Positions 1 through 64,000 of a DNA stretch of 64,000 bases are shown one piece after another. The position numbers were made by a program, and so were the translations under genes. The notes beneath the pieces are model-generated. The model was given only the letters and a program-made list of their open reading frames with translations, was not told the DNA's origin and made no database searches. Source of the DNA: Tubiluchus corallicola (lineage: Eukaryota; Priapulida; Priapulimorpha; Priapulimorphida; Tubiluchidae); assembly GCA_030141605.1 (NCBI GenBank), contig JAQGDQ010000033.1:124001-188000 (forward strand). The letters are read 5' to 3'. How positions within the stretch are numbered: position 1 is the stretch's first letter; each line of letters begins with the position of its first letter.

Positions 1-195
1 AGTACATAAAAAATCCAGCATTGAGAAAGTTTTACAAAAGCGTCAGCAATGAATTATTCTGGTACATCTGCTACAAAATCATAAGGACGACAAATTTACA
101 CTGTAATATGAGTTAGTTGCACGCTTCTTTATAAAGTGTAAGAACATAGAAACAAAATTTCAACGCCTAACATGAGGAAAAGCATCAATCCTCGT

Positions 196-423
196 TCAAA
201 TGTAATATGCGTCAGTTAAAGAACAAGGTGTCAAAAGTTCAGCGTCAGTAAAAGCAATCATCATTAAGGAACCAACTCTCATAACTCGTAAACCCATATC
301 AGTTCTTGAAAAAATTTTAATACCTTCACTATTCACAGCGTCAGTTTTGCCATTAAAGCTCTGCACTGAAACTCCAGTATTCATCTGATTAAGGGCATCT
401 TGCATAAATGCTTCAGCAGACAT
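196..423 (-). CDS. candidate first coding exon running off the left edge (unrecognised)
   Basis: An open frame of 75 codons begins at an ATG whose complement ends at 423. The first 34 residues have a balanced composition, then a good donor-like site (GAAG|GTATTA) occurs at about residue 34, so the real exon may stop there and continue left of position 1. I do not recognise the protein. No upstream in-frame stop or promoter was established, and the reading could be chance. Confidence 0.22.
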   Translation of the reverse strand: MSAEAFMQDALNQMNTGVSVQSFNGKTDAVNSEGIKIFSRTDMGLRVMRVGSLMMIAFTDAELLTPCSLTDAYYI

Positions 424-876
424 GGAGTGGCCTCTTCTATGTGAACCATGCTATTTCAACGAAAAAGTAATTGTAAACACAATCTGCTTTGTTACTCATG
501 AATATGTCAACTCACACTTTGTTATCATGTTTTGTTATCTTTCCTCTCGATAGCCAGCATAATGTCTGTAAAAACAAACTGATTTAACTGAAGTTATCCT
601 CTCCTAGTCTGTCAAGTGTAACTTCACAGTGAATGCTAACTAGTTACCCCTTCAGCAGAAAAACAACAGCTTTTATTACTTGAGAAATAACAGTCTATTC
701 ATTGGCAACAATAGTTACAGCTTCTAGGACATTATGTTTAAAGGCGTTGATTTAAATAATAGTCTAAAATATTCACAAAACCCTAGTATAATTCTATGAA
801 AATGAATTAATCAAATTACAAACTTTTTATAAAACTGCATTATGTAAGAGATAGACAAAACAATGGCTACGTTGGT

Positions 877-999
877 CTACTGCACTTTTTTACAACAAAC
901 GGGTACCTTTGAACTCTTTTTGTGCTTCTTCTTCCTTTCACGTGATTCCTTTTTGTCTTTGTCATCACTATGATGGCTTCGCTTCCTCTTTTTACCTTC
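877..999 (-). CDS. candidate terminal exon, Lys/Ser/Arg-rich tail
   Basis: On the minus strand a good acceptor (TTTTTATAG) precedes an open frame of about 40 codons ending in TAG. It encodes a strongly basic, serine-rich tail (starting EGKKRKRSHHSDDKDKK) of the kind found at the C-termini of nuclear RNA-processing proteins such as SREK1IP1, NKAP or FAM133. The composition differs sharply from surrounding AT-rich noise, which supports coding. Upstream exons should lie at higher coordinates, but I could not identify them before PIGT. A possible internal donor (AAG|GTACCC) leaves open that the exon is not the last one. Family assignment is not possible from this tail alone. Confidence 0.38.
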   Translation of the reverse strand, partial: EGKKRKRSHHSDDKDKKESRERKKKHKKSSKVPVCCKKVQ

Positions 1000-1019
1000 C
1001 TATAAAAATTTCACGGTAT

Positions 1020-2968
1020 ACTAGGAAAGTATCATTAATATATTAATTGTACATTATAACACAGTATAATCAAAGCAGACAATATACTATTAACAGATGA
1101 TTCAAGAAAAACAGACAGAGTTCTCGAGTGGTAAACACCAACTAAAGGTATATAGCTTCTTAAAGCATAAATTAGCTGGAGTGTAGAACATAGCTAGAAC
1201 AGAAAAATGGTAATACAGTTAGGGTTGGACTTGACATGAAAAGAAAGCTTCAATTATACAATAAAGCTTACACTACATATAAACTGTAATGCAATTTTAA
1301 TTGTGAACATTCTACATAATGTAATTACTTTCTTTAAATGAATTATAAAAATTGTGTAAAGTCGATATTCCAAAATAAATAAAGTTAAAGTAAACTAAAG
1401 AGTAAATTTGTTTGTTTAAGTCAGGCTTTTTCAGCACGTTTATTAGCAACATTAATTATAAATTTGTGCGCATTCAGGTTTGCCAAATTTTTCTGAAATG
1501 CAAGAAGCGGAAGCATTTTCAAGCCTGCTTAAGACCTGGTGCAGTAATTCTCAGCATTCCTCTAGGGTGTAAATTTAACAAATTTTTTTTTCTGCCAGAA
1601 ATAGGGGCAGGCAGCAGAAACAATCTGCTTGTCCTCACACATTTTTGCTAGTCCCCATTTTCTCTAGAAAATTTTTGTATTATGTGAAAGTCACAATATC
1701 GCAATAAAATTTGCATTTGTAGGTCAGTCTGTAGATACACACGGTCTGAAACAAACTAAATAATGCCAAACCAGTTACATTTTGAATGTTAAAGCATATT
1801 GAATAGTAAAAATCAGTACTTATACACATATAACACTAATACAGGTTGATTTATAAATCATGATTGTCAAATCTTTGTTGTAAGATGCTATACTGCCAGC
1901 AGACGAATTCTACTGTAGATGCTATACATACTGCATAGCTGAGAATAAGTCATTCTATTCAGTGGCAATATAACTACATGACAGAGCTTCTAGAAAGCAA
2001 AACAATCTCTATTGACATTCTGCATATATTAAAATATTGAAATTTTTGTATTAACCACATGCTTTCATTCAAGATTATTTGTCTTTAATTTGGCTTATTT
2101 CGTAGAACCTTTTTAAAATCGTTTGTTTGCTGTGCAAGTAAACAGAGTGGTTCCATTCTAGCATACATCAGCAAGTATGACATTAACATGGTGGTGCCTT
2201 TGTAGTAACACTCAAGTACGTACAGATGACTTGTGTCTGTCTTTTAGCAAATCTATGAACTTTCAGGGAGGATCAGCGTGAAATAATTGCCTTGTTGCAT
2301 AGTTCTTTGCAGTTCTGGCCAAACCGAAACTTAGGTAAGGGTTGAAATAGCCCACACTCACAGCAGTATAGCATGCAGCTGAGGGTAGGCTTAGCAAAAT
2401 GACACAGAAAAATCAAATTTATTACATAATTACACATTAACTAGCCATTTCTTTAGGAAATTTTTCTAATACGGTAGGTGCTGCTTAATAGGCTCACTTT
2501 GAGTTGGAAGTTGAACCCTGGCTCAATTAACCTACTGAATCTATTAGCCGACAGATGAATTATCTGTTCAACTTAGCATGCACTGGAAAGGCTGCAGGAG
2601 CTTTAAATATTAGGATCATTACACTTACACCTTATTTTCCAAAGTTTGCCAGAAAGAGTGGTTAGTGCACCGAATTTAAACCCTGATAAGGAGAGATTGA
2701 GGGCTTCACGATGGTCAAGCTTTAAGAAATTATGAAAGATAAAGATTACCCCTGTCGTTAATAATTAAATTATATCATTGGATTGACAAAGCTAATTATC
2801 TTGACTATATACCTCCTCATGGCTGGCATTAAAAACACCAAATGCTGACAGCCTCTTGCTATTTCTTCTGTTTTGGTCCTGTTTATTACTCATTCTTTAT
2901 TACTTCGACACTTCGTTTTTTACAGGACGCCTTTACATGCTTTACCAAGAGAGCATGGCAATTCGGTA
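1020..2968. other. non-coding stretch, possible tRNA-like SINE relic at 2480-2720
   Basis: No convincing exon was seen. At 2655-2690 the plus strand reads like a tRNA-type A-box segment (GTGGTTAGTGCACC) and the neighbouring AATTTAAACCC resembles a B box, suggesting a decayed tRNA-derived SINE. This is weak. The 79-codon open frame at 1412-1651 has no family resemblance. Confidence 0.25.
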
Positions 2969-3945
2969 TGTAGGGCGCCGAGTAACCCACTAGCCCAAGT
3001 AAGACACTTCCGGTAAATTTGCGGAACAGCAGTGTCGTACATGGGCAGCACAAGTAGGGCACTGGCGATTTTTGACGAGAATCGAGAATTATGATGACAT
3101 AATAAAACATAAAACTGAATTTGTTTTACAGAAAAAGTAACTTTACAATAATGATGGATGACAATTTACAAAATTAGTGTATTTTTACAATAGTATCATC
3201 ATTATAATTAGCTCCATTAAAATCATCATAACATTAAACTAAGTATCTAACGCAGTGGTTCCCAAAGTAGGGGTAAATTACCCCCTGGGGGTAATATGTT
3301 TTTTTTGGGGGGGTAACGGGCACCCCTCTGAAAATTTTTAAAACTTCGCTCGGAATGCATTTTAAATAGAGGGACGTACGTAAAGGAGAAGTAGTAGTAG
3401 GTGGGGGGTAATGGACACGACCGGGTTTCCCGATTTGGGTAACGGTCAGAGAAAGTTTGGGAACCACTGCCTGATCTAACGCTTTAAAGAGAGAAACTAT
3501 GTAACGCACACAACTCGCTAACCCGTTTAGAAAACAATTATTTGTCCAAGAAGTAGTGAAATGGATCACCTGTCTGTGAAACGAGACAAAATAAAAAATG
3601 ATATACCTTAAACAAATGTTGAAATTGCCTTAAAAGTGGGCTTATTTCACTTCAACAACATTAATATCGAAGCCAAATTTAATATTGTCCACTCAACCAG
3701 CTCAGAATAAAATTCTTTTATTTCATCAGATGTATAATAAATAATTTAACTTGTATTGACGTTTTTAATAATTATTATTATTACATAAACAAATACAACA
3801 GACGGTGCCAGAATTATTATTAACTCAATTTGCGACCTATCTCTAGTGTCCTACTAGGGCAGCCCATGTACGACACGTCCTACTTGGGCTAGCCCATGTA
3901 CGCCAATTGTTCTACTTCAGCTAGTGGATTACTCAGGTACCAACA
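2969..3945 (+). mobile_element. TIR element copy A (TGT...ACA ends), interrupted by a hAT-like insertion
   Basis: The left end reads TGTAGGGCGCCGAGTAACCC and the right end, reverse-complemented, begins TGTTGGTACCTGAGTAATCC. Flanks are CGGTA and CAGTA (4 of 5 match), consistent with a 5-bp target duplication. The subterminal regions carry the family motif CCTACTTGGGCTAGCCCATG and its inverted copy. The interior matches copies at 30468-36098, 45530-46236 and 46926-47561. No transposase is encoded, so it is non-autonomous. Without the internal insertion at 3253-3473 it is about 750 bp. Confidence 0.82.
3245..3481. mobile_element. short hAT-like MITE nested in TIR element A, with 8-bp TSD
   Basis: The inverted ends are CAGTGGTTCCCAAAG and CTTTGGGAACCACTG, the typical hAT non-autonomous end. 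Direct repeats ATCTAACG lie at 3245-3252 and 3474-3481. The body is 221 bp with G-rich and C-rich runs. The related element at 46926-47561 keeps the uninterrupted sequence AGTATCTAATGCTTTAAAG, which is the empty site. This is therefore a real insertion after the host element arose. Four extra bases (CCTG) lie between the right inverted end and the TSD. Confidence 0.88.
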
Positions 3946-5625
3946 CAGTAAAATTACTAACCGACAGATTAAACTGCTGATTAGTTCGCGAAAGCTCTGA
4001 ATTCGATTTAGATAATATTATTTCAAAATTTACTCAGTTGCACATAAATGTATTTAAACAAATGCTTGATATTCACCCTTGGAATCTATGCAAGTATCTA
4101 TAGTTATTATTGCTATAATAATTACGGAATTTACGTTATTTTCGTTATCACAAAATCTCTTGCATTATAGTAATAAACACGGCGTGGCTAGTTCGAAATG
4201 CACGTAATTGCAATAACAGTGTATTAAATAAATTTTACCTATTAAAAGAAATTGAACTGTTGTTATCGTTTTACATTTAAAGCAATACTGAAACAAAACT
4301 AAAGTTAGGACAGATGACATGAAAATATATAGGTTAAAGGAATTAAAGCACATCTGTCACGTAATAATTATTGAATAAATTAAACTACAGGTGGCATCAC
4401 TGGTACAATCATATCAATTGCAAATAAAAGTGCTCAACAGTGCCTTGTGAAATTTGGTGCACTGCTGTACACATTTTGTTTTATGTGACAGTACCAGTAA
4501 TTTGCAGACTTTTTTATAGCTTATACACTATACAGTTTTATTTTAGATACCTCTATGCCTATAACATTCATTATGCAAAAATTATCACTACCACTTTTAA
4601 AATAACTAAATTATTATAGTAGTTTACTTAAATGTTATGGTAAATAATCTAGTTATAATTGAACATAATTATGCAAAACGAGCTATATGCAAGCTATTAA
4701 GATATTTGCCACTTCAGGTATGCATACATACATACATAGATCATCATTGTATAAGCTAGATGAGCTGCTAACCCAACGTTTACATGCACTATATTAAAAA
4801 CCAAGCAGCAGATAGATCTCACTTAGAATTCGTTAATTTTGATTATTGATTGTCATAATTTCACGGTATAAAACTTAATTGGGCAGCTCATATACCACAC
4901 TTGTTTTCTAGATATTCAGAGCAGATATTATACGACCATACATACACGACGTAACTCCCATGAGTTACTCTCTTTCCCATAGATTGTGCTATGATGCAAC
5001 TTGTGAAATTCGACTGTGTGCGTGCAACTGGCATCCTTGGGGAGTGTACGCTTCACATCGCGATGAGGTTTACAGGAAAGCACACGGCAGGTGTTCACAA
5101 TTAGTGTATTTATATGATAAATAAACGTTCTGTACACTTTCTACATTAATTGTGTGATTAATTTATAAAACCACCAGTGAAAAAAAAATGGAAACTCAGA
5201 ACGAGCAACATACTGCCATGCAGGATAATGGGCTAAACATCTCTCAGCCAAAGTATTTTGGCTATCTGCCTTTTATACTTCTTCACTATGTACAGACTAG
5301 GCCTTTGAGTTCCCCAGCAAAATAAATCAGTGGGCCCTCATGACTAAAGCCAACTTTTTGGGACTTATGTGCGACAGCAGTTTTTTCTTCATCATTTCAT
5401 ACTGGCAAGTGGCAACTTGAACTGCATTCTACGTTTGTGTTTTTGCATTATTTTTTTCTTGGTGCTTTTGCCGATTTTTTCGAGAGAATTGCCTCTTTAC
5501 TAGTCTATCACGTCCTTCGATCCCACTACTGTGGTATGAGCGGGTGGGTAGTTGTGTCACTGCTTCTATTACTTCGAATCGCCTGGCTTTCAGGATTTTT
5601 AAACTTTGGAGCCAGCAGCAACACT
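3946..5625. other. intergenic region upstream of PIGT
   Basis: No exon could be supported on either strand. The region should include the PIGT promoter and 5' untranslated sequence, and possibly that of a divergent minus-strand gene. No TATA box or trans-splice leader site was defined. Confidence 0.4.
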
Positions 5626-8600
5626 ATGGCAGCGCCCGTTTTGGTGTGCGTTTTCATTCCTTTCATTTTTCTGCAAGTATCTTGCAAATCTTTTGGTGAA
5701 GATACGTTTTCAGAAGAACTGCTAATCAAGCCATTACGAAATGGAGTTGTGTATAGCCATTTTCAGTTTACAACTCTTTGGGACAGGAGCATTTGGGAGA
5801 AAAATCAGTGTACGTTAATTTATATTATTAATAATTCGGGTTTTTCAGCTTGATACCTTTGTCTTGGGGCTCTTCTTAACACTTACGTACAAACCTTATT
5901 TTGCCTATAAATAACATGACTAGTAGATGAAATATTTTCTTTTATACAAAAGTTAGTGGCATTTTCACCAAAACTGGCTAGATCGCAGTTTAAAGGGGGA
6001 ATATCATGAAAATCAAGTTGAACTTATTTTATAGTTGCCTTCCCCGGGAACAACTTGGCGCAATTTTTTAGCAATACGTTGTCTAATTAATGAGTAATTA
6101 ACTTTTTTGTATCTCACGGGACACGCCATGGAGCTGCACTTAACGCCTTTCCGGGTGAAAAAATTGAACTAGCGCAGCTCAGGCTGATGACATAACAGAG
6201 TGTACACGCAACCTGTTGTGATACTGTCGTACACGACTGGGCTGAAAATAAAGCTGTTATTACTACATTACAGCATTTGACCTTGGTTCGGATAGGTAGT
6301 CAGCTGATAGAAACCATTGTCGTTGCACTCGTTAACATGTTTTCATCAAAAGCGATATTTTACTACCGTCGAAAGTTATACGTCCATTATAGTATATTCT
6401 AATAGAGGTAAACAATCATTGCGCAAAAGTAGGCCTACAACATATTGTGAAAATTCTTGTGGCATTAATTGAAAACATCGTCAGCAATACAAGCTGCAAA
6501 GTGTGGGCCTTGGTAACAAAAGTTTTTTTCTTGTAAAAGAAGTCCGATATAGCAACTTCGTTCTGCTAGAAGAATTAATGAATTTGTAAACACAGAGAAA
6601 CTCACTGAAGCATAACTATAATATGCTATAACATATTAGCTGTAGACTTATTGATTAAACATATATGAACATTTTTAACTTTGTCGTGTTTTAGTTTGTT
6701 CATTAGCTTTTGTTTTTACATGATAACATCATGTTGTGTTTATTTTTAAACAGCAGTATTATTAAAATGTTAGGATTAGATAAAATTCTTGTGGTCATTT
6801 GGACTGAAATAAAAATTAATGATAATAAAAAACTAACAATATGATGTGGTTCGATGACAAAATAATTATTTATTGCGCAGGCGCAGATACATGCTCAATG
6901 GCGGCCTAGTCAAATGTTCGTTTTGTGCACAATTGTATCCGAACTTTTGCCAAGGATTATCTTAAATTCCTGTTTGTTGAGGCAATTAGCAGTGGTTATA
7001 CTAATATCTCTATCAGGCTGCTGTACATCCACATCACAAAGGAGCAAGCTAAAAAAAACTGCACCCTGTCATGCTGTTGTTCTTAGACCTCTACACAGAC
7101 CTCCTATAATTTATCTAAATTTTATCACTTGTCTGATCCAACCATTGACTCTTACTAATGTGCTCGTGTTTACTGAACAGAGACCTTCCTTGTTCACTGT
7201 GTGATTTCCAATGTTTTTTGCTACCTCACATTTGAACAGATGTTCAGTTGTATCACACTCCTTCACATAAAGTGGACACATCAACTCATCATTACTCATG
7301 TTTTCATAATTACACTTTAATTTTATCATGTTTAGTTTCCATTCAGTAATTTCATATACTGTTTTTTCATCCCACTCCATTACTCATAATTTGTTGTCTG
7401 TTTCCAATTTTCAGCACTATGTTTCATACATCTCAATTTTGTCATATCATCGCACTTTTTCGCAGCTTCTACTTTCGGACACTTTCTAGCTGCTTTTTGT
7501 CAAAATGTCAAATGTGCAATAATGTCAAAATTGTTTAAGTTGAGCTTTCCAAGCAATATTTTCTGAAACTTTCAAAAAATTTAGTAACGAAGTTAGATTA
7601 GATCGATTAAAGTCGCCAGTAAGGTAAAGTGGCGTTACGTATTATATATAAAACAATTTTATCTATTCCGCATCCCCGCAAAACGCATCGGCATCCGCAT
7701 GATACGTAAACGCCAATTCAGAGTTTTTGGGAAGCAGTCTAATGATTATACTATTATTGAATCACTGAAACCTGCACTGGCCAATGTCTTCACACACATT
7801 TTTAAACTGCTTTTCTCTAATCGCTTTCGAAAGTGTTTAAAGCGTTGAAAACAAGTAACCCGTATTTAAACGGGAAATAGCTGGGTATCTGAGGGAAACT
7901 AGGCAGTAGGCACAGAATAATTATACGTTACCTTTTACCCGGTTTTTGCCAGTAATAAAACAAAACGAATCAAATTTTGAAGGTTCTTTTTGTTGGTAAA
8001 AGGTTTCACACGTCAAATGAGCAATTGCATAAATTAAATATTATGGATTACGCACTGTCTTAGTCCAATACTTTTCACACTCTACCTAACAAATGCACTT
8101 AAGATCCACACTCCTACAAATGATAACCGTGATTACGATACCACTGTCTGTGATAAACTCAAAGTTGTTTTTTTCACTCATTTGCATCACAACATATAGT
8201 CCATTAGGATAGTATTAGGCCATTTAGAACTGTCCAGGATTTTTCACGAATAAAACATCAGCTCAGCCAATTTCACTAGATAAAACTGAGATTTATCAAA
8301 GTTATAAACACAACATTTTAACTGCCATATTTTCCAGCTTATCCCCCACACTTCTCAATATCACATTTTCCTGTTACTGGAACAGTTCATTACATTTCAA
8401 GGTAGTTTGATACGTCAGACAGGTAACTATAGCACTATATATGCTGAATGACCCCTGTAAAACACCCCTGTAATAAAGTAGTAGTGCCGAAGCCAACACA
8501 CTTTCAAAATGACCTGCAGAACACTGACATTTAGGTTACCTGTGGGACAGGTGTAGTTCATGGGTGCCTAGTACATTATTGAAACAACAATAAAAAATAC

Positions 8601-11600
8601 AGTAAACTATGCAGGTAGTTTCTTTATACAAAAACAAACTAAGTTAGGCCTCTTCAATCGAACAAAATATTTTTGTTGAACCAGGTTGCATAGTATAATG
8701 TACAAAGGTGGTTGCTTGTAATGTGCAAGAATGCACTTCAGCTAAGAGGCGGATCTAGTATCTGCTCCATCCCATGTGCATGTAATGTGCATATACAGGT
8801 ATGTGTGAATTACAGATCTTGACATCTTTTTCAAGGATTCTGTTTTGACCCTTACAGTAAATTAGTTTCATTCATCATTAATCTGTTTAGGGAATCACTA
8901 CCATTTGTTTCCAAAATCTCTTGGAGAAATTGTCAAAGCATTCAACATTCAAGAACTTCACTTTTCATTAACTCAGGGTTTGTGGCGACATGATAAGTGG
9001 GGATATGCTGCGAATGATGCACCACCAGGAGCAGAACTTTGGGTGTGGTTTGAAGAAAATACCGTTGAGTAAGTTCTTTATCATTAAAATATTATGCAGA
9101 TCTTGGTACATTGAATAGCAACTCAAAGTATTTTGCATTAGATATTACATTTGCATGGCTAATTAAAGGACTATGCACACTCAAAAGCTCTGCAACCTTG
9201 ACCATTGTTTTTTGACCAAATAATTTTGATTTTGGAAAACGTGTGCTGTTTTTCTCAAAAAGAAAACACCATATAATAATAAATGAAAATGTTAGTATAC
9301 TTGAGCTTTCAGTTTTTGTGCCATAACGCAATATAATATTATTAGAATTGTTTCATTAGTGAAGATTCTCTTGTGCAAATATTAGAGCATGCTTGGTTGA
9401 CCTTGAAAAACGTGATGAATAAAATAATCATCAGAAGGAATGGATAGCACAAGAATAATACGTAATACATTTACAGAACTAAATCTGATATGCTCTTGTA
9501 CGGTAATTCATTTACATGCTGGCAGTTTGGCGACCAAGCAAGCAGCATACTGGGTCGAAATTTTATTTTTTTATTCATTATGAGTTAGTAGAAGAAAAGC
9601 TGAATTATCATAACTGTTATATGTAGAAGTTATAATGGCCATGCTATACTAACCGTAGAGTAACAAGCACATGCACATCAATTTTTGAGTTGTAACTAAA
9701 CTTACACATGCATGTGTTGTACTTATTATTCCTTTTGTAATGTGTTGTGCTGTCTGTAAACAATATGCTATGACTTATAATGCACGCGCAGCAGCATTCA
9801 GGACAATAGCTCACGCAGGAGAACAACTGTCTAAGCTAAACTAAACTAAACTAAACTAAACAACATGAAAGTCACAACTAATGTCCGGTTAGCAGGTAAA
9901 CTGATTACACTTTTTCATAAACACAAATTTGCAGAGCAGCAACTATTTTAGCATTAAATTAACACTTCAAGTAGCCAAAAATGACTTTTCATTTCAAACA
10001 GAATGTAGAAACGAAGTTTCAAAGCACTAGAAAATACAGACATAAATATAATAAAGAAACTAAGCCAGTTAGCCTTGCTTTACAATAAATGAGTAACAAA
10101 AATATTAAGTCTCTCTTGCCTTTAAACATTCATACATCAGGCCTGCGATGCATTTTTCTATATTAATTGATCATGCGCTCGTCTTTAAGATTTATTAAGT
10201 TTTTGTACTTTTTCGTTGGTCAAGCTACGGAAATGGAATAAATTTGAACTGTTCCATTCCTTAGACGACCATTATGTTGAATGCTCCAGTCACATAAGTC
10301 CCAATGGTATCTCTTAACCTTGATTATAACCAAAAAAATACCGTAAAATTAGCTAATATTACATTGATGTATAATATAAATTTTGACCACATTTGAATTA
10401 ATTTTGACTGTGAAGACTTCACTGAGGTTTATAAAAACTGGGCAGAAAAGAAAACATTTTGTTTTGTCCTTATTTAAAGTATTCTTTTTATCTAACTTGC
10501 AAAGTCATAAACTAAAGTAAACTGCGTATTTTCTTGATTGCAAAGTGGTTTAATTAGCAACTTATATGCGTAAGCATTGCGCATTTCTTCCTATAAACGA
10601 AACTAGTCTATATATCTCCACTAATTCACTTGCAATTTCAGTTGACAATAATGAAATCTAGAACCAAGCCAATATTTCTACCGCTAACTAATGAAAAGTT
10701 TAGCATTTTTCGTAACAGTGTTAGACGGAGCTGTAGCTAAATGTCCCAAACGTACCTGCTGCAGTGGTGTGTGAAATAACTTGCATGGTGATTGGGCAGT
10801 CAACGATAATGATTGACATTATGTTAGACGTCAATTGCTGTTACAGTGAAGTATAGTTATTTCAAGCTCATGACTGTGGAGTTGGAGTCGTGGAATCGGA
10901 GTCGATAGTAAACTAATTGCTAAAGGAGTCGGAGTTGTTAAAATAGGGTTTCGGAGTCGGGACTCGGGAGTACACTTACTATTTGAAGAGTCTGTAAAAA
11001 ATAGACAAACTCAGACTCTTGTAGTTACTTTTAAGTTTTAATGCATTTATGCATAATGTCCCATTTTGGGACGCTTTTGTATTGGTATCTATGCAGCTAG
11101 ACTCTGTTTCGAGGATAACAAGTATTGATGAAATGCCACTGTAGCTAAATATTGAGAGTACTACAAACTATTATTTAAAGGCAGGAGTCGGAGTTGGGGC
11201 TCCTAAAATTTTAGGGAGTAAGAGTCGGAGTTGATTTTCTAAAATCCTAGAGTCGGGGCCAGAGTCAGGAGTTTATGTGCTAACGCCACAGCCCTGTTCA
11301 AACTGTAGCGTAATAAGTGAAATAACATTATTTTCAGTGTGGACAAACAATGGTTGAGTCTGACAAATGCACTATCAGGTCAATTCTGTGCTTCACTGAA
11401 CTTCATGGACATGTCATTAACAGTACAACCACAACTTGCATTTCGACCGCAAGGCATCACTCCGGGAGGCAGGATGCCAAATTCTTCCTATGTTCGTTAT
11501 TCTGCTTTGCCACATGAAAATCTCTGCACAGAAAATCTGACTCCTTGGAAAAAGCTACTGCCATGTATTGATAAGGTAATATAATTAGGTGAAATTTTAT

Positions 11601-14600
11601 TAGTAATAAATATGTTAAATCAAGAGCATCTGGGTTTCAAATGTCATATTTGAACTGTTTACATTTGGTCTCTTTCCAGTCTTTGACACATGATACACTA
11701 AGGACTACTATTCGATACACATTGGAACGAACAGAATTTTAGGTAATTGCAGTAAACACAGAAAGAAAACAAACAAGGTTTTGAACAACGAATGACAAAA
11801 AAATACATGAACATCAACAGCAACAAAAACTTATAATAGTGTCTTTAATGTTGATAATAAAATTTGCAAAAACTTTCTGCCGACATCACCAATTATTAGA
11901 GGCCATGAGCTGTGACACAGCTAATGGAAACGTGGTGCCATTCGGAGGCCAAACAGGTCGCACTCAACTTTCAAACCGTACAAGATACAGGGGAGACTCT
12001 AAAACTATTTAGTGATATCCATGTTTTATGGTTTCGCTTGTTATGCATCGGTCAGGCTAATTTACCTAATAAGTAAAAAATATTTATATGATTTAATAAG
12101 CAATGTTAAATTTGTTGTTAACCGTAATAATACAGTTATAACAAATTAATAATTGCCTGTTAATCTTTTTTACATATACTTGCAAAAGTGATAAAAAGAT
12201 AATATAAATATCTTTATGAACAGCATGTATCTGAGAATACGTTGTTATTGCAAAGAAGCAGCCATAATAAATAAGCCAAAACAATTAACAGCCTACTTTT
12301 GCTGATGTGATTAACATGACTCAGGATTTTGGTATCATGTTCCAGAGTAGATGTTATGCATAATAGATGCTGCAAAAGTAAATGTTGATTAAAGTTAGAA
12401 TAGATGAGAGAAAAAGTAAATATTTTAGTATTGTTTTATTAGAAAATTAACAAAAGCTTTATTAAACTGGATGTTTCATCTTACACTTAGGACATTTTCA
12501 GCTGTGTATTTGCAATCCTTCTGCAGTGAATAAATTTCCTTTGTTAAAAAGTTATTGTGAGCTGTGTAAATAAATAGTGTCTAAAACAGAGATTTATTTT
12601 GTTATCATCATTAATATGAAATTGAGATGTATCAGGTAGTATCCAAACCTTGTTGTTTTTGTGTTGTTTTTTATATCTATACAAAATAGTTACATTAAGT
12701 CAAAGTGTACTTAGAATTTGTTTTACTCGGATTTAGTTAAAGTACTAGTTGATAATAATTATAATTTGTAGCTATTAGTTGCACAATAATGATTAATGAT
12801 TTAAAAATAATTGAAATATTCTGCGATGGTTGAGAGCAAAGTCTGTTTACTTCAAGAGTGAGGATGTTCCGTATCTTTTTAATTTGAGATTATTAACACT
12901 TATTTTTGTATATTAATTACTAATTAATATGTTCTATGTAGGCTGGTTTGTCCTCTTTGCTGAATGCAGTTAGCCTTTTAGATAGCAGCTATCACTCGTT
13001 GTCCATTTCTGTTCGGCCAGTATGCAGAAATACTCTGGTATGTTGATCTTTCCTTGCGTGTCTTATTGTGTACGGTTTCAAAAATTATATTTTCCGTTGC
13101 TAACCAGTTGAAAGCCATAAAGTATACTTTCCCACTTGTTTAGCTGTCTTTTTGATATATACACTATTGTTGTAAGCCTGTCGTTGAAATCAAATTTTTG
13201 GGTAGCAGAAGCATTTTAAGGTATTTTTTATGTAGATTATTTAATTCACCACTAAGATCTTCTCATTTTCAAAGCTAAATTGTGTTTTTCTATAAATCAA
13301 TTCTGGATATGTAATTTTTGTGTAATGGGGTTGTCAAAACTTTTAAAAGCTTTGATATATTTTCGAAAATGTTTGTACTAGAAAAAAGACTTTTTTAAAC
13401 AACCAAAAGATTTCAGTAACGGTATATAGTCAATTTTAAAACAGTGTCGTTTTTAAAATATTTCTTTATCTTTTAGATCACACTGTAAGATAGAAAACCA
13501 GCAAAAATTGCCAATTCAGCGCTATGCACTTTTTATAGCCTTTCTCTACATTACATACACACTTTAACTAGTTGAGTTTTCTTATTTTCTTGCGTAATTT
13601 AAATTAATGTATTTTAGTCTCCTGGTAACTGCAAGGAAACATCCGTAGAACTAGGAATGAGTGCAGCTGTGGTTGTTGACAATTACTCACGCAATAAGGG
13701 CCGTCCAGGTAAAGCAATCACTGCCAAACGCACATGTTGAAGTTGTTTAAATTTTTTTATCTGATTTCTGTAAATGTAAAATATTAATTTATGATAAATT
13801 TGATCTGAAAGTTTTACGATACAAAATACTAAACAATTTGAACGACTCTGTTAAGTCTTTTACTGTTCAGCTTTCAAACCATTGGCTAAAATTCAGAATA
13901 CACTTATTTTACAGTTTAATTTTCTGTTATTGAGCTGGTTTCAAACACATTTTTCTGATTCTTTTAGATTGGTCCATTAGGCAATTATTCGGTATCGGCA
14001 TCCAATCAGCCTGTCCTCTTGCTGTAGTCAGTGCTGTTTATGTTGACCTGTTGAGCATTAAAGTACGTATGCAATTGCTAGTAGTCTTTGGATTTTGAAA
14101 TATCATATCTTTATGTTCTGGATTTTATTTAAATTACTGAAATTTGCACATTTCACATTTTGTAATGCTTCGTCGAAACCTTCTACCAAACTCTTTGGTA
14201 GAACTGCATTTGCCATTGATTACATATGCATCTCTTGTTTAAGAAGAACTTAGACAAGGAGTATTTTTACTTTCCAGCACACTAAAGATTCATCTTGACT
14301 CCCATTCCTACAATGAGACTTGTACCTGTCTTAACAAACCCACTGTTATCTATACTATTCAGCAGAGCCAGTTTGACTGGTCTTTTTGGATGGCCGCACA
14401 ACTGTATAGTTTTTAATAAAGTGTTGCATGGTTGGTACTAGAGGCACTGGGATTAGGTGGATCAACTTAGGTCGCATTATTTTGGATCCAAAACAGTGGT
14501 CAAACTGATTTCGCATTTTTTAGGGTTTTTGGGATTTAAAGGGATCTCAAGTTAGAATATTGATTGATGTCTACACTCTATCCAAATTACGACCACCTGT

Positions 14601-17600
14601 TACCACGGCTGCACAGATTTGAGCAACATTTGGCTACGATAATTGTTACTACTGCTATACAAGTGCAAGAAAGATGCAAACCTAAATTCATACGTACAAT
14701 CTGTAATGTGGGCCTTCTGAGCTAGTAATTTCTATAATAGTCCTGTTATTGGTAGTCAGTCTGTGCGAGAGTTGTGACTACTGTGTCAATGATAATGTTA
14801 ATAATTAGACAAATTTCGTAACAAATAAGAGCTATGGAATTAATTAGATGTAATGTAAAACTTGGTGTACAAATGAAATGCTTTTCAATGAGACATATAT
14901 ATTCAATTATATTTAAACGTAACAGGTTAGTGAGTGTTAGCTTCTTCCCTGTGCTTATAAAAAGTATTCCGATGTAGTAATAGTTTCTTTAATTTTTAAT
15001 TCTTTTGTAATATATGCAGCATTGTGGTTATTTGTAAATTAAATTTTGTCTGTGAGTGCACGTCAATTGAAATTTTTGTGAACTATTTACCAGTTGTCTC
15101 TGAGCGGCTTTAATAAGTCAATCTGCGTCCCTTGCTCTCTATTTTAATTTTTTAGGCTGAGAAACTGCATACACTAGTTCTGAGCACTTCTAAAATGTCT
15201 TTTGCACTTTAGAAGCAGTATGATTGGTACAAAAATATCCATTGTGTCATGGATATTATGACACATTTTATTTATTTTGTAGTTACACAGTATATTGCTT
15301 TGCTATTTTCAAGTGTTTACAGTATTTTTAAGGCTATGGTTGGGTAGTTGATGGGCAGAGTAATGTTTTAATAATACAAATTTCTGTAGCACGATGCCAC
15401 GCTAAGCCCACCTCCCAACAATACAGTGCTGAGACATGGTTCGCAGTTTGCTGTTTACGATATTACTTCAAGAAGCAAGGGTCTGAATGTGGCTGCAAAA
15501 TATATGGAAAATCAGATCATTTATCAAAAACTTCGTCCTCCAGCTCTAAGTATGACAAGATTTCTGTCAGGTGAAACAAATTTTCTGCATTGCCAACTTA
15601 GTTTAGTCAATTATATTCACGGCTCCTAGTGCAAAATTCATGAGTTTGAATCTTATCGTTGAATGCTTTCATTTGGCACCACTTCTTGAGCAGTGTGGGA
15701 CTTGAGAATACTGCAGGCATGTCTAGGCTGTATGTAACTAATACCTAAATTTTACATTTTTGACATACTTTAGTGTTATACATTATTAAAAAATTGTATT
15801 GGTTGTAATTATATACTCTGACAGTATTTCTACAAACATTTTTTTATTTACATTTTTCACACCAACAGCAAATAAAACAGTTAACAGTGTAAACTTACCT
15901 GATTATTGGTCAATTAAAATTAAAAACCACTGACAGTAAGTACCTATACTTGTTGATCTATGAGCTGAAAATTAAGCTTGCACTTGTTAGGCAACTAGCT
16001 TAGAAGCTAATTTCATTACTGAGTAGAAACATTACTGAGCTGAACCCACTGAGTGAGTGATGGTGAGTGAACTAGTGTTAGCAGTATAGGCATTTTAGCC
16101 TTCAGACTGCAAAAATTAGAAAGACGTATTTGATTAAAGCGCACATACCACTACTAAGAAGGAGACTGAAAAATAGTTTTTACCTATGTTTTAAAAGATA
16201 GTAACTATTAAGTAGCAACTTATCTGTTTTTATATAGGTCAAGGGCAGGAGGTTGGAGGTATAGTGTGCTTGATCCATAATGCAGCTAACACTGATACCA
16301 AAGTGATTTACATGGAGTCACTTCCGTGGTACATTCGAATTTACTTGCACACACTGAAGATTGAATCTAATGGTGCCATCATAATTCCTGGTAGGTTGGC
16401 AAGTTACCAAAACAATGGGATAGATTTACGATAGCATTTTAATTTACCAAAACAATTAGATAGATTTGCAACAGCATTTAACAAGCACCATATAAACAAG
16501 AACTGAATGCTGACATTTGTTCTGATTTCATTGAATTTGCAGGTATAATAATCAAGGATCATGTATAAAAATAAAGTGAAAGGTCAAGACTTGGCTGCAA
16601 TCTGTTTTTACTGTGATGGTGTAGAGCTGACTTAAATCACTTATTTGTATGATATCTAATTTGTTTAGTAAAACAGATCTATTGCAGTCTTTGCCCGTGC
16701 ATTCAAACATATTTTTAATGTAATTCAAAAATAATTTCAGCGTGAAATCACTTTACTGAGTGACAAATTGAATGAAATTAGTGGAATCAGTATTTTGATC
16801 TAGACTTGTAGCAGTTCTGTCTACTAATGGGTTATAATTTAAAAAAGCACCAGTTTATAACACTTCCTTTTTTTGTTAATAGATGTTACCACATTGCATG
16901 CATGTGCAGTTATATCTAGCACTCTTTAAAGTTACGACAGCACCAGTGTTGAGATGTGCTAGGCATGTTTCTCAAAACCAAATACAGTAGAATCCCACTA
17001 GTACAACTCGGCTTATAACAAAACTCTCAGTAGTACGACGATTTTATTATGTCACTAACAAGGTTATAATAAAACCTGTGTAAGATATTGTTGTGTTTTG
17101 TTTCTCTCGGAAGGCTCATAGAGAAAACCAGAAAACACTTCATCAAATTAAACTAGTTTATTAAGCGAGAATTCTACAACACAAAAGTATGAAGGAATGC
17201 GAAATGTTTACAGTAAATGTGAAAATCTGGAAATGTTTGAGTGTATTTGAAAATACAAGTATACAAAAGAATGTGTAAGATGCGTCCGTGTGAATCTGTG
17301 TGTTCTCCCCTCTCAGCGGCATGCTTCGCCTTATATAGTACACCGAAGAAGCTTCCAGAAGTTTTGTTCCAGAACATTCCACACGGTAAGACGATCATTC
17401 TAATGGAACGTGCTACAATGTTCTATGTAATTCTAATAGATGCCAGCGATCGCCACAACAGATATGGTAACTTCAAAACTCATTATTACAAAACCTGGCT
17501 TGTTCTAAAATGTATGGACAATAAGTTGCCTGCCACATCTACACAATTAGACAGTAGACTGTAGACACGCTTCACCTGTTGCCACAGTGACCATAACCTA

Positions 17601-20600
17601 TGGTTTATATATGTTTTTACCTCATGTATCACTGACTTTAAGAAACTAACATTGTAACTTGAAATTAGATGCAGTAAGAGTAGTGATCAGCTAATTCTTA
17701 CTTTCTCTCTACCTACCTGTCTGTTTATCTCCCCTTCTCTCCCTCTCTTTCTGTCTCTCCTCTCCCTTCCTTTCTCTGCATCAAGTTATCTTCATATCTC
17801 CAGTGTTATTTCTAATGTTTACAGATTTCTTTCTCGTTTAGCACTAGCTGTTACTGTTGGTGTATTTAGTTAATAAGGTTGTTACTTCCAGGAGGTAAGT
17901 AAAATTTTTGCAGCTGCTGTTAACCCTATGTGTAAGTTGTGTAACACAGCTTTAGGCTAGCTTATCTCAACACAGGCCAGCTGTCAAGCAATAAAATGCT
18001 GTTAGTGTGGTTCGTTAACAAACTACTGGTATGTTCACTGACATCAAAGGACGACAAGTGTAGAGAGTATATTGACATCAATGACACTTTTGCAAGTGCT
18101 TTAAATTTGCTTAACTTATAGTTTATGACATCACCTTATCATATGTCAAAATACGGTTCATGTATCACCATTATCACATAAAATAGCTAGATTTGCTGTG
18201 AGATCATTAACATCATCAATTCAATTCCTTACCATCAATTGCTATTTTTACAGGAAAGCTCATCCTTCTGGGAAGTTAGGTTTATTTCATTGTCCGATAA
18301 AAATGTTAGAAAGATTTCGTAATAAAAGTGTGATAAGCGCTTTGTGCAGTTAGTAAAATCACTTTAAAGTGGTATTATTTCACGCTTAGGTGATTCCCAT
18401 TCTGAATGCCCATTCTTCCACCAGTAACGTCATTCATCAGCTAACGAAAAGCAGTGCACTGTTAATTTCCATCAAAAGTATAGAAGTTTTTTTCAAACAA
18501 ATGAAATTTTGTAATAATTTTGCATGAATATTGGGTAAGCTGCAGAAGTTTCATTTATTTTAAGTACTGCACAAGTCACGATGCACTTGCGAAAACTAAC
18601 AAAGTTCAACAGCTACGTCATAATTTTCAAGCCAAGACTGACTACCATTGTGCCTGTAAATTTCTTTACTTTAACGTTATGCTTTACAGACATTTTTTTG
18701 CGAATTTCTTATTACATTTTTCTAACTTTATGTGATAACAGCAAAAATAAACCCAGCATGCTAAGTGACTTGTCCTTTCCTTTAAAAAACAAAGTTTCTC
18801 TGTACTGCGTTTTTCAGCTTAGGTAACTACAGTATCTAATATGCTAACCCGTTTTTTAAATTATTTTAGACTATCAGCATTATATACCAGGAAAGGATCG
18901 AGTTCGGATGAACCATTTTGAGTTGGCCTTTATTGTACCACGTCTTTCAACTACTAAGCTGACCATTGACTTTGAAATGGCATTCCTGAAGTGGACAGAA
19001 TATCCACCCGATGCAAATCATGGGTTCTATATTAATTCTGCAGTACTGACTGCTTTACTGAGGAAAGCTAGCAGTAATGAGACAGACGGAAGTCAGCACC
19101 AATTTTTGTTAGTATAAACAGTATGGGTTTTTTGATATTCAAAATTAATAAAATCAGATCAATGGCGTTTTGTTAAAATCATAATCTAATTATGAGGCTA
19201 ACTTTGTTCTTTTCTAAAAACTGTCTCTATTTCTGCTTCTTTTTTTCTGAAAAAATATTTTTTGTAGGCAAAGACAATTCTTCAGTAAAATGGTGATTAC
19301 AATGGCTGTGATTATGATGCTGATATTCCAGTTCTGGACTACCCATTACACTATAATACCCTGACTTTTCCAGTCGCTTTGTGCGAGTCTAAGATAGCCA
19401 GATTTCCTGTTTGAATTGTGATGTTAACATTTTTAACTCATCTGGTTGAATATGCTGTGTCAGTTATCCTCACTATGGCTAACAGCATGAAGAGTGAAAT
19501 GAATCTTGCTGTTTACTAATAAAGATTTTTTTATGAAATTCTTGTTTATTGATCTGTCCTTCGGATCATGAATTGATCGATTTTAATATTTCAAAAACAC
19601 ACAATTTTTATAACTAACAAGTTGTGTGTACTTTTACCGTGAAATGTTTTATCTTACAAAAAATATATTCATTGATAATTGCGCATCTTGTACTATGCAC
19701 AGTTTGTAGACACACAGTTGTGGTGTAGAAATATTGAGACTACATTTGTTTCTGTCACACGGGGTTGGAATATAGCTCCTGCTGTTGTTGCAATACAGTT
19801 TTCATTTCTGTCTGTAAGCTAAACTGTTTGTTAGTGCTCCTAATTTGCTTAATTATTGTTCATTACAGGTTTGACCTACTTGGCTCACCTCTGCTACAGC
19901 TGCATAGTGAGACATTACTTGTGTCACTACCAACACCAGATTTCAGCATGCCATATAATGTGATCTGTCTAGCATGCACAGTTGTAGCGATAGCTTTCGG
20001 CTCAATACACAATCTTACGACAAGGAGGTAAAGAATTGAAAAAGCTAATTTGTGAAATTAAAAGCAGAATAAATAATATATTGGCATAACTGCTTCTTTT
20101 AGGAAAAAGAAGATTGGTGACAAAGAAAAGGCAAATGATAGCTGATTGTTAGCTGAAGATGGTATTATCTGTAAAACTGTGTAAAAATTGAAATTTGTGG
20201 TACTATAGTTGAAGTTAATTTTTATAGTTGATACTAGTTTTTGTCTAGTTTCTTTTTTTATCTGTTGAATAATAATTACAGTTACTATGCTGCCAGTTTC
20301 TTCTGCTGTCGATCTGCTCAGGCATACATGGGTTGTGAACACATAGCACTGCTTTAGTCTTTCAGCTACCCAATGTAACTGCCATTTTCTTCTGTTTCAC
20401 AATTTACAAGTCAAGACTGTCCTTTAAGATGTTCTTACAAATAACTGTCAATGTTTGTTGGTTCATTTCTAGTGTTCAGTTTCCTTAGAATTCCAAGAAA
20501 AAATGCTTTTGCTGTTTTTCACCAAAAATTAATTTGAAAATGGGTTATTTTAAGCCACATCACTTTTTTGTTTTACTTTAAAAGTATGCAGCATCACTGC

Positions 20601-20758
20601 TTTACCAGTTGTTTTTTACTGTGCTACTAAGAATATATCTGTGCAGGTTTGTTGTTTTGGATCCCAAGAAGCCCAGAGGAATTATTGGAAAGATTAAAAA
20701 CTTCTTGAAAAACAGGAAAAAGAAGATTGGTGACAAAGAAAAGGCAAATGATAGCTGA
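5626..20758 (+). CDS. PIGT: GPI transamidase component PIG-T, 11 coding exons
   Basis: PIG-T is an ER membrane subunit of the GPI transamidase, which cleaves C-terminal signals and attaches GPI anchors. Coding exons: 5626-5809, 8891-9068, 11338-11575, 12942-13037, 13618-13708, 13968-14062, 15390-15570, 16238-16390, 18870-19107, 19869-20027, 20647-20758. All have GT-AG introns and phases that agree. The total is 1725 nt (574 codons plus stop), close to the 578 residues of human PIG-T. Family landmarks include [16 protein letters not shown]....[27 protein letters not shown] and [15 protein letters not shown], the last leading into the single C-terminal membrane helix and a basic tail ending in KANDS. 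The start ATG at 5626 opens a hydrophobic signal peptide; the frame stays open upstream, but only this ATG gives a secretory start. Introns hold a hAT element and a solo LTR. Confidence 0.96.
7100..7460 (-). mobile_element. LINE reverse transcriptase C-terminal relic in PIGT intron 1
   Basis: The minus frame at 7380-7111 contains [17 protein letters not shown], the zinc-knuckle-like CPxC...DTxEHlfxC motif found after the reverse transcriptase of many non-LTR retrotransposons. Upstream minus sequence continues the resemblance with stops and frameshifts. It is short and 5'-truncated, with no boundaries or target duplication defined. Confidence 0.6.
9834..9862. repeat. (CTAAA)n microsatellite
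   Basis: About five to six tandem copies of a 5-bp unit (CTAAA) in PIGT intron 2. Confidence 0.85.
10861..11304. mobile_element. non-autonomous hAT element in PIGT intron 2, with 8-bp TSD
   Basis: The body runs 10869-11296. Its left end CATGACTGTGGAGTTGGAGT and right end, reverse-complemented CAGGGCTGTGG, form imperfect inverted termini of the CAGGGCTGTGGAGTCGG type seen in many hAT MITEs. Flanking 8-mers TTCAAGCT and TTCAAACT match at 7 of 8 positions. The interior is full of GGAGTCGGAGT-type repeats near both ends, and there is no coding capacity. It ends 33 bp before PIGT exon 3. Confidence 0.85.
17077..17586 (-). mobile_element. candidate solo LTR in PIGT intron 8
   Basis: Read on the minus strand, this interval starts TGTGGCAACAGG and ends TTACACA (TG...CA). 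It contains a TATATAA box near 17331-17336 and an AATAAA signal at 17162-17157, in the order expected for U3-R-U5. No gag or pol lies beside it. I found no matching 5-bp target duplication, so the boundaries are approximate. The 107-codon plus-strand open frame inside it is probably chance. Confidence 0.5.
17698..17782 (+). repeat. pyrimidine-rich tract
   Basis: An extended C/T-only-like tract with CTCTC and CCTT runs in PIGT intron 8, far from the 3' splice site. Confidence 0.7.
20101..20324 (+). repeat. upstream copy of the PIGT 3' exon; possible alternative terminal exon
   Basis: A 224-bp segment is repeated at 20714-20937 with a single mismatch (C/T near 20279). It carries the last 13 PIGT codons, the stop and the start of the 3' UTR. 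The copy is preceded by TGCTTCTTTTAG, a good splice acceptor. Joining the exon 10 donor at 20027 to 20103 stays in frame (AG|G) and stops at 20145, giving a predicted 551-residue isoform that lacks the 23 residues encoded by the first part of exon 11. Whether it is used cannot be told from sequence. Confidence 0.85.
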
Positions 20759-20937
20759 TTGTTAGCTGAAGATGGTATTATCTGTAAAACTGTGTAAAAA
20801 TTGAAATTTGTGGTACTATAGTTGAAGTTAATTTTTATAGTTGATACTAGTTTTTGTCTAGTTTCTTTTTTTATCTGTTGAATAATAATTATAGTTACTA
20901 TGCTGCCAGTTTCTTCTGCTGTCGATCTGCTCAGGCA
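20714..20937 (+). repeat. downstream copy of the PIGT 3' exon duplication
   Basis: Partner of 20101-20324, covering the end of PIGT exon 11 and the beginning of its 3' UTR. The near identity implies recent duplication or gene conversion. Confidence 0.9.
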
Positions 20938-20939
20938 AA

Positions 20940-21862
20940 TTTCGTGCATAAGTAATCAACTAAATGGATGAGCGGCACAATCAGGAATTCACTCTGTTTG
21001 TCTGCATTTATTGGAGTCTGCATAATTTGTGTTACTCATCTAATGAGTAGAACTTGAGTGGACAGACTATTGATCAATTACTTTTTAATCTGAATGGTAT
21101 TCCAATGAATAGAGCCAAATAGAATGATTGCAGACTGACCATTCCCAGTGTAACCAAATTGCATCAGCAAAATTTATACCGAGAAGAAACATAAATACAA
21201 ACAGTTTAACATATACTAACACAATTTAAATTTTTCTAGTACTACAACAAACAATACTTTGATTCAATGATCATGTTATTCTGAGGTAAAATGCTAGTTG
21301 TTGCATCACTAAATGCATAAAAGATCAAAACATGTCGAAATATGTCAACGTTAATGAATGAATTTAAAATTAATTATTATCTGTTTTATTGGTGTTGTAT
21401 TTAAATACATGAACAGTTTTCCCTATACTTACTTTTAGTTATGCACTTTCGTGCGTAATGCAAGAGCATTACGCGAAAGATTAGACAAGATTTACTTCCC
21501 AAATCTCAAAGTAAGATTATTCATCGTGATATGTTTATGTATGTTAAAGCAATTTCTTTTTGTTTGGCAATTTATCTAACTAACGTGGGTCTAACCAACT
21601 GATGGTAAGCGCATGTAATCACAGTTTTCACAGCTTAATTGTAATGCAATTTTTTGTAACTTTAAATGTTTAACGTTAATTGTTTAACAAACCGATGTGC
21701 ATTCGCATGACTCAGAAATCTTTTAAACCTTTTTATAGGAATTAAGGCAACACAAGAATTTACCTTTTGTATTTCAGCCACACTAATTATAAAAATAATA
21801 TTTTTTGTCATAAAAGATAACAAGCTTTGCAGTTTAATTAAGCAAATGTCCGAATTCTCTTG
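20940..21862. other. convergent intergenic region between PIGT and the microprotein locus
   Basis: AT-rich, no coding potential seen. It should hold the 3' ends of PIGT (+) and of the minus-strand microprotein transcript. No canonical AATAAA was confidently assigned to either. Confidence 0.4.
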
Positions 21863-22039
21863 TTATTCTTTTGTTCTTCCTCCTGTTTCCTCACATGTTT
21901 TTAGCTTCATCTTAAACTCACCAATTTCGTTTTCAAACCGATCATACCTTCGTCGCTTATTAAAAGGTTTTATCTTCCAGTAATAAACTGCCATTCCTGC
22001 TGCAGATATGCCAATGAGTGGAACTAGCACTTGAATCAT
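21863..22039 (-). CDS. 58-residue single-pass microprotein downstream of the PIGBOS1-like gene
   Basis: From the ATG ending at 22039 the frame gives 58 residues: a short hydrophobic N-terminal segment (VLVPLIGISAAGMAVYYW), then a basic run (KIKPFNKRRRYDRF) and a charged tail. This layout is typical of small mitochondrial inner or outer membrane proteins. The VLVP start of the helix and the length recall NDUFB1, but similarity is too weak to name it; STMP1 was also considered. It begins 44 nt after the stop of the PIGBOS1-like frame on the same strand. An AG-ended TTAACAG overlaps the upstream stop and could be a splice or trans-splice acceptor. A slightly longer frame would need a GTG start and was not used. 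Confidence 0.58.
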   Translation of the reverse strand: MIQVLVPLIGISAAGMAVYYWKIKPFNKRRRYDRFENEIGEFKMKLKTCEETGGRTKE

Positions 22040-22083
22040 CGTTTTCTCAATCACATCAAGTAATTTACCACTTGTTTCTTCTG

Positions 22084-22251
22084 TTAACTTTTTTGTTCCC
22101 CTTTCTTATGTGGGATTTCAGTTTGATCAGTTTGTTGCGGATTTTGCTTTGGCTCAAAGACTGGCTTCCAAATGTAGATTCCACTTGCTACACCCAGGAC
22201 AGTAACAACAAATATTTGCATGAACGAGAACCGACGAGGTGCTAAATACAT
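22084..22251 (-). CDS. PIGBOS1: PIGBOS1-like mitochondrial microprotein (55 aa)
   Basis: The minus strand encodes 55 residues in one exon. An N-terminal basic segment precedes a hydrophobic helix, FVVTVLGVASGIYIWKPVFE, which closely matches the diagnostic ATVLGIAGGVYIFQPVFE region of human PIGBOS1 at the same place in a protein of almost equal length (54 aa). A hydrophilic Lys/Gln/Glu-rich tail follows. The human protein sits in the mitochondrial outer membrane and modulates the unfolded protein response through CLCC1 at ER contacts. In human the gene is antisense to PIGB; here it is tail-to-tail with PIGT, another GPI-pathway gene. A second small frame follows 44 nt downstream. The frame lies mostly outside lists of open frames over 60 codons because of its size. 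Confidence 0.85.
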   Translation of the reverse strand: MYLAPRRFSFMQIFVVTVLGVASGIYIWKPVFEPKQNPQQTDQTEIPHKKGEQKS

Positions 22252-23279
22252 GAGTACCTTTTCTTATATGAACAGCAGATACAGTAAAATAATTTCCATC
22301 CTGAAATGTAAATTTACTATTCATATTGTGTTTGGGTTGGATGAATCTACAAAACGTCCAATTAGATCAATAAAACTGGGAATGTGCCTATTAATAAACT
22401 GGTTATATGAAAATATCTGAAAACGTGCATTGCAACAGTACCTGCCAATCGACGGAAAAATATTACACATTAGAGATATGTAATCACACATTTACACCGG
22501 ATCTCTAGTCCTAAGTCCATGACTTTCTATGGTCGAAGCCTTTAAAGTTACAACATAATATACATAATATGATGATGTCACGATCATGTAACTTAACATT
22601 GGTTACAGGGTCGGATTAAAATGACGAAAGCTAAAACACTATTGTGTTTTATATTTGGGTACCATTCATAATCGCAGCATCATGCATCTTGCAGCAGAAA
22701 GTTGAACAAAAAATTCATATTTATGACAACAGTAAGCTATTTCAATTACCAAACATCATATGATTATCCTAAACTAGGCAATCAACATTTCTATTTGTAA
22801 CTCTTGACTATTTTCATGGTACATGTTACGTCCAGTAAATAAACTGCAACCCCAAGTACAGTTTATCTGGGAAAAGTGCGAATATAGCAAAGACGATATG
22901 ATTTAGCCATTTTAACAACTTTAACTGTAAACCGACAATTGGGGTCACTTTGATCAATTTTCGGAGTTTTCAACTTCTATCTTTTACAGTTTTGCCTAAT
23001 AATATGTGATACTCTGTTGATTGTAACACTTATTTTATATTGGCTAACAGACCTGATGCAAAGAGGCTGCCACCCTTATAATTAGTTTTTCAAAAAGTTG
23101 AAAAGTGATCAATATCACCTCGGTGTCTGGGGCTATACTTTCACATGTCCAAAGTGCCTTGCTCGCCAATGTAAGCTTACTGTTAGGGTGCCTTTGTTCA
23201 CCTATTAGGTTTTTAAAAAATGTTAAACAACACTATGCAAACTATTGAGCACTTCTCTTGTTTTTCTGTTTCAAAAACA
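22252..23279. other. intergenic region upstream of the microprotein locus
   Basis: No coding region recognised. It should contain the promoter of the minus-strand microprotein transcript. Confidence 0.4.
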
Positions 23280-23825
23280 TTAATAAATAAATGTAAAACT
23301 ATAATTTTCACAATTTGTGCATTGAAATGCCATTGACTCTATGTCTAGAGTACTGAAGATGATACTGGTCATTGCAAATATCATACACAATCCATCTACC
23401 ATCTCCAATTTTATCCTGGCTTTCAGTCTTGTTTTGCACAAAACTAGCAAAAACCTACGTAAAAAATTTTGAACAAAGTCACCCATGATAGCAAAGCCAA
23501 CCCAGTGAATAAACCCCGTAATTTTCACAAAATAATTGTGAATTAAGGATTTAAACTTTACAAGGGTTGTTGGGGCAATCACCACAACAGGCAAATTATT
23601 CCAATCGTTCAGTAGTCTCAATGAATATTTAGGAATGTTGAGACGTGATCGCTCATTAAAACGTTTTAAACTATTGTCCTCCAGTTTTTGAATCAACAAC
23701 TAAATTAAAAAATTTCCAGGCATAATGTTTTTTCCTAGCCTGTATTTTGTAACCCTCAATAAGATCTCCATGATGTCTTCTTAATTCAAGTGTGGTCAAA
23801 TTGCAATATTTCAGTTTTTCTAAAT
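23280..23825 (-). mobile_element. 5'-truncated LINE, C-terminal end of the RT protein
   Basis: Minus-strand reading gives LTTLELRRHHGDLIEGYKI, then after a stop LNIPKYSLRLLNDWNNLP and a VKFKSLIHNYF segment. These are the conserved post-RT blocks of Jockey/CR1-type LINEs (lRRlRGDlievyKil ... vv..WNsLP..vv.a.svn.FK..ld.y). Stops and a frameshift show it is dead. No target duplication was found. Confidence 0.78.
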
Positions 23826-26799
23826 GTGTGAAACTTTGACAACCAAATAATTTTTATTCTTACTACCTAGAATTAATAAACATTCTAGTACAAAATACAG
23901 TAGGCACAGATTAATACTCACGGTTAGTAGACTCAATCGCTTAATTGACTCAAAAACGCCTGGAACGTGTCGCTTCTATTCAAATATACATAAAAACTAT
24001 CATTAATTGACTCAAATAACTCCACATGATTGACTCAATATTTTTCCTTCACCTACTTAAGATAAGATATTTGTATGTGCCCAAAGAGCCTTTCCTACTT
24101 TTATGTCATCTTTACTTCCCTTTTGTGCACTATGTATATAGAAACAATCATGTTAAGTACCGTTTTATTTGTAAGGAGGTACGTTTATCATGCGCTAATA
24201 CGCTAGCCTAGTGGTTTTCCTTTGAATCTGTTACCCGCTCGCCCACTGTTACCGAAAGAATTTCTGGAAGCTAAACATTTAATCACTTGCCTAGCGGTTT
24301 CCTTTTGTTCTTGTTATAACTCATGTCAAGAGTAAACGTCGTACAGCAAATAAGAGCAATGTAAGTGAGCAGACGATTCAGAACTGTCACGCACAACAAC
24401 AGATTTTCAACGTTTTTATAATTACGAGAACTATGTGGGCCAACTTCTTCGCGAGAAAATGAAGCAGCCGACTTTGAAGGAATTTTTGTAATTTTTGCAA
24501 ATAAACAGACTTTGAAAAGTCTGTGATTTAGACAAGTATACTTTTTGATTTATTGCTACTTCACTTATATAAATTAATATTTTAAAATACTTTTCCTAAT
24601 TTTTAATTGCACGAAGGAATTTAGGCATTAGTCATTACTTCGTTTCTAAAATTCATTAAAAACCTTTGCAGTGCATAGTAAGCAGATGACTCATACTTCT
24701 ATACCTGTAATACTACACCTATCGGTTAAATGGGTCAAAACGCGTCGGTCCCAAAGTGAGTCTATTATAGTATTAAGCGGCGCATACTGTAACATTATTC
24801 TACCTAGTATTACGACACTGTTTTACTGAAAACATTTTGAAATTAAATTATTCTAGTTTCTTACTCCTAGACCTTTCTATTTTAGCTACCAATAAATAAA
24901 AAAACAAAGCAAACGACAGACACCGCAAAAATCACATTCCCATCGCAAATTTCATGAACAGGCTGAGAGCAAAACGACTCTCGTTGACCTCGGCAGTAAC
25001 AGAAATCTTATTGTTTGTACTCACATAAAAGAGTCGTTAATTAAACAGCAGTGGGAACTTCTTTATCGTGAAGTTGAATTACTATAAGGACAAAAATGGG
25101 ATGCTAAATTTGGTCATTTTTTAAAATTCAGCTGGGGAACAAAGTAAAGTAAAAGTAAAAAGTTCTGGCGTATTATAAATAATACTGCGATATTATTGTG
25201 GAATGTATAATATTGTGACAAAGGTTTTATCCTTGTAACTTGGACTTGGAGGTGCAGCTAATATGCTTCGTATTTGAAAAGTTTAAATGATGCATAATGT
25301 AAGCCACAACTTTTTTCCCACAAGCATCAATTCTCCTATGTTAGTGTAACTGAACTTTAAATAACTATGGAAGTTTTTGCTGAATCAATCAAAGTGGTTT
25401 ATTTATGATATTGCAGCAATGATCAGGCTGAAATAACAACAACAAAATAATTACATATAATACTGCCATACCGCATAAGTACAAATATAAATGTTTCGAA
25501 TCATGCTAATTTAAGAATTGTTCCTTTAATCGCAAAAGTATAACTGCAAATAATATACCGTTCTAAATGTTAAACATCTGCTCGACACTGCATGGAGTTC
25601 TTATTGTTAAATGTGTTAAGAATTGCCTCGTGGCAAACAGCAATACGGGTGCTCTTCATATGGTGAAATCTTCAAGATCCTCTAAACTTTACATAGGTTT
25701 GCTTATTTTTGAGAACCAGAACATCAGATTTTCAGTAGTTATTACAGCTAGCAGCCTACGTATTATTGTTATGACACGTGTTACTGTTTTCTTAAAAATA
25801 ACCTGACAATAACAAAATAATATTAATATTTTGTATTCATTTATATATTTATTGTTTATGAAGATTCCAGAGTCTCTGCATATCAATACATAGACAGAAA
25901 GAAGTCATGCTGCATTTATTCCTGCAAAACTGCTTTAAATTGTTTAAGAATCTTCCTTGCATTCCATGTTAAAGATACTAGTACAAAAACTAAAGCACTA
26001 ATAACACATCACAGGTAAGACAGAATAAATTAAAATCAATAACAAAAATCAACCAACACCTATACCATTCAATTTAATGCAATGGTTAAATTTAACCTGT
26101 CCTGAAACATCAACCACCATTTAATTCATTTATGAAGTATTGATTGACATGATTGGTTGAAAGAAAAATCAAATAATTTCGAAGGCCTATAATTTCTCAA
26201 AAAAGAAACTGGCACATTCTTTTTTAATTGTTTTAGCTGGTGGTAGCTAAATTGCTTTCCATTTTAACAATATGCTGTTAACTCCGAACCAACGGGTCAA
26301 CTTGCAACTTTTTTTAACATTTTAAAACAAAAATTTAATAATATTTCACAATGGAGATAATGTGTAGTATTTTACAGACAGAGTTGTTGTGGTTAATTAA
26401 GACTGTTGTAAACTCCTATAAATGGTAATATCTTTGTTATACTGTACTTTTAGCAGTATATGTAGTTCATTCGATAATAGAGGATACGCACGCAAAAACT
26501 CGAAGCACGTTAACACAGCATATCTAGCTTGAATGTTATAAATAATTAGAATTTGCAAAATTTAACTGAACAATGTATAGTTCTAAGTAGTAATGCGGTC
26601 TGAAAATATAACACGTTGAGTAAAACTTGTACGTACGTGTACTGGGTACAAAAACTTAAATAAGTAAAATATATTTCAGAATTATTAGAAATTAATGCAT
26701 AATGCACTTTGTATAGTCATTCATTTTGTGTTTTCAGAAAGCACACAAATAATCAAGTAACTGGTTTCTATCACACTAAAATAAACATAATAGTTGAAA
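23826..26799. other. intergenic region, nothing recognised
   Basis: About 3 kb of AT-rich sequence. Two related segments beginning GCCTAGTGGTTTTCC (about 24208) and GCCTAGCGGTTTCC (about 24290) may be remnants of tRNA-like SINE heads. Neither completes a tRNA fold by eye. Confidence 0.35.
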
Positions 26800-27648
26800 T
26801 TAGTCTTCACTACCTGTAGTTAAGAGTTTAAGGCATTTTTGTAAGTTTTCAATGGCAGTTGTCGCATCTTCATATTGAATCGCACTTCCAGCAAATTTGC
26901 ACAGCTTTTGCGCTCTGGCAAAATCTGAGGGACCCAACTTTACACCCTCTAAAGGACTTGCAGTTTTTCTGGGTGCTGCAACTGGCTGCTGAGGTGTGTC
27001 GTTTGTAACCTGCGTTCCGCCTGGTATTCCGGAAACATCTGTCTGCGAAGGCTCAGAAGGTAAATATAAATCAATGTGTGGTTGGGATGAAGTTCCAGGT
27101 ACACCGCCTCCTGCTACTGGTATGTTAAATTCGTCATCTTCGCTATCAATTGGTCCAGGATGTGGTACTTCTCCATTTTTCAAACAATTATGTATGTAAG
27201 CAGCCTTCCATTTTGCATACTTGCGGTGATTTTCAATTTCATCTGTAAGTTCACCGAAATTCTGAAGGACATCAAACAGCATTCCAGCAGTGTAAAAAGA
27301 TTTTACAACATTCTTGTTAAAATGACATGCTCGATCTTCTGTATCTGCCCACAAAAACATTTTCAATGCATAATTTTCAACATGGGCTTGACCAACAACT
27401 TCACTACGAATTGACTCATTGTCCTGCAGCTGTTGCTTCATATTTTCCAGCAGGCTCATTAAACTTGATAAAAATGCATAACATTCTTTTGCTTTTGAGT
27501 TGATCTTCATGCCTAACTGCAGAGCATACAGTAAACAATAGTAAGTTATAACCAAATCACGTTTTTCATGTTCTGATGCAGTTTTTACGTAGTGCTGAAG
27601 TGGTTTGAATGTAGGTGGGATAGTTGGAAGATTAGCCATAGAAGCCAT
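26800..27648 (-). CDS. VTA1: vacuolar protein sorting-associated protein VTA1 (LIP5), intronless
   Basis: VTA1/LIP5 activates the AAA ATPase VPS4, which disassembles ESCRT-III during multivesicular body formation and membrane scission. One uninterrupted exon encodes 282 residues (human about 307). Residues 8-165 form the tandem-MIT N-terminal domain (PPTFKPLQHYVKTASEHEKR, then a CHFNKNVVKSFYTAGMLFDV block). Residues 165-235 are a Pro/Gly/Ser-rich linker. Residues 238-282 are the C-terminal VPS4-binding and dimerisation domain (GPSDFARAQKLCKFAGSAIQ, then YEDATTAIENLQ and LKLLTTG). No frame damage is visible. A single exon is unusual for this gene in animals and could reflect lineage-specific intron loss or a retrocopy that became the working gene. 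No poly(A) remnant or target duplication was seen next to it. Confidence 0.95.
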   Translation of the reverse strand: MASMANLPTIPPTFKPLQHYVKTASEHEKRDLVITYYCLLYALQLGMKINSKAKECYAFLSSLMSLLENMKQQLQDNESIRSEVVGQAHVENYALKMFLWADTEDRACHFNKNVVKSFYTAGMLFDVLQNFGELTDEIENHRKYAKWKAAYIHNCLKNGEVPHPGPIDSEDDEFNIPVAGGGVPGTSSQPHIDLYLPSEPSQTDVSGIPGGTQVTNDTPQQPVAAPRKTASPLEGVKLGPSDFARAQKLCKFAGSAIQYEDATTAIENLQKCLKLLTTGSED

Positions 27649-28967
27649 TTTAATCTATTATAGTTTTATATAATCTGTCACAATCACTAACGCACAGTTA
27701 TAGAAACCAGGCACTATATATATATATATAATATACAGCCGAATACATCACCAACACATTTGGGACCCTGAAACAATCAAACAAAATTAATTTTCTGAAT
27801 CAATTGCACTATACAATACATTATTTATTATTACTTAACATTACAGTGTACCGTAATAATTGGTGTCACAATAAATAAATCTAAATCTAATCCTTATACA
27901 CAGTATTAGTTTTTGTTCCAAACGGTAGCTTACATTAAGTTATATTAATGCTATATTAAGTTATGCTATTTATTTTCACTTAGGAAGTGAGTCATATAAA
28001 CATGTGCAATGCCACATGCATATAAAACCAAGAATATCTGTGTGTAAGGATGGTGAGGCTTCCGTGTTCATAAATATTTAAATAATAATATCTTATTATA
28101 TGGAACTCTTTTGGGGCGTGCATTCTCTGCTGTGCTTGCTCGCAATTTTTCAAGCGATTGGCTCTGTTTTGCACTCTAATCGAGCTTTTTTCTCAGTCTG
28201 GACGTGATGTTAACAGATAATGATGCCCACAAAGTTTGTCACAGGGAAATATACAGATTAATTAGAAGAATAGAGCAGTATCCAGCAGCTGAATAGCATC
28301 CAGTTGTTTTATCAATGTAATAAAAGGCCTTTATGTACGTTTTAAACAAGCTTTGCTGTATATATTCTTGCCATCTACACAATACCAACAACCAGTGCTT
28401 AAAGTGTATTTATTTAGGTAAGGGTCTCATGGTGAACAGAACAAGAAAAAGAAACAGCCAGGTCTGTGAGAGCGCTGTGAGCTGCCACCAGTGGGGTCTG
28501 GAGCTTAGATTTTCTTTGGCTGTAATGGCTGAAAAAAGGTCAGTTTTGTAAGCCATTTTTCAAATGTCCTTTGCCATTAAGGATACAAAATTTAGCTGAA
28601 CAGCAATTACTTTTTAATCAGTGAATTAAATAGTTTTCATCCACTAGCTTTTATACTTTACCCTGTATAAGTCTTGGCCTATTCAAACAGTTTAACCGTG
28701 AACTGAGCAAACAAAAGACAGCAAGGTGCACTAGCTCCAATTTACTTATTGATATACTTGTGCCAAAGACAATCACATGGCTCATGCCAACTATTACAGC
28801 TAAATTTTGTTGCACCTAACTTTTCAAGTCTAAAGTAAAATAGATTACTAGATGATAAAATGAGTTAACTCATTCTTCTTGTGCACAACTTTTCAAGAAA
28901 TGTTTTTTCCTGAAAAGTTGCAACAAAAATGATGTACCCACTGCTATCGTCCACAGTTCAATTTTGG
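27649..28967. other. intergenic region upstream of VTA1
   Basis: Contains a short (TA)n run at about 27717-27735 and no recognisable gene. Confidence 0.4.
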
Positions 28968-29552
28968 TCAAATGTGAATCTTTTAGTTTTTTATAAAAAC
29001 AAATGGTAAATATATTGGACTTTTATAGTCTAGCATCGAATTATCAAGAAACTGTCCAAAAATACTAAAAATTTAATTTTATGACCCCTTGCCCTCTTTT
29101 CTAATTAGAAACTAGCACTGCAATTGTAAAAAAAAAACTTGTGTTATCAAACTCCGGTAGTAGCTCGTGGAATCTGTCATTTTGCTTCTGGTATTTTCAG
29201 TTGACAACACCCGATCTTCGTCGGGAAGAGCCATCTACTGGATATAAACATAACTTCAATGTGTTTTTGCAAAGTCCACAGCATCCACACTTTCGTACGG
29301 TTGCTAAGTGTTTTGTAAAGAAGCGACAAAAAACAATGGCTGACTTTAACAGCGATATTCTCAAGATTATGTTTTTCAGTGCATAGCATGCACTTCAACT
29401 TCAACGTGGAATATCTCAGCTTAGAAATAACATAGAACGATGAGCTTGGTATCAAAATGATCTTTACGAAAAGGAGATTCAGGATATGTGAATAGCTAGA
29501 AAAGGTTAATTGCCGACTTATGGATGATTTTGCTATGCAAGCACACATTTGA
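28968..29552 (+). mobile_element. interspersed repeat family R2, copy 1 (short TIR)
   Basis: The sequence aligns along its length with 58658-59140 and, in reverse, with 47795-49090. It starts TCAAATGTG and ends CACACATTTGA, giving short inverted termini. Shared landmarks include TTTTTATAAAAACAAATG, AGATCTTCGTC-like and TCTCAGCTTAGAAATAAC segments. There is no coding capacity. Target duplication is unclear, so class is uncertain. Confidence 0.75.
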
Positions 29553-29849
29553 TGAACTTTAGGAATTTTAAAGTTTGTCTAACCTCGAATTGCTAATGCA
29601 TAGTTTTAAGGTACGCCGGTAGGGTAAACACTTTGTGACATTGGTACAGTAATATTAAATCTTAAAGAGAATAAGAGGCCATCAAATTTATTTATTGCTC
29701 GAATTCTTTGCAATTTCTAATTCCATTCACTTCAACTGTATCGTAGTGCCGCAATGTAATTGGTAAGCAAGTAATGCTACCAAAATAGTAAAAGAAATTC
29801 GAACAGCAAACAAAAGTACCAAGAATCATGTTAAAATCACAAGGCGATT

Positions 29850-30455
29850 AACATCAAAACTCACTCAATCAACAAATCCAAGAAATCCTAATCTTTCTTC
29901 AAAATCTCATTCCATCTGTTGTAGGCATTGAGGTATCAACATTTATCAGAGTATTCCACATTCTTCTATCTGCAGCTAACAGCGTTAAGTTCTTCTACTC
30001 CAGAAGATAGATTTGGTTGAAGTTGCTGAACATCCTTATTTATCTTAGCTATCCAAGTTGTTTTTAGGTTTACCGGGTGGTTTTTGCAAGGTTTTAAATC
30101 TTCCTTTAAAGCAATTCTTACTGGTGCTTCCTTTAGTAATCTTAGAAGATAAACCTAGCCATCTTAATCTTCGGATCTTGACTTTTGAACGCCAATAAAG
30201 TTTGTAGATATGTATGGCCATCTTATCTTTAAAACTTTTTTAAGAAGACTTCTATGAAATGTCAATCAGCTTTTCTTGAGTAATCGTTAAACCCCAAGTT
30301 TCACTGTTGTACATAAATATGCACGTAGCACAATAAGCATTAAATAATCAAGGTCTTACGTTAATACTTAATTTCTTGCTAATTAATACATTCTTGTGCT
30401 TTCTGCTTTTAATGTCATCTTCGGTGCTGCACAGTATCAAACTCGAGACGTCAAC
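29850..30455 (-). mobile_element. LINE relic, C-terminal RT region
   Basis: Across frames the minus strand reads like MYNSETWGLTITQEK, then LLKKVLKIRWPYISTNF, GWVYLLRLLKEAPVRIALK and KPCKNHPVNLKTTWIAKINK. These match the order of blocks after the RT of RTE/Nimb-like LINEs (Y.seTW.lt...k.i..fhrr.LRkil.irWp..isN ... WlGHvlRm ... GRPk..W...i..D). Multiple frameshifts show it is a fossil. Confidence 0.7.
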
Positions 30456-31388
30456 AAAATTTATCAATGTTGGGCGCCGAGTAATTCACTAGCCGAAGTA
30501 GGACAATTGGCGTACATCGGTTAGCCCAAGTAGGACACTAGAGACAGGTTGCGAATTGAGTCGTTAATTCGTAATTTTTTTGGTCGTAATACAGAGAAAA
30601 TTACTGCACTTGCTCTAAGCATTCTAGGAAACTGTTGCATGGACAGTGAAACTCGAATCGAAGTAAGCATCATGTGAAGAAACACTTTCTTACATTTCAT
30701 CAGTTTAGCTTTGCTGGAAAATGCTTTGATCTCATATTCACTTGCCATACTAGTTAGTAAGTAAGTAAGTTTATTAGTTTATCACCATTTTTAAAATAGA
30801 AAAATACATAACTAAGAGATTTATAAATCTATACAACATACAATAATATTACAAAGTGCAAAAGTAATTATTGATTAGTGGTGAAAGGATGGCGAAAGAA
30901 CTATAAGTTATCGAGGTTAGCCACCCTCTCAGGATTGTTACTAGTATAATTAATTAGTTAATGCGCATGTACCAGGTAATTAAAAATTATCAGATTTTGC
31001 ATTTAAGACGAATGAAAATTGAATTATTATATGAATGTGTTAGTTTATAATAAAATACTGTTCAATAATGGGAAAGAAGAGACACACGTGACTATCTTTA
31101 AATAATAATTTAACCATTACGCACTTAAAATTAAGGTTATGAGGACCTACAACCAAAGGAAGAAAAAAAAATTAATTTTCCACTTGTAGCTAGCAAAAGT
31201 GGATAAACATATATGTTTAGTCATGAAAAAAAGAGTTGAAAGAAAAGTATCGCAACATTCTTTAGGATTAGCGTTCATTATTGCATGATATTAAAGTCTA
31301 AAGATATACAAAAGGTGTACCTTACCTCCATAACATACATTTGAGCTGCAATGCATACTGAAGAATTTGTACAGCGTGACGCAAATTA

Positions 31389-31392
<4 letters not shown>

Positions 31393-31427
<35 letters not shown>
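31393..31427. repeat. (TA)n microsatellite
   Basis: An alternating TA tract of about 35 bp inside the LINE 3' region. Confidence 0.9.
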
Positions 31428-31431
<4 letters not shown>

Positions 31432-31693
31432 AATATAAATGAGGCATTGTAATAACCGGGATTCACTGTGAATTGCTCATTAGTATTTAATTTATATAGT
31501 ATTTAGTAGTGACGGTAGCATCGGTTGAGATTATTAGTGAATTTAAGTTACACATAATAGAAAAACTTATTAGAAATAACAGAGTTAGCTCAACTACAAG
31601 GATTTCAACTTAAATGGAAGTAAGGAAAATAGTAGTTATTTAAATTATAGTTAGTTTAGCCAAAATTTACACTACTTTTAGCATATCATAGAT

Positions 31694-34600
31694 CTACAAA
31701 GATGAGTACAGAGATATTAATTTATCTTTATATTTACTGATAAGAAAATAAATTGATTTGTTTTTAATTTCTTGGGGAATAGAGTTCCTGATATGGGGGC
31801 CTTGATATTTAAGATAGCACTGGGCTTTGTTTGTATTATATCTTACTACACTCATACTGTTATTTGAGGCAAAACGAGTTTGATAATTGTGTAAAGCAGA
31901 AGATTCGCTCATGTATCCGTTAAACAGTTTTTGGCAGATCTCCATGTAAGTATTCCATACTCTAAATAAGGGAATACTAGACCATAGTATACTAATTTGA
32001 GTGTTGGAATATCTAAGTAGTGCCTAAGTTTAAAGAATATGCCAGCAAATTCAGCAATTTTACTTATTTTATATGTTAAGTGTTGAATATGTGAGTTCCA
32101 GTTTAACTTGTCATCAATGTGGATCCCTAAATATTTAATTTCATTTGATCGATCTATGTTAATATTGTTAAGTTTAATTCGGAAATTATTTACACCATTA
32201 TTTGCTCTGTGATTGGTAAAGAGAATAAACTTAGTTTTTTGATAATTGAGTGTTAATTTGTTTGCCTTTAGCCAGGTGTCAGTTTTGACAAGTTGGTCAT
32301 TAACAGTGTTTTCTAAATTTTTGATATTAGATGCGGCCATGAATAAGTTTGTATCATCTGCAAACACGCGCGTTTGAAGGCTAGAGCAGGTTGGTAGGTC
32401 ATTTACATAGAGTAAAATAATAAGGTTAAGCCTTGAGGGACCCCACATGTAATATTACACATTTTTGATTCAGTAGTTCCCATAGCAGTAAACTGTTTAC
32501 GATTGGAGAGATATGATCTAAAGAAGTTAAGTGCGTGTCATTTTATTTAGTTTGTCAATTAGTATACTATGTTGTACTGTATCAAAAGCTTTTTGTAAAT
32601 CTATAAAAATGCCACAGGTATACAATTTCTTATCCATGTTATCCAATATTCTGTCATTAACTCAGATGTGGCCAGGGCAGTCGAGTAGGTTTTGCGAATT
32701 GAAAATCTGTTAGTATCCTAAATTTAGTCAAAAAAATATTTAAACGATTATATATTAGTTTCTCGAAAATTTTGGCAAATGTGGAAAGTAGTGAAATGGG
32801 TCTGTAATTGCTCAAGTCATTAGATGAGTCAGATTTAAATATTGGTATAACTTTAGCTATTTTAAGTGCGCAAGAAAAGCAGCTTCAGTGATTGATTTGT
32901 TAAAGAGATCAGTCAGTATTGGAGCTAATGTCAGTTTGGCTAATTTGTAGTAGTACATTTGTATCTCATCAGGTCCCGGTGATTTATTGCTATTGAGATT
33001 CTTAAGTTCATTCAGAGTTTCTTGCACCAGAATAGGGTTAAAGAAAAACAATTTCTGAGCAGGATTATGTAGAAAGTCATTATGGTTTAGTTCGTTAGTT
33101 AGTTCGATTTTGGCAGCTAAATTGGCTCCAATTCTAGTAAAGTGATTATTAAGGATCTCACATATAACAGCTTCATTGTTTCTTTTAATACCGTTAATTT
33201 TTATTTTATTGGGCAGAATGGTAGCTTTATTTTTACGATTAGCTAAATCGTTAATAGTGGTCCATATCTTTCTTATGTTATTTTTATTATTTAGCAACAA
33301 TTTCTGGTAGTATTGCTTTTTAGCTTTTTCCTTTGTATGGTTTAATATATTCGAATAAGTTTTATGGTAATTTTGCTTATACAGACTATTAGAAAATTTG
33401 TGTGATTTGTACAGTTTACTTCTGATTTTTATTGATTTTAACAAACCTGGTGTTATCCATGGTTTTTTGTAAGTTCGTGTTTGTTTCCTAGATAGGGTTT
33501 TGTAATGGCAAGTGTTTGTTTGTAATCCTTTTAAAAGTTTCATAAAATATGTTAAATGCTTCATTGGAATATAAGTTGGAGAAATCAGTAGTATTTAAGG
33601 CTTCGTGCAGCTCAAGCGCATAGTTCTCTTTAACGAGTTAGTTTTATCCCTGATTGTAACCTTGTGAAATTTCCTATTGACTAAAGACTTTTTAATTATT
33701 GCAAAAACAGGAAGATGGTCAGCAACTTCGTAAAGTATTATGCCCGACGTTATGGGGTTAGTCAAGTCATTGCTGTATATATGATCAATTAATGTTTGAG
33801 ATTTACTAGTTATTCTTGTAGGTTTGGTAATTAACGGGATGAAGCAGTTGGCATAAATCATTGAGAGGTAGTTAGTTATATAGATTTTATTTTCATGATG
33901 AAGCAGATTTATATTGAAGTCACCACAGACAGCTTACCAGATTCATTGATTTTGTTTAATGTTATATCTAATTGTTCTTGAAAAGTTGGTACGTCTGTGT
34001 TTGGATGCCTATAAATGACTCCAAGTACAATATTTTTGGATTTTGTTTCGATTTTTAGCCAACAATTTTCAGCATGCACTTTTGTAGTGTTTGAGTGTGT
34101 ATTTATATTGTATTTGGTGGGCAGGACTAAAAATTATTTTTTCATTAATATATATTCCAACACCTCCTGCATTAGTTATTGAATTCTAATGGAGAAATGT
34201 ATAGCCTGGAATACTACATAGGAAGTGTCGATTACTTGATAATCTGGTCTCAGAGACTGCAATCAGGTCAGGCCATGATTGAAAGTTATACAATATATCT
34301 AAGAGATTACTAAAATGTTTATTTAAACTACTTAGATTAATATGGATCATTGATAAATCATTGGGGTTTATTTTATATATGGGGTCAGATTCTAGTTGAC
34401 ATAATTTGACATACTTGCTATCATACTGAATTGTGAAGTGATCTAGATCATTGTCCTCATTAGTGTCACACAGAAGAGCAGAATAGTTGAGTGAAGGTAG
34501 ATTAGTAAGATTTGCTAGTTTTGAATGGTCACCGAGTGCGTAACACAGTTCATCTTTATTCAAACTTTGGAATGGTAGTATGTTGTTAATACACTGCAAA

Positions 34601-34779
34601 CAATAAAAAGGCTCGTTAGTATTAGTTAGCATAGCAAACTCATCATTAGCTAGCAACGTGAATTTTTTGTGAATCGAATTATTACAGATACCACAAAAAA
34701 CTGCACATTGGTTATTTCGGCAAGGTTTTCTACATTGAACACACAAAAATTTTGTAGCCATGTTGAAATAAAAGCTCAA
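31694..34779 (-). pseudogene. LINE ORF2: PHD-like finger, endonuclease and reverse transcriptase, broken
   Basis: The N-terminal part has a C4HC3-like pattern (CVQC, CGIC, IHKK, CLQC) before the apurinic-like endonuclease start (LSMIHINLSSL ... WPDLIAVSETRLSS). Endonuclease and RT signatures follow with breaks: SDLTNP...ADHLPVF, NKSPGPDE, AFDTVQHSIL, LYVNDLP, FADDTNLF and KYLGIHIDDKLNW. The catalytic FADD is intact, but at least four disruptions across the frame make it non-functional. The PHD-like finger suggests a LINE lineage that carries chromatin-reader-type fingers. Confidence 0.85.
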
Positions 34780-34894
34780 GGGTATTTATATTCATAGTTT
34801 ATACGGTCAATCAACACACATGTTAGTTGGCACATTTTACTTAAATTTGTCAATATCAGCTTCAGATTCAATTTCAATGGACTGACTTTCCTCA

Positions 34895-35510
34895 CTAGTT
34901 TTTAGAAAGATTCTTCCTTGAGAAGTCCATAATGATTTGTACTTTTTGTTTCTCTTTACTACTAAACACTTGTTTGAACAAATCTTTTCTAGATCGGGTT
35001 AAGCACTCATTAATAAAAATTTTTCCATTCTTAGGAATACCTAATTTATGTACATCTGGTGTTTTCATGCGCCTCTTATAGAATAAGTCTCTCATTGTTC
35101 GCTTGATGAACTACACTATAATGGGATTATCACCTTTTGATGGAAGCATACAATGTGACACACTGATATCGTTGCAGGAAACATTTACTCCCTTTAGGCT
35201 CTCAAGCTTGGTAACGATGTCATCTGTATGTTTTTTATCTATTGTGGGCACACCGTCTATAATCAGACAACCTCGGCGAGTGTATTGTTCTAGTGTATCA
35301 AAGTTTAATTGAGTTTGTTGTAATTTCGAAGTAGCCTCTGTTAGAGTCCTTTGTAAAGCATGATTCTCGTTTTCATTTCTGCTAGTTCTTTTTTATTTGA
35401 TCATTATCGCTTTTTATATCTTCGTATTGGGCTGATATGAACTGTTGGCTTGATGTAAGTGTATCAAGTTCTTTGCATATGTTTGTGTTAAGCATGCTAG
35501 CACCGTCCGT
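34895..35510 (-). pseudogene. LINE ORF1 relic
   Basis: Minus-strand reading across two frames gives YTRRGCLIIDGVP, then VTKLESLKGVNVS, LPSKGDNPIIV, and finally KLGIPKNGKIFINECLTRSR. This order (coiled-coil end, RRM-like R.nleI.GiP core, then a basic KN.KI.INE.LT...K.LF C-terminal domain) is typical of LINE ORF1 proteins. A frameshift lies at about 35100. Confidence 0.7.
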
Positions 35511-36103
35511 TGTCCTTGTTTATTTAATAATAATAATTACAAACGTCAATACACGTTGAATAATTTATTATACATCTGATACAATGAAAGAAGTTTATTC
35601 TGCGCTAGAAGAATTAATATTTGCCAATATTAATCTTCTTTGAAGAGAAATAAGCGCACTTTTTAGGCGATTCCAACATTTGCTTAAGGTGTATCATTTT
35701 TTATTTTGCCTTGCTTCACACACAGGTGATCCTTTTCCTCCTTCTTGGACAAATAATTGCTTTCCAAACGGGTTAGTGAGTTGGGTGCCCTACATAGTTT
35801 CTCTCTTTAAAACATTAGATATTTAGTTTAATGTTATGATGATATTTATGGAGCTAATAATGATGATGATATTGTTGTAAAAATACATTTGTAAACTGGC
35901 ATCGTTATTATAGAGTTGCTTTTTTGCTAAAACAAATTTAGTTTTAAGTTTTATTATGTCATAAATCTCGATACTCGGCAGAAATCGCTAGTGTCCGACT
36001 TGGGCTACCCATGTACGATACTGTTTTTCCGCAAATTTCGCATATGCGTTTTACCGGAAGAATCCTACTTCGGCTATTGGCTTACTCGGCGCCCTACAAT
36101 CAA

Positions 36104-36524
36104 AACTGCAATGTGGATGGCGAAATCTTTCAAACTGTGTCGGTCTAGCTGTTGATTCATTCCGAATTTACTTAATCAGAGTATGTGATACAGCTACGCC
36201 TACTCAGAACGTAACAGATTAGTTTATCTTTCAAAGGCATAACTCATAGGGACCTAGAGATGAACTCGGTTGCTGTCCCTTCTTAAAACTGTTGACAAAT
36301 AGTGCTTCAACAGTTGCTGCTGGCAATTTGTTTCAAAGGTTGATGACATGGGAGGCAAAAATGGGACTGAATATTAATTGGTCCATCAAAGAGGAACGCA
36401 AAAATTTAATGTATAGTTCAGATGGGTAACCACGCAAGGGTATAGAGAGACGGAAAAAGAAATTTTCTGGAGGATGTAAACCCATTGACTATGTTGTAAC
36501 GTTGGTTTAGTTACAAGACCAGAC
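36104..36524. other. non-coding stretch between TIR element C and the SINE
   Basis: The segment around 36230-36480 has the look of old interspersed repeat sequence, but I could not assign it. Confidence 0.3.
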
Positions 36525-36901
<377 letters not shown>

Positions 36902-36904
36902 GCA

Positions 36905-38029
36905 GTTGATGAGATCAAAATTAATGTCTCTTTCCATTGCTCCTGACTTAATGGCTTAGAAAAGTCAGCATCCTCAGCCATATAGCCGAACACATCAGTT
37001 TTTTACTTTTTTCTGAGATCCTTTGAGTGTGGAATGCACCACCTCACACCAAGATATTAAATGCCCCAAGATGTTTAATGAAGATTTATACTCAATGCCG
37101 AGTTACTGGGTTGATTTTGAAGATAATAATTATGAAGTAGGAATATGGAACTGTACTATGGATATGCAAAAATGGCTGTTACAAAGTCCAATAACCATTT
37201 TCACACCATCTTTGAACGTTGATGAGGTTAAGTTATAGGATAACACCTGTTGCAATCATTCGATATCAGATGGTATATGGCTTTAAATCATTGGTGTACA
37301 ATGCCATTGATATTCCAGTTGATATACAGTTCGTAATATCAATTTCATGAACATAGTGCCACCAAGGATATGTCTTAAGCTATCCTACTGTAGACATTTC
37401 CAGCGTGCCATTTAAAATAGCACATTCACACTTGACAGCAGTTTGCACTGGAACCATGCGAGGAGGTTCACCAAAAAAACATGAATGAGGCACTGAGTCA
37501 AAAGCTCTCTTAAAGTCAAGATTCGGTACATCAATGCCTGGGTACAACTAGGGGTCATCAACTCATAGTGACAGTTGTTTAACTAGGTTAGCTATCATTC
37601 ATCTTTCAAGAAGTGAGTCATGCATAATGCTTTTGCATATTGTCCTAATCAGAAACCACAATACGTTATCTAAGATAATGAGCTCCATGCACATGGTGAC
37701 GACTAACACTACCGATAATTATGTGTCTTATGTTATCACAAGATGGGCAAGCAGAGCACTGTTTTTGGGTTAGGAGTGATGTTCTTATTTTGAGTAATGC
37801 CTGACGAATCCAATGACTTAGCAAAAAAGTAGCAGTAAGGCTATCCAAATTTGCAATACACAAGACTGCAAGATGACAAAATTGTGGATATAGTCAGGTC
37901 CAATAGCCTTGAAGGTCAATCAGCTTTAAGTAAACATTGCACATTGAGAACTCAATATTACTGAGATTATTGGCATTACTCCTGCTGCTGCTATTTATTA
38001 CTGCTGCTGAAAATAAATAAAAAAATAAA
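36905..38029. other. unassigned stretch
   Basis: A minus frame at 37863-37666 contains CSACPSCDNIRHIIIGS, which resembles a zinc knuckle, and a 71-codon plus frame lies at 37023-37238. Neither could be placed in a family. Old transposon sequence is the likeliest content. Confidence 0.3.
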
Positions 38030-38530
38030 TATAAACCAGACTCTTACATCCAACCTCACAACGTCTCTACATTAAGTCGTTAAGAAACGTATTGCCAATA
38101 TTTTGAAAACAATAACCAACCCACACACTCCTCATCCGAACCGCTTTCCCAAACAACCATTCGTGTAGTTTTCATAAAAATACGACTTAAGAAAATATTC
38201 AGCCACATTCACAAATTCTGTCTAATTCATCCGGCTTCCATCTAAACAGTGGGCTAATATTTATTCCTGAAGCTCCAATTCTTGCCTTAATTCATTATTG
38301 TACATATCATTCACCCTATTCGCTCGATTTATTAACCATAATGTCTCTCTCCCAGCCATAGAACAGCTTTCAAGTTTCTTTTTCAACAATTGTAAATCTT
38401 TTTCTCTTAAATTACATTCAATTAAATCATTCAGTCCTTTTCACTGAGATTTACATCCGTGATTTTCTCTAAATCATTACAACTTAAATCACAAGGGTTC
38501 AATTCAATTGTAAAATCGGTTTTATTTGCA
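38030..38530 (-). pseudogene. decayed unidentified coding sequence
   Basis: The minus strand gives CDLSCNDLEKITDVNLSEK and, after a one-base frameshift, LNDLIECNLREKDLQLLKKK, then CSMAGRETLWLINRANRVND and NNELRQELELQE before a stop. The amino-acid mix is protein-like across about 100 codons and then falls apart. I recognise no family. It lies beyond the 3' end of the LINE at 39050-42235 and may belong to another mobile element. Confidence 0.4.
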
Positions 38531-39049
38531 CAAATACATACAATGTACAGTGGCAAAGCAATACACGTTAAATATTACATAAACCGAAAAAAATTACAAT
38601 AGGCTGTGTGTAAAGTTATTTTCATATACAAATGTTAAGATATGGTATACTGATACAAAAATCACAGTGGCGTAAAAATGGTATAATTTAGCAATGAAAA
38701 AAAGAAAAATGACTTGAAAATAGTAAGTATTTGTACCAGCTTTTTAAATGAAAAATTATAAAAACAACATAATGAGAGTTGAAATTATTTGGTTAGAGTC
38801 TAGTGCCAAAATGCTGATTTCTTCTTCCCTAGGAACTGGAGTTGTTGCCAAAAGTTTCTTGCTTTGATGTCATTGTAACCAGAAAGTCTACAATAAACAA
38901 AGAAACTGTTTTAAAAACAAGGCCTACAAAAAAGCAAAGAAACAGTATTAAATCAATTAACAACTATACATTATGCAATACAAAACTGTACCTAGATATT
39001 AAAAAGTCTCAGCTCTTGAGTACTTGAGTTAACATTGAAAAGGTTCAAC
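38531..39049. other. unassigned stretch
   Basis: A plus frame of about 60 codons at 38842-39027 is basic but has no family resemblance. Nothing else was seen. Confidence 0.3.
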
Positions 39050-42000
39050 AAGGTGTAGCCAGTGTTAGCTTTTTGTTTTTCTTATTTGGAAGTTTTTAAA
39101 TATATATTCTCCAAAATGAATTATATTTTGTTGAACACTACTGTTAAACAGCCACATGAGAGAGGTGGTATTTGTAAAGAAAAAAGTTAGACTGTGAAGT
39201 TCATTTTCGTAATTTGTTTTATTTTCAGCAAAAAGTAGGCAGTCATAAATAAAGTGCATTTTGTCTTCTATTTCATGTTTTTAGGTGAGGAATTTGCACA
39301 ATAATTGTATTTTCGTTCTTGTCCTGGTGTTTTGGTATAACGAGCAGTTTCGATTTCTATATCATGATCACTCACTCGGAATTTAAGTAATAGCTTGTCT
39401 ATGATTTTTGTCCTTAATTTTGTATTTGCATTTTAACCATACTGTAAAATCTGAGCTGGTTGCAGCCCCCTTTTTCCTATCATCATTATGAATTTCGCTA
39501 AAAAATAGATTTTCATATCCCACTTTTAGAATTTAGTTCAGGTTTTTGACTTTCTGAGTTATTGTCACTTATTCATTCTCAAATTCTGATGTATAGCTTG
39601 GGATAAGTTTCCATGAGGGCGAGAATAGAGCTGTGTGATTCAGAAACGAGGTGTTAAATATAGCCTTTCTGGGTTTGTGGGCGGCAGTCAAGCCAAATTT
39701 GTAATCTTTTTGCTGCTGCGATGAGAAGGTGATATAAACCCAGTTCAGCCCATTCCATGTTCGCAGAAGTTTCTTAATGTCATTGCTGTCAATTTTATTT
39801 AGTTTTTTAACATAAGCGTTTGTGCAAATTTCACAACCATATATTGTAATAGGGACTATTAATGTGTTAAATAGGAAAATTAGTGTAGTTAATGGGAAAC
39901 TGCTGTTAAACATTAGAGTTTTTATTTCAAAGAGAGCTCTAATGCTGTGCTTTCTCATTGTTTCTACGTGTTTATTCTGTATTCCTGTATATTTAACACC
40001 CCTAGATGTTTTGCCGTCTTTAGTGTCTCTGAGTTCATCTGGAAGGTGGCATTATATATGATGGTGGCCTTTTTCCAGATACCACTATTTTTGTTTCTTT
40101 TTGTAGTTGATTTTTAGGTGGTTTTCTGCAGCATACTGTGAAAATCGTCTGCATACTGCAAGCACTTTATTACTATTTCATTTAATATTGGAGCTTCATT
40201 ATTGGGGAGATCATTTATGTACAAGTTGGAGAGTGTTTGACTTAGGTTATCACCTTGTCATACACCTGTTTCTGTATTAAAAAATGAAGAAAACACAGAT
40301 TCTTTTTCATAGAATATTTTGACTTCATGTACATATTCTTTGTTACTTGCATTATATCAGTATCAATGCCACACTGCTCCAGTTTCTTGAATAATAGATT
40401 ATGGCTCATTTTGTTGAATACAGTTTGAAGTCAACGAAGCAGGAGTACAAATATGTGTCAGCCAGAAAAAGTTGTTTGTGTAACAATATGGCATTTAGCA
40501 GTAGTAGTAGTAGTAATGATCGGTTGTTTGTGAATTTTTTCAAAAGCCAAATTGAATTTTTGATAGAAGATCATTTTGTTCCAGGTATTTAATTTATTCT
40601 GTCATTTACAATTGAATTAAATCGCTTTCCTAAGCATGAAATTACTGAGATGCCTCGATAGGGTCAGAGGCCTCACCACCTTTGACAATTGGGGTTAAGA
40701 CGATTTTGCATCAAAGCTCTGGGTATTCCCTTTTTTATAAAATTAGGTTCATAAGTTTTACGAGAGGACTGTCCAAGACAACTGATGCTGATTTTATCAT
40801 TTCGTTTGAGAGTTTGTCAATTCCAGTACTTTGCCACATTTTGGATTTTCTATTTGCACTTTTAATTTTTGTATAGAGATTCTAGATTTACGCATCTGAA
40901 GATGATGCAGTTTTGGTAGTGATGTATTTATAACGGAATTTTCCATGTTTTGCAAGCTATTGATTATCTGTGGTATTGTATTTTCCTTATCTTTGTAGAG
41001 TACTCTGTAGTAGCTGAATAGTTTTTCTATTGGAATTTCTAATTTTTGTTTCTTGTCATTTCGGCAAAGTTTGTTTGTTCCATTCCAAAGGTCTCGAGGA
41101 TTGCTCCTTCTTAGATCATTTAACTTCTGTATTGTTTGTGTCATAATTTGTGCTTTTATTTCTTTTTTTGGTTACTTTTAGTTGTTTGACACTTTTTGCG
41201 ATCTCAGAAGTTATTGTAAGGATCTTTCTTTAATTGTCTATTGAGGCAATTCATCAGATTTTGAGACGATCTTAACTGAGGTGCTTTGCATTTTTGTCTA
41301 TTTGTGCTATTGCTATTTGACCTACACCTGACTGGTACTACGTAGAAACTGTTAGCATGGTGAAAAATATTGGTTATGTAGCTAAGGGCCTCATCCAAAT
41401 TTTTGTAACAAGTATTTGTGGAATGCAAGATTTTGGATTGGATATATTCAGTTTGCAGTGTAGTATGGAATGTTTGGTTTGAGTATTCTTCCCATTTGTA
41501 CTTTTTGTAACTGGAGAGTTGATTATACAACAGTGGTTTAGCTATTTGTACATTGTGATCTATTCTTATTTTAAATTCCAATTTGCAATGATCTGAAAAG
41601 CTGCCGTGCTTTCCCACAGCAAATGTTGTTATATCGTTGTAGGCGTCCTCACTGATCAATACATAGAGTACTACACTACAGCCACTGTGAGTGAAACAAG
41701 TAAAGTTTCCCATGGAGTCTCCCGGGTTTCTTCCATTTAGTATTCTAATTTTAGTGGCTATTGGCAGTTCAATAAGTTTTTTTTAGCAAAATTGTTCATA
41801 CTGTGCCTTTCGGGTAAGGTCTTGTTGTTTCTTTAGATCTCACTCTCAGGGCCTGGTGCTACATATTTGTCCTGGTTGTCTTCAATATAATCTGCAAGGT
41901 TTCCTGTCCTTGTATTAAAGTCACCTATTGATCCCTTTGCTGCAAAAGCAGCAATTTCTGATTCAAGTCACTCTGTTTTAGCCAAATAGAGAAATCATAC

Positions 42001-42235
42001 CTGGTATTCATGTGAGTTATTTTATACCTTGAAATTTTTTTGTAGTGTATTGCAAGTCCCCTGTGGCTATTTAACGCTGAATGTCTTACAGAAAATCCTA
42101 CAATATCGTGTTTTTTAATGTTTCTGACAAAATCGGGATCATTGAATTTTGCATCTATACCTTCATGGACGTTCCATGAAGCAAATTTAACCATTTCCAT
42201 AATAACAACATTGGCCATGGTGGCAAACACACAAA
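39050..42235 (-). mobile_element. decayed LINE with endonuclease and reverse transcriptase, no ORF1
   Basis: From right to left on the minus strand: endonuclease start VKFASWNVHEGI with KKHDIVGF (42230-41925); endonuclease end SFSDHCKLEF (about 41610); linker and RT entry (41144-40797); LTPIVKGG (about 40690); CFVDFKLYS (about 40440); GDNLSQTLSNLYINDLPNN (about 40255-40200); LIVPITIYGCEI (39958-39569); and a C-terminal EDKMHFIYDC block with FGEYIFKNFQIRK (39290-39065). Many stops and frameshifts are present. It differs from the LINE at 30750-35505 in its C-terminal blocks. Confidence 0.82.
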
Positions 42236-43447
42236 GTTAAAAATCATTTGAGATTTCCCGTATTGTAATTGACCGATTGATTATGTATTAAAACTATTAA
42301 GTGTTGAGTATAATTATAGACATTTAAACTTATGTACTGGGCAAAGACGAAGTGCATAATGACGATTAATCACTGCAGAATCTATTCATGCAAATAAGAT
42401 GTGACGGTGGGAGTTGTAGGGCAAGTACCTGGGATGAGCGGATCGACTAATTTCTTGGTCTGCATTTGGTCCACTTCATTTTCATAATAAATCCATGGAT
42501 CCAATTCGATTCTGCAAAAAAGATGGTCCAATCGAGTCTGCGGTACTGTGGTCCGCTAATCCTGGATCCATCTGTTCAATGCATTTTATCTGGGAAATAC
42601 TTTACCTCCCTCTACACGATTTGAGTGCTGATATAGGCAGCTTGTACTTCAGTCCGATCTCTTTATACCATCCACTTTGGGATGGGAAAAAAGTTCATGT
42701 TATTGCTAGTTTGGCATTATAAATGAGGTGTGTTAAATCTTTGTCATAAACGAATCACAAAGCTGGCAGTTTTACACAGTTTAGAATCCTCAATTTTTGC
42801 TCTAAAAGTTAATGAATCAAAGAAAATTATTAATTAATCATTTGTGAATTATTGACTCACTCAGAATCAATTAATTTTTATTAAGAACTTTTTTGTTGTT
42901 TTTGTGGGCCTACTGCTCCATTAATCGTTTAATCATCACTACAAATTTAGAAATGTAACTGCAAGTATGACTTTTAAAGCAAAGAATGTCACAAAAAAAA
43001 TTAAATTATTTTGGCATTTCAAACGGAACATGTGTGCAAAACTAAAAAATGTGATATTTTCCATTTGAACGTATATATTAATTTGCCTGGCAGATGGCAG
43101 GTAATGAAAACCAGTATAACTGGTTAATTTTATATATATATATGAATATAGCCGTTTTATTCCTGGCCATTGCACAGGTGGTAAACAAGTTTAGTGTTAC
43201 AAATGTGGGCAATATAATGAGGTTTGACTGTACATGCAAATTTGTCTGCCTGTGTTTTCCAGGTGCGAACTGTGGTGCTACTGATTATATATTGTGGTAG
43301 TGAATTCCATCTGTATACATAAACAATGCCATTGTTATAGGTTGGCATTTCATTCCTCGTGTTTGTTTGCATTCTTCATTTTGCCTTTTAGACTGCTAAT
43401 AAATTATCTTTTAGCTTTCAGAAGTTTCCTAAATTATTGCACCAGAA
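42236..43447. other. intergenic region upstream of NHEJ1
   Basis: No gene recognised. A short TA run lies at 43131-43145. The 75-codon plus frame at 42495-42722 shows no family features. The NHEJ1 promoter should lie near the right end. Confidence 0.4.
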
Positions 43448-44455
43448 ATGACAGAGCTGTCAGATTTCACCTCTTGGCGTCGAGTTTGGCTTCCTGACAT
43501 AGATACCACACCATGGAGAGCTTTTCAAAATATTGTGAATATTCAACATGATTGTAAAAGCGGCCCAAAACTAGTGAAACATTTATTCAGGGAAGACTCA
43601 TACTTAATTTTATGGTTCTACAACAGTTGTATGTGGAAATGTGCTGCATCCGCTGAAGAAATAATATTGTTGAATAAAAAACTCAATCCTTATCTAGAAA
43701 CACCAGTCAAAATTCTTTTGCGTGACATTGAGGCAACGCTGACTGATAATGCAAGTGATGTTCCTTTTAATGCTAAAGAGAGTGACGGCACTCTCTTGTT
43801 CAGTTTCCAGTCGAAAGTTGCAGGTGTAAAATTTGCTTGGGAATTCATTGCTGTGAAGCAAGACAACTCAATGGTGACAGATCATCTTGTTGTTCCATTA
43901 ATGGCAATGGTTAATCAACTAACTCAGCATCAAATGAAACTGCAAAAACTGCTGCAAGAAAAAGATGCAGAACTGCATGATCTCAGACAACAAAAATCGA
44001 ATGAAAGTTCAAAGGCCATTGTTCAAATAACAAACTATTCTCCTCAAAAAATAATAAATGAAACTGAACTTTTGTCAAAGTTAACAGAACTGTTTTCTTC
44101 TTCATGTTCTCAGGCTTTATATAAAGAAATTATGATTAGGAAAGCTTGGCTGTCTACGTTAACTGAAAATCAACTTCATTGTGATATAAGGCATGCAACA
44201 GATGATCCACCAGTGGCAGGCCCAAGTGACGAGTCATGGAATACTACATCACGATTACCAACATCTCTAATAAGCGAAGTATGCCAAACTGTTTCATTAT
44301 CACCAAGCAAATCTTCTGAGGTTAGTCCACACTCTGAAGGGAGCACAAGGAAACAAGAAAGTGAGGAAATACAGAGGCGGCAAAAACTTGAGGAGAAACT
44401 GGCAGCGGAAGAAGACAAAAAATTCAGAAAATGTAAGAAAAAGAAATTATTCTGA
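43448..44455 (+). CDS. NHEJ1: non-homologous end-joining factor 1 (XLF/Cernunnos), intronless
   Basis: XLF forms filaments with XRCC4 and stimulates DNA ligase IV during non-homologous end joining in the nucleus. One exon encodes 335 residues (human 299). Residues 1-140 fit the XLF head: WRAF, YLILWFYNSCMWKC (strand core), LLNKKLNPYLETPVKILL and GVKFAWEFIAV. Residues 145-185 are the coiled-coil stalk, starting DHLVVPLMAMVNQLTQHQMK. The tail is Ser/Pro-rich, then highly charged, and ends KFRKCKKKKLF, a basic cluster plus LF like the Ku-binding motif at the end of human XLF. An AATAAA signal sits at 44654-44659, about 200 nt after the stop, followed by GT-rich sequence. Vertebrate NHEJ1 has several introns; none is visible here. 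Intron loss or a functional retrocopy are both possible. Confidence 0.92.
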   Translation: MTELSDFTSWRRVWLPDIDTTPWRAFQNIVNIQHDCKSGPKLVKHLFREDSYLILWFYNSCMWKCAASAEEIILLNKKLNPYLETPVKILLRDIEATLTDNASDVPFNAKESDGTLLFSFQSKVAGVKFAWEFIAVKQDNSMVTDHLVVPLMAMVNQLTQHQMKLQKLLQEKDAELHDLRQQKSNESSKAIVQITNYSPQKIINETELLSKLTELFSSSCSQALYKEIMIRKAWLSTLTENQLHCDIRHATDDPPVAGPSDESWNTTSRLPTSLISEVCQTVSLSPSKSSEVSPHSEGSTRKQESEEIQRRQKLEEKLAAEEDKKFRKCKKKKLF

Positions 44456-44653
44456 ACATTGTAAAAAACTGCAAATTGCACAGATATCCAAAAAGCAATA
44501 ATTTAGCTTGGAAGCTTATTACTTGTTATTAAAAGGGCTATTTCTACACAACGAATACGCAAAGTTAAAATGTAATCAAAAACAAACAAACTGTATTATT
44601 TAGTTAGATGCCAAAAACCTGTGATAAAATTCTGTACTGGTGATTATGTAGAA

Positions 44654-44659
44654 AATAAA
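44654..44659 (+). promoter_or_regulatory. polyadenylation signal of NHEJ1
   Basis: A canonical AATAAA hexamer about 200 nt after the NHEJ1 stop, followed within 60 nt by a GT-rich downstream element. Confidence 0.7.
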
Positions 44660-44719
44660 ATTTGTCTTTAGAATGGCTGGAAGTAGTTTTTATATGTGTT
44701 GTGTTTTGTCTTATTCACT

Positions 44720-45529
44720 TAGTCTCTTTCCCTTCTTTTTGGAGACTTTCGTGCTTTATACATAGAGTTATAATGATTTTTGTAGTTGCTTATAAGTGTG
44801 TTCTCAGTTCTCACAGTTATGATTGATTTTTCATTATCGACCAAAGAACAACACACTGACAATCGAACTTTATTATCTGGGGCTTCACCTCATAGGACTA
44901 ATGGTAAAACTAGAAAGGTTTACCAAGTATAACAGGTAACCTGGCCTAGAAGACCAGCAATTATTATTTCATAATTGTTTTATGACAGTTATACTTTGTT
45001 ACTCTTGAATTAGGAACATTCAGCTATTAAAGGCAAAATGTCTATCCCAATTAAGCCAAATAGGAAAGAGCATAAGTAATTATAGCATATTAGTTTGATT
45101 TTCCTTTCATCCATAAGCAACACCACAAATAATTAGGACCTAATAGTTTGGTACTTCTGTAAAAAAGCGTACCCTATTTTCAATTGTGCAAAATCTTCAT
45201 AAATCTCGTTCCATTAATTTTTTATAATTTTGATTATAAGTTCATGAATGCCACAATGACACCAGTTTTTATAGGTATTCTAAGTAGGTATGACACCACT
45301 TTTTAATCTTGTTTTTATTGTATTGTACTATTTGTTTCAGAGAATAAATCTGCAAGATGGAATGCCATGGAATCAACACCTGCCTTACATATAAAGACCA
45401 GAATATGCATTAATATTAGGGAATTACGTAGTAATATATACATATCTATGGGCGAAAGACCAAACGACAGCGCGAAGATCTCCCCCGCATAAGGTTTCGT
45501 AATTTTGCACGGATGATGTTGTTGGGAGC
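44720..45529. other. intergenic, nothing recognised
   Basis: AT-rich sequence with no coding resemblance between the NHEJ1 3' end and TIR element D. Confidence 0.4.
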
Positions 45530-46241
45530 CGAGTGGACCAGAGCGCCAAGTAGACCACTTGATGCGCTAAAAGTAGTGTCCTACATGGGCAGCCCAAGTA
45601 GGACACTAGCGATTTTTGTCGAGAATCGGTAATTTTGTCAAATTTTTGAAAATTCTGTGAAAGTTTCTTCATTTTATTATAAAATAGCAAAACAGAAATA
45701 ATAGCAAATTTAAAAATAAGATAGATGCTGCTAAGCCTTCACAACACCAAAACGTAATTTTTAACATTTAAGAAAAGCAAGGATAATTAGTTTTAATATT
45801 ATCAGTAGTATTGTAACATGTAGGACACATAGATTGCTAGAACGTTTACTTATAAGAAAACAATTATTTGCCCAAGAGGTAGTGAAACGGATCGCCTGTT
45901 TGTGAAGTGAGACAAAATCAAAAATGATATACCTTAAACAAATTTTGTATTCGCAAAAAAGTGGTTTTTTTCACTTCAACAACATTAATATCGAAACCAA
46001 ATTTAATATTGTCCGTTCTACCAGCTCAGAATAAAATTCTTTTATTTTATTAGATGTATAATAAATTATTCAACGTGCACTAACGTTTTTAATTATTATT
46101 ATTACATAAACAAGCACAACGGACGGTGTCAGTACACTTAACGACTCAATTCGCGACCTGTCTCTAGTGTCCTACTTGGGCAGCCCAAGTAGACCAATTG
46201 GTCTACTTGGCGCAGTGGTCCACTCGGCTCCCAACAGATGT
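45525..46241 (+). mobile_element. TIR element copy D with perfect 5-bp TSD
   Basis: The body 45530-46236 begins TGTTGGGAGCCGAGTGGACC and ends with the exact inverse of that sequence. Similarity between the ends extends for about 100 bp. GATGT is directly repeated on both sides (45525-45529, 46237-46241). Near each end the sequence folds on itself (CTACTTGGGCTGCCCAAGTAG). The interior is AT-rich and non-coding. This is the cleanest copy of the family. Confidence 0.93.
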
Positions 46242-46925
46242 TTTTGGTTGAGTCAGCATAAGTGTGTCAGTATCAATTTCTGAGTTATGTCGACGTGTAG
46301 TTTTATTTAAAGCATCAGTCATTACCTTTTATGTAGAAGTGTAAGCTATTTTGTTTTTTATGTATGGTTAGCGCGATTTTGAAGGTAAGTTATTTTATAA
46401 TTGTGATTGTGCTGTATAAATTTATAATGCTAGTAAGTAGTAGTAGTAGTATCTATTAATATAATCTGGCTACCACCGTGTACAAAAATAAGAAAGTTAC
46501 AATTCACTAACGAAGCGAGTGGCTGTGGACAAGAAATCATTGCACGTGCAAGCACTTTTAGCATAACCAATTTATTTTTTCTTTGTTTGTTATCGCTACT
46601 TTGGTAACAAGAGACGCAAGCTATTGAACTAGTGCAGCTTGTCGATAATAAACTAATTACTTTTTGGTATTATTATGGGAATTCTGGGCATTCTCTCTTG
46701 CTTGTTTCAACAGCGCAGTTTCAGAGTGTATTTTTTAGACTTGTGAGTCTTCCAAGATAAAAAGTAGAGATTTTTGCATATATTTCGAGTCGCTGTTTAT
46801 AACTCAACTGTGACAGCATGGACAAACTATAAATACCATCATTAGAAAGAACAGCTAAGGATTAACGAAAATTAAATTTACTGTTTTGGTAATCCTACAC
46901 CTTTTATATTCATTATATATGTATA
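46242..46925. other. intergenic, nothing recognised
   Basis: Contains a short (AGT)n run at about 46436-46451. No gene or repeat family was identified. Confidence 0.4.
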
Positions 46926-47561
46926 TGAAGGGCGAGGAGTACACCACTAGCCGAAGTAGGACATTTCTGCTAAAGCGCATGTCCTAAATTTGCGCAAAAG
47001 CAGTGTCATACATAAGCAGCCCAAGTAGGGCATTAGCAATTTCTGACGAGAATCGAGATTTATGACATAATAAAACATAAAACTCAATTTGTTTTAGAAA
47101 AAAGTAATTTTACAATAATGATGGATAGTACTTGACAGTTTACAAATGTATTTTTTACAACGATATCATCAATATTTTTAGCTCCATTAATATCATCATA
47201 ACATTAAATTAAGTATCTAATGCTTTAAAGAGAGAAACTATGTTGTGAACATAACTCGCTAGCCCGTTTACTTAGTAGAAAACAGTTATTTGTCCAAGAG
47301 GGAGTGAAAAAGATCACCTCTCTGTGAAGCGAGACAAAATAAAAAATTATATACCTTAAGCAAATGTTGGAATCACCTAAAAATGCACTTATTTCACTTC
47401 AAAGAAGATTTATATTGGCAAACATCAATTCTACTAACTCAGAATAAGATTCTTTGATTTTATCAGACGTATAATAAACGATTCAACATGTTTTGACATT
47501 GTCTCTAGTGTCCTACTTTGGCTAGCCCATATACGCCAATTGTCCTACTTCGCTCCCAACA
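46926..47561 (+). mobile_element. TIR element copy E (empty site for the hAT insertion)
   Basis: The left end TGAAGGGCGAGGAG is diverged and the right end is CGCTCCCAACA. The interior aligns with copy A and contains the uninterrupted target of the hAT-like insertion (around 47212-47232). It sits in a TA-rich microsatellite, so its target duplication cannot be judged. Confidence 0.8.
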
Positions 47562-47605
47562 TATATATATATATATATATACATGTTATATATATATATT
47601 ATAGT

Positions 47606-47639
<34 letters not shown>

Positions 47640-47655
47640 GTATTTTAATATATAT
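47562..47655. repeat. compound (TA)n/(CA)n microsatellite
   Basis: Alternating TA tracts flanking a (CA)n run of about 18 bp, directly after TIR element E. Confidence 0.92.
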
Positions 47656-47794
47656 AAGATATGTAATATAATGCCACTGTAGTCTATACCGAGAATGGCC
47701 AAAGTAGCTAACAGTGACTTGTAAAGCTGAAAGTAAGAATAATTGTGAGCTCTTATTCATCCATCATTCATCCATCATCTACATGTGGCATTAA

Positions 47795-49090
47795 TGAACA
47801 TAAAGAAAACGTATGTACTTGCATAACAAAAACGTTCATAAGTCAGTATTTCAGTTTTTCTAGTTATTCCTGTATCCTGAATCTCCATTTCTTGAGGATC
47901 ATTTTGATCCCAAGTTCATCGCTCTATGTGATTTCTAAGCTGACATAATCCGCATTCAAGTTGAGGTACAGGCTGCACACAGACATAAGAACTTTTATTT
48001 CACACATAACAAGATATACAGATTGTAGTCAGTTGACAAGTAAATATTTAAATAGTGTGGGGAAAGGGAACGACCATATCGTCTTTTACTCCCTTCCCAG
48101 ATATAAAGTGAAATGAATAACTTTAATCAGCATTATAGACAATAATAAAGTTATTTTTATGAGTACAATATAATGTTGTTGTTTTTTTTTTTAATTTCAG
48201 TTTTTTCCCAATAACTCCTTTAATCAAATTTTAGATAGTATAGAAGCCTGAATTACAAACAGAAACTAAAATAATTATACTATTTTGTAAAACAGGGAAC
48301 TTGCAAATTGCCATGAATAAAGAAAAGCAAAAAAACACATTTACATATGTTTAATCTTAAGGTATAAAAAGACAATTTTTTCATGAGGGAATATTATCAG
48401 GAACTATTACAAAGTGTCATATTTTTTGATGACTTTGAGATATATAGATTAATTTTTGATTAGCAGTATACAGATAGTAGTCATTTCCAGAATTTTTAGG
48501 ATTGTGGATTTCAATGATTAAAATCATTGATTTTAACAACTTTGTTCTGAATGGTGATTAAAGGCTGCTTTATAAACAGCTTGGCTTGTTTCCATGCCAA
48601 CACGCAGTATCGCAGATATGGATATACTAGTGCATAATAGATAGTTTTGAGTACAGAAGTGTTCACAAAGTGACGAATTTTTGCAAATACTGAAAAACAT
48701 AATCTTGAGAATATCACTGTTAAAGTTCATCATCGTTTGTTGTGGAGCTTCTACAAAAACGCTTAGCAACCTTATGAAAGTGTGGTTGCTATGGACTTTG
48801 CAAGAACATGTTGAAGTTATTTTTAAATGCAATAGATGACTCTTCCAGACGAAGATCTGCACTTGGCAACAGAAAAAACCCTAGTAAAATGCTTCCATGA
48901 GCAACTATCGAACTTTGAAAATATCGACTTTTTCACAATTGTAATACTGGTTTTTAGACGAAGAAGTGGATAAAGGGTTATGAATTCAAATTTTTGTATT
49001 TTTTGAACATTTGCGTGACAATTTGATGCTAGAATATGTCCAATATATTTAGCATCTGTTTTCGTAAAATAAACGCAAAAGTCTGACAAA
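47795..49090 (-). mobile_element. interspersed repeat family R2, copy 2 (reverse), split by a LINE
   Basis: The outer pieces 47795-47960 and 48690-49090 align with consecutive parts of the reverse complement of 28968-29552. The intervening 0.7 kb is a LINE 3' end. This shows insertion of the LINE into a pre-existing R2 copy. Confidence 0.75.
47966..48690 (-). mobile_element. 5'-truncated LINE inserted in R2 copy 2
   Basis: Minus-strand reading gives IRHFVNTSVLKTIYYALVYP, then YLRYCVLAWKQAK and ITIQNKVVKIN. This is the thumb-region block after the RT core of CR1/L2/Jockey-type LINEs (..l..iYyalv.pyl.Y....W........i...Q.kivr.i). About 500 bp of 3' untranslated sequence follows. Confidence 0.75.
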
Positions 49091-49599
49091 GCTTCTAGTT
49101 CTAAGAACATGCACCTGCCTGAAGTGTAAATTGCACTGTTGCAATAAGCAAGTGACAGAGGCAGTTTCACATAAAAAACTTAAGCATATAGTTTTATCCC
49201 TTCAGGCTTGAGATATACACAATGGTGCTTTGGTCTATTTGAGTCTGAATGACTCAGATATATTGTGCTTGTGGACATAAAGTAGTACTGATTCATAAAA
49301 AATGTCCCTTGGTTCATAATGTCCACCTTTCCTCTAATGAACTAGACCCAATCTTGAAATTGTGCTTCTCTAAAGTTCTGGAGGTGTTTTTTTCTAAAAG
49401 TGGGCAACATGATCAGTCTTATCAATTTGATGTATACAGCGTTTAATTAACCAGCTAGTACCGTAAGCTCTATTTGATTGTGTAAAATTTCAGAAGATGA
49501 CTATTACTTATAATTTAGTTATAATATCTAATAATATTGAAATTATAATTTCATTTTTCTACCATATTTACATGCACTTTTTGTAACTTACGTGGAGTA

Positions 49600-51285
49600 A
49601 TGTTTGCACACGATTGCCATCTTCTTGCCAAGTTCATTAGTCGAGCTTTGTGCTGACCCAGTAATTGTTAATTGTGCATAACATCTTTGTTTGTCCAAAA
49701 TTTGTCTAGTCCATGTTTAAAACTGTTTACAGATATAGACCGTAGCACTCACTACAGGATTTAGCGAGTTCCATTAGTTTACTGCTCTTCACAAAATGAT
49801 TAGCATCTCACACGTTTGATCTAAATTTGTAAAGGTCGCAGCAGTAGCCTCTTTCAACATATTCCACATTGTCGGTTTAGGTACCAATCTTACTTCATAT
49901 TTCTTGTTCATGGTTTGAAGACTTCCAGCACGCCTTTGCGGCCTTCCTTGATTTTGTGAACGGACCATGTGAGTAACTTTAGTTTATGGAATTTTGATCA
50001 TAAGTTAATTTTTAAATTTAGGAATGGTTTAGCAGCCCTTCTTTGTACAATCTCAAATGATTCTATACGTTCTAAATACATCTTCCACAGACACAATTTT
50101 GGGCTTGTGTACTAGTATACTTGTATACTGGTTTCATTCTAACCAATGTTTTGTACAGCAGGACAAAGAAGTGATGTTTGTCTGTTCGATGATGTTGTTT
50201 GATGTTCGTAAGTTCTTCTTAACAATCCTGCCAGTCAGTTTACTTTCTCTGTTTTCTCTGAAATATCAACCTTGCAGCAGAGTTTATTGTCAAATGCGAT
50301 ACCAGTATCCTTTTTACTTGAACCTAAGACAAACCGCAAAATATTGCCCTATCCTTAGGCAGTAGTTATAGTCTAGATTTCAGTTCCTGCTTGATATTTT
50401 CACTGTTTTGCATTTCTCCGGGTAAAAAATATTGAAGACATTTCTCATTGATCTAAGTTGTAAGTTTACACTGCCTTATGGTATAGACACAATGAATTCT
50501 GGTTTTCGGTGCTTATACAGCCAGTGATGATAAATGCTAGCAAGCTATAAGAAAGTTCTACGGCAAGACAACAAATGCTAATGCTGATTATAAGTGCTTG
50601 CTTCTTGCATTTATAATCTTAATGGACTGAACAAAACATTCTTATTGCACATGTAAGAACATGAGAACACATCAGATGCTAATGCTGATTTGTAAGCAAT
50701 TGCGTCTTACTCTTATAAGCTTACCAGAATGAACAAAACATTCTTTTTGCAGTTCAACTCTGCTAAATTAATATAATTCTAGAGATGGCTGACAATTTTT
50801 TCCCGTGTCTGTCACACTCTCTCCGAATGAAATCATTATGTGCCTTCCTTCTAGTTCTTTTAGCTGTAATATGGGTAAAAGAACTAAAAAACTTTGTTCT
50901 TCACTGGAACTAGACATTTTGTGTCAGAGGATATGCATGAATCAGCGCTGAAAACAAGACTGATAATAAGTGCGATTTTACTAGATTTTGTTGTCTGTTG
51001 TGTTTTGTTGTGACAGGCTTATGTCAAGTTCGTTCCTGATGATGTTCAGCCGCTTCATCTGCAAACAGTTTAATTGCGCATACTATTTCTTCAAGGAGGT
51101 TGGTAGTGAAAACTAAGGATAAAATGGAACTTAATGTGCTTCCACGAAATATAGTTCTTCTTACTTCTTCGCAACATGATCTTCCTATGTTAATCCAGAC
51201 CACGATTATGCAAACATATAATGACCGCCAGGTTATTTGTAAGAAAATGGCACCTAAAAAAGAAAGAAAAGGGCACATAACAAAT
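49600..51285 (-). mobile_element. decayed LINE reverse transcriptase region
   Basis: The minus strand carries, from right to left, VRRTIFRGSTLSSILSLVF then VCAIKLFADEA (RT motifs around the catalytic FADD, here FADE), a VQRRAAKPFLNLK-like block (about 50050-49990), a KLLTWSVHKIKEGRKGVLEVFK-like block (about 49980-49920) and a terminal PVVSATVYICKQF-like block (about 49760-49700). Order and spacing match a Jockey/CR1-type LINE. Stops are frequent. Confidence 0.7.
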
Positions 51286-53780
51286 GGTCTTGCTGGAAGG
51301 CAGGCATAGTATTTTCACATTTTATAATGCTTGTATGAATACTGGACATTTGAGTGCAGCCAAATGACAAAAGCAACATAGGATCAATTCGAAAAAATAA
51401 AGAAAATTTTGACTTGAAGTTTTAAGTTGTTAAAGCATTATTGATTACCATTAATAGTAGCAGGTATAAGCCTACTGATAAATTTTCTTGTTCTAGGATG
51501 TTATACCAGTGCTTCTCCAATCAAACACTTTCTGCTGGTTTAAATGTTGAGTAGTTCTGTGTTTTTCCTGCCATCTGGATATGTGACTTTGTGAACATAC
51601 ATCTGGGTGTATCAGCATTCACTACTATAATACCACACATTATGCTCAATTAGCAAATTTGTGTATTCCTCTGATTTTTCTGTTATTTATAAACGTACAA
51701 CTGGCTTTTTCGAAATTGACCTTCTAATAATAAGAGCAAACTTTTTTCTTAGTAACTGTTTGGCCTCTTCCTGTCTGTTTGGTGCAGTGCATTGCTGGTA
51801 ACTATATACACATTTGTTTTGCTGTTGCTAGGTAATTATTTCATTTGGCTAGTTGTGCTACTAATGCTATAGAACTGATCTCACATTTCTGCTTGATATT
51901 TATTGTAATAGTTATTGTTCGTTATCTAATAGTTAAATTCATTTTCATTATGAAAAAGTTGTAATACCTTACTTCGATTTCCCATTCACTCTGAAGGTTC
52001 GTCGTGTTATATCTTATATCATAATATGCAGTTTATGATATACTGTATATTGATACAGTTTACAGCAAAAAGTTACTTTGCTCTTGTTCTTCAATTCCAT
52101 ATACTATCGTACTATGTTCACTAAAGGTGGTGATAATGAATTAGCACTTTTGCTGATTGCCATGTTTTTAAGTCATGAACTTCTAGTGAATAATAGTTTT
52201 CTCTGTAGGAACTGATAAATGAATAAAATTATGAGGACATTTGACTCAACTCTGCTCATAACTGTGATAGCGTGTGTTTTGGTGAAGACAAACATTGTTA
52301 CTGCTCACTTCCAGGAATGCTTTTGTCAGGTATGTTTTTTTAATTTGGTGTATAAAATACCCTTGCAACTGTATGACGTGTCTAAGAACTAACCTATCAA
52401 CTATGAAAATTGCTGAATATGACCACCTATGCATGCTTAGTTAAACACGATCACTAGTCATTTACACTGCTGGTCCTATTTAGTATTTACAAAGCTCTTT
52501 GAAAACTTGCTCAGCGACTACTGTGTTTTGCTAAATAAATTTATCAAATAAGTATTAATTACCTATAAGAGAGATTAATAAATGCTTTATCTGCTATTAT
52601 TATATCAATAGCAATTGTTATCAAGAGTATTATTATTATCAAGAGTATTGGTTACAGATAATTAGGCCTGCTAGGTGATATTTTTGCGACGTAGCACTAT
52701 GACGTTTTGAAAGAATCTTTCAACTTCAGTGCCTGCTGTCGCATTATGTAACAAGCTCATAGCATTTATTTTCTGGTAATTTTGAACTGCCTATCATAAG
52801 AGACTTATTGTGTAAGTTATGATATAAAGCAAGCAAGAAATTAAAGTATGCAAAAGTAGTTTGCCTTATACTACACTTCACTTAAAATTCAGCAGCTGCA
52901 TTTCTATTTAAAGTTGTGTATTCTTAAAAGAAATTATACAGCCATTTAGCCTTTTCTCAGTTTTTTTGCACAGATCTTCAGTTTTAATAAAGTTCGACTA
53001 CCTCGGTTAACTGCTAACTTAATTACAGTTCATTGCATATATGCACTTATTACAGAAAACCTGATGTTATAAAAATTAATTTCTTTTTTAATACCTTTAA
53101 TGGTTTATTAGTTCTTGGCATGATTAATTCACATGTTACAAACAACAAATAAAATTGCTAATGTTGGTGCAAGTTTATCATTGCTTTCTAGTTTAGCTTT
53201 CAATTGCTTATTGTCATGGCATTTTGTCATCTTGAAAGTTAGCAGATGTAGAAATATTAAATGGCACTTTTCATTGTTTTATTTGTGATTTGTGTGCATA
53301 AACATTTTTCTGTTTACACATTTGTAGCTGGTCCAAATTAACCATTTTGTCAACCATCTAGTAATATTTGAAACTAATAATTAGTTAAACCTCTGTAGTT
53401 TATTCCTGGTTGCCGGCATTTATTTCTTATTTCTTATGTTAAACAGTGTATTAATGCAAACATGAAATTTAATGTATCTCATGATTCTTAATTCTCGTAT
53501 CATTGTTGTAACGTCCATTTCATCTTCCCACATAAATGGACTTGTGCAGTGGCTTGCGTCATGTGAGTGTGGTGTTTGTTCAGTTGGTCTGTCAGTTGGT
53601 TGGTCATCCCAATTGCAGAATTTGAAAAGAAAACACAAACTCTACTCATTTTTGGCCCTTCTATGCTGTGCATATCATTATGTATTCTACCTTTTGTTCA
53701 AATGTGGAAGTAAAATAACATTAGCATTAAAAAGATCTTTTCTATAGCCTATGAACGATAATAGCCATTAGCCAAGGTTA
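51286..53780. other. intergenic, nothing recognised
   Basis: About 2.5 kb of AT-rich sequence with no family resemblance in any reading frame and no clear repeat structure. Confidence 0.4.
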
Positions 53781-54980
53781 GTAAGTACTGCGGGAGGGCC
53801 AGTTTAATCGCTTGTAATGATAGCTGTAGGAAGCCAGCATATACCTATGCCTACATCTACTCTCACATGTATCGAAAAGAGGTCAGCAACTTTACTCCAG
53901 GTACGGCGCGTAGACTGATATGACGTGCAAGTAGTATTGCCCACGTAGTCAGTTATGTCGTATGGTGACTTTGTCCATGAGGTCTGAAACTATTGGACAA
54001 ATTGAGTGGGCAGATGTTTTCGGTGGTAGAGATTTCCACAAAGATTGGTGACAATTAAGACTTTGTCTCATTGCTGTGTTCGTATCATTGGGAAGTGCTA
54101 TTGGCGTACCGACAAACCGTTGAGAGGCGGATCCGTGTTTGAGGTGACGAGGCACCCCCAGTACGGTAACAACCCAGAGACTGTAAGTTGCACGATTTAG
54201 TATTTGCTTATCTGATGTTAGCAGTTGCGTGGAAGCTGGACTTAGCCTCCTTGCTATTCAAGAAATTGGTAGTGATACTAATAGACGCTGAGCTGCAACC
54301 TCATCATAGAGGCGCCCTACGATAAACTTAGTAGTACTACGCAACCTCCATGGTGTATTTTCTAAGCGAGATAATGCCGGTGGATCATCATAGCGCTAGC
54401 GAGGACTACATTATTTGGGGTGGCATGTAGTTAAGTAAATAGGTACCCTTTTAGTTAGGTTTAGCTGTTGTGCATTATTTGCCAATTTATTTGTTTGTTT
54501 ATTGACTTGATAGCGTAAGTCTACCGTAAGTACATACTGTAATATTTAGCACATTCAAACGTAGTTAAATTAGTGTTGGATTAATGATAGTGTTTTTACA
54601 TACGTTTTTTTGTTTGTTTGCTTAATAACTATTATTACAATATTTATGCAATTGATTGTTTGTGCATTAGTTGCCTACACATCGTCGTTTGCATTACCAT
54701 AGTGAGTACAAAAGATTACTCCAAGCAAAGTAAACTGCACATCCCACACCCGAACCACACTGCTCAATAGACAGGCCCCCCGTAGACTGCCTATAAGCTC
54801 GCCACTGTCTGGAGCTAACGGGTAGATGATTGGTCGCCCCCTTTAGCTCGGTCAGGCCAGTCAAATTGTTACCCAGCGACTACCTTCGATCAAACAAACT
54901 ACCCCCAGACGCCAGATCGTTACAATTGTCTCTAGTTGCCAATTTCTATTGTTCAGAAGTGTTCAGAAGATATTTGAAAC
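53781..54980 (+). mobile_element. possible 3' end of an old LTR retroelement
   Basis: This tract is richer in G and C than its surroundings. A purine-rich run TTTGGGGTGGCA at about 54416-54427 directly precedes TGTAGTTAAGTAAATAGG, as a polypurine tract precedes a 3' LTR. No second LTR, no intact gag or pol frame and no target duplication were found. It could equally be an unrelated transposon or a decayed gene. Confidence 0.28.
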
Positions 54981-56356
54981 TATTCGAAATTTTAGCTGTT
55001 TGTTTTCCATTATTATTATTTGACCCAAATTTCTTTACTAGCAGCATGGAATTGGAAACTTGAAATAGAGCCGTGTCTGGGACCCTTGTACCAATGTAAA
55101 AACCTATTTATATACAGACTTGAGAAGTATGGACACTATTGTATGAAAATATTTTTCTCAATTATTATAGGGCATGCCAATTTCCGATTAAACCAGCATA
55201 AGGTTACATAAGGTTGGTTTTTCTAAATATTATTTGTTATGTTCAAGCTGTCTGACACTCTGAGGAGAAAAAACTTGTTGGTCAATATAACATGGTTATA
55301 TTTATAACATGGTTAAATTTATTAAATTTTTGCAGTATTCCTGTGCCTGGGGACTTGTAGGGAGGTATCTGTCATTTACTAATTTAACAGTCCTGAGTGA
55401 AATCATTCTAACGCAAAGCTCAAAGGTTTAGTGCTCTTGCAAAAGCGTATTTCAGCAAGAATGCTGTCATCTTTTCACTGGCAGTCAAGTATGTTGATCA
55501 ACCACATTCTTCGTTGTTCAGCCGTCTTTGCTAAAACATAATGCCCTATCCTGCTACTTTGTCCATTGTACTTCATCTGCAAAAAATAGTTAATGAAGCC
55601 ATGAATTCACATAGTTATTTGTTTTTCTTTCAAAATTCCCTAACATCTAAACAACATTGCCCTTTTTGAAGATGGAAGAACCTCGTCTGTAAAATCCATT
55701 TGCGAAAATTCCTAGCGACAACCTCCTCTCCATCATTGTTCATATGACATATGAGCGATCTCTAGGATGATAGCTACGTAACTAGACCACTGTGCCACAC
55801 GAGTGCAAGAAAATGTGGTATTTTAGTTACCGTCTTGCTTTTAACAGGTTTATTACATAGATTTATCTCTTTCAGTTTGAGTGCATTGCATGAGGGCTTG
55901 ATAAAAGAATTTCTGTGGCTCACGAATAAGTTTGCCATCAGAGTGAGAATTTAACAGGTGATATACCTGTGCGATTTCACCAAGCAGTTACGCTGCTACG
56001 GGTTATCTGCCTGCGGCTTTAACGCTGACGTGTATGGAGTTTACTGTTCTGCTCTATATTTGGCCATGCCGGTAGTTCAATAATTTTCAGAGAATAGAAA
56101 CGTATTGATGTGAATATTGTGTTAGTTTCATTGCGTGTATGTTAGGCAGGTACGCAGTCAATGTAGCGCTGACATTGAAAGTTGATAGAAATTTTATTAG
56201 TGCTATGATCAGAGTTGTAAAAATGTACTATTAAATTTGTCTGTATACAATTTTGAAGTACAGTAACAACAAAATTACATTCGACACAGTATTGCAGGCT
56301 TAATGGCATATGTTCAATTGTTCTACGGACGCAAACTGTGATAACCCCCAGAAAAC
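54981..56356. other. intergenic region upstream of ERO1
   Basis: No coding exon identified. The ERO1 promoter should be near the right end; no TATA box was assigned. Confidence 0.4.
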
Positions 56357-59300
56357 ATGTTCCTGTTTTCCTACCTTATCGGCATTCTCGTGTACTTCTC
56401 ACCTGTTGTTTCACCTGGAGATCCTTTTTCTCAGGTAATATACAATCATAATGAAAGTGAAAATTTGTCTTTTGAGTGTTCAATACATTGTTGTTAGGAA
56501 GCTCGTAATTTACAGACGACTGTAATTAATATGTGACTCAGTTGTATTATACGTACTTTTTTAAGTGTGTCGCGAAAGTGGAACACCTTTTGTATGCCTG
56601 CAGCTGATTAGAGAATGTAACCGTACTATAAAAACGTGTTAACGAGGATTTGATGCCAAGCGATGACTGTCATTTCAGCCGCAGGACAATAGGTCTATCT
56701 GTCTCTGTCTGAAGATCTGTTGGCTTTGGCTTTCTCTAAGAAAAATTGTTCAAAAATATAGAAAGTTTTTGTTCTCAACCGCATTCATTGTAGATATCGA
56801 CTGTCTAATTAATTTGAAGAATCTTGTTTAGTTCTTATCAGTGAATGAAAATGCGGCTTTGGGGTGAATAGCTGAGTGGTCAAGGCGTGTGTTTGGTTGC
56901 ATGGTTAAGACATTGTCGCAGTGGACGAATGCTTGCAAAAAACAGCTTCTGAGTAATTTCAAGAGGCTGTGAGTGGGCTGTACAACTGAGTGTGTCAAAA
57001 GCGCTTCCAAAGTGTCTTAACAAGGTTTTAACCTTGTTCTGTCATAACTATCCAGTAGGCTGTGCCACTGAGGTTAGTAAGCATTGCTTTGCAGAATATG
57101 AAGCCGTACAAAAAGGGAAGCAAAGCATGTATAAAATAAATTCAGTCTTATAGACGTTTGCTTTTTATTTGCTCATTTTGCAGCACAAGCAGTTTAATTT
57201 ATGTGTTCTTGAACAAAGCAAAAAGAAAAACATGAAAACTACGTCCATTCATCCAGCTATTTTTCTGATGGATTCAACTAGGTTTTAATTCTTTTTATTT
57301 AAAAGCAGTTTGCTTATATATGTGTACTATAATTTACATCCTCCCAGATAACCTTTTAAAATTATTACCAGCAAAATTTTTTTTAAAATGGCTTACTTGC
57401 ACAAAAACACTAAATCTTTTGTACATTTTCACATTTTTTGATATGGGTTCTCATTCGTTTTCGTCATTTAAAAGGATGGACACAATTGCCCCATTTTAAC
57501 CTCCCAAATACGTCTTTGGAACGAAGAAAGGCACTTTTCAAGAGACAATGTTGAGCGACAAGGTCATATAACAATGGTGCTTAAGTATTTTGGCTTTTGG
57601 ACGAGTAAATAAAGCAGAGATTCTATTTAAAGCAAATATCAAATTAAAACAGTTACCATTTTTTCAGATTGAACCAATCGATTTTAGTGGTTTTATCCCG
57701 TTGTTTTCTTTGGCGTAAAACACTGATTTGCCTTCTTTAGTTTTATTTTTATAATGAGAACTTGTTTATTTTCAGTTGGTGGGGCAAGTAGATGATTGCA
57801 CATGTGATATAAACACGGTGGACCATTTTAACAATGTAAAGCTCTGGCCACTTTTAAAGCCTCTCATGGAACGTTATTATTTTCGATACTTTAAGGTACG
57901 CCTGGTAGTATTTGAAATGCAAACATAGTGCTTCTTTATATATGCACCGGCGGAGCACGAGGCACTGTGCAAGTTAACCCAAGTTATTGAAAAGGTTTTA
58001 AAGGAACCTAAGAAATTTTAATCAACAAAACTGTGCTTTTGTCCAGCCCATATTATGCCTTCTGAGACATTGTCAGTTTAAAGAAAACTAAAATTTATCT
58101 CTAAAGTTTCTTTACTGCTAAACTCCTCGTGCATTTTTATTTGATTCGAAACTTCGGAATGTTTAATAATTTAATTACAGTTTGCATGTCCTTAAAAACT
58201 GACCCAATGGGAAACAGTATAGAAAATTAGCAATCGAAATTGCCTTTACTGGATTTCTCTCTGATGACTTTGATGACTATGTTGTTTTCATGTTAGCTTG
58301 TGTAAATGTACTTTTATATGAATTTTAACATGAATTGAACACGGGAGTGCAAGTTCATTTTATGTAAAAAATTTCATGCCAAAATTAACAGCTTTACCAC
58401 TGTGTTGAAAGTAGCTTTCCTGATTATTTTCGTCAGCTAATTTGTCTAAGTTACGCTTCTTTGTTTTGTCATTATTGCAGGTAAATTTGAATCGAGAATG
58501 TCCATTTTGGCCAGATGATAGTCGTTGTGCATTTGGGGGTTGCCATGTAGAATCTTGCACAGAGGTAATTCTTGTGCTTGCAAACCAAAACCACCCATAA
58601 GTCGGCATAGCATACTTAAAATTACGTTATGCTTCAAAGTAGAATCTACCAAAAATTTGATCAAACGTCAGTTTTTTGCTTTTTATAAAAACAAATGCTA
58701 AACATATTGGAGTTTTATATTCTAGTTTCAAATTGTCAAATAAATGTTAAAAAATATCAAAAATCTAATTTTATAATCACGTACCCACTTTTATAGCTAG
58801 AAACTAGTAAGGCAATTGTAAAAATCTTGTACATTTTCAAACTCCAATAGTAGCTCGTGTAAGTTGTTATTTTGGTTTGGGTTTTTTATGTTGTCAAGCC
58901 CAGATCTTCGTCAGGAAGGCTCATTTACTGAATTTAAATATAATTTCAATGTGCTCTTGCAAAGTCCTTAGCAACCAACATTAAAGTTATGTTTTTCAGT
59001 GCGTAGATTATCTCAGCTTAGAAATAACGTGGAGTGATGAGGTTGGTATCAAAGTGATCCTCATGAAATGGAGGTTCAGGATATGTGAATAACCTAACTG
59101 TCGACTTATGGATGGCTTTGCTATGCAAGCACACATTTAGCTAATTTTATGAATTGCTCTTTTTCACAAAACAACTTTAGCAATACATTGATCGATGCAT
59201 AATAGCTTAGATTTGGAACTAATTTTTTATTTAACTGCTTTGAATTTTTCACAGGAAGAAGTTCCCAGTGGTTTACGAACAAATGGACAACAGCACAATA

Positions 59301-62300
59301 AAGTGAGCTGTAGTAGTTCCCTTTTAAAATCATAAATTGGTTCATTTTTTGCTTAATGTTTAATTCTGTCTTTAAAGAATGCTTTGTCTTGCAATTTCTT
59401 CTGGCACACACAACTAGAAAATGATTTTTTAAAACCTGTTCAATTTAGGCAACCCTGGGTGTTGTCTTTATGTGATGAAGGCAGGAGGATTTAAATACAA
59501 AATGTGTGAAACATTGAAATTTTTTCTTTATGTGTGCTACCTATTAATTTGTAAACCTGTTGTTGTGTAGCCATCTGATTTTAGTTGCAGTTTCATTTTC
59601 TGTGTGATGAGCTCTTTTCTCTATAGATGCTTATTGTTTGGGTATCAGTGAGTAGAGAATTTAGGATCAACCAACTGAGTACAGAAAATAATTCATTTGC
59701 CAGTGGACTAAATGGAGAGTGACTACTTTCCATTTAACTTGCTTTAGTTTAGCAGTTTATTGGCACATATTTTTTGCTCGACATTTATTTTTTCTCTAAT
59801 CTGACTTTTTTACAGTACTCGCAAAAAGCAAATGAAGATGGTCCATGTGAGGATGAAGATAAGGAATTGGGTGCAGTAGATACAAGCATAAGGTGTGAAA
59901 AATGAGGGTTTGTTTTTGTCATTCACGTAGACATGTGAACTGTACATTTTCATGAAATGATGAATGTTTGTTGTGAAAAATTATCGGAAGTAAAGATGGT
60001 TAAGAAAGTGAAAACAGTATGTCCACAGCCTACCATTATTTTCAAGTATTTCCTCAAAGTTGTTTTCTGTGCTTTTTATGTGCTGATCTTTACCATTTTT
60101 TTACAAAACTCAAAACTAGACAACTATAGATTTGAGTTGACAAATTTGGTATGTACCAGATACTGTTTTGCTATTATTTACCATTTGCAAGTTTTCTTGC
60201 ACTTAGAAGCTTTTTTTCCTATTCAAGATGATTACATTTTGGGGTCACACAATGACCAGAGCACTGCTTAGTGGAATTTAGTAAGCTAACGGTGACTGAT
60301 TGTTTCGTTGATGCATTTAGAAATTCCCCTACCACTGGACATGGGGTCACACAATGACCAGAGCACTGCTTAGTGGAATTTAGTAAGCTAACGGTGACTG
60401 ATTGTTTCGTTGATGCATTTAGAAATTCCCCTACCACTGGACACTGCATCACTTTAGGTTTATCTATACTTAAGAAGTTTACCTTGCCATTTTCCTGTCA
60501 ATTGAAATGCTAACCAGAGCTGATGCTGTTTATTTTTGGGATTTACTGCTTAGTATTCACTGTGGTTGCTCATCACAAGCAAGCAGACATTATTAATTTC
60601 TAATTCTTATTCACAGTGAAGAGAACAAAGAAGCATTTAAAGATTGGAAGGAGCATGATGAGGCGCATGATATATTCTGTCAAATAGATGGTATATTTAT
60701 ATGCTTAGTTTTTACTATGTAGGGCTTTGTGAGACAAGTTGTTCCCTTATTATTACTGCAAATTTGTACCTCCATATAAATTTTGTAATAAATTGTCTGT
60801 CACTTCTAGAGAAACATTTTTTACAAGATCACTTTTGTTTTAATGGAATAGATTGGGATTCATCTTTACTTTCAAGAACAATTTGGGCATTTTTATTTTA
60901 TAGGAATGAAATGCTTTTCTTATTTGTATTTACAAAAACTTAAAAAGCAGACCCTTTTTTGTGTGCATTTAATTTTTTTTATTTACACATTGATGAGTAT
61001 GAAATTGTAATGATATTCCAATCAGCATAAGCTTACTGATCTTTTTATTTACAAGACACATTGTAACTTTGTCATTAGCATATTTTCACACTTTTATTCT
61101 TATTACTAATAACAGACATGTAAACTTCATCATCTCTTACGTGGAATTTTGTGTTCAGATGATGCATCAGTTGATGCTGAATATGTGGATTTGCTACTAA
61201 ATCCTGAGCGATTCACTGGTTACAAAGGTGCATCACCGTGGAGAATATGGAAGGCTATATATGAAGAAAACTGTTTCAAGTACGTGATAATGTAAATGAC
61301 AGTGTATTATCAATGTTTAAACAAGTATTTTCTCTGTGTGATGAGTTATTTTCTCTACAGAACCTAAAATGTTAGGTATCAATGAGTAGAGAATTAGGAT
61401 CAACCAACTGATTACAGAGATGGTTCATGATTCCCAAATGTAAACAGGGGCATATTAACTAATAGGCTAACTAGGCTATAGGCTAGGGCGCCGAAGTTTG
61501 AGGTCGTTCACATTTTAGAAAAAATCTTATTCTCTTCGAAAAATGTGTATACTTTCATATTCATGTAAAGGGCAGATTTTATAACACACCGCGGGCAGTT
61601 ACTGAGAGTTGCTTTTATATAACTGCCACATAACGAACAGGTGCAAAGTATTACACAAGTTGCACAGCCTGCTTGAATATAAACGCTATGCACATACATA
61701 TAATTAATAATGAGCATGTAGGAACTAGGTTAATGGTGTTTCTAATACACCACAAGTAATTGTTTTATCTTCTCGTTACATAAATAACCATAAATTCACA
61801 ATAGAGATGGGCTGGACAGAACTATCAACCTAGGGCATCGTATATGCCGCTGCATGTAAATATGAATTTTCTGTAACTGTGATTCACTACTTTTAACTTC
61901 TGTTACTTGGTACTGTTTTCCCACTGATTCAGGTTTTTTCAGCTTCAATTTTACGCGGTTTTTGCAAATATAGGTTACCTATGCTATGCTATGTTTATGG
62001 TGGCTTTATCTACTTGTAATTATTTAATACAATTAATGCTAAAGGCTTTGTCAATACTAAAGTATCTAGTGAAAGAGAGTTTGATACAGTTATATGATTT
62101 GTTTTATAGGCCTGAGCCAGGTTATGGAAATTACGTCACATCTGACACAGTTGGAGGTATGTTTTCTTTATTATAATATATGTACGTGTCGTACACACTA
62201 GACACTAGCGCTTCACAGTGTGTGTTTCTCTAAACGATCTTAAATCGAGAAGTTGAACATATGCCAAAATGTCAAATTGCATTTTGATTATGTATTGTTT

Positions 62301-63656
62301 TGTATGTGAAATGCATTTGTCTTCAAGATGTTAAAGTGACTGAAGGACTGTTATAATGTGAAAGTATACCTTCTGTTATTTATCTTTTGACCTAATTTAC
62401 AGACATGTGTTTGGAAAAGCGAGCTTTCTTTCGAGCAGTATCCGGTTTGCATACCAGTATCAACGTTCACCTGTGTGCGGATTATTTATTCCCAAGTATG
62501 TAAAATTTAGTAAGTTGTCAGTCTTTTGATGACTTTAATCCTCAATACCTTTCCTTAAAGTTAAAATTGTATTGTAAAAACTTTCACCGAATAAATTTTT
62601 TGTTCTAATACCTGCAGTTAATATTCTAAGTATTGGATTCAAAATGAAATTCTTTTCTCAGTTTATTGTAGCATTTCGCATGGCTAAATCGTGCTGCACA
62701 TTTTACTGCAATTCTTTTACCAGGCTTGGATGGTGAAGGAAGATGGGGTTTAAATGTTGAAGAGTTCCGACGGAGATTTGATCCTGAATTTACCCAGGGT
62801 GAAGGACCACAACGATTACGAAATCTCTACTTTGTTTATTTGCTTGAATTGAGAGCATTAGCAAAGGCTGCGCCTTACTTCCAACAGGTGGTGACATTTA
62901 CAAATAATATTGAAATTAATCAAGAATTATCATTTTTTATATCTCTTTTGTTTTAGTGATAAACTGCAGTATTTTCTGGATGATGAGTTACTCTCTTTAC
63001 AGATCCTTTCATTAGGTATCAGTGAGTAGGGAATCTAGGATCAACCGACAGATTATTTCGCCATCTATTATATTATTTTATTGTTTTATTGCAATGCACA
63101 TTCCAGATAGGATTTTACACTGGTAATGAAGAGGAAGATGCAGTAGTACAGAAGGGTGTAAATGAAATTCTCAACAATATTAGGTAACTATAAATTGCTC
63201 TTAATGATACATTCTTACAGATGCCTACAAAACAAAGTGCAGAGCTTTTCTGAGCCAAGACTACGCTATTTGTTTGCTATTCAGTATTTTCTTTTGCATT
63301 TAATTTAGACATATTACTGCCTATCAATAAGTACTTTTAATTTTTACTGCCTATCAATAAGTACTTTTAATTTGTTTTGTCTCTGTGTCATGATATCTTT
63401 TAAAAAGTGGTTGTATAGATTTAACTTTATACGTTAGTTCTGGTGTTGCCATCCTTTGGTTTAATAATTTGTTTTTATTTACTATTTTAATTTATGTAGG
63501 TCATTCCCAAATCACTTCAATGAAAGTGAGATGTTTCAAGGTGATCCAAAAACTGCTATTAAGTTGAAGGAGGAGTTTCGTCTTCATTTTCTCAACATAT
63601 CGCGCATAATGGATTGTGTCGGCTGTGATAAATGTAGACTATGGGGAAAACTGCAG
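56357..63656 (+). CDS. ERO1: ERO1 endoplasmic reticulum oxidoreductase, partial (first 12 coding exons)
   Basis: ERO1 is a FAD-dependent ER-lumen oxidase that reoxidises protein disulphide isomerase and passes electrons to oxygen. Coding exons: 56357-56434, 57776-57895, 58481-58564, 59255-59302, 59816-59892, 60617-60690, 61159-61279, 62110-62156, 62403-62495, 62724-62887, 63107-63183, 63500-63656. All introns are GT-AG with matching phases, giving 380 codons, and the gene continues past the window. Exon 1 is a signal peptide. DDCTCD, CPFW, the shuttle and regulatory cysteines ([12 protein letters not shown]), [11 protein letters not shown], the C...[23 protein letters not shown]-contact region and the active site [16 protein letters not shown] are present. 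The N-terminal CFC of human ERO1A is replaced by PFS. The linker between ENCFK and the DMCLEKRAF block is shorter than in human. Vertebrate paralogues ERO1A and ERO1B cannot be distinguished here. Confidence 0.96.
56862..56960 (+). repeat. tRNA-like segment in ERO1 intron 1
   Basis: ATAGCTGAGTGGTCAAGGCG matches the A-box and D-arm of Leu/Ser-type tRNAs. The expected anticodon stem and B box are not clear in the following 60 nt. It is probably a SINE head or pseudo-tRNA, not a working gene. Confidence 0.35.
58658..59140 (+). mobile_element. interspersed repeat family R2, copy 3, in ERO1 intron 3
   Basis: It aligns with 28968-29552 in the same orientation, beginning near TCAAACGTCAG and ending GCAAGCACACATTTA. 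An internal deletion of about 90 bp relative to copy 1 lies near 58975. Confidence 0.75.
59595..59689 (+). ncRNA. C/D-box snoRNA candidate 1, ERO1 intron 4
   Basis: C box TGATGA lies at 59605-59610 and D box CTGA at 59675-59678, 74 nt from end to end. The flanks ATTTTCTGT (59595-59603) and ACAGAAAAT (59681-59689) form a perfect 9-bp terminal stem. Just before the D box, AGGATCAACCA is complementary to 11 nt at the universal 5' end of 18S rRNA (TGGTTGATCCT). By the D+5 rule the predicted 2'-O-methylation target is the first U after GG in that segment. An internal complement (TTCTCTA/TAGAGAA) is also present. Sense orientation inside a host intron is the usual animal snoRNA context. Confidence 0.68.
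60241..60443 (+). repeat. 102-bp tandem duplication in ERO1 intron 5
   Basis: Two adjacent copies start GGGGTCACACAATGACCAG at 60241 and 60343. They appear identical for almost the whole 102 bp. Because 102 is a multiple of three, an artefactual repetitive minus-strand frame spans both. Confidence 0.95.
61331..61420 (+). ncRNA. C/D-box snoRNA candidate 2, ERO1 intron 7
   Basis: C box TGATGA lies at 61339-61344 and D box CTGA at 61408-61411. TCTCTGT (61331-61337) pairs perfectly with ACAGAGA (61414-61420). Compared with candidate 1, one stem pair changes from T-A to C-G on both strands, a compensatory change. The antisense element AGGATCAACCA before the D box is identical to candidate 1. An internal 8-bp complement TTCTCTAC/GTAGAGAA is present. 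Confidence 0.7.
61445..61600 (+). mobile_element. possible hAT-type fragment in ERO1 intron 7
   Basis: A CAGGGGCATATTAAC start followed by a GGCTAGGGCGCCGAAGTTTG segment resembles the ends of many hAT or Academ-like elements. No matching right end was found, so it is a fragment at best. Confidence 0.3.
62971..63060 (+). ncRNA. C/D-box snoRNA candidate 3 (diverged), ERO1 intron 10
   Basis: It aligns with candidates 1 and 2. C box TGATGA is intact at 62981-62986 and the antisense AGGATCAACC is kept, but the D box reads CAGA (63049-63052) and the terminal stem is weak. The host intron is only 219 nt, and the element ends 46 nt before the 3' splice site. It may be a decaying copy or one with non-canonical boxes. 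Confidence 0.45.
63314..63373 (+). repeat. 30-bp tandem duplication in ERO1 intron 11
   Basis: TTACTGCCTATCAATAAGTA and the following ten bases occur twice in direct succession. Confidence 0.9.
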
Positions 63657-64000
63657 GTTAATAGCCATCTTCATTTTAACATAACGTTTATTATGTCAGT
63701 TTTGATTTTGCTGACTTTCGGTTTAAATACATAGTTCGTGTCCATTGTAGTTTATTAGTACTGGCAGTACTGCATTTCTCGTCAGCTGTTGTCATCCCAC
63801 TTACACATCTTAGGGTTAAATATTGGTGGCAAAATTGAAATATGCACTTGAAAATGTTTTGCTGTAAATAGCATAGAGGACGTTATTATTACCCGGAGAA
63901 CAGTATTATTACTGTATTACTAGTTAAAGATCCAGCACAGATTAGTAATTAAGAAATTTTTGTCCAAAAAAATTAACAAAATCAGTCGGTATGATTGTGC
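63657..64000 (+). other. start of ERO1 intron 12
   Basis: After the donor at 63657 (GTTAAT) no further exon is seen to the window edge. The rest of ERO1, including the region after the CxxCxxC site, lies outside. Confidence 0.7.

What the first reader, a model, noticed from the sequence alone, without database searches (positions are those of the whole stretch)
59595..59689. Intronic C/D-box snoRNA-like RNA with complementarity to the 5' end of 18S rRNA
The element has an exact C box, an exact D box, a perfect 9-bp terminal stem and an 11-nt antisense match to the universally conserved 18S start, placed directly before the D box as a guide should be. The predicted target is the U8 position by human 18S numbering. 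I know of no standard methylation there. The same 18S region pairs with U3 in the central pseudoknot, so a folding role competing with or aiding U3 is also conceivable.
Basis: partly seen in the sequence, partly recalled or inferred. Interest (0 to 1): 0.75.

Follow-up and report, generated by a model that had tools for sequence, protein, structure and literature searches.

The report
Intronic snoRNAs aimed at 18S start
Two intact copies and one decayed copy of a small methylation-guide RNA lie in introns of one gene of an unnamed, probably animal, genome and are aimed at the very start of the small ribosomal RNA, a spot that guide RNAs of many archaea and apparently one ciliate also target.

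Summary
Window 59595-59689 (c1) is a textbook box C/D RNA. A second intact copy (c2, 61331-61420) and a degenerate third (c3, about 62970-63062) lie in other introns of the same gene, ERO1; a genome search found only these three. Guide, C box, D box and internal stem are identical in c1 and c2 while flanks are not. The guide can pair with SSU rRNA nt 5-16 (11 Watson-Crick pairs plus one G.U), U8 facing guide position 5. The same guide and register appear in the Rfam consensus of Tetrahymena TtnuCD24 and in archaeal double-guide C/D sRNAs: 41 of 42 register-free matches in 415 archaeal genomes. Best reading: a canonical 2'-O-methylation guide for SSU U8. I recall no such mark in human or yeast, and a plant site table starts at Am28. 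A U3 or pseudoknot chaperone role is a weaker rival. Not shown: expression, fibrillarin binding, Um8, and this species' own 18S 5' end, which I could not find in the assembly. New member of a known kind with an unusual, testable target.

The parts
59595..59689 (+). c1: intact box C/D snoRNA (whole element incl. terminal stem)
   Evidence: the genome search gives itself plus two weaker paralogues
59595..59603 (+). c1 terminal stem, 5' arm ATTTTCTGT
   Evidence: 9 bp
59604..59610 (+). c1 C box GTGATGA
59617..59623 (+). c1 internal stem 5' arm TTCTCTA
59624..59652 (+). c1 apical part with K-turn-like D'/C' relic (TAGA ... AGTGAG)
   Evidence: K-turn reading is inference
59653..59659 (+). c1 internal stem 3' arm TAGAGAA
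59662..59674 (+). c1 guide TAGGATCAACCAA; positions 2-13 from the D box pair SSU nt 5-16, position 5 opposite U8
   Evidence: SSU 5' end recalled; 13 of 13 identical in c2
59675..59678 (+). c1 D box CTGA
59681..59689 (+). c1 terminal stem, 3' arm ACAGAAAAT
61331..61420 (+). c2: second intact copy (C box 61338-61344, D box 61408-61411, 7-bp terminal stem TCTCTGT/ACAGAGA, guide pairing 61395-61406)
   Evidence: (83% identity)
62970..63062 (+). c3: degenerate third copy (C box ATGATGA 62980-62986, D box mutated to CAGA 63049-63052, terminal stem lost, guide GGATCAACCGA)
   Evidence: (77% identity)
59255..63659 (+). ERO1 host gene, part: exons near 59255-59302, 59816-59893, 60618-60689, 61158-61280, 62672-62888 and 63501-63656, with small ones between; it appears to continue past the window end
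   Evidence: Pfam PF04137 in 3 of 3 ERO1 exons sent; other exons and all boundaries read by eye from translations

Best explanation
c1 and c2 are intron-encoded box C/D snoRNAs (c3 is a decaying copy), released from spliced ERO1 introns and assembled with the standard fibrillarin snoRNP. Their single functional guide, next to box D, pairs with the first 16 nt of 18S rRNA and places U8 opposite guide position 5 for 2'-O-methylation. The D'/C' side has been replaced by a stem-loop, so each RNA has one target. Sequence anatomy, conservation between paralogues and the cross-domain register are shown. Transcription, snoRNP assembly and Um8 are inferred. The duplex overlaps the U3 box A site, so methylation must come before U3 binding or after U3 release (inference).
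For: All C/D features are present; 0.1 such combinations expected per window. c1 and c2 are identical at guide 13/13, C box 7/7, D box 4/4 and internal stem 14/14, with terminal-stem arms 7/9 and 7/9, against flanks 3/10 and 5/11. One terminal-stem pair changed on both sides (U-A/C-G) between c1 and c2. Three of three genomic copies found lie in ERO1. The same guide and register can be read in the Rfam consensus of TtnuCD24, RF02300. In the GTDB contigs, 30 of 55 pattern hits have C-to-guide gap 1 and all 30 are archaeal (titles; four genus names looked up); 28 of these 30 have a second C/D half (one mismatch allowed in the C box; 19 of 30 with none), while 0 of the other 25 hits, all bacterial by title and with other gaps, has one. 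With both gaps free, 18 of 19 matches (300 genomes) and 23 of 23 matches (115 genomes) have the U8 register; 40 of these 41 also have the second half, and the one off-register match does not. The reversed control gives 0 in both sets. The archaeal 16S start CCGGTTGATCCTGCC was found in 8 of 10 genomes tested.
Against: No RNA data. The own 18S 5' end was not found: 0 hits for the 18S start pattern, one hit with one mismatch that is not SSU, and the two rDNA fragments read lack the 5' part. No Rfam family reaches gathering score in the window, and the TtnuCD24 matches are not significant as family matches (E 2.6, 0.96 and 3.1). The fold of c1 is no better than shuffles (z -0.68; c2 z -2.57; c3 z 0.43). 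Covariation among 3 copies is weak: 256 of 500 shuffles score as high. Guide position 1 mismatches C4. Most archaeal genomes sampled (282 of 300 and 92 of 115) have no match. No Nm at SSU nt 1-27 is listed for plants.
Confidence: 0.75

Rival explanations
1. A C/D snoRNP that pairs with the 18S start but does not methylate: it acts as a folding chaperone, covering the 5' strand of the central pseudoknot or competing with or handing over to U3.
For: The duplex (SSU nt 5-16) lies almost wholly inside the U3 box A'/A site (18S nt 6-22; PMC4340053 passages). No Nm at nt 1-27 in the plant column of PMC11542601, nor any I recall in human or yeast. Non-methylating C/D RNAs exist (TtnuCD32, PMC6315972 passages; snR190, PMC9196750 passages).
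Against: A chaperone would not need one exact register to box D, yet 41 of 42 register-free archaeal matches, the TtnuCD24 consensus, c1 and c2 all place U8 at position 5. Archaea have no U3 (recalled).
Confidence: 0.14
2. A real snoRNA family that is no longer expressed here (pseudogenes) or that methylates another RNA in this species.
For: c3 is clearly decaying (D box CAGA, terminal stem lost). The own 18S start could not be checked.
Against: c1 and c2 keep guide, boxes and stems while flanks have diverged; the guide matches a very conserved stretch of SSU rRNA (recalled).
Confidence: 0.07
3. Chance resemblance to a C/D snoRNA in AT-rich intron sequence, spread by local duplication.
For: All three copies sit within 3.5 kb.
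Against: 0.1 C/D-plus-stem combinations expected per window, and a 12-bp match to the SSU start in guide register is additional. Conservation between c1 and c2 is highest in the functional parts.
Confidence: 0.02
4. A cryptic splicing element: TTTCTCTACAG (3'-splice-like) and AG|GTATCAGTGAG (5'-splice-like) flank 13-15 nt, so the unit could be a micro-exon.
For: Such motifs can be read by eye in c2 and, less exactly, in c3.
Against: The would-be exon lies in the least conserved inner part (apical 14/23 between c1 and c2) and changes length (15/15/13 by eye). The motifs pair with each other as the internal stem. It does not explain the C/D boxes, stem or guide.
Confidence: 0.02

Closest known systems
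Box C/D snoRNAs, intron-encoded (general class)
   Same: C box, D box, terminal stem, antisense element ending one nt before box D, host intron, paralogues in other introns of the same gene
   Different: Single guide; the D'/C' side is a conserved stem-loop; target U8 precedes the first plant site listed (Am28) and is not among human or yeast sites that I recall
Tetrahymena TtnuCD24 (Rfam RF02300)
   Same: Consensus has GGAUCAACCA + 1 nt + CUGA, so the same target U8 in the same register
   Different: The element lies before what I read as box D' (not D) in a 58-nt RNA; overall similarity is below threshold (14.1-17.6 bits against gathering 75, E 0.96-3.1), so not a member of that Rfam family. 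Its published target annotation was not seen (the one id I tried was not held)
Archaeal double-guide C/D sRNAs aimed at the 16S start (Thermococcus and several TACK lineages)
   Same: Same guide core and register to SSU U8
   Different: Short double guides (archaeal C/D sRNAs are about 50-70 nt; PMC7994747 passage) with the guide as D' or D. By eye I saw no likeness outside guide and boxes; homology was not tested
U3 snoRNA box A
   Same: Also carries GGAUCA (recalled) and pairs with the 18S start (nt 6-22)
   Different: U3 pairs through its 5' domain, not a D-box guide, and does not methylate (recalled)

Membership tests
Box C/D snoRNA | C box RUGAUGA and D box CUGA brought together by a terminal stem | tested here: met
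   c1 and c2 exact, stems 9 and 7 bp; c3 fails at D box and stem
Box C/D snoRNA | Antisense element of 10 nt or more just upstream of D or D', complementary to an rRNA, with the target opposite the fifth nt upstream of the box | tested here: met
   12-bp duplex with the recalled standard SSU start, position 5 opposite U8; not with the species' own 18S
Box C/D snoRNA | Complementarity to the 18S of the same species | tested here: inconclusive
   18S start not found in the assembly; two rDNA fragments hold only 3' parts; the RF01960 family search did not complete
Box C/D snoRNA | Intronic origin in a protein-coding host gene, same strand | tested here: met
   ERO1 exons flank each copy on the + strand (Pfam for 3 exons; the others by eye)
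Box C/D snoRNA | Stable small RNA bound by fibrillarin, NOP56, NOP58 and 15.5K | not testable with these tools
   no expression or IP data
Box C/D snoRNA | Internal C'/D' motif | tested here: inconclusive
   TAGA/CAGA and GUGAG/AUGAG flank an apical hairpin and are closed by a 7-bp stem; K-turn-like by inspection, degenerate
Rfam RF02300 TtnuCD24 | Score at or above the gathering cut-off (75 bits) | tested here: not met
   17.6 and 14.1 bits for c1, 16.5 bits for c2
SSU-U8 2'-O-methylation guides (functional grouping of mine, not a family) | GGATCAACC(A/G)N directly before CTGA | tested here: met
   c1 and c2 exact; c3 has CAGA

The most novel reading that the evidence does not exclude
SSU U8, in the first helix beside the central pseudoknot, is an ancient 2'-O-methylation site written by guide RNAs in archaea, ciliates and at least one probable animal lineage. 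It was kept or repeatedly re-invented, is missing in the well-mapped models (human and yeast by recall, plants by one table), and is partly hidden from mapping because it lies in the first 20 nt of the RNA. In this lineage the methylating snoRNP must share its site with U3, making it a candidate timing step in pseudoknot formation.
Probability: 0.3. Interest if true: 0.7.

Novelty: new member of a known kind. Interest (0 to 1): 0.48.

Why it matters
If U8 is methylated here, one of the most conserved stretches of rRNA carries a mark that I do not know from human or yeast and that a plant site table lacks, in a helix that U3 must occupy and then leave for the central pseudoknot to form. Finding the same guide in the same register in archaea and a ciliate gives a concrete test of whether rRNA guide targets persist or are reinvented across domains. 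TtnuCD24 and a Thermococcus sRNA could be deleted in laboratory strains.

Tried and rejected
Rfam membership: 0 families at gathering score in the window. Low-score hits such as DdR17, sca_ncR26, sroD and ManX_thermometer were treated as chance. Two other genomic hits of the guide+box pattern (L001, L002) show no C/D snoRNA context by eye in the 300 nt read of each. No further copy was found in L063, which runs from window 63500 to 9.4 kb past the window end. A D' guide was considered and dropped because the segment is engaged in the conserved internal stem. The structure test with 3 sequences is weak and is not used as proof. The 102-bp tandem repeat nearby was checked: no similar copy found elsewhere, fold no better than shuffles. 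Papers: sequence searches for the guide gave 1 paper, which only uses a probe against the 18S start (PMC6124571; listing and passages), and 0 papers. Searches for '18S-U8', 'SSU-U8', '18S Um8', 'Um8 18S' gave 0 papers. Sites of archaeal 16S methylation near the 5' end were not named in the passages and sections read of PMC4644070 and PMC7994747; their supplements were not readable, so U8 may well be listed there. Passages of PMC11698992 said nothing on U8. Listings led to the papers cited; the listing was not followed. The id I tried for the Tetrahymena macronuclear ncRNA paper was not held. Eukaryote genomes other than the window's own could not be searched, so conservation in relatives is untested.

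Full report
Observation. The sequence at 59595-59689 is as described: terminal stem ATTTTCTGT/ACAGAAAAT, C box GTGATGA, D box CTGA, and GGATCAACCAA ending right before the D box. In 60 first-order Markov shuffles of the window, an RTGATGA box, a CTGA box 35-100 nt on and a stem of 6 bp or more (wobbles allowed) occur on average 0.1 times per 64 kb on both strands, and 0.017 times with a stem of 9 bp or more. The real window has three such places: c1 (9 bp), c2 (7 bp) and an unrelated minus-strand place with 6 bp that I take for chance.

A family of three in one gene. A genome-wide search for the guide plus box found a second copy nearby, and a repeat search found a third, partly matching one. 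They are c1 at 59595-59689, c2 at 61331-61420 and c3 at about 62970-63062. A DNA search of the 343.5-Mb genome with c1 plus short flanks returned these three places only, at 100, 83 and 77% identity (the tool calls its counts lower bounds), and the stretch to 9.4 kb past the window end has no fourth. The surrounding exons are ERO1, endoplasmic reticulum oxidoreductin 1: three of three ERO1 exons sent to Pfam match PF04137, and further exons were read by eye. Each copy lies in a different intron, in the sense orientation.

Which organism. Not named. It is a eukaryote (introns; SSU_rRNA_eukarya match). I take it for an animal: its VTA1 scores 245 bits against the closest solved VTA1-homolog chain (2LXL, human by recall) and 34.7 bits against the best chain named plain VTA1 (5UIE, yeast by recall). 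This is a guess, not a placement.

What is kept. Between c1 and c2 the guide (13 of 13), C box (7/7), D box (4/4) and both arms of an internal stem (14/14) are identical. The terminal-stem arms agree at 7/9 and 7/9, the apical part at 14/23, and the flanks at only 3/10 and 5/11. The terminal stem changed at one pair on both sides (U-A against C-G). With three sequences this is thin: shuffled controls reach the same covariation score in 256 of 500 cases, and I do not rest the case on it. Cells paired are 88.7% for the structure against 37-65% for slid versions, but the structure was drawn from c1. Folding energies are unremarkable for c1 and c3 (z -0.68 and 0.43) and good for c2 (z -2.57). Copy c3 has D box CAGA, a guide change A to G and no terminal stem, and looks like a dying copy. 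The internal stem TTCTCTA/TAGAGAA closes a hairpin with TAGA/CAGA opposite GUGAG/AUGAG. I read this as a degenerate D'/C' kink-turn whose guide has become a stem (inference), leaving one guide per RNA.

Target. Against the standard eukaryotic SSU start (recalled), guide positions 2-13 pair with nt 5-16 through 11 Watson-Crick pairs and one G.U. Position 1 mismatches C4, and position 5 faces U8. The species' own 18S start could not be read. The exact start pattern has no match, one near match is not SSU, and the two rDNA fragments read (contigs C1203 and C1972; SSU model RF01960 matched, 5.8S on one) hold only 3' parts of 18S. The family search for 18S did not complete. The match to the own 18S is therefore untested, although this is among the most conserved stretches of SSU rRNA (recalled).

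The same guide elsewhere. The Rfam consensus of Tetrahymena TtnuCD24 (RF02300) contains GGAUCAACCA-C-CUGA. It came up in all three permissive scans of c1 and c2, but with scores far below the family cut-off (17.6, 16.5 and 14.1 against 75 bits; E 2.6, 0.96 and 3.1), because little more than the guide and the box is shared. Counting from CUGA, its position 5 also faces U8. A scan of the GTDB species contigs for TGATGA, 0-14 nt, GGATCAACC(A/G)N, CTGA gave 55 hits. Thirty have a gap of exactly one and all thirty are archaeal (two of them from one assembly; four genus names were looked up). The other 25 are bacterial by title, with gaps 0, 2, 3, 5 or 8-14. Bacteria have no C/D RNAs (recalled) and so serve as background. 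In 28 of the 30 archaeal loci a second C/D half lies at the canonical distance, allowing one mismatch in its C box (19 of 30 allowing none); the same test finds it in 0 of the 25 bacterial loci. The U8 guide is in the D' place in 9 and in the D place in 19 of the 28. These are therefore double-guide C/D sRNAs by anatomy.

Register. Because that pattern fixed the register, I repeated the search with both gaps free (0-8). In 300 genomes of one archaeal phylum there are 19 matches in 18 genomes, 18 of the 19 in the U8 register; in 115 genomes of another there are 23 matches in 23 genomes, all in that register; the built-in reversed control found none in either set. Six genomes of the first set and one of the second had been picked by me from the hits; without them the counts are 12 of 13 and 22 of 22. 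Of the 41 in-register matches 40 have the second C/D half; the one off-register match has not. Most genomes sampled (282 of 300 and 92 of 115) have no match, so the guide is widespread but far from universal, or is diverged elsewhere. The 16S start CCGGTTGATCCTGCC was found in 8 of 10 of the sRNA-bearing genomes tested. By eye the companion guides differ between lineages, which suggests repeated re-use of the site rather than one conserved RNA.

Mechanism. The simplest account is the standard one: splicing and debranching release the intron, the C/D core binds 15.5K, NOP56, NOP58 and fibrillarin, the guide pairs with pre-18S nt 5-16, and U8 is 2'-O-methylated (established C/D pathway; not tested here). 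The shared register to the nucleotide in three settings favours methylation over a mere chaperone. The site overlaps U3 box A'/A, which pairs with 18S nt 6-22, and the 5' strand of the central pseudoknot (PMC4340053, passages read). The snoRNP would have to act before U3 or after its removal, so a side effect on timing is plausible but untested.

What is known. In the table of PMC11542601 (passages read) the first plant 18S site is Am28. The human, yeast, algal and archaeal columns list only sites shared with plants, so they do not test U8 there; that human and yeast lack it is recalled. No held paper uses the four names tried for U8 in SSU. PMC4644070 and PMC7994747 (sections and passages) describe archaeal 16S hotspots in helices 3, 18 and 27 and do not mention U8 in what I read; the site lists are in supplements I could not open, so the archaeal guide may be on record. 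In RiboMeth-seq, 3' read ends within the first 20 nt of an RNA are depleted (PMC7758197, legend passage), so a mark at U8 could be under-reported.

Verdict. A C/D snoRNA family of ordinary build with an unusual target. It is a new member of a known kind; the interest lies in the target and in its recurrence across domains. The confidence given is for the whole statement including U8 methylation; that c1 and c2 are C/D snoRNA genes I hold at above 0.9.

Noticed in passing
60240-60443: Perfect tandem duplication of a 102-bp unit in an ERO1 intron; no similar copy found elsewhere in the genome and no unusual fold.
   Followed up: partly
63314-63373: Perfect tandem pair of a 30-bp unit in another ERO1 intron.
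   Followed up: no
42939-42861 (- strand): C/D-like place with a 6-bp stem (wobbles allowed); I take it for chance.
   Followed up: no
26803-27645 (- strand): VTA1-like gene in one open frame (Pfam Vta1 and Vta1_C); much closer to VTA1-homolog chains 2LXL/2LXM/4TXP than to chains named plain VTA1.
   Followed up: partly
43448-44455 (+ strand): XLF/NHEJ1-like gene in one open frame (Pfam XLF and XLF_CC).
   Followed up: partly
31909-34785 (- strand): ORFs reading like a non-LTR retrotransposon (endonuclease and reverse transcriptase), by eye from translations only.
   Followed up: no
L098 and L099 (G000:C1203 and G000:C1972): Fragmentary 18S copies, 3' parts only in the stretches read; one with 5.8S. 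A full rDNA unit was not found.
   Followed up: partly
L001:1501-1515: A stray 15-nt TGGTTGATCCTGCCA identical to the 18S start, with no rDNA around it by eye.
   Followed up: no
RF02300 consensus: The D-box side of TtnuCD24 (CUACUGGC before GACUGA) looks complementary to SSU nt 16-23 of the recalled standard start, so that RNA may guide two sites within the first 25 nt; not checked against the real Tetrahymena 17S.
   Followed up: no
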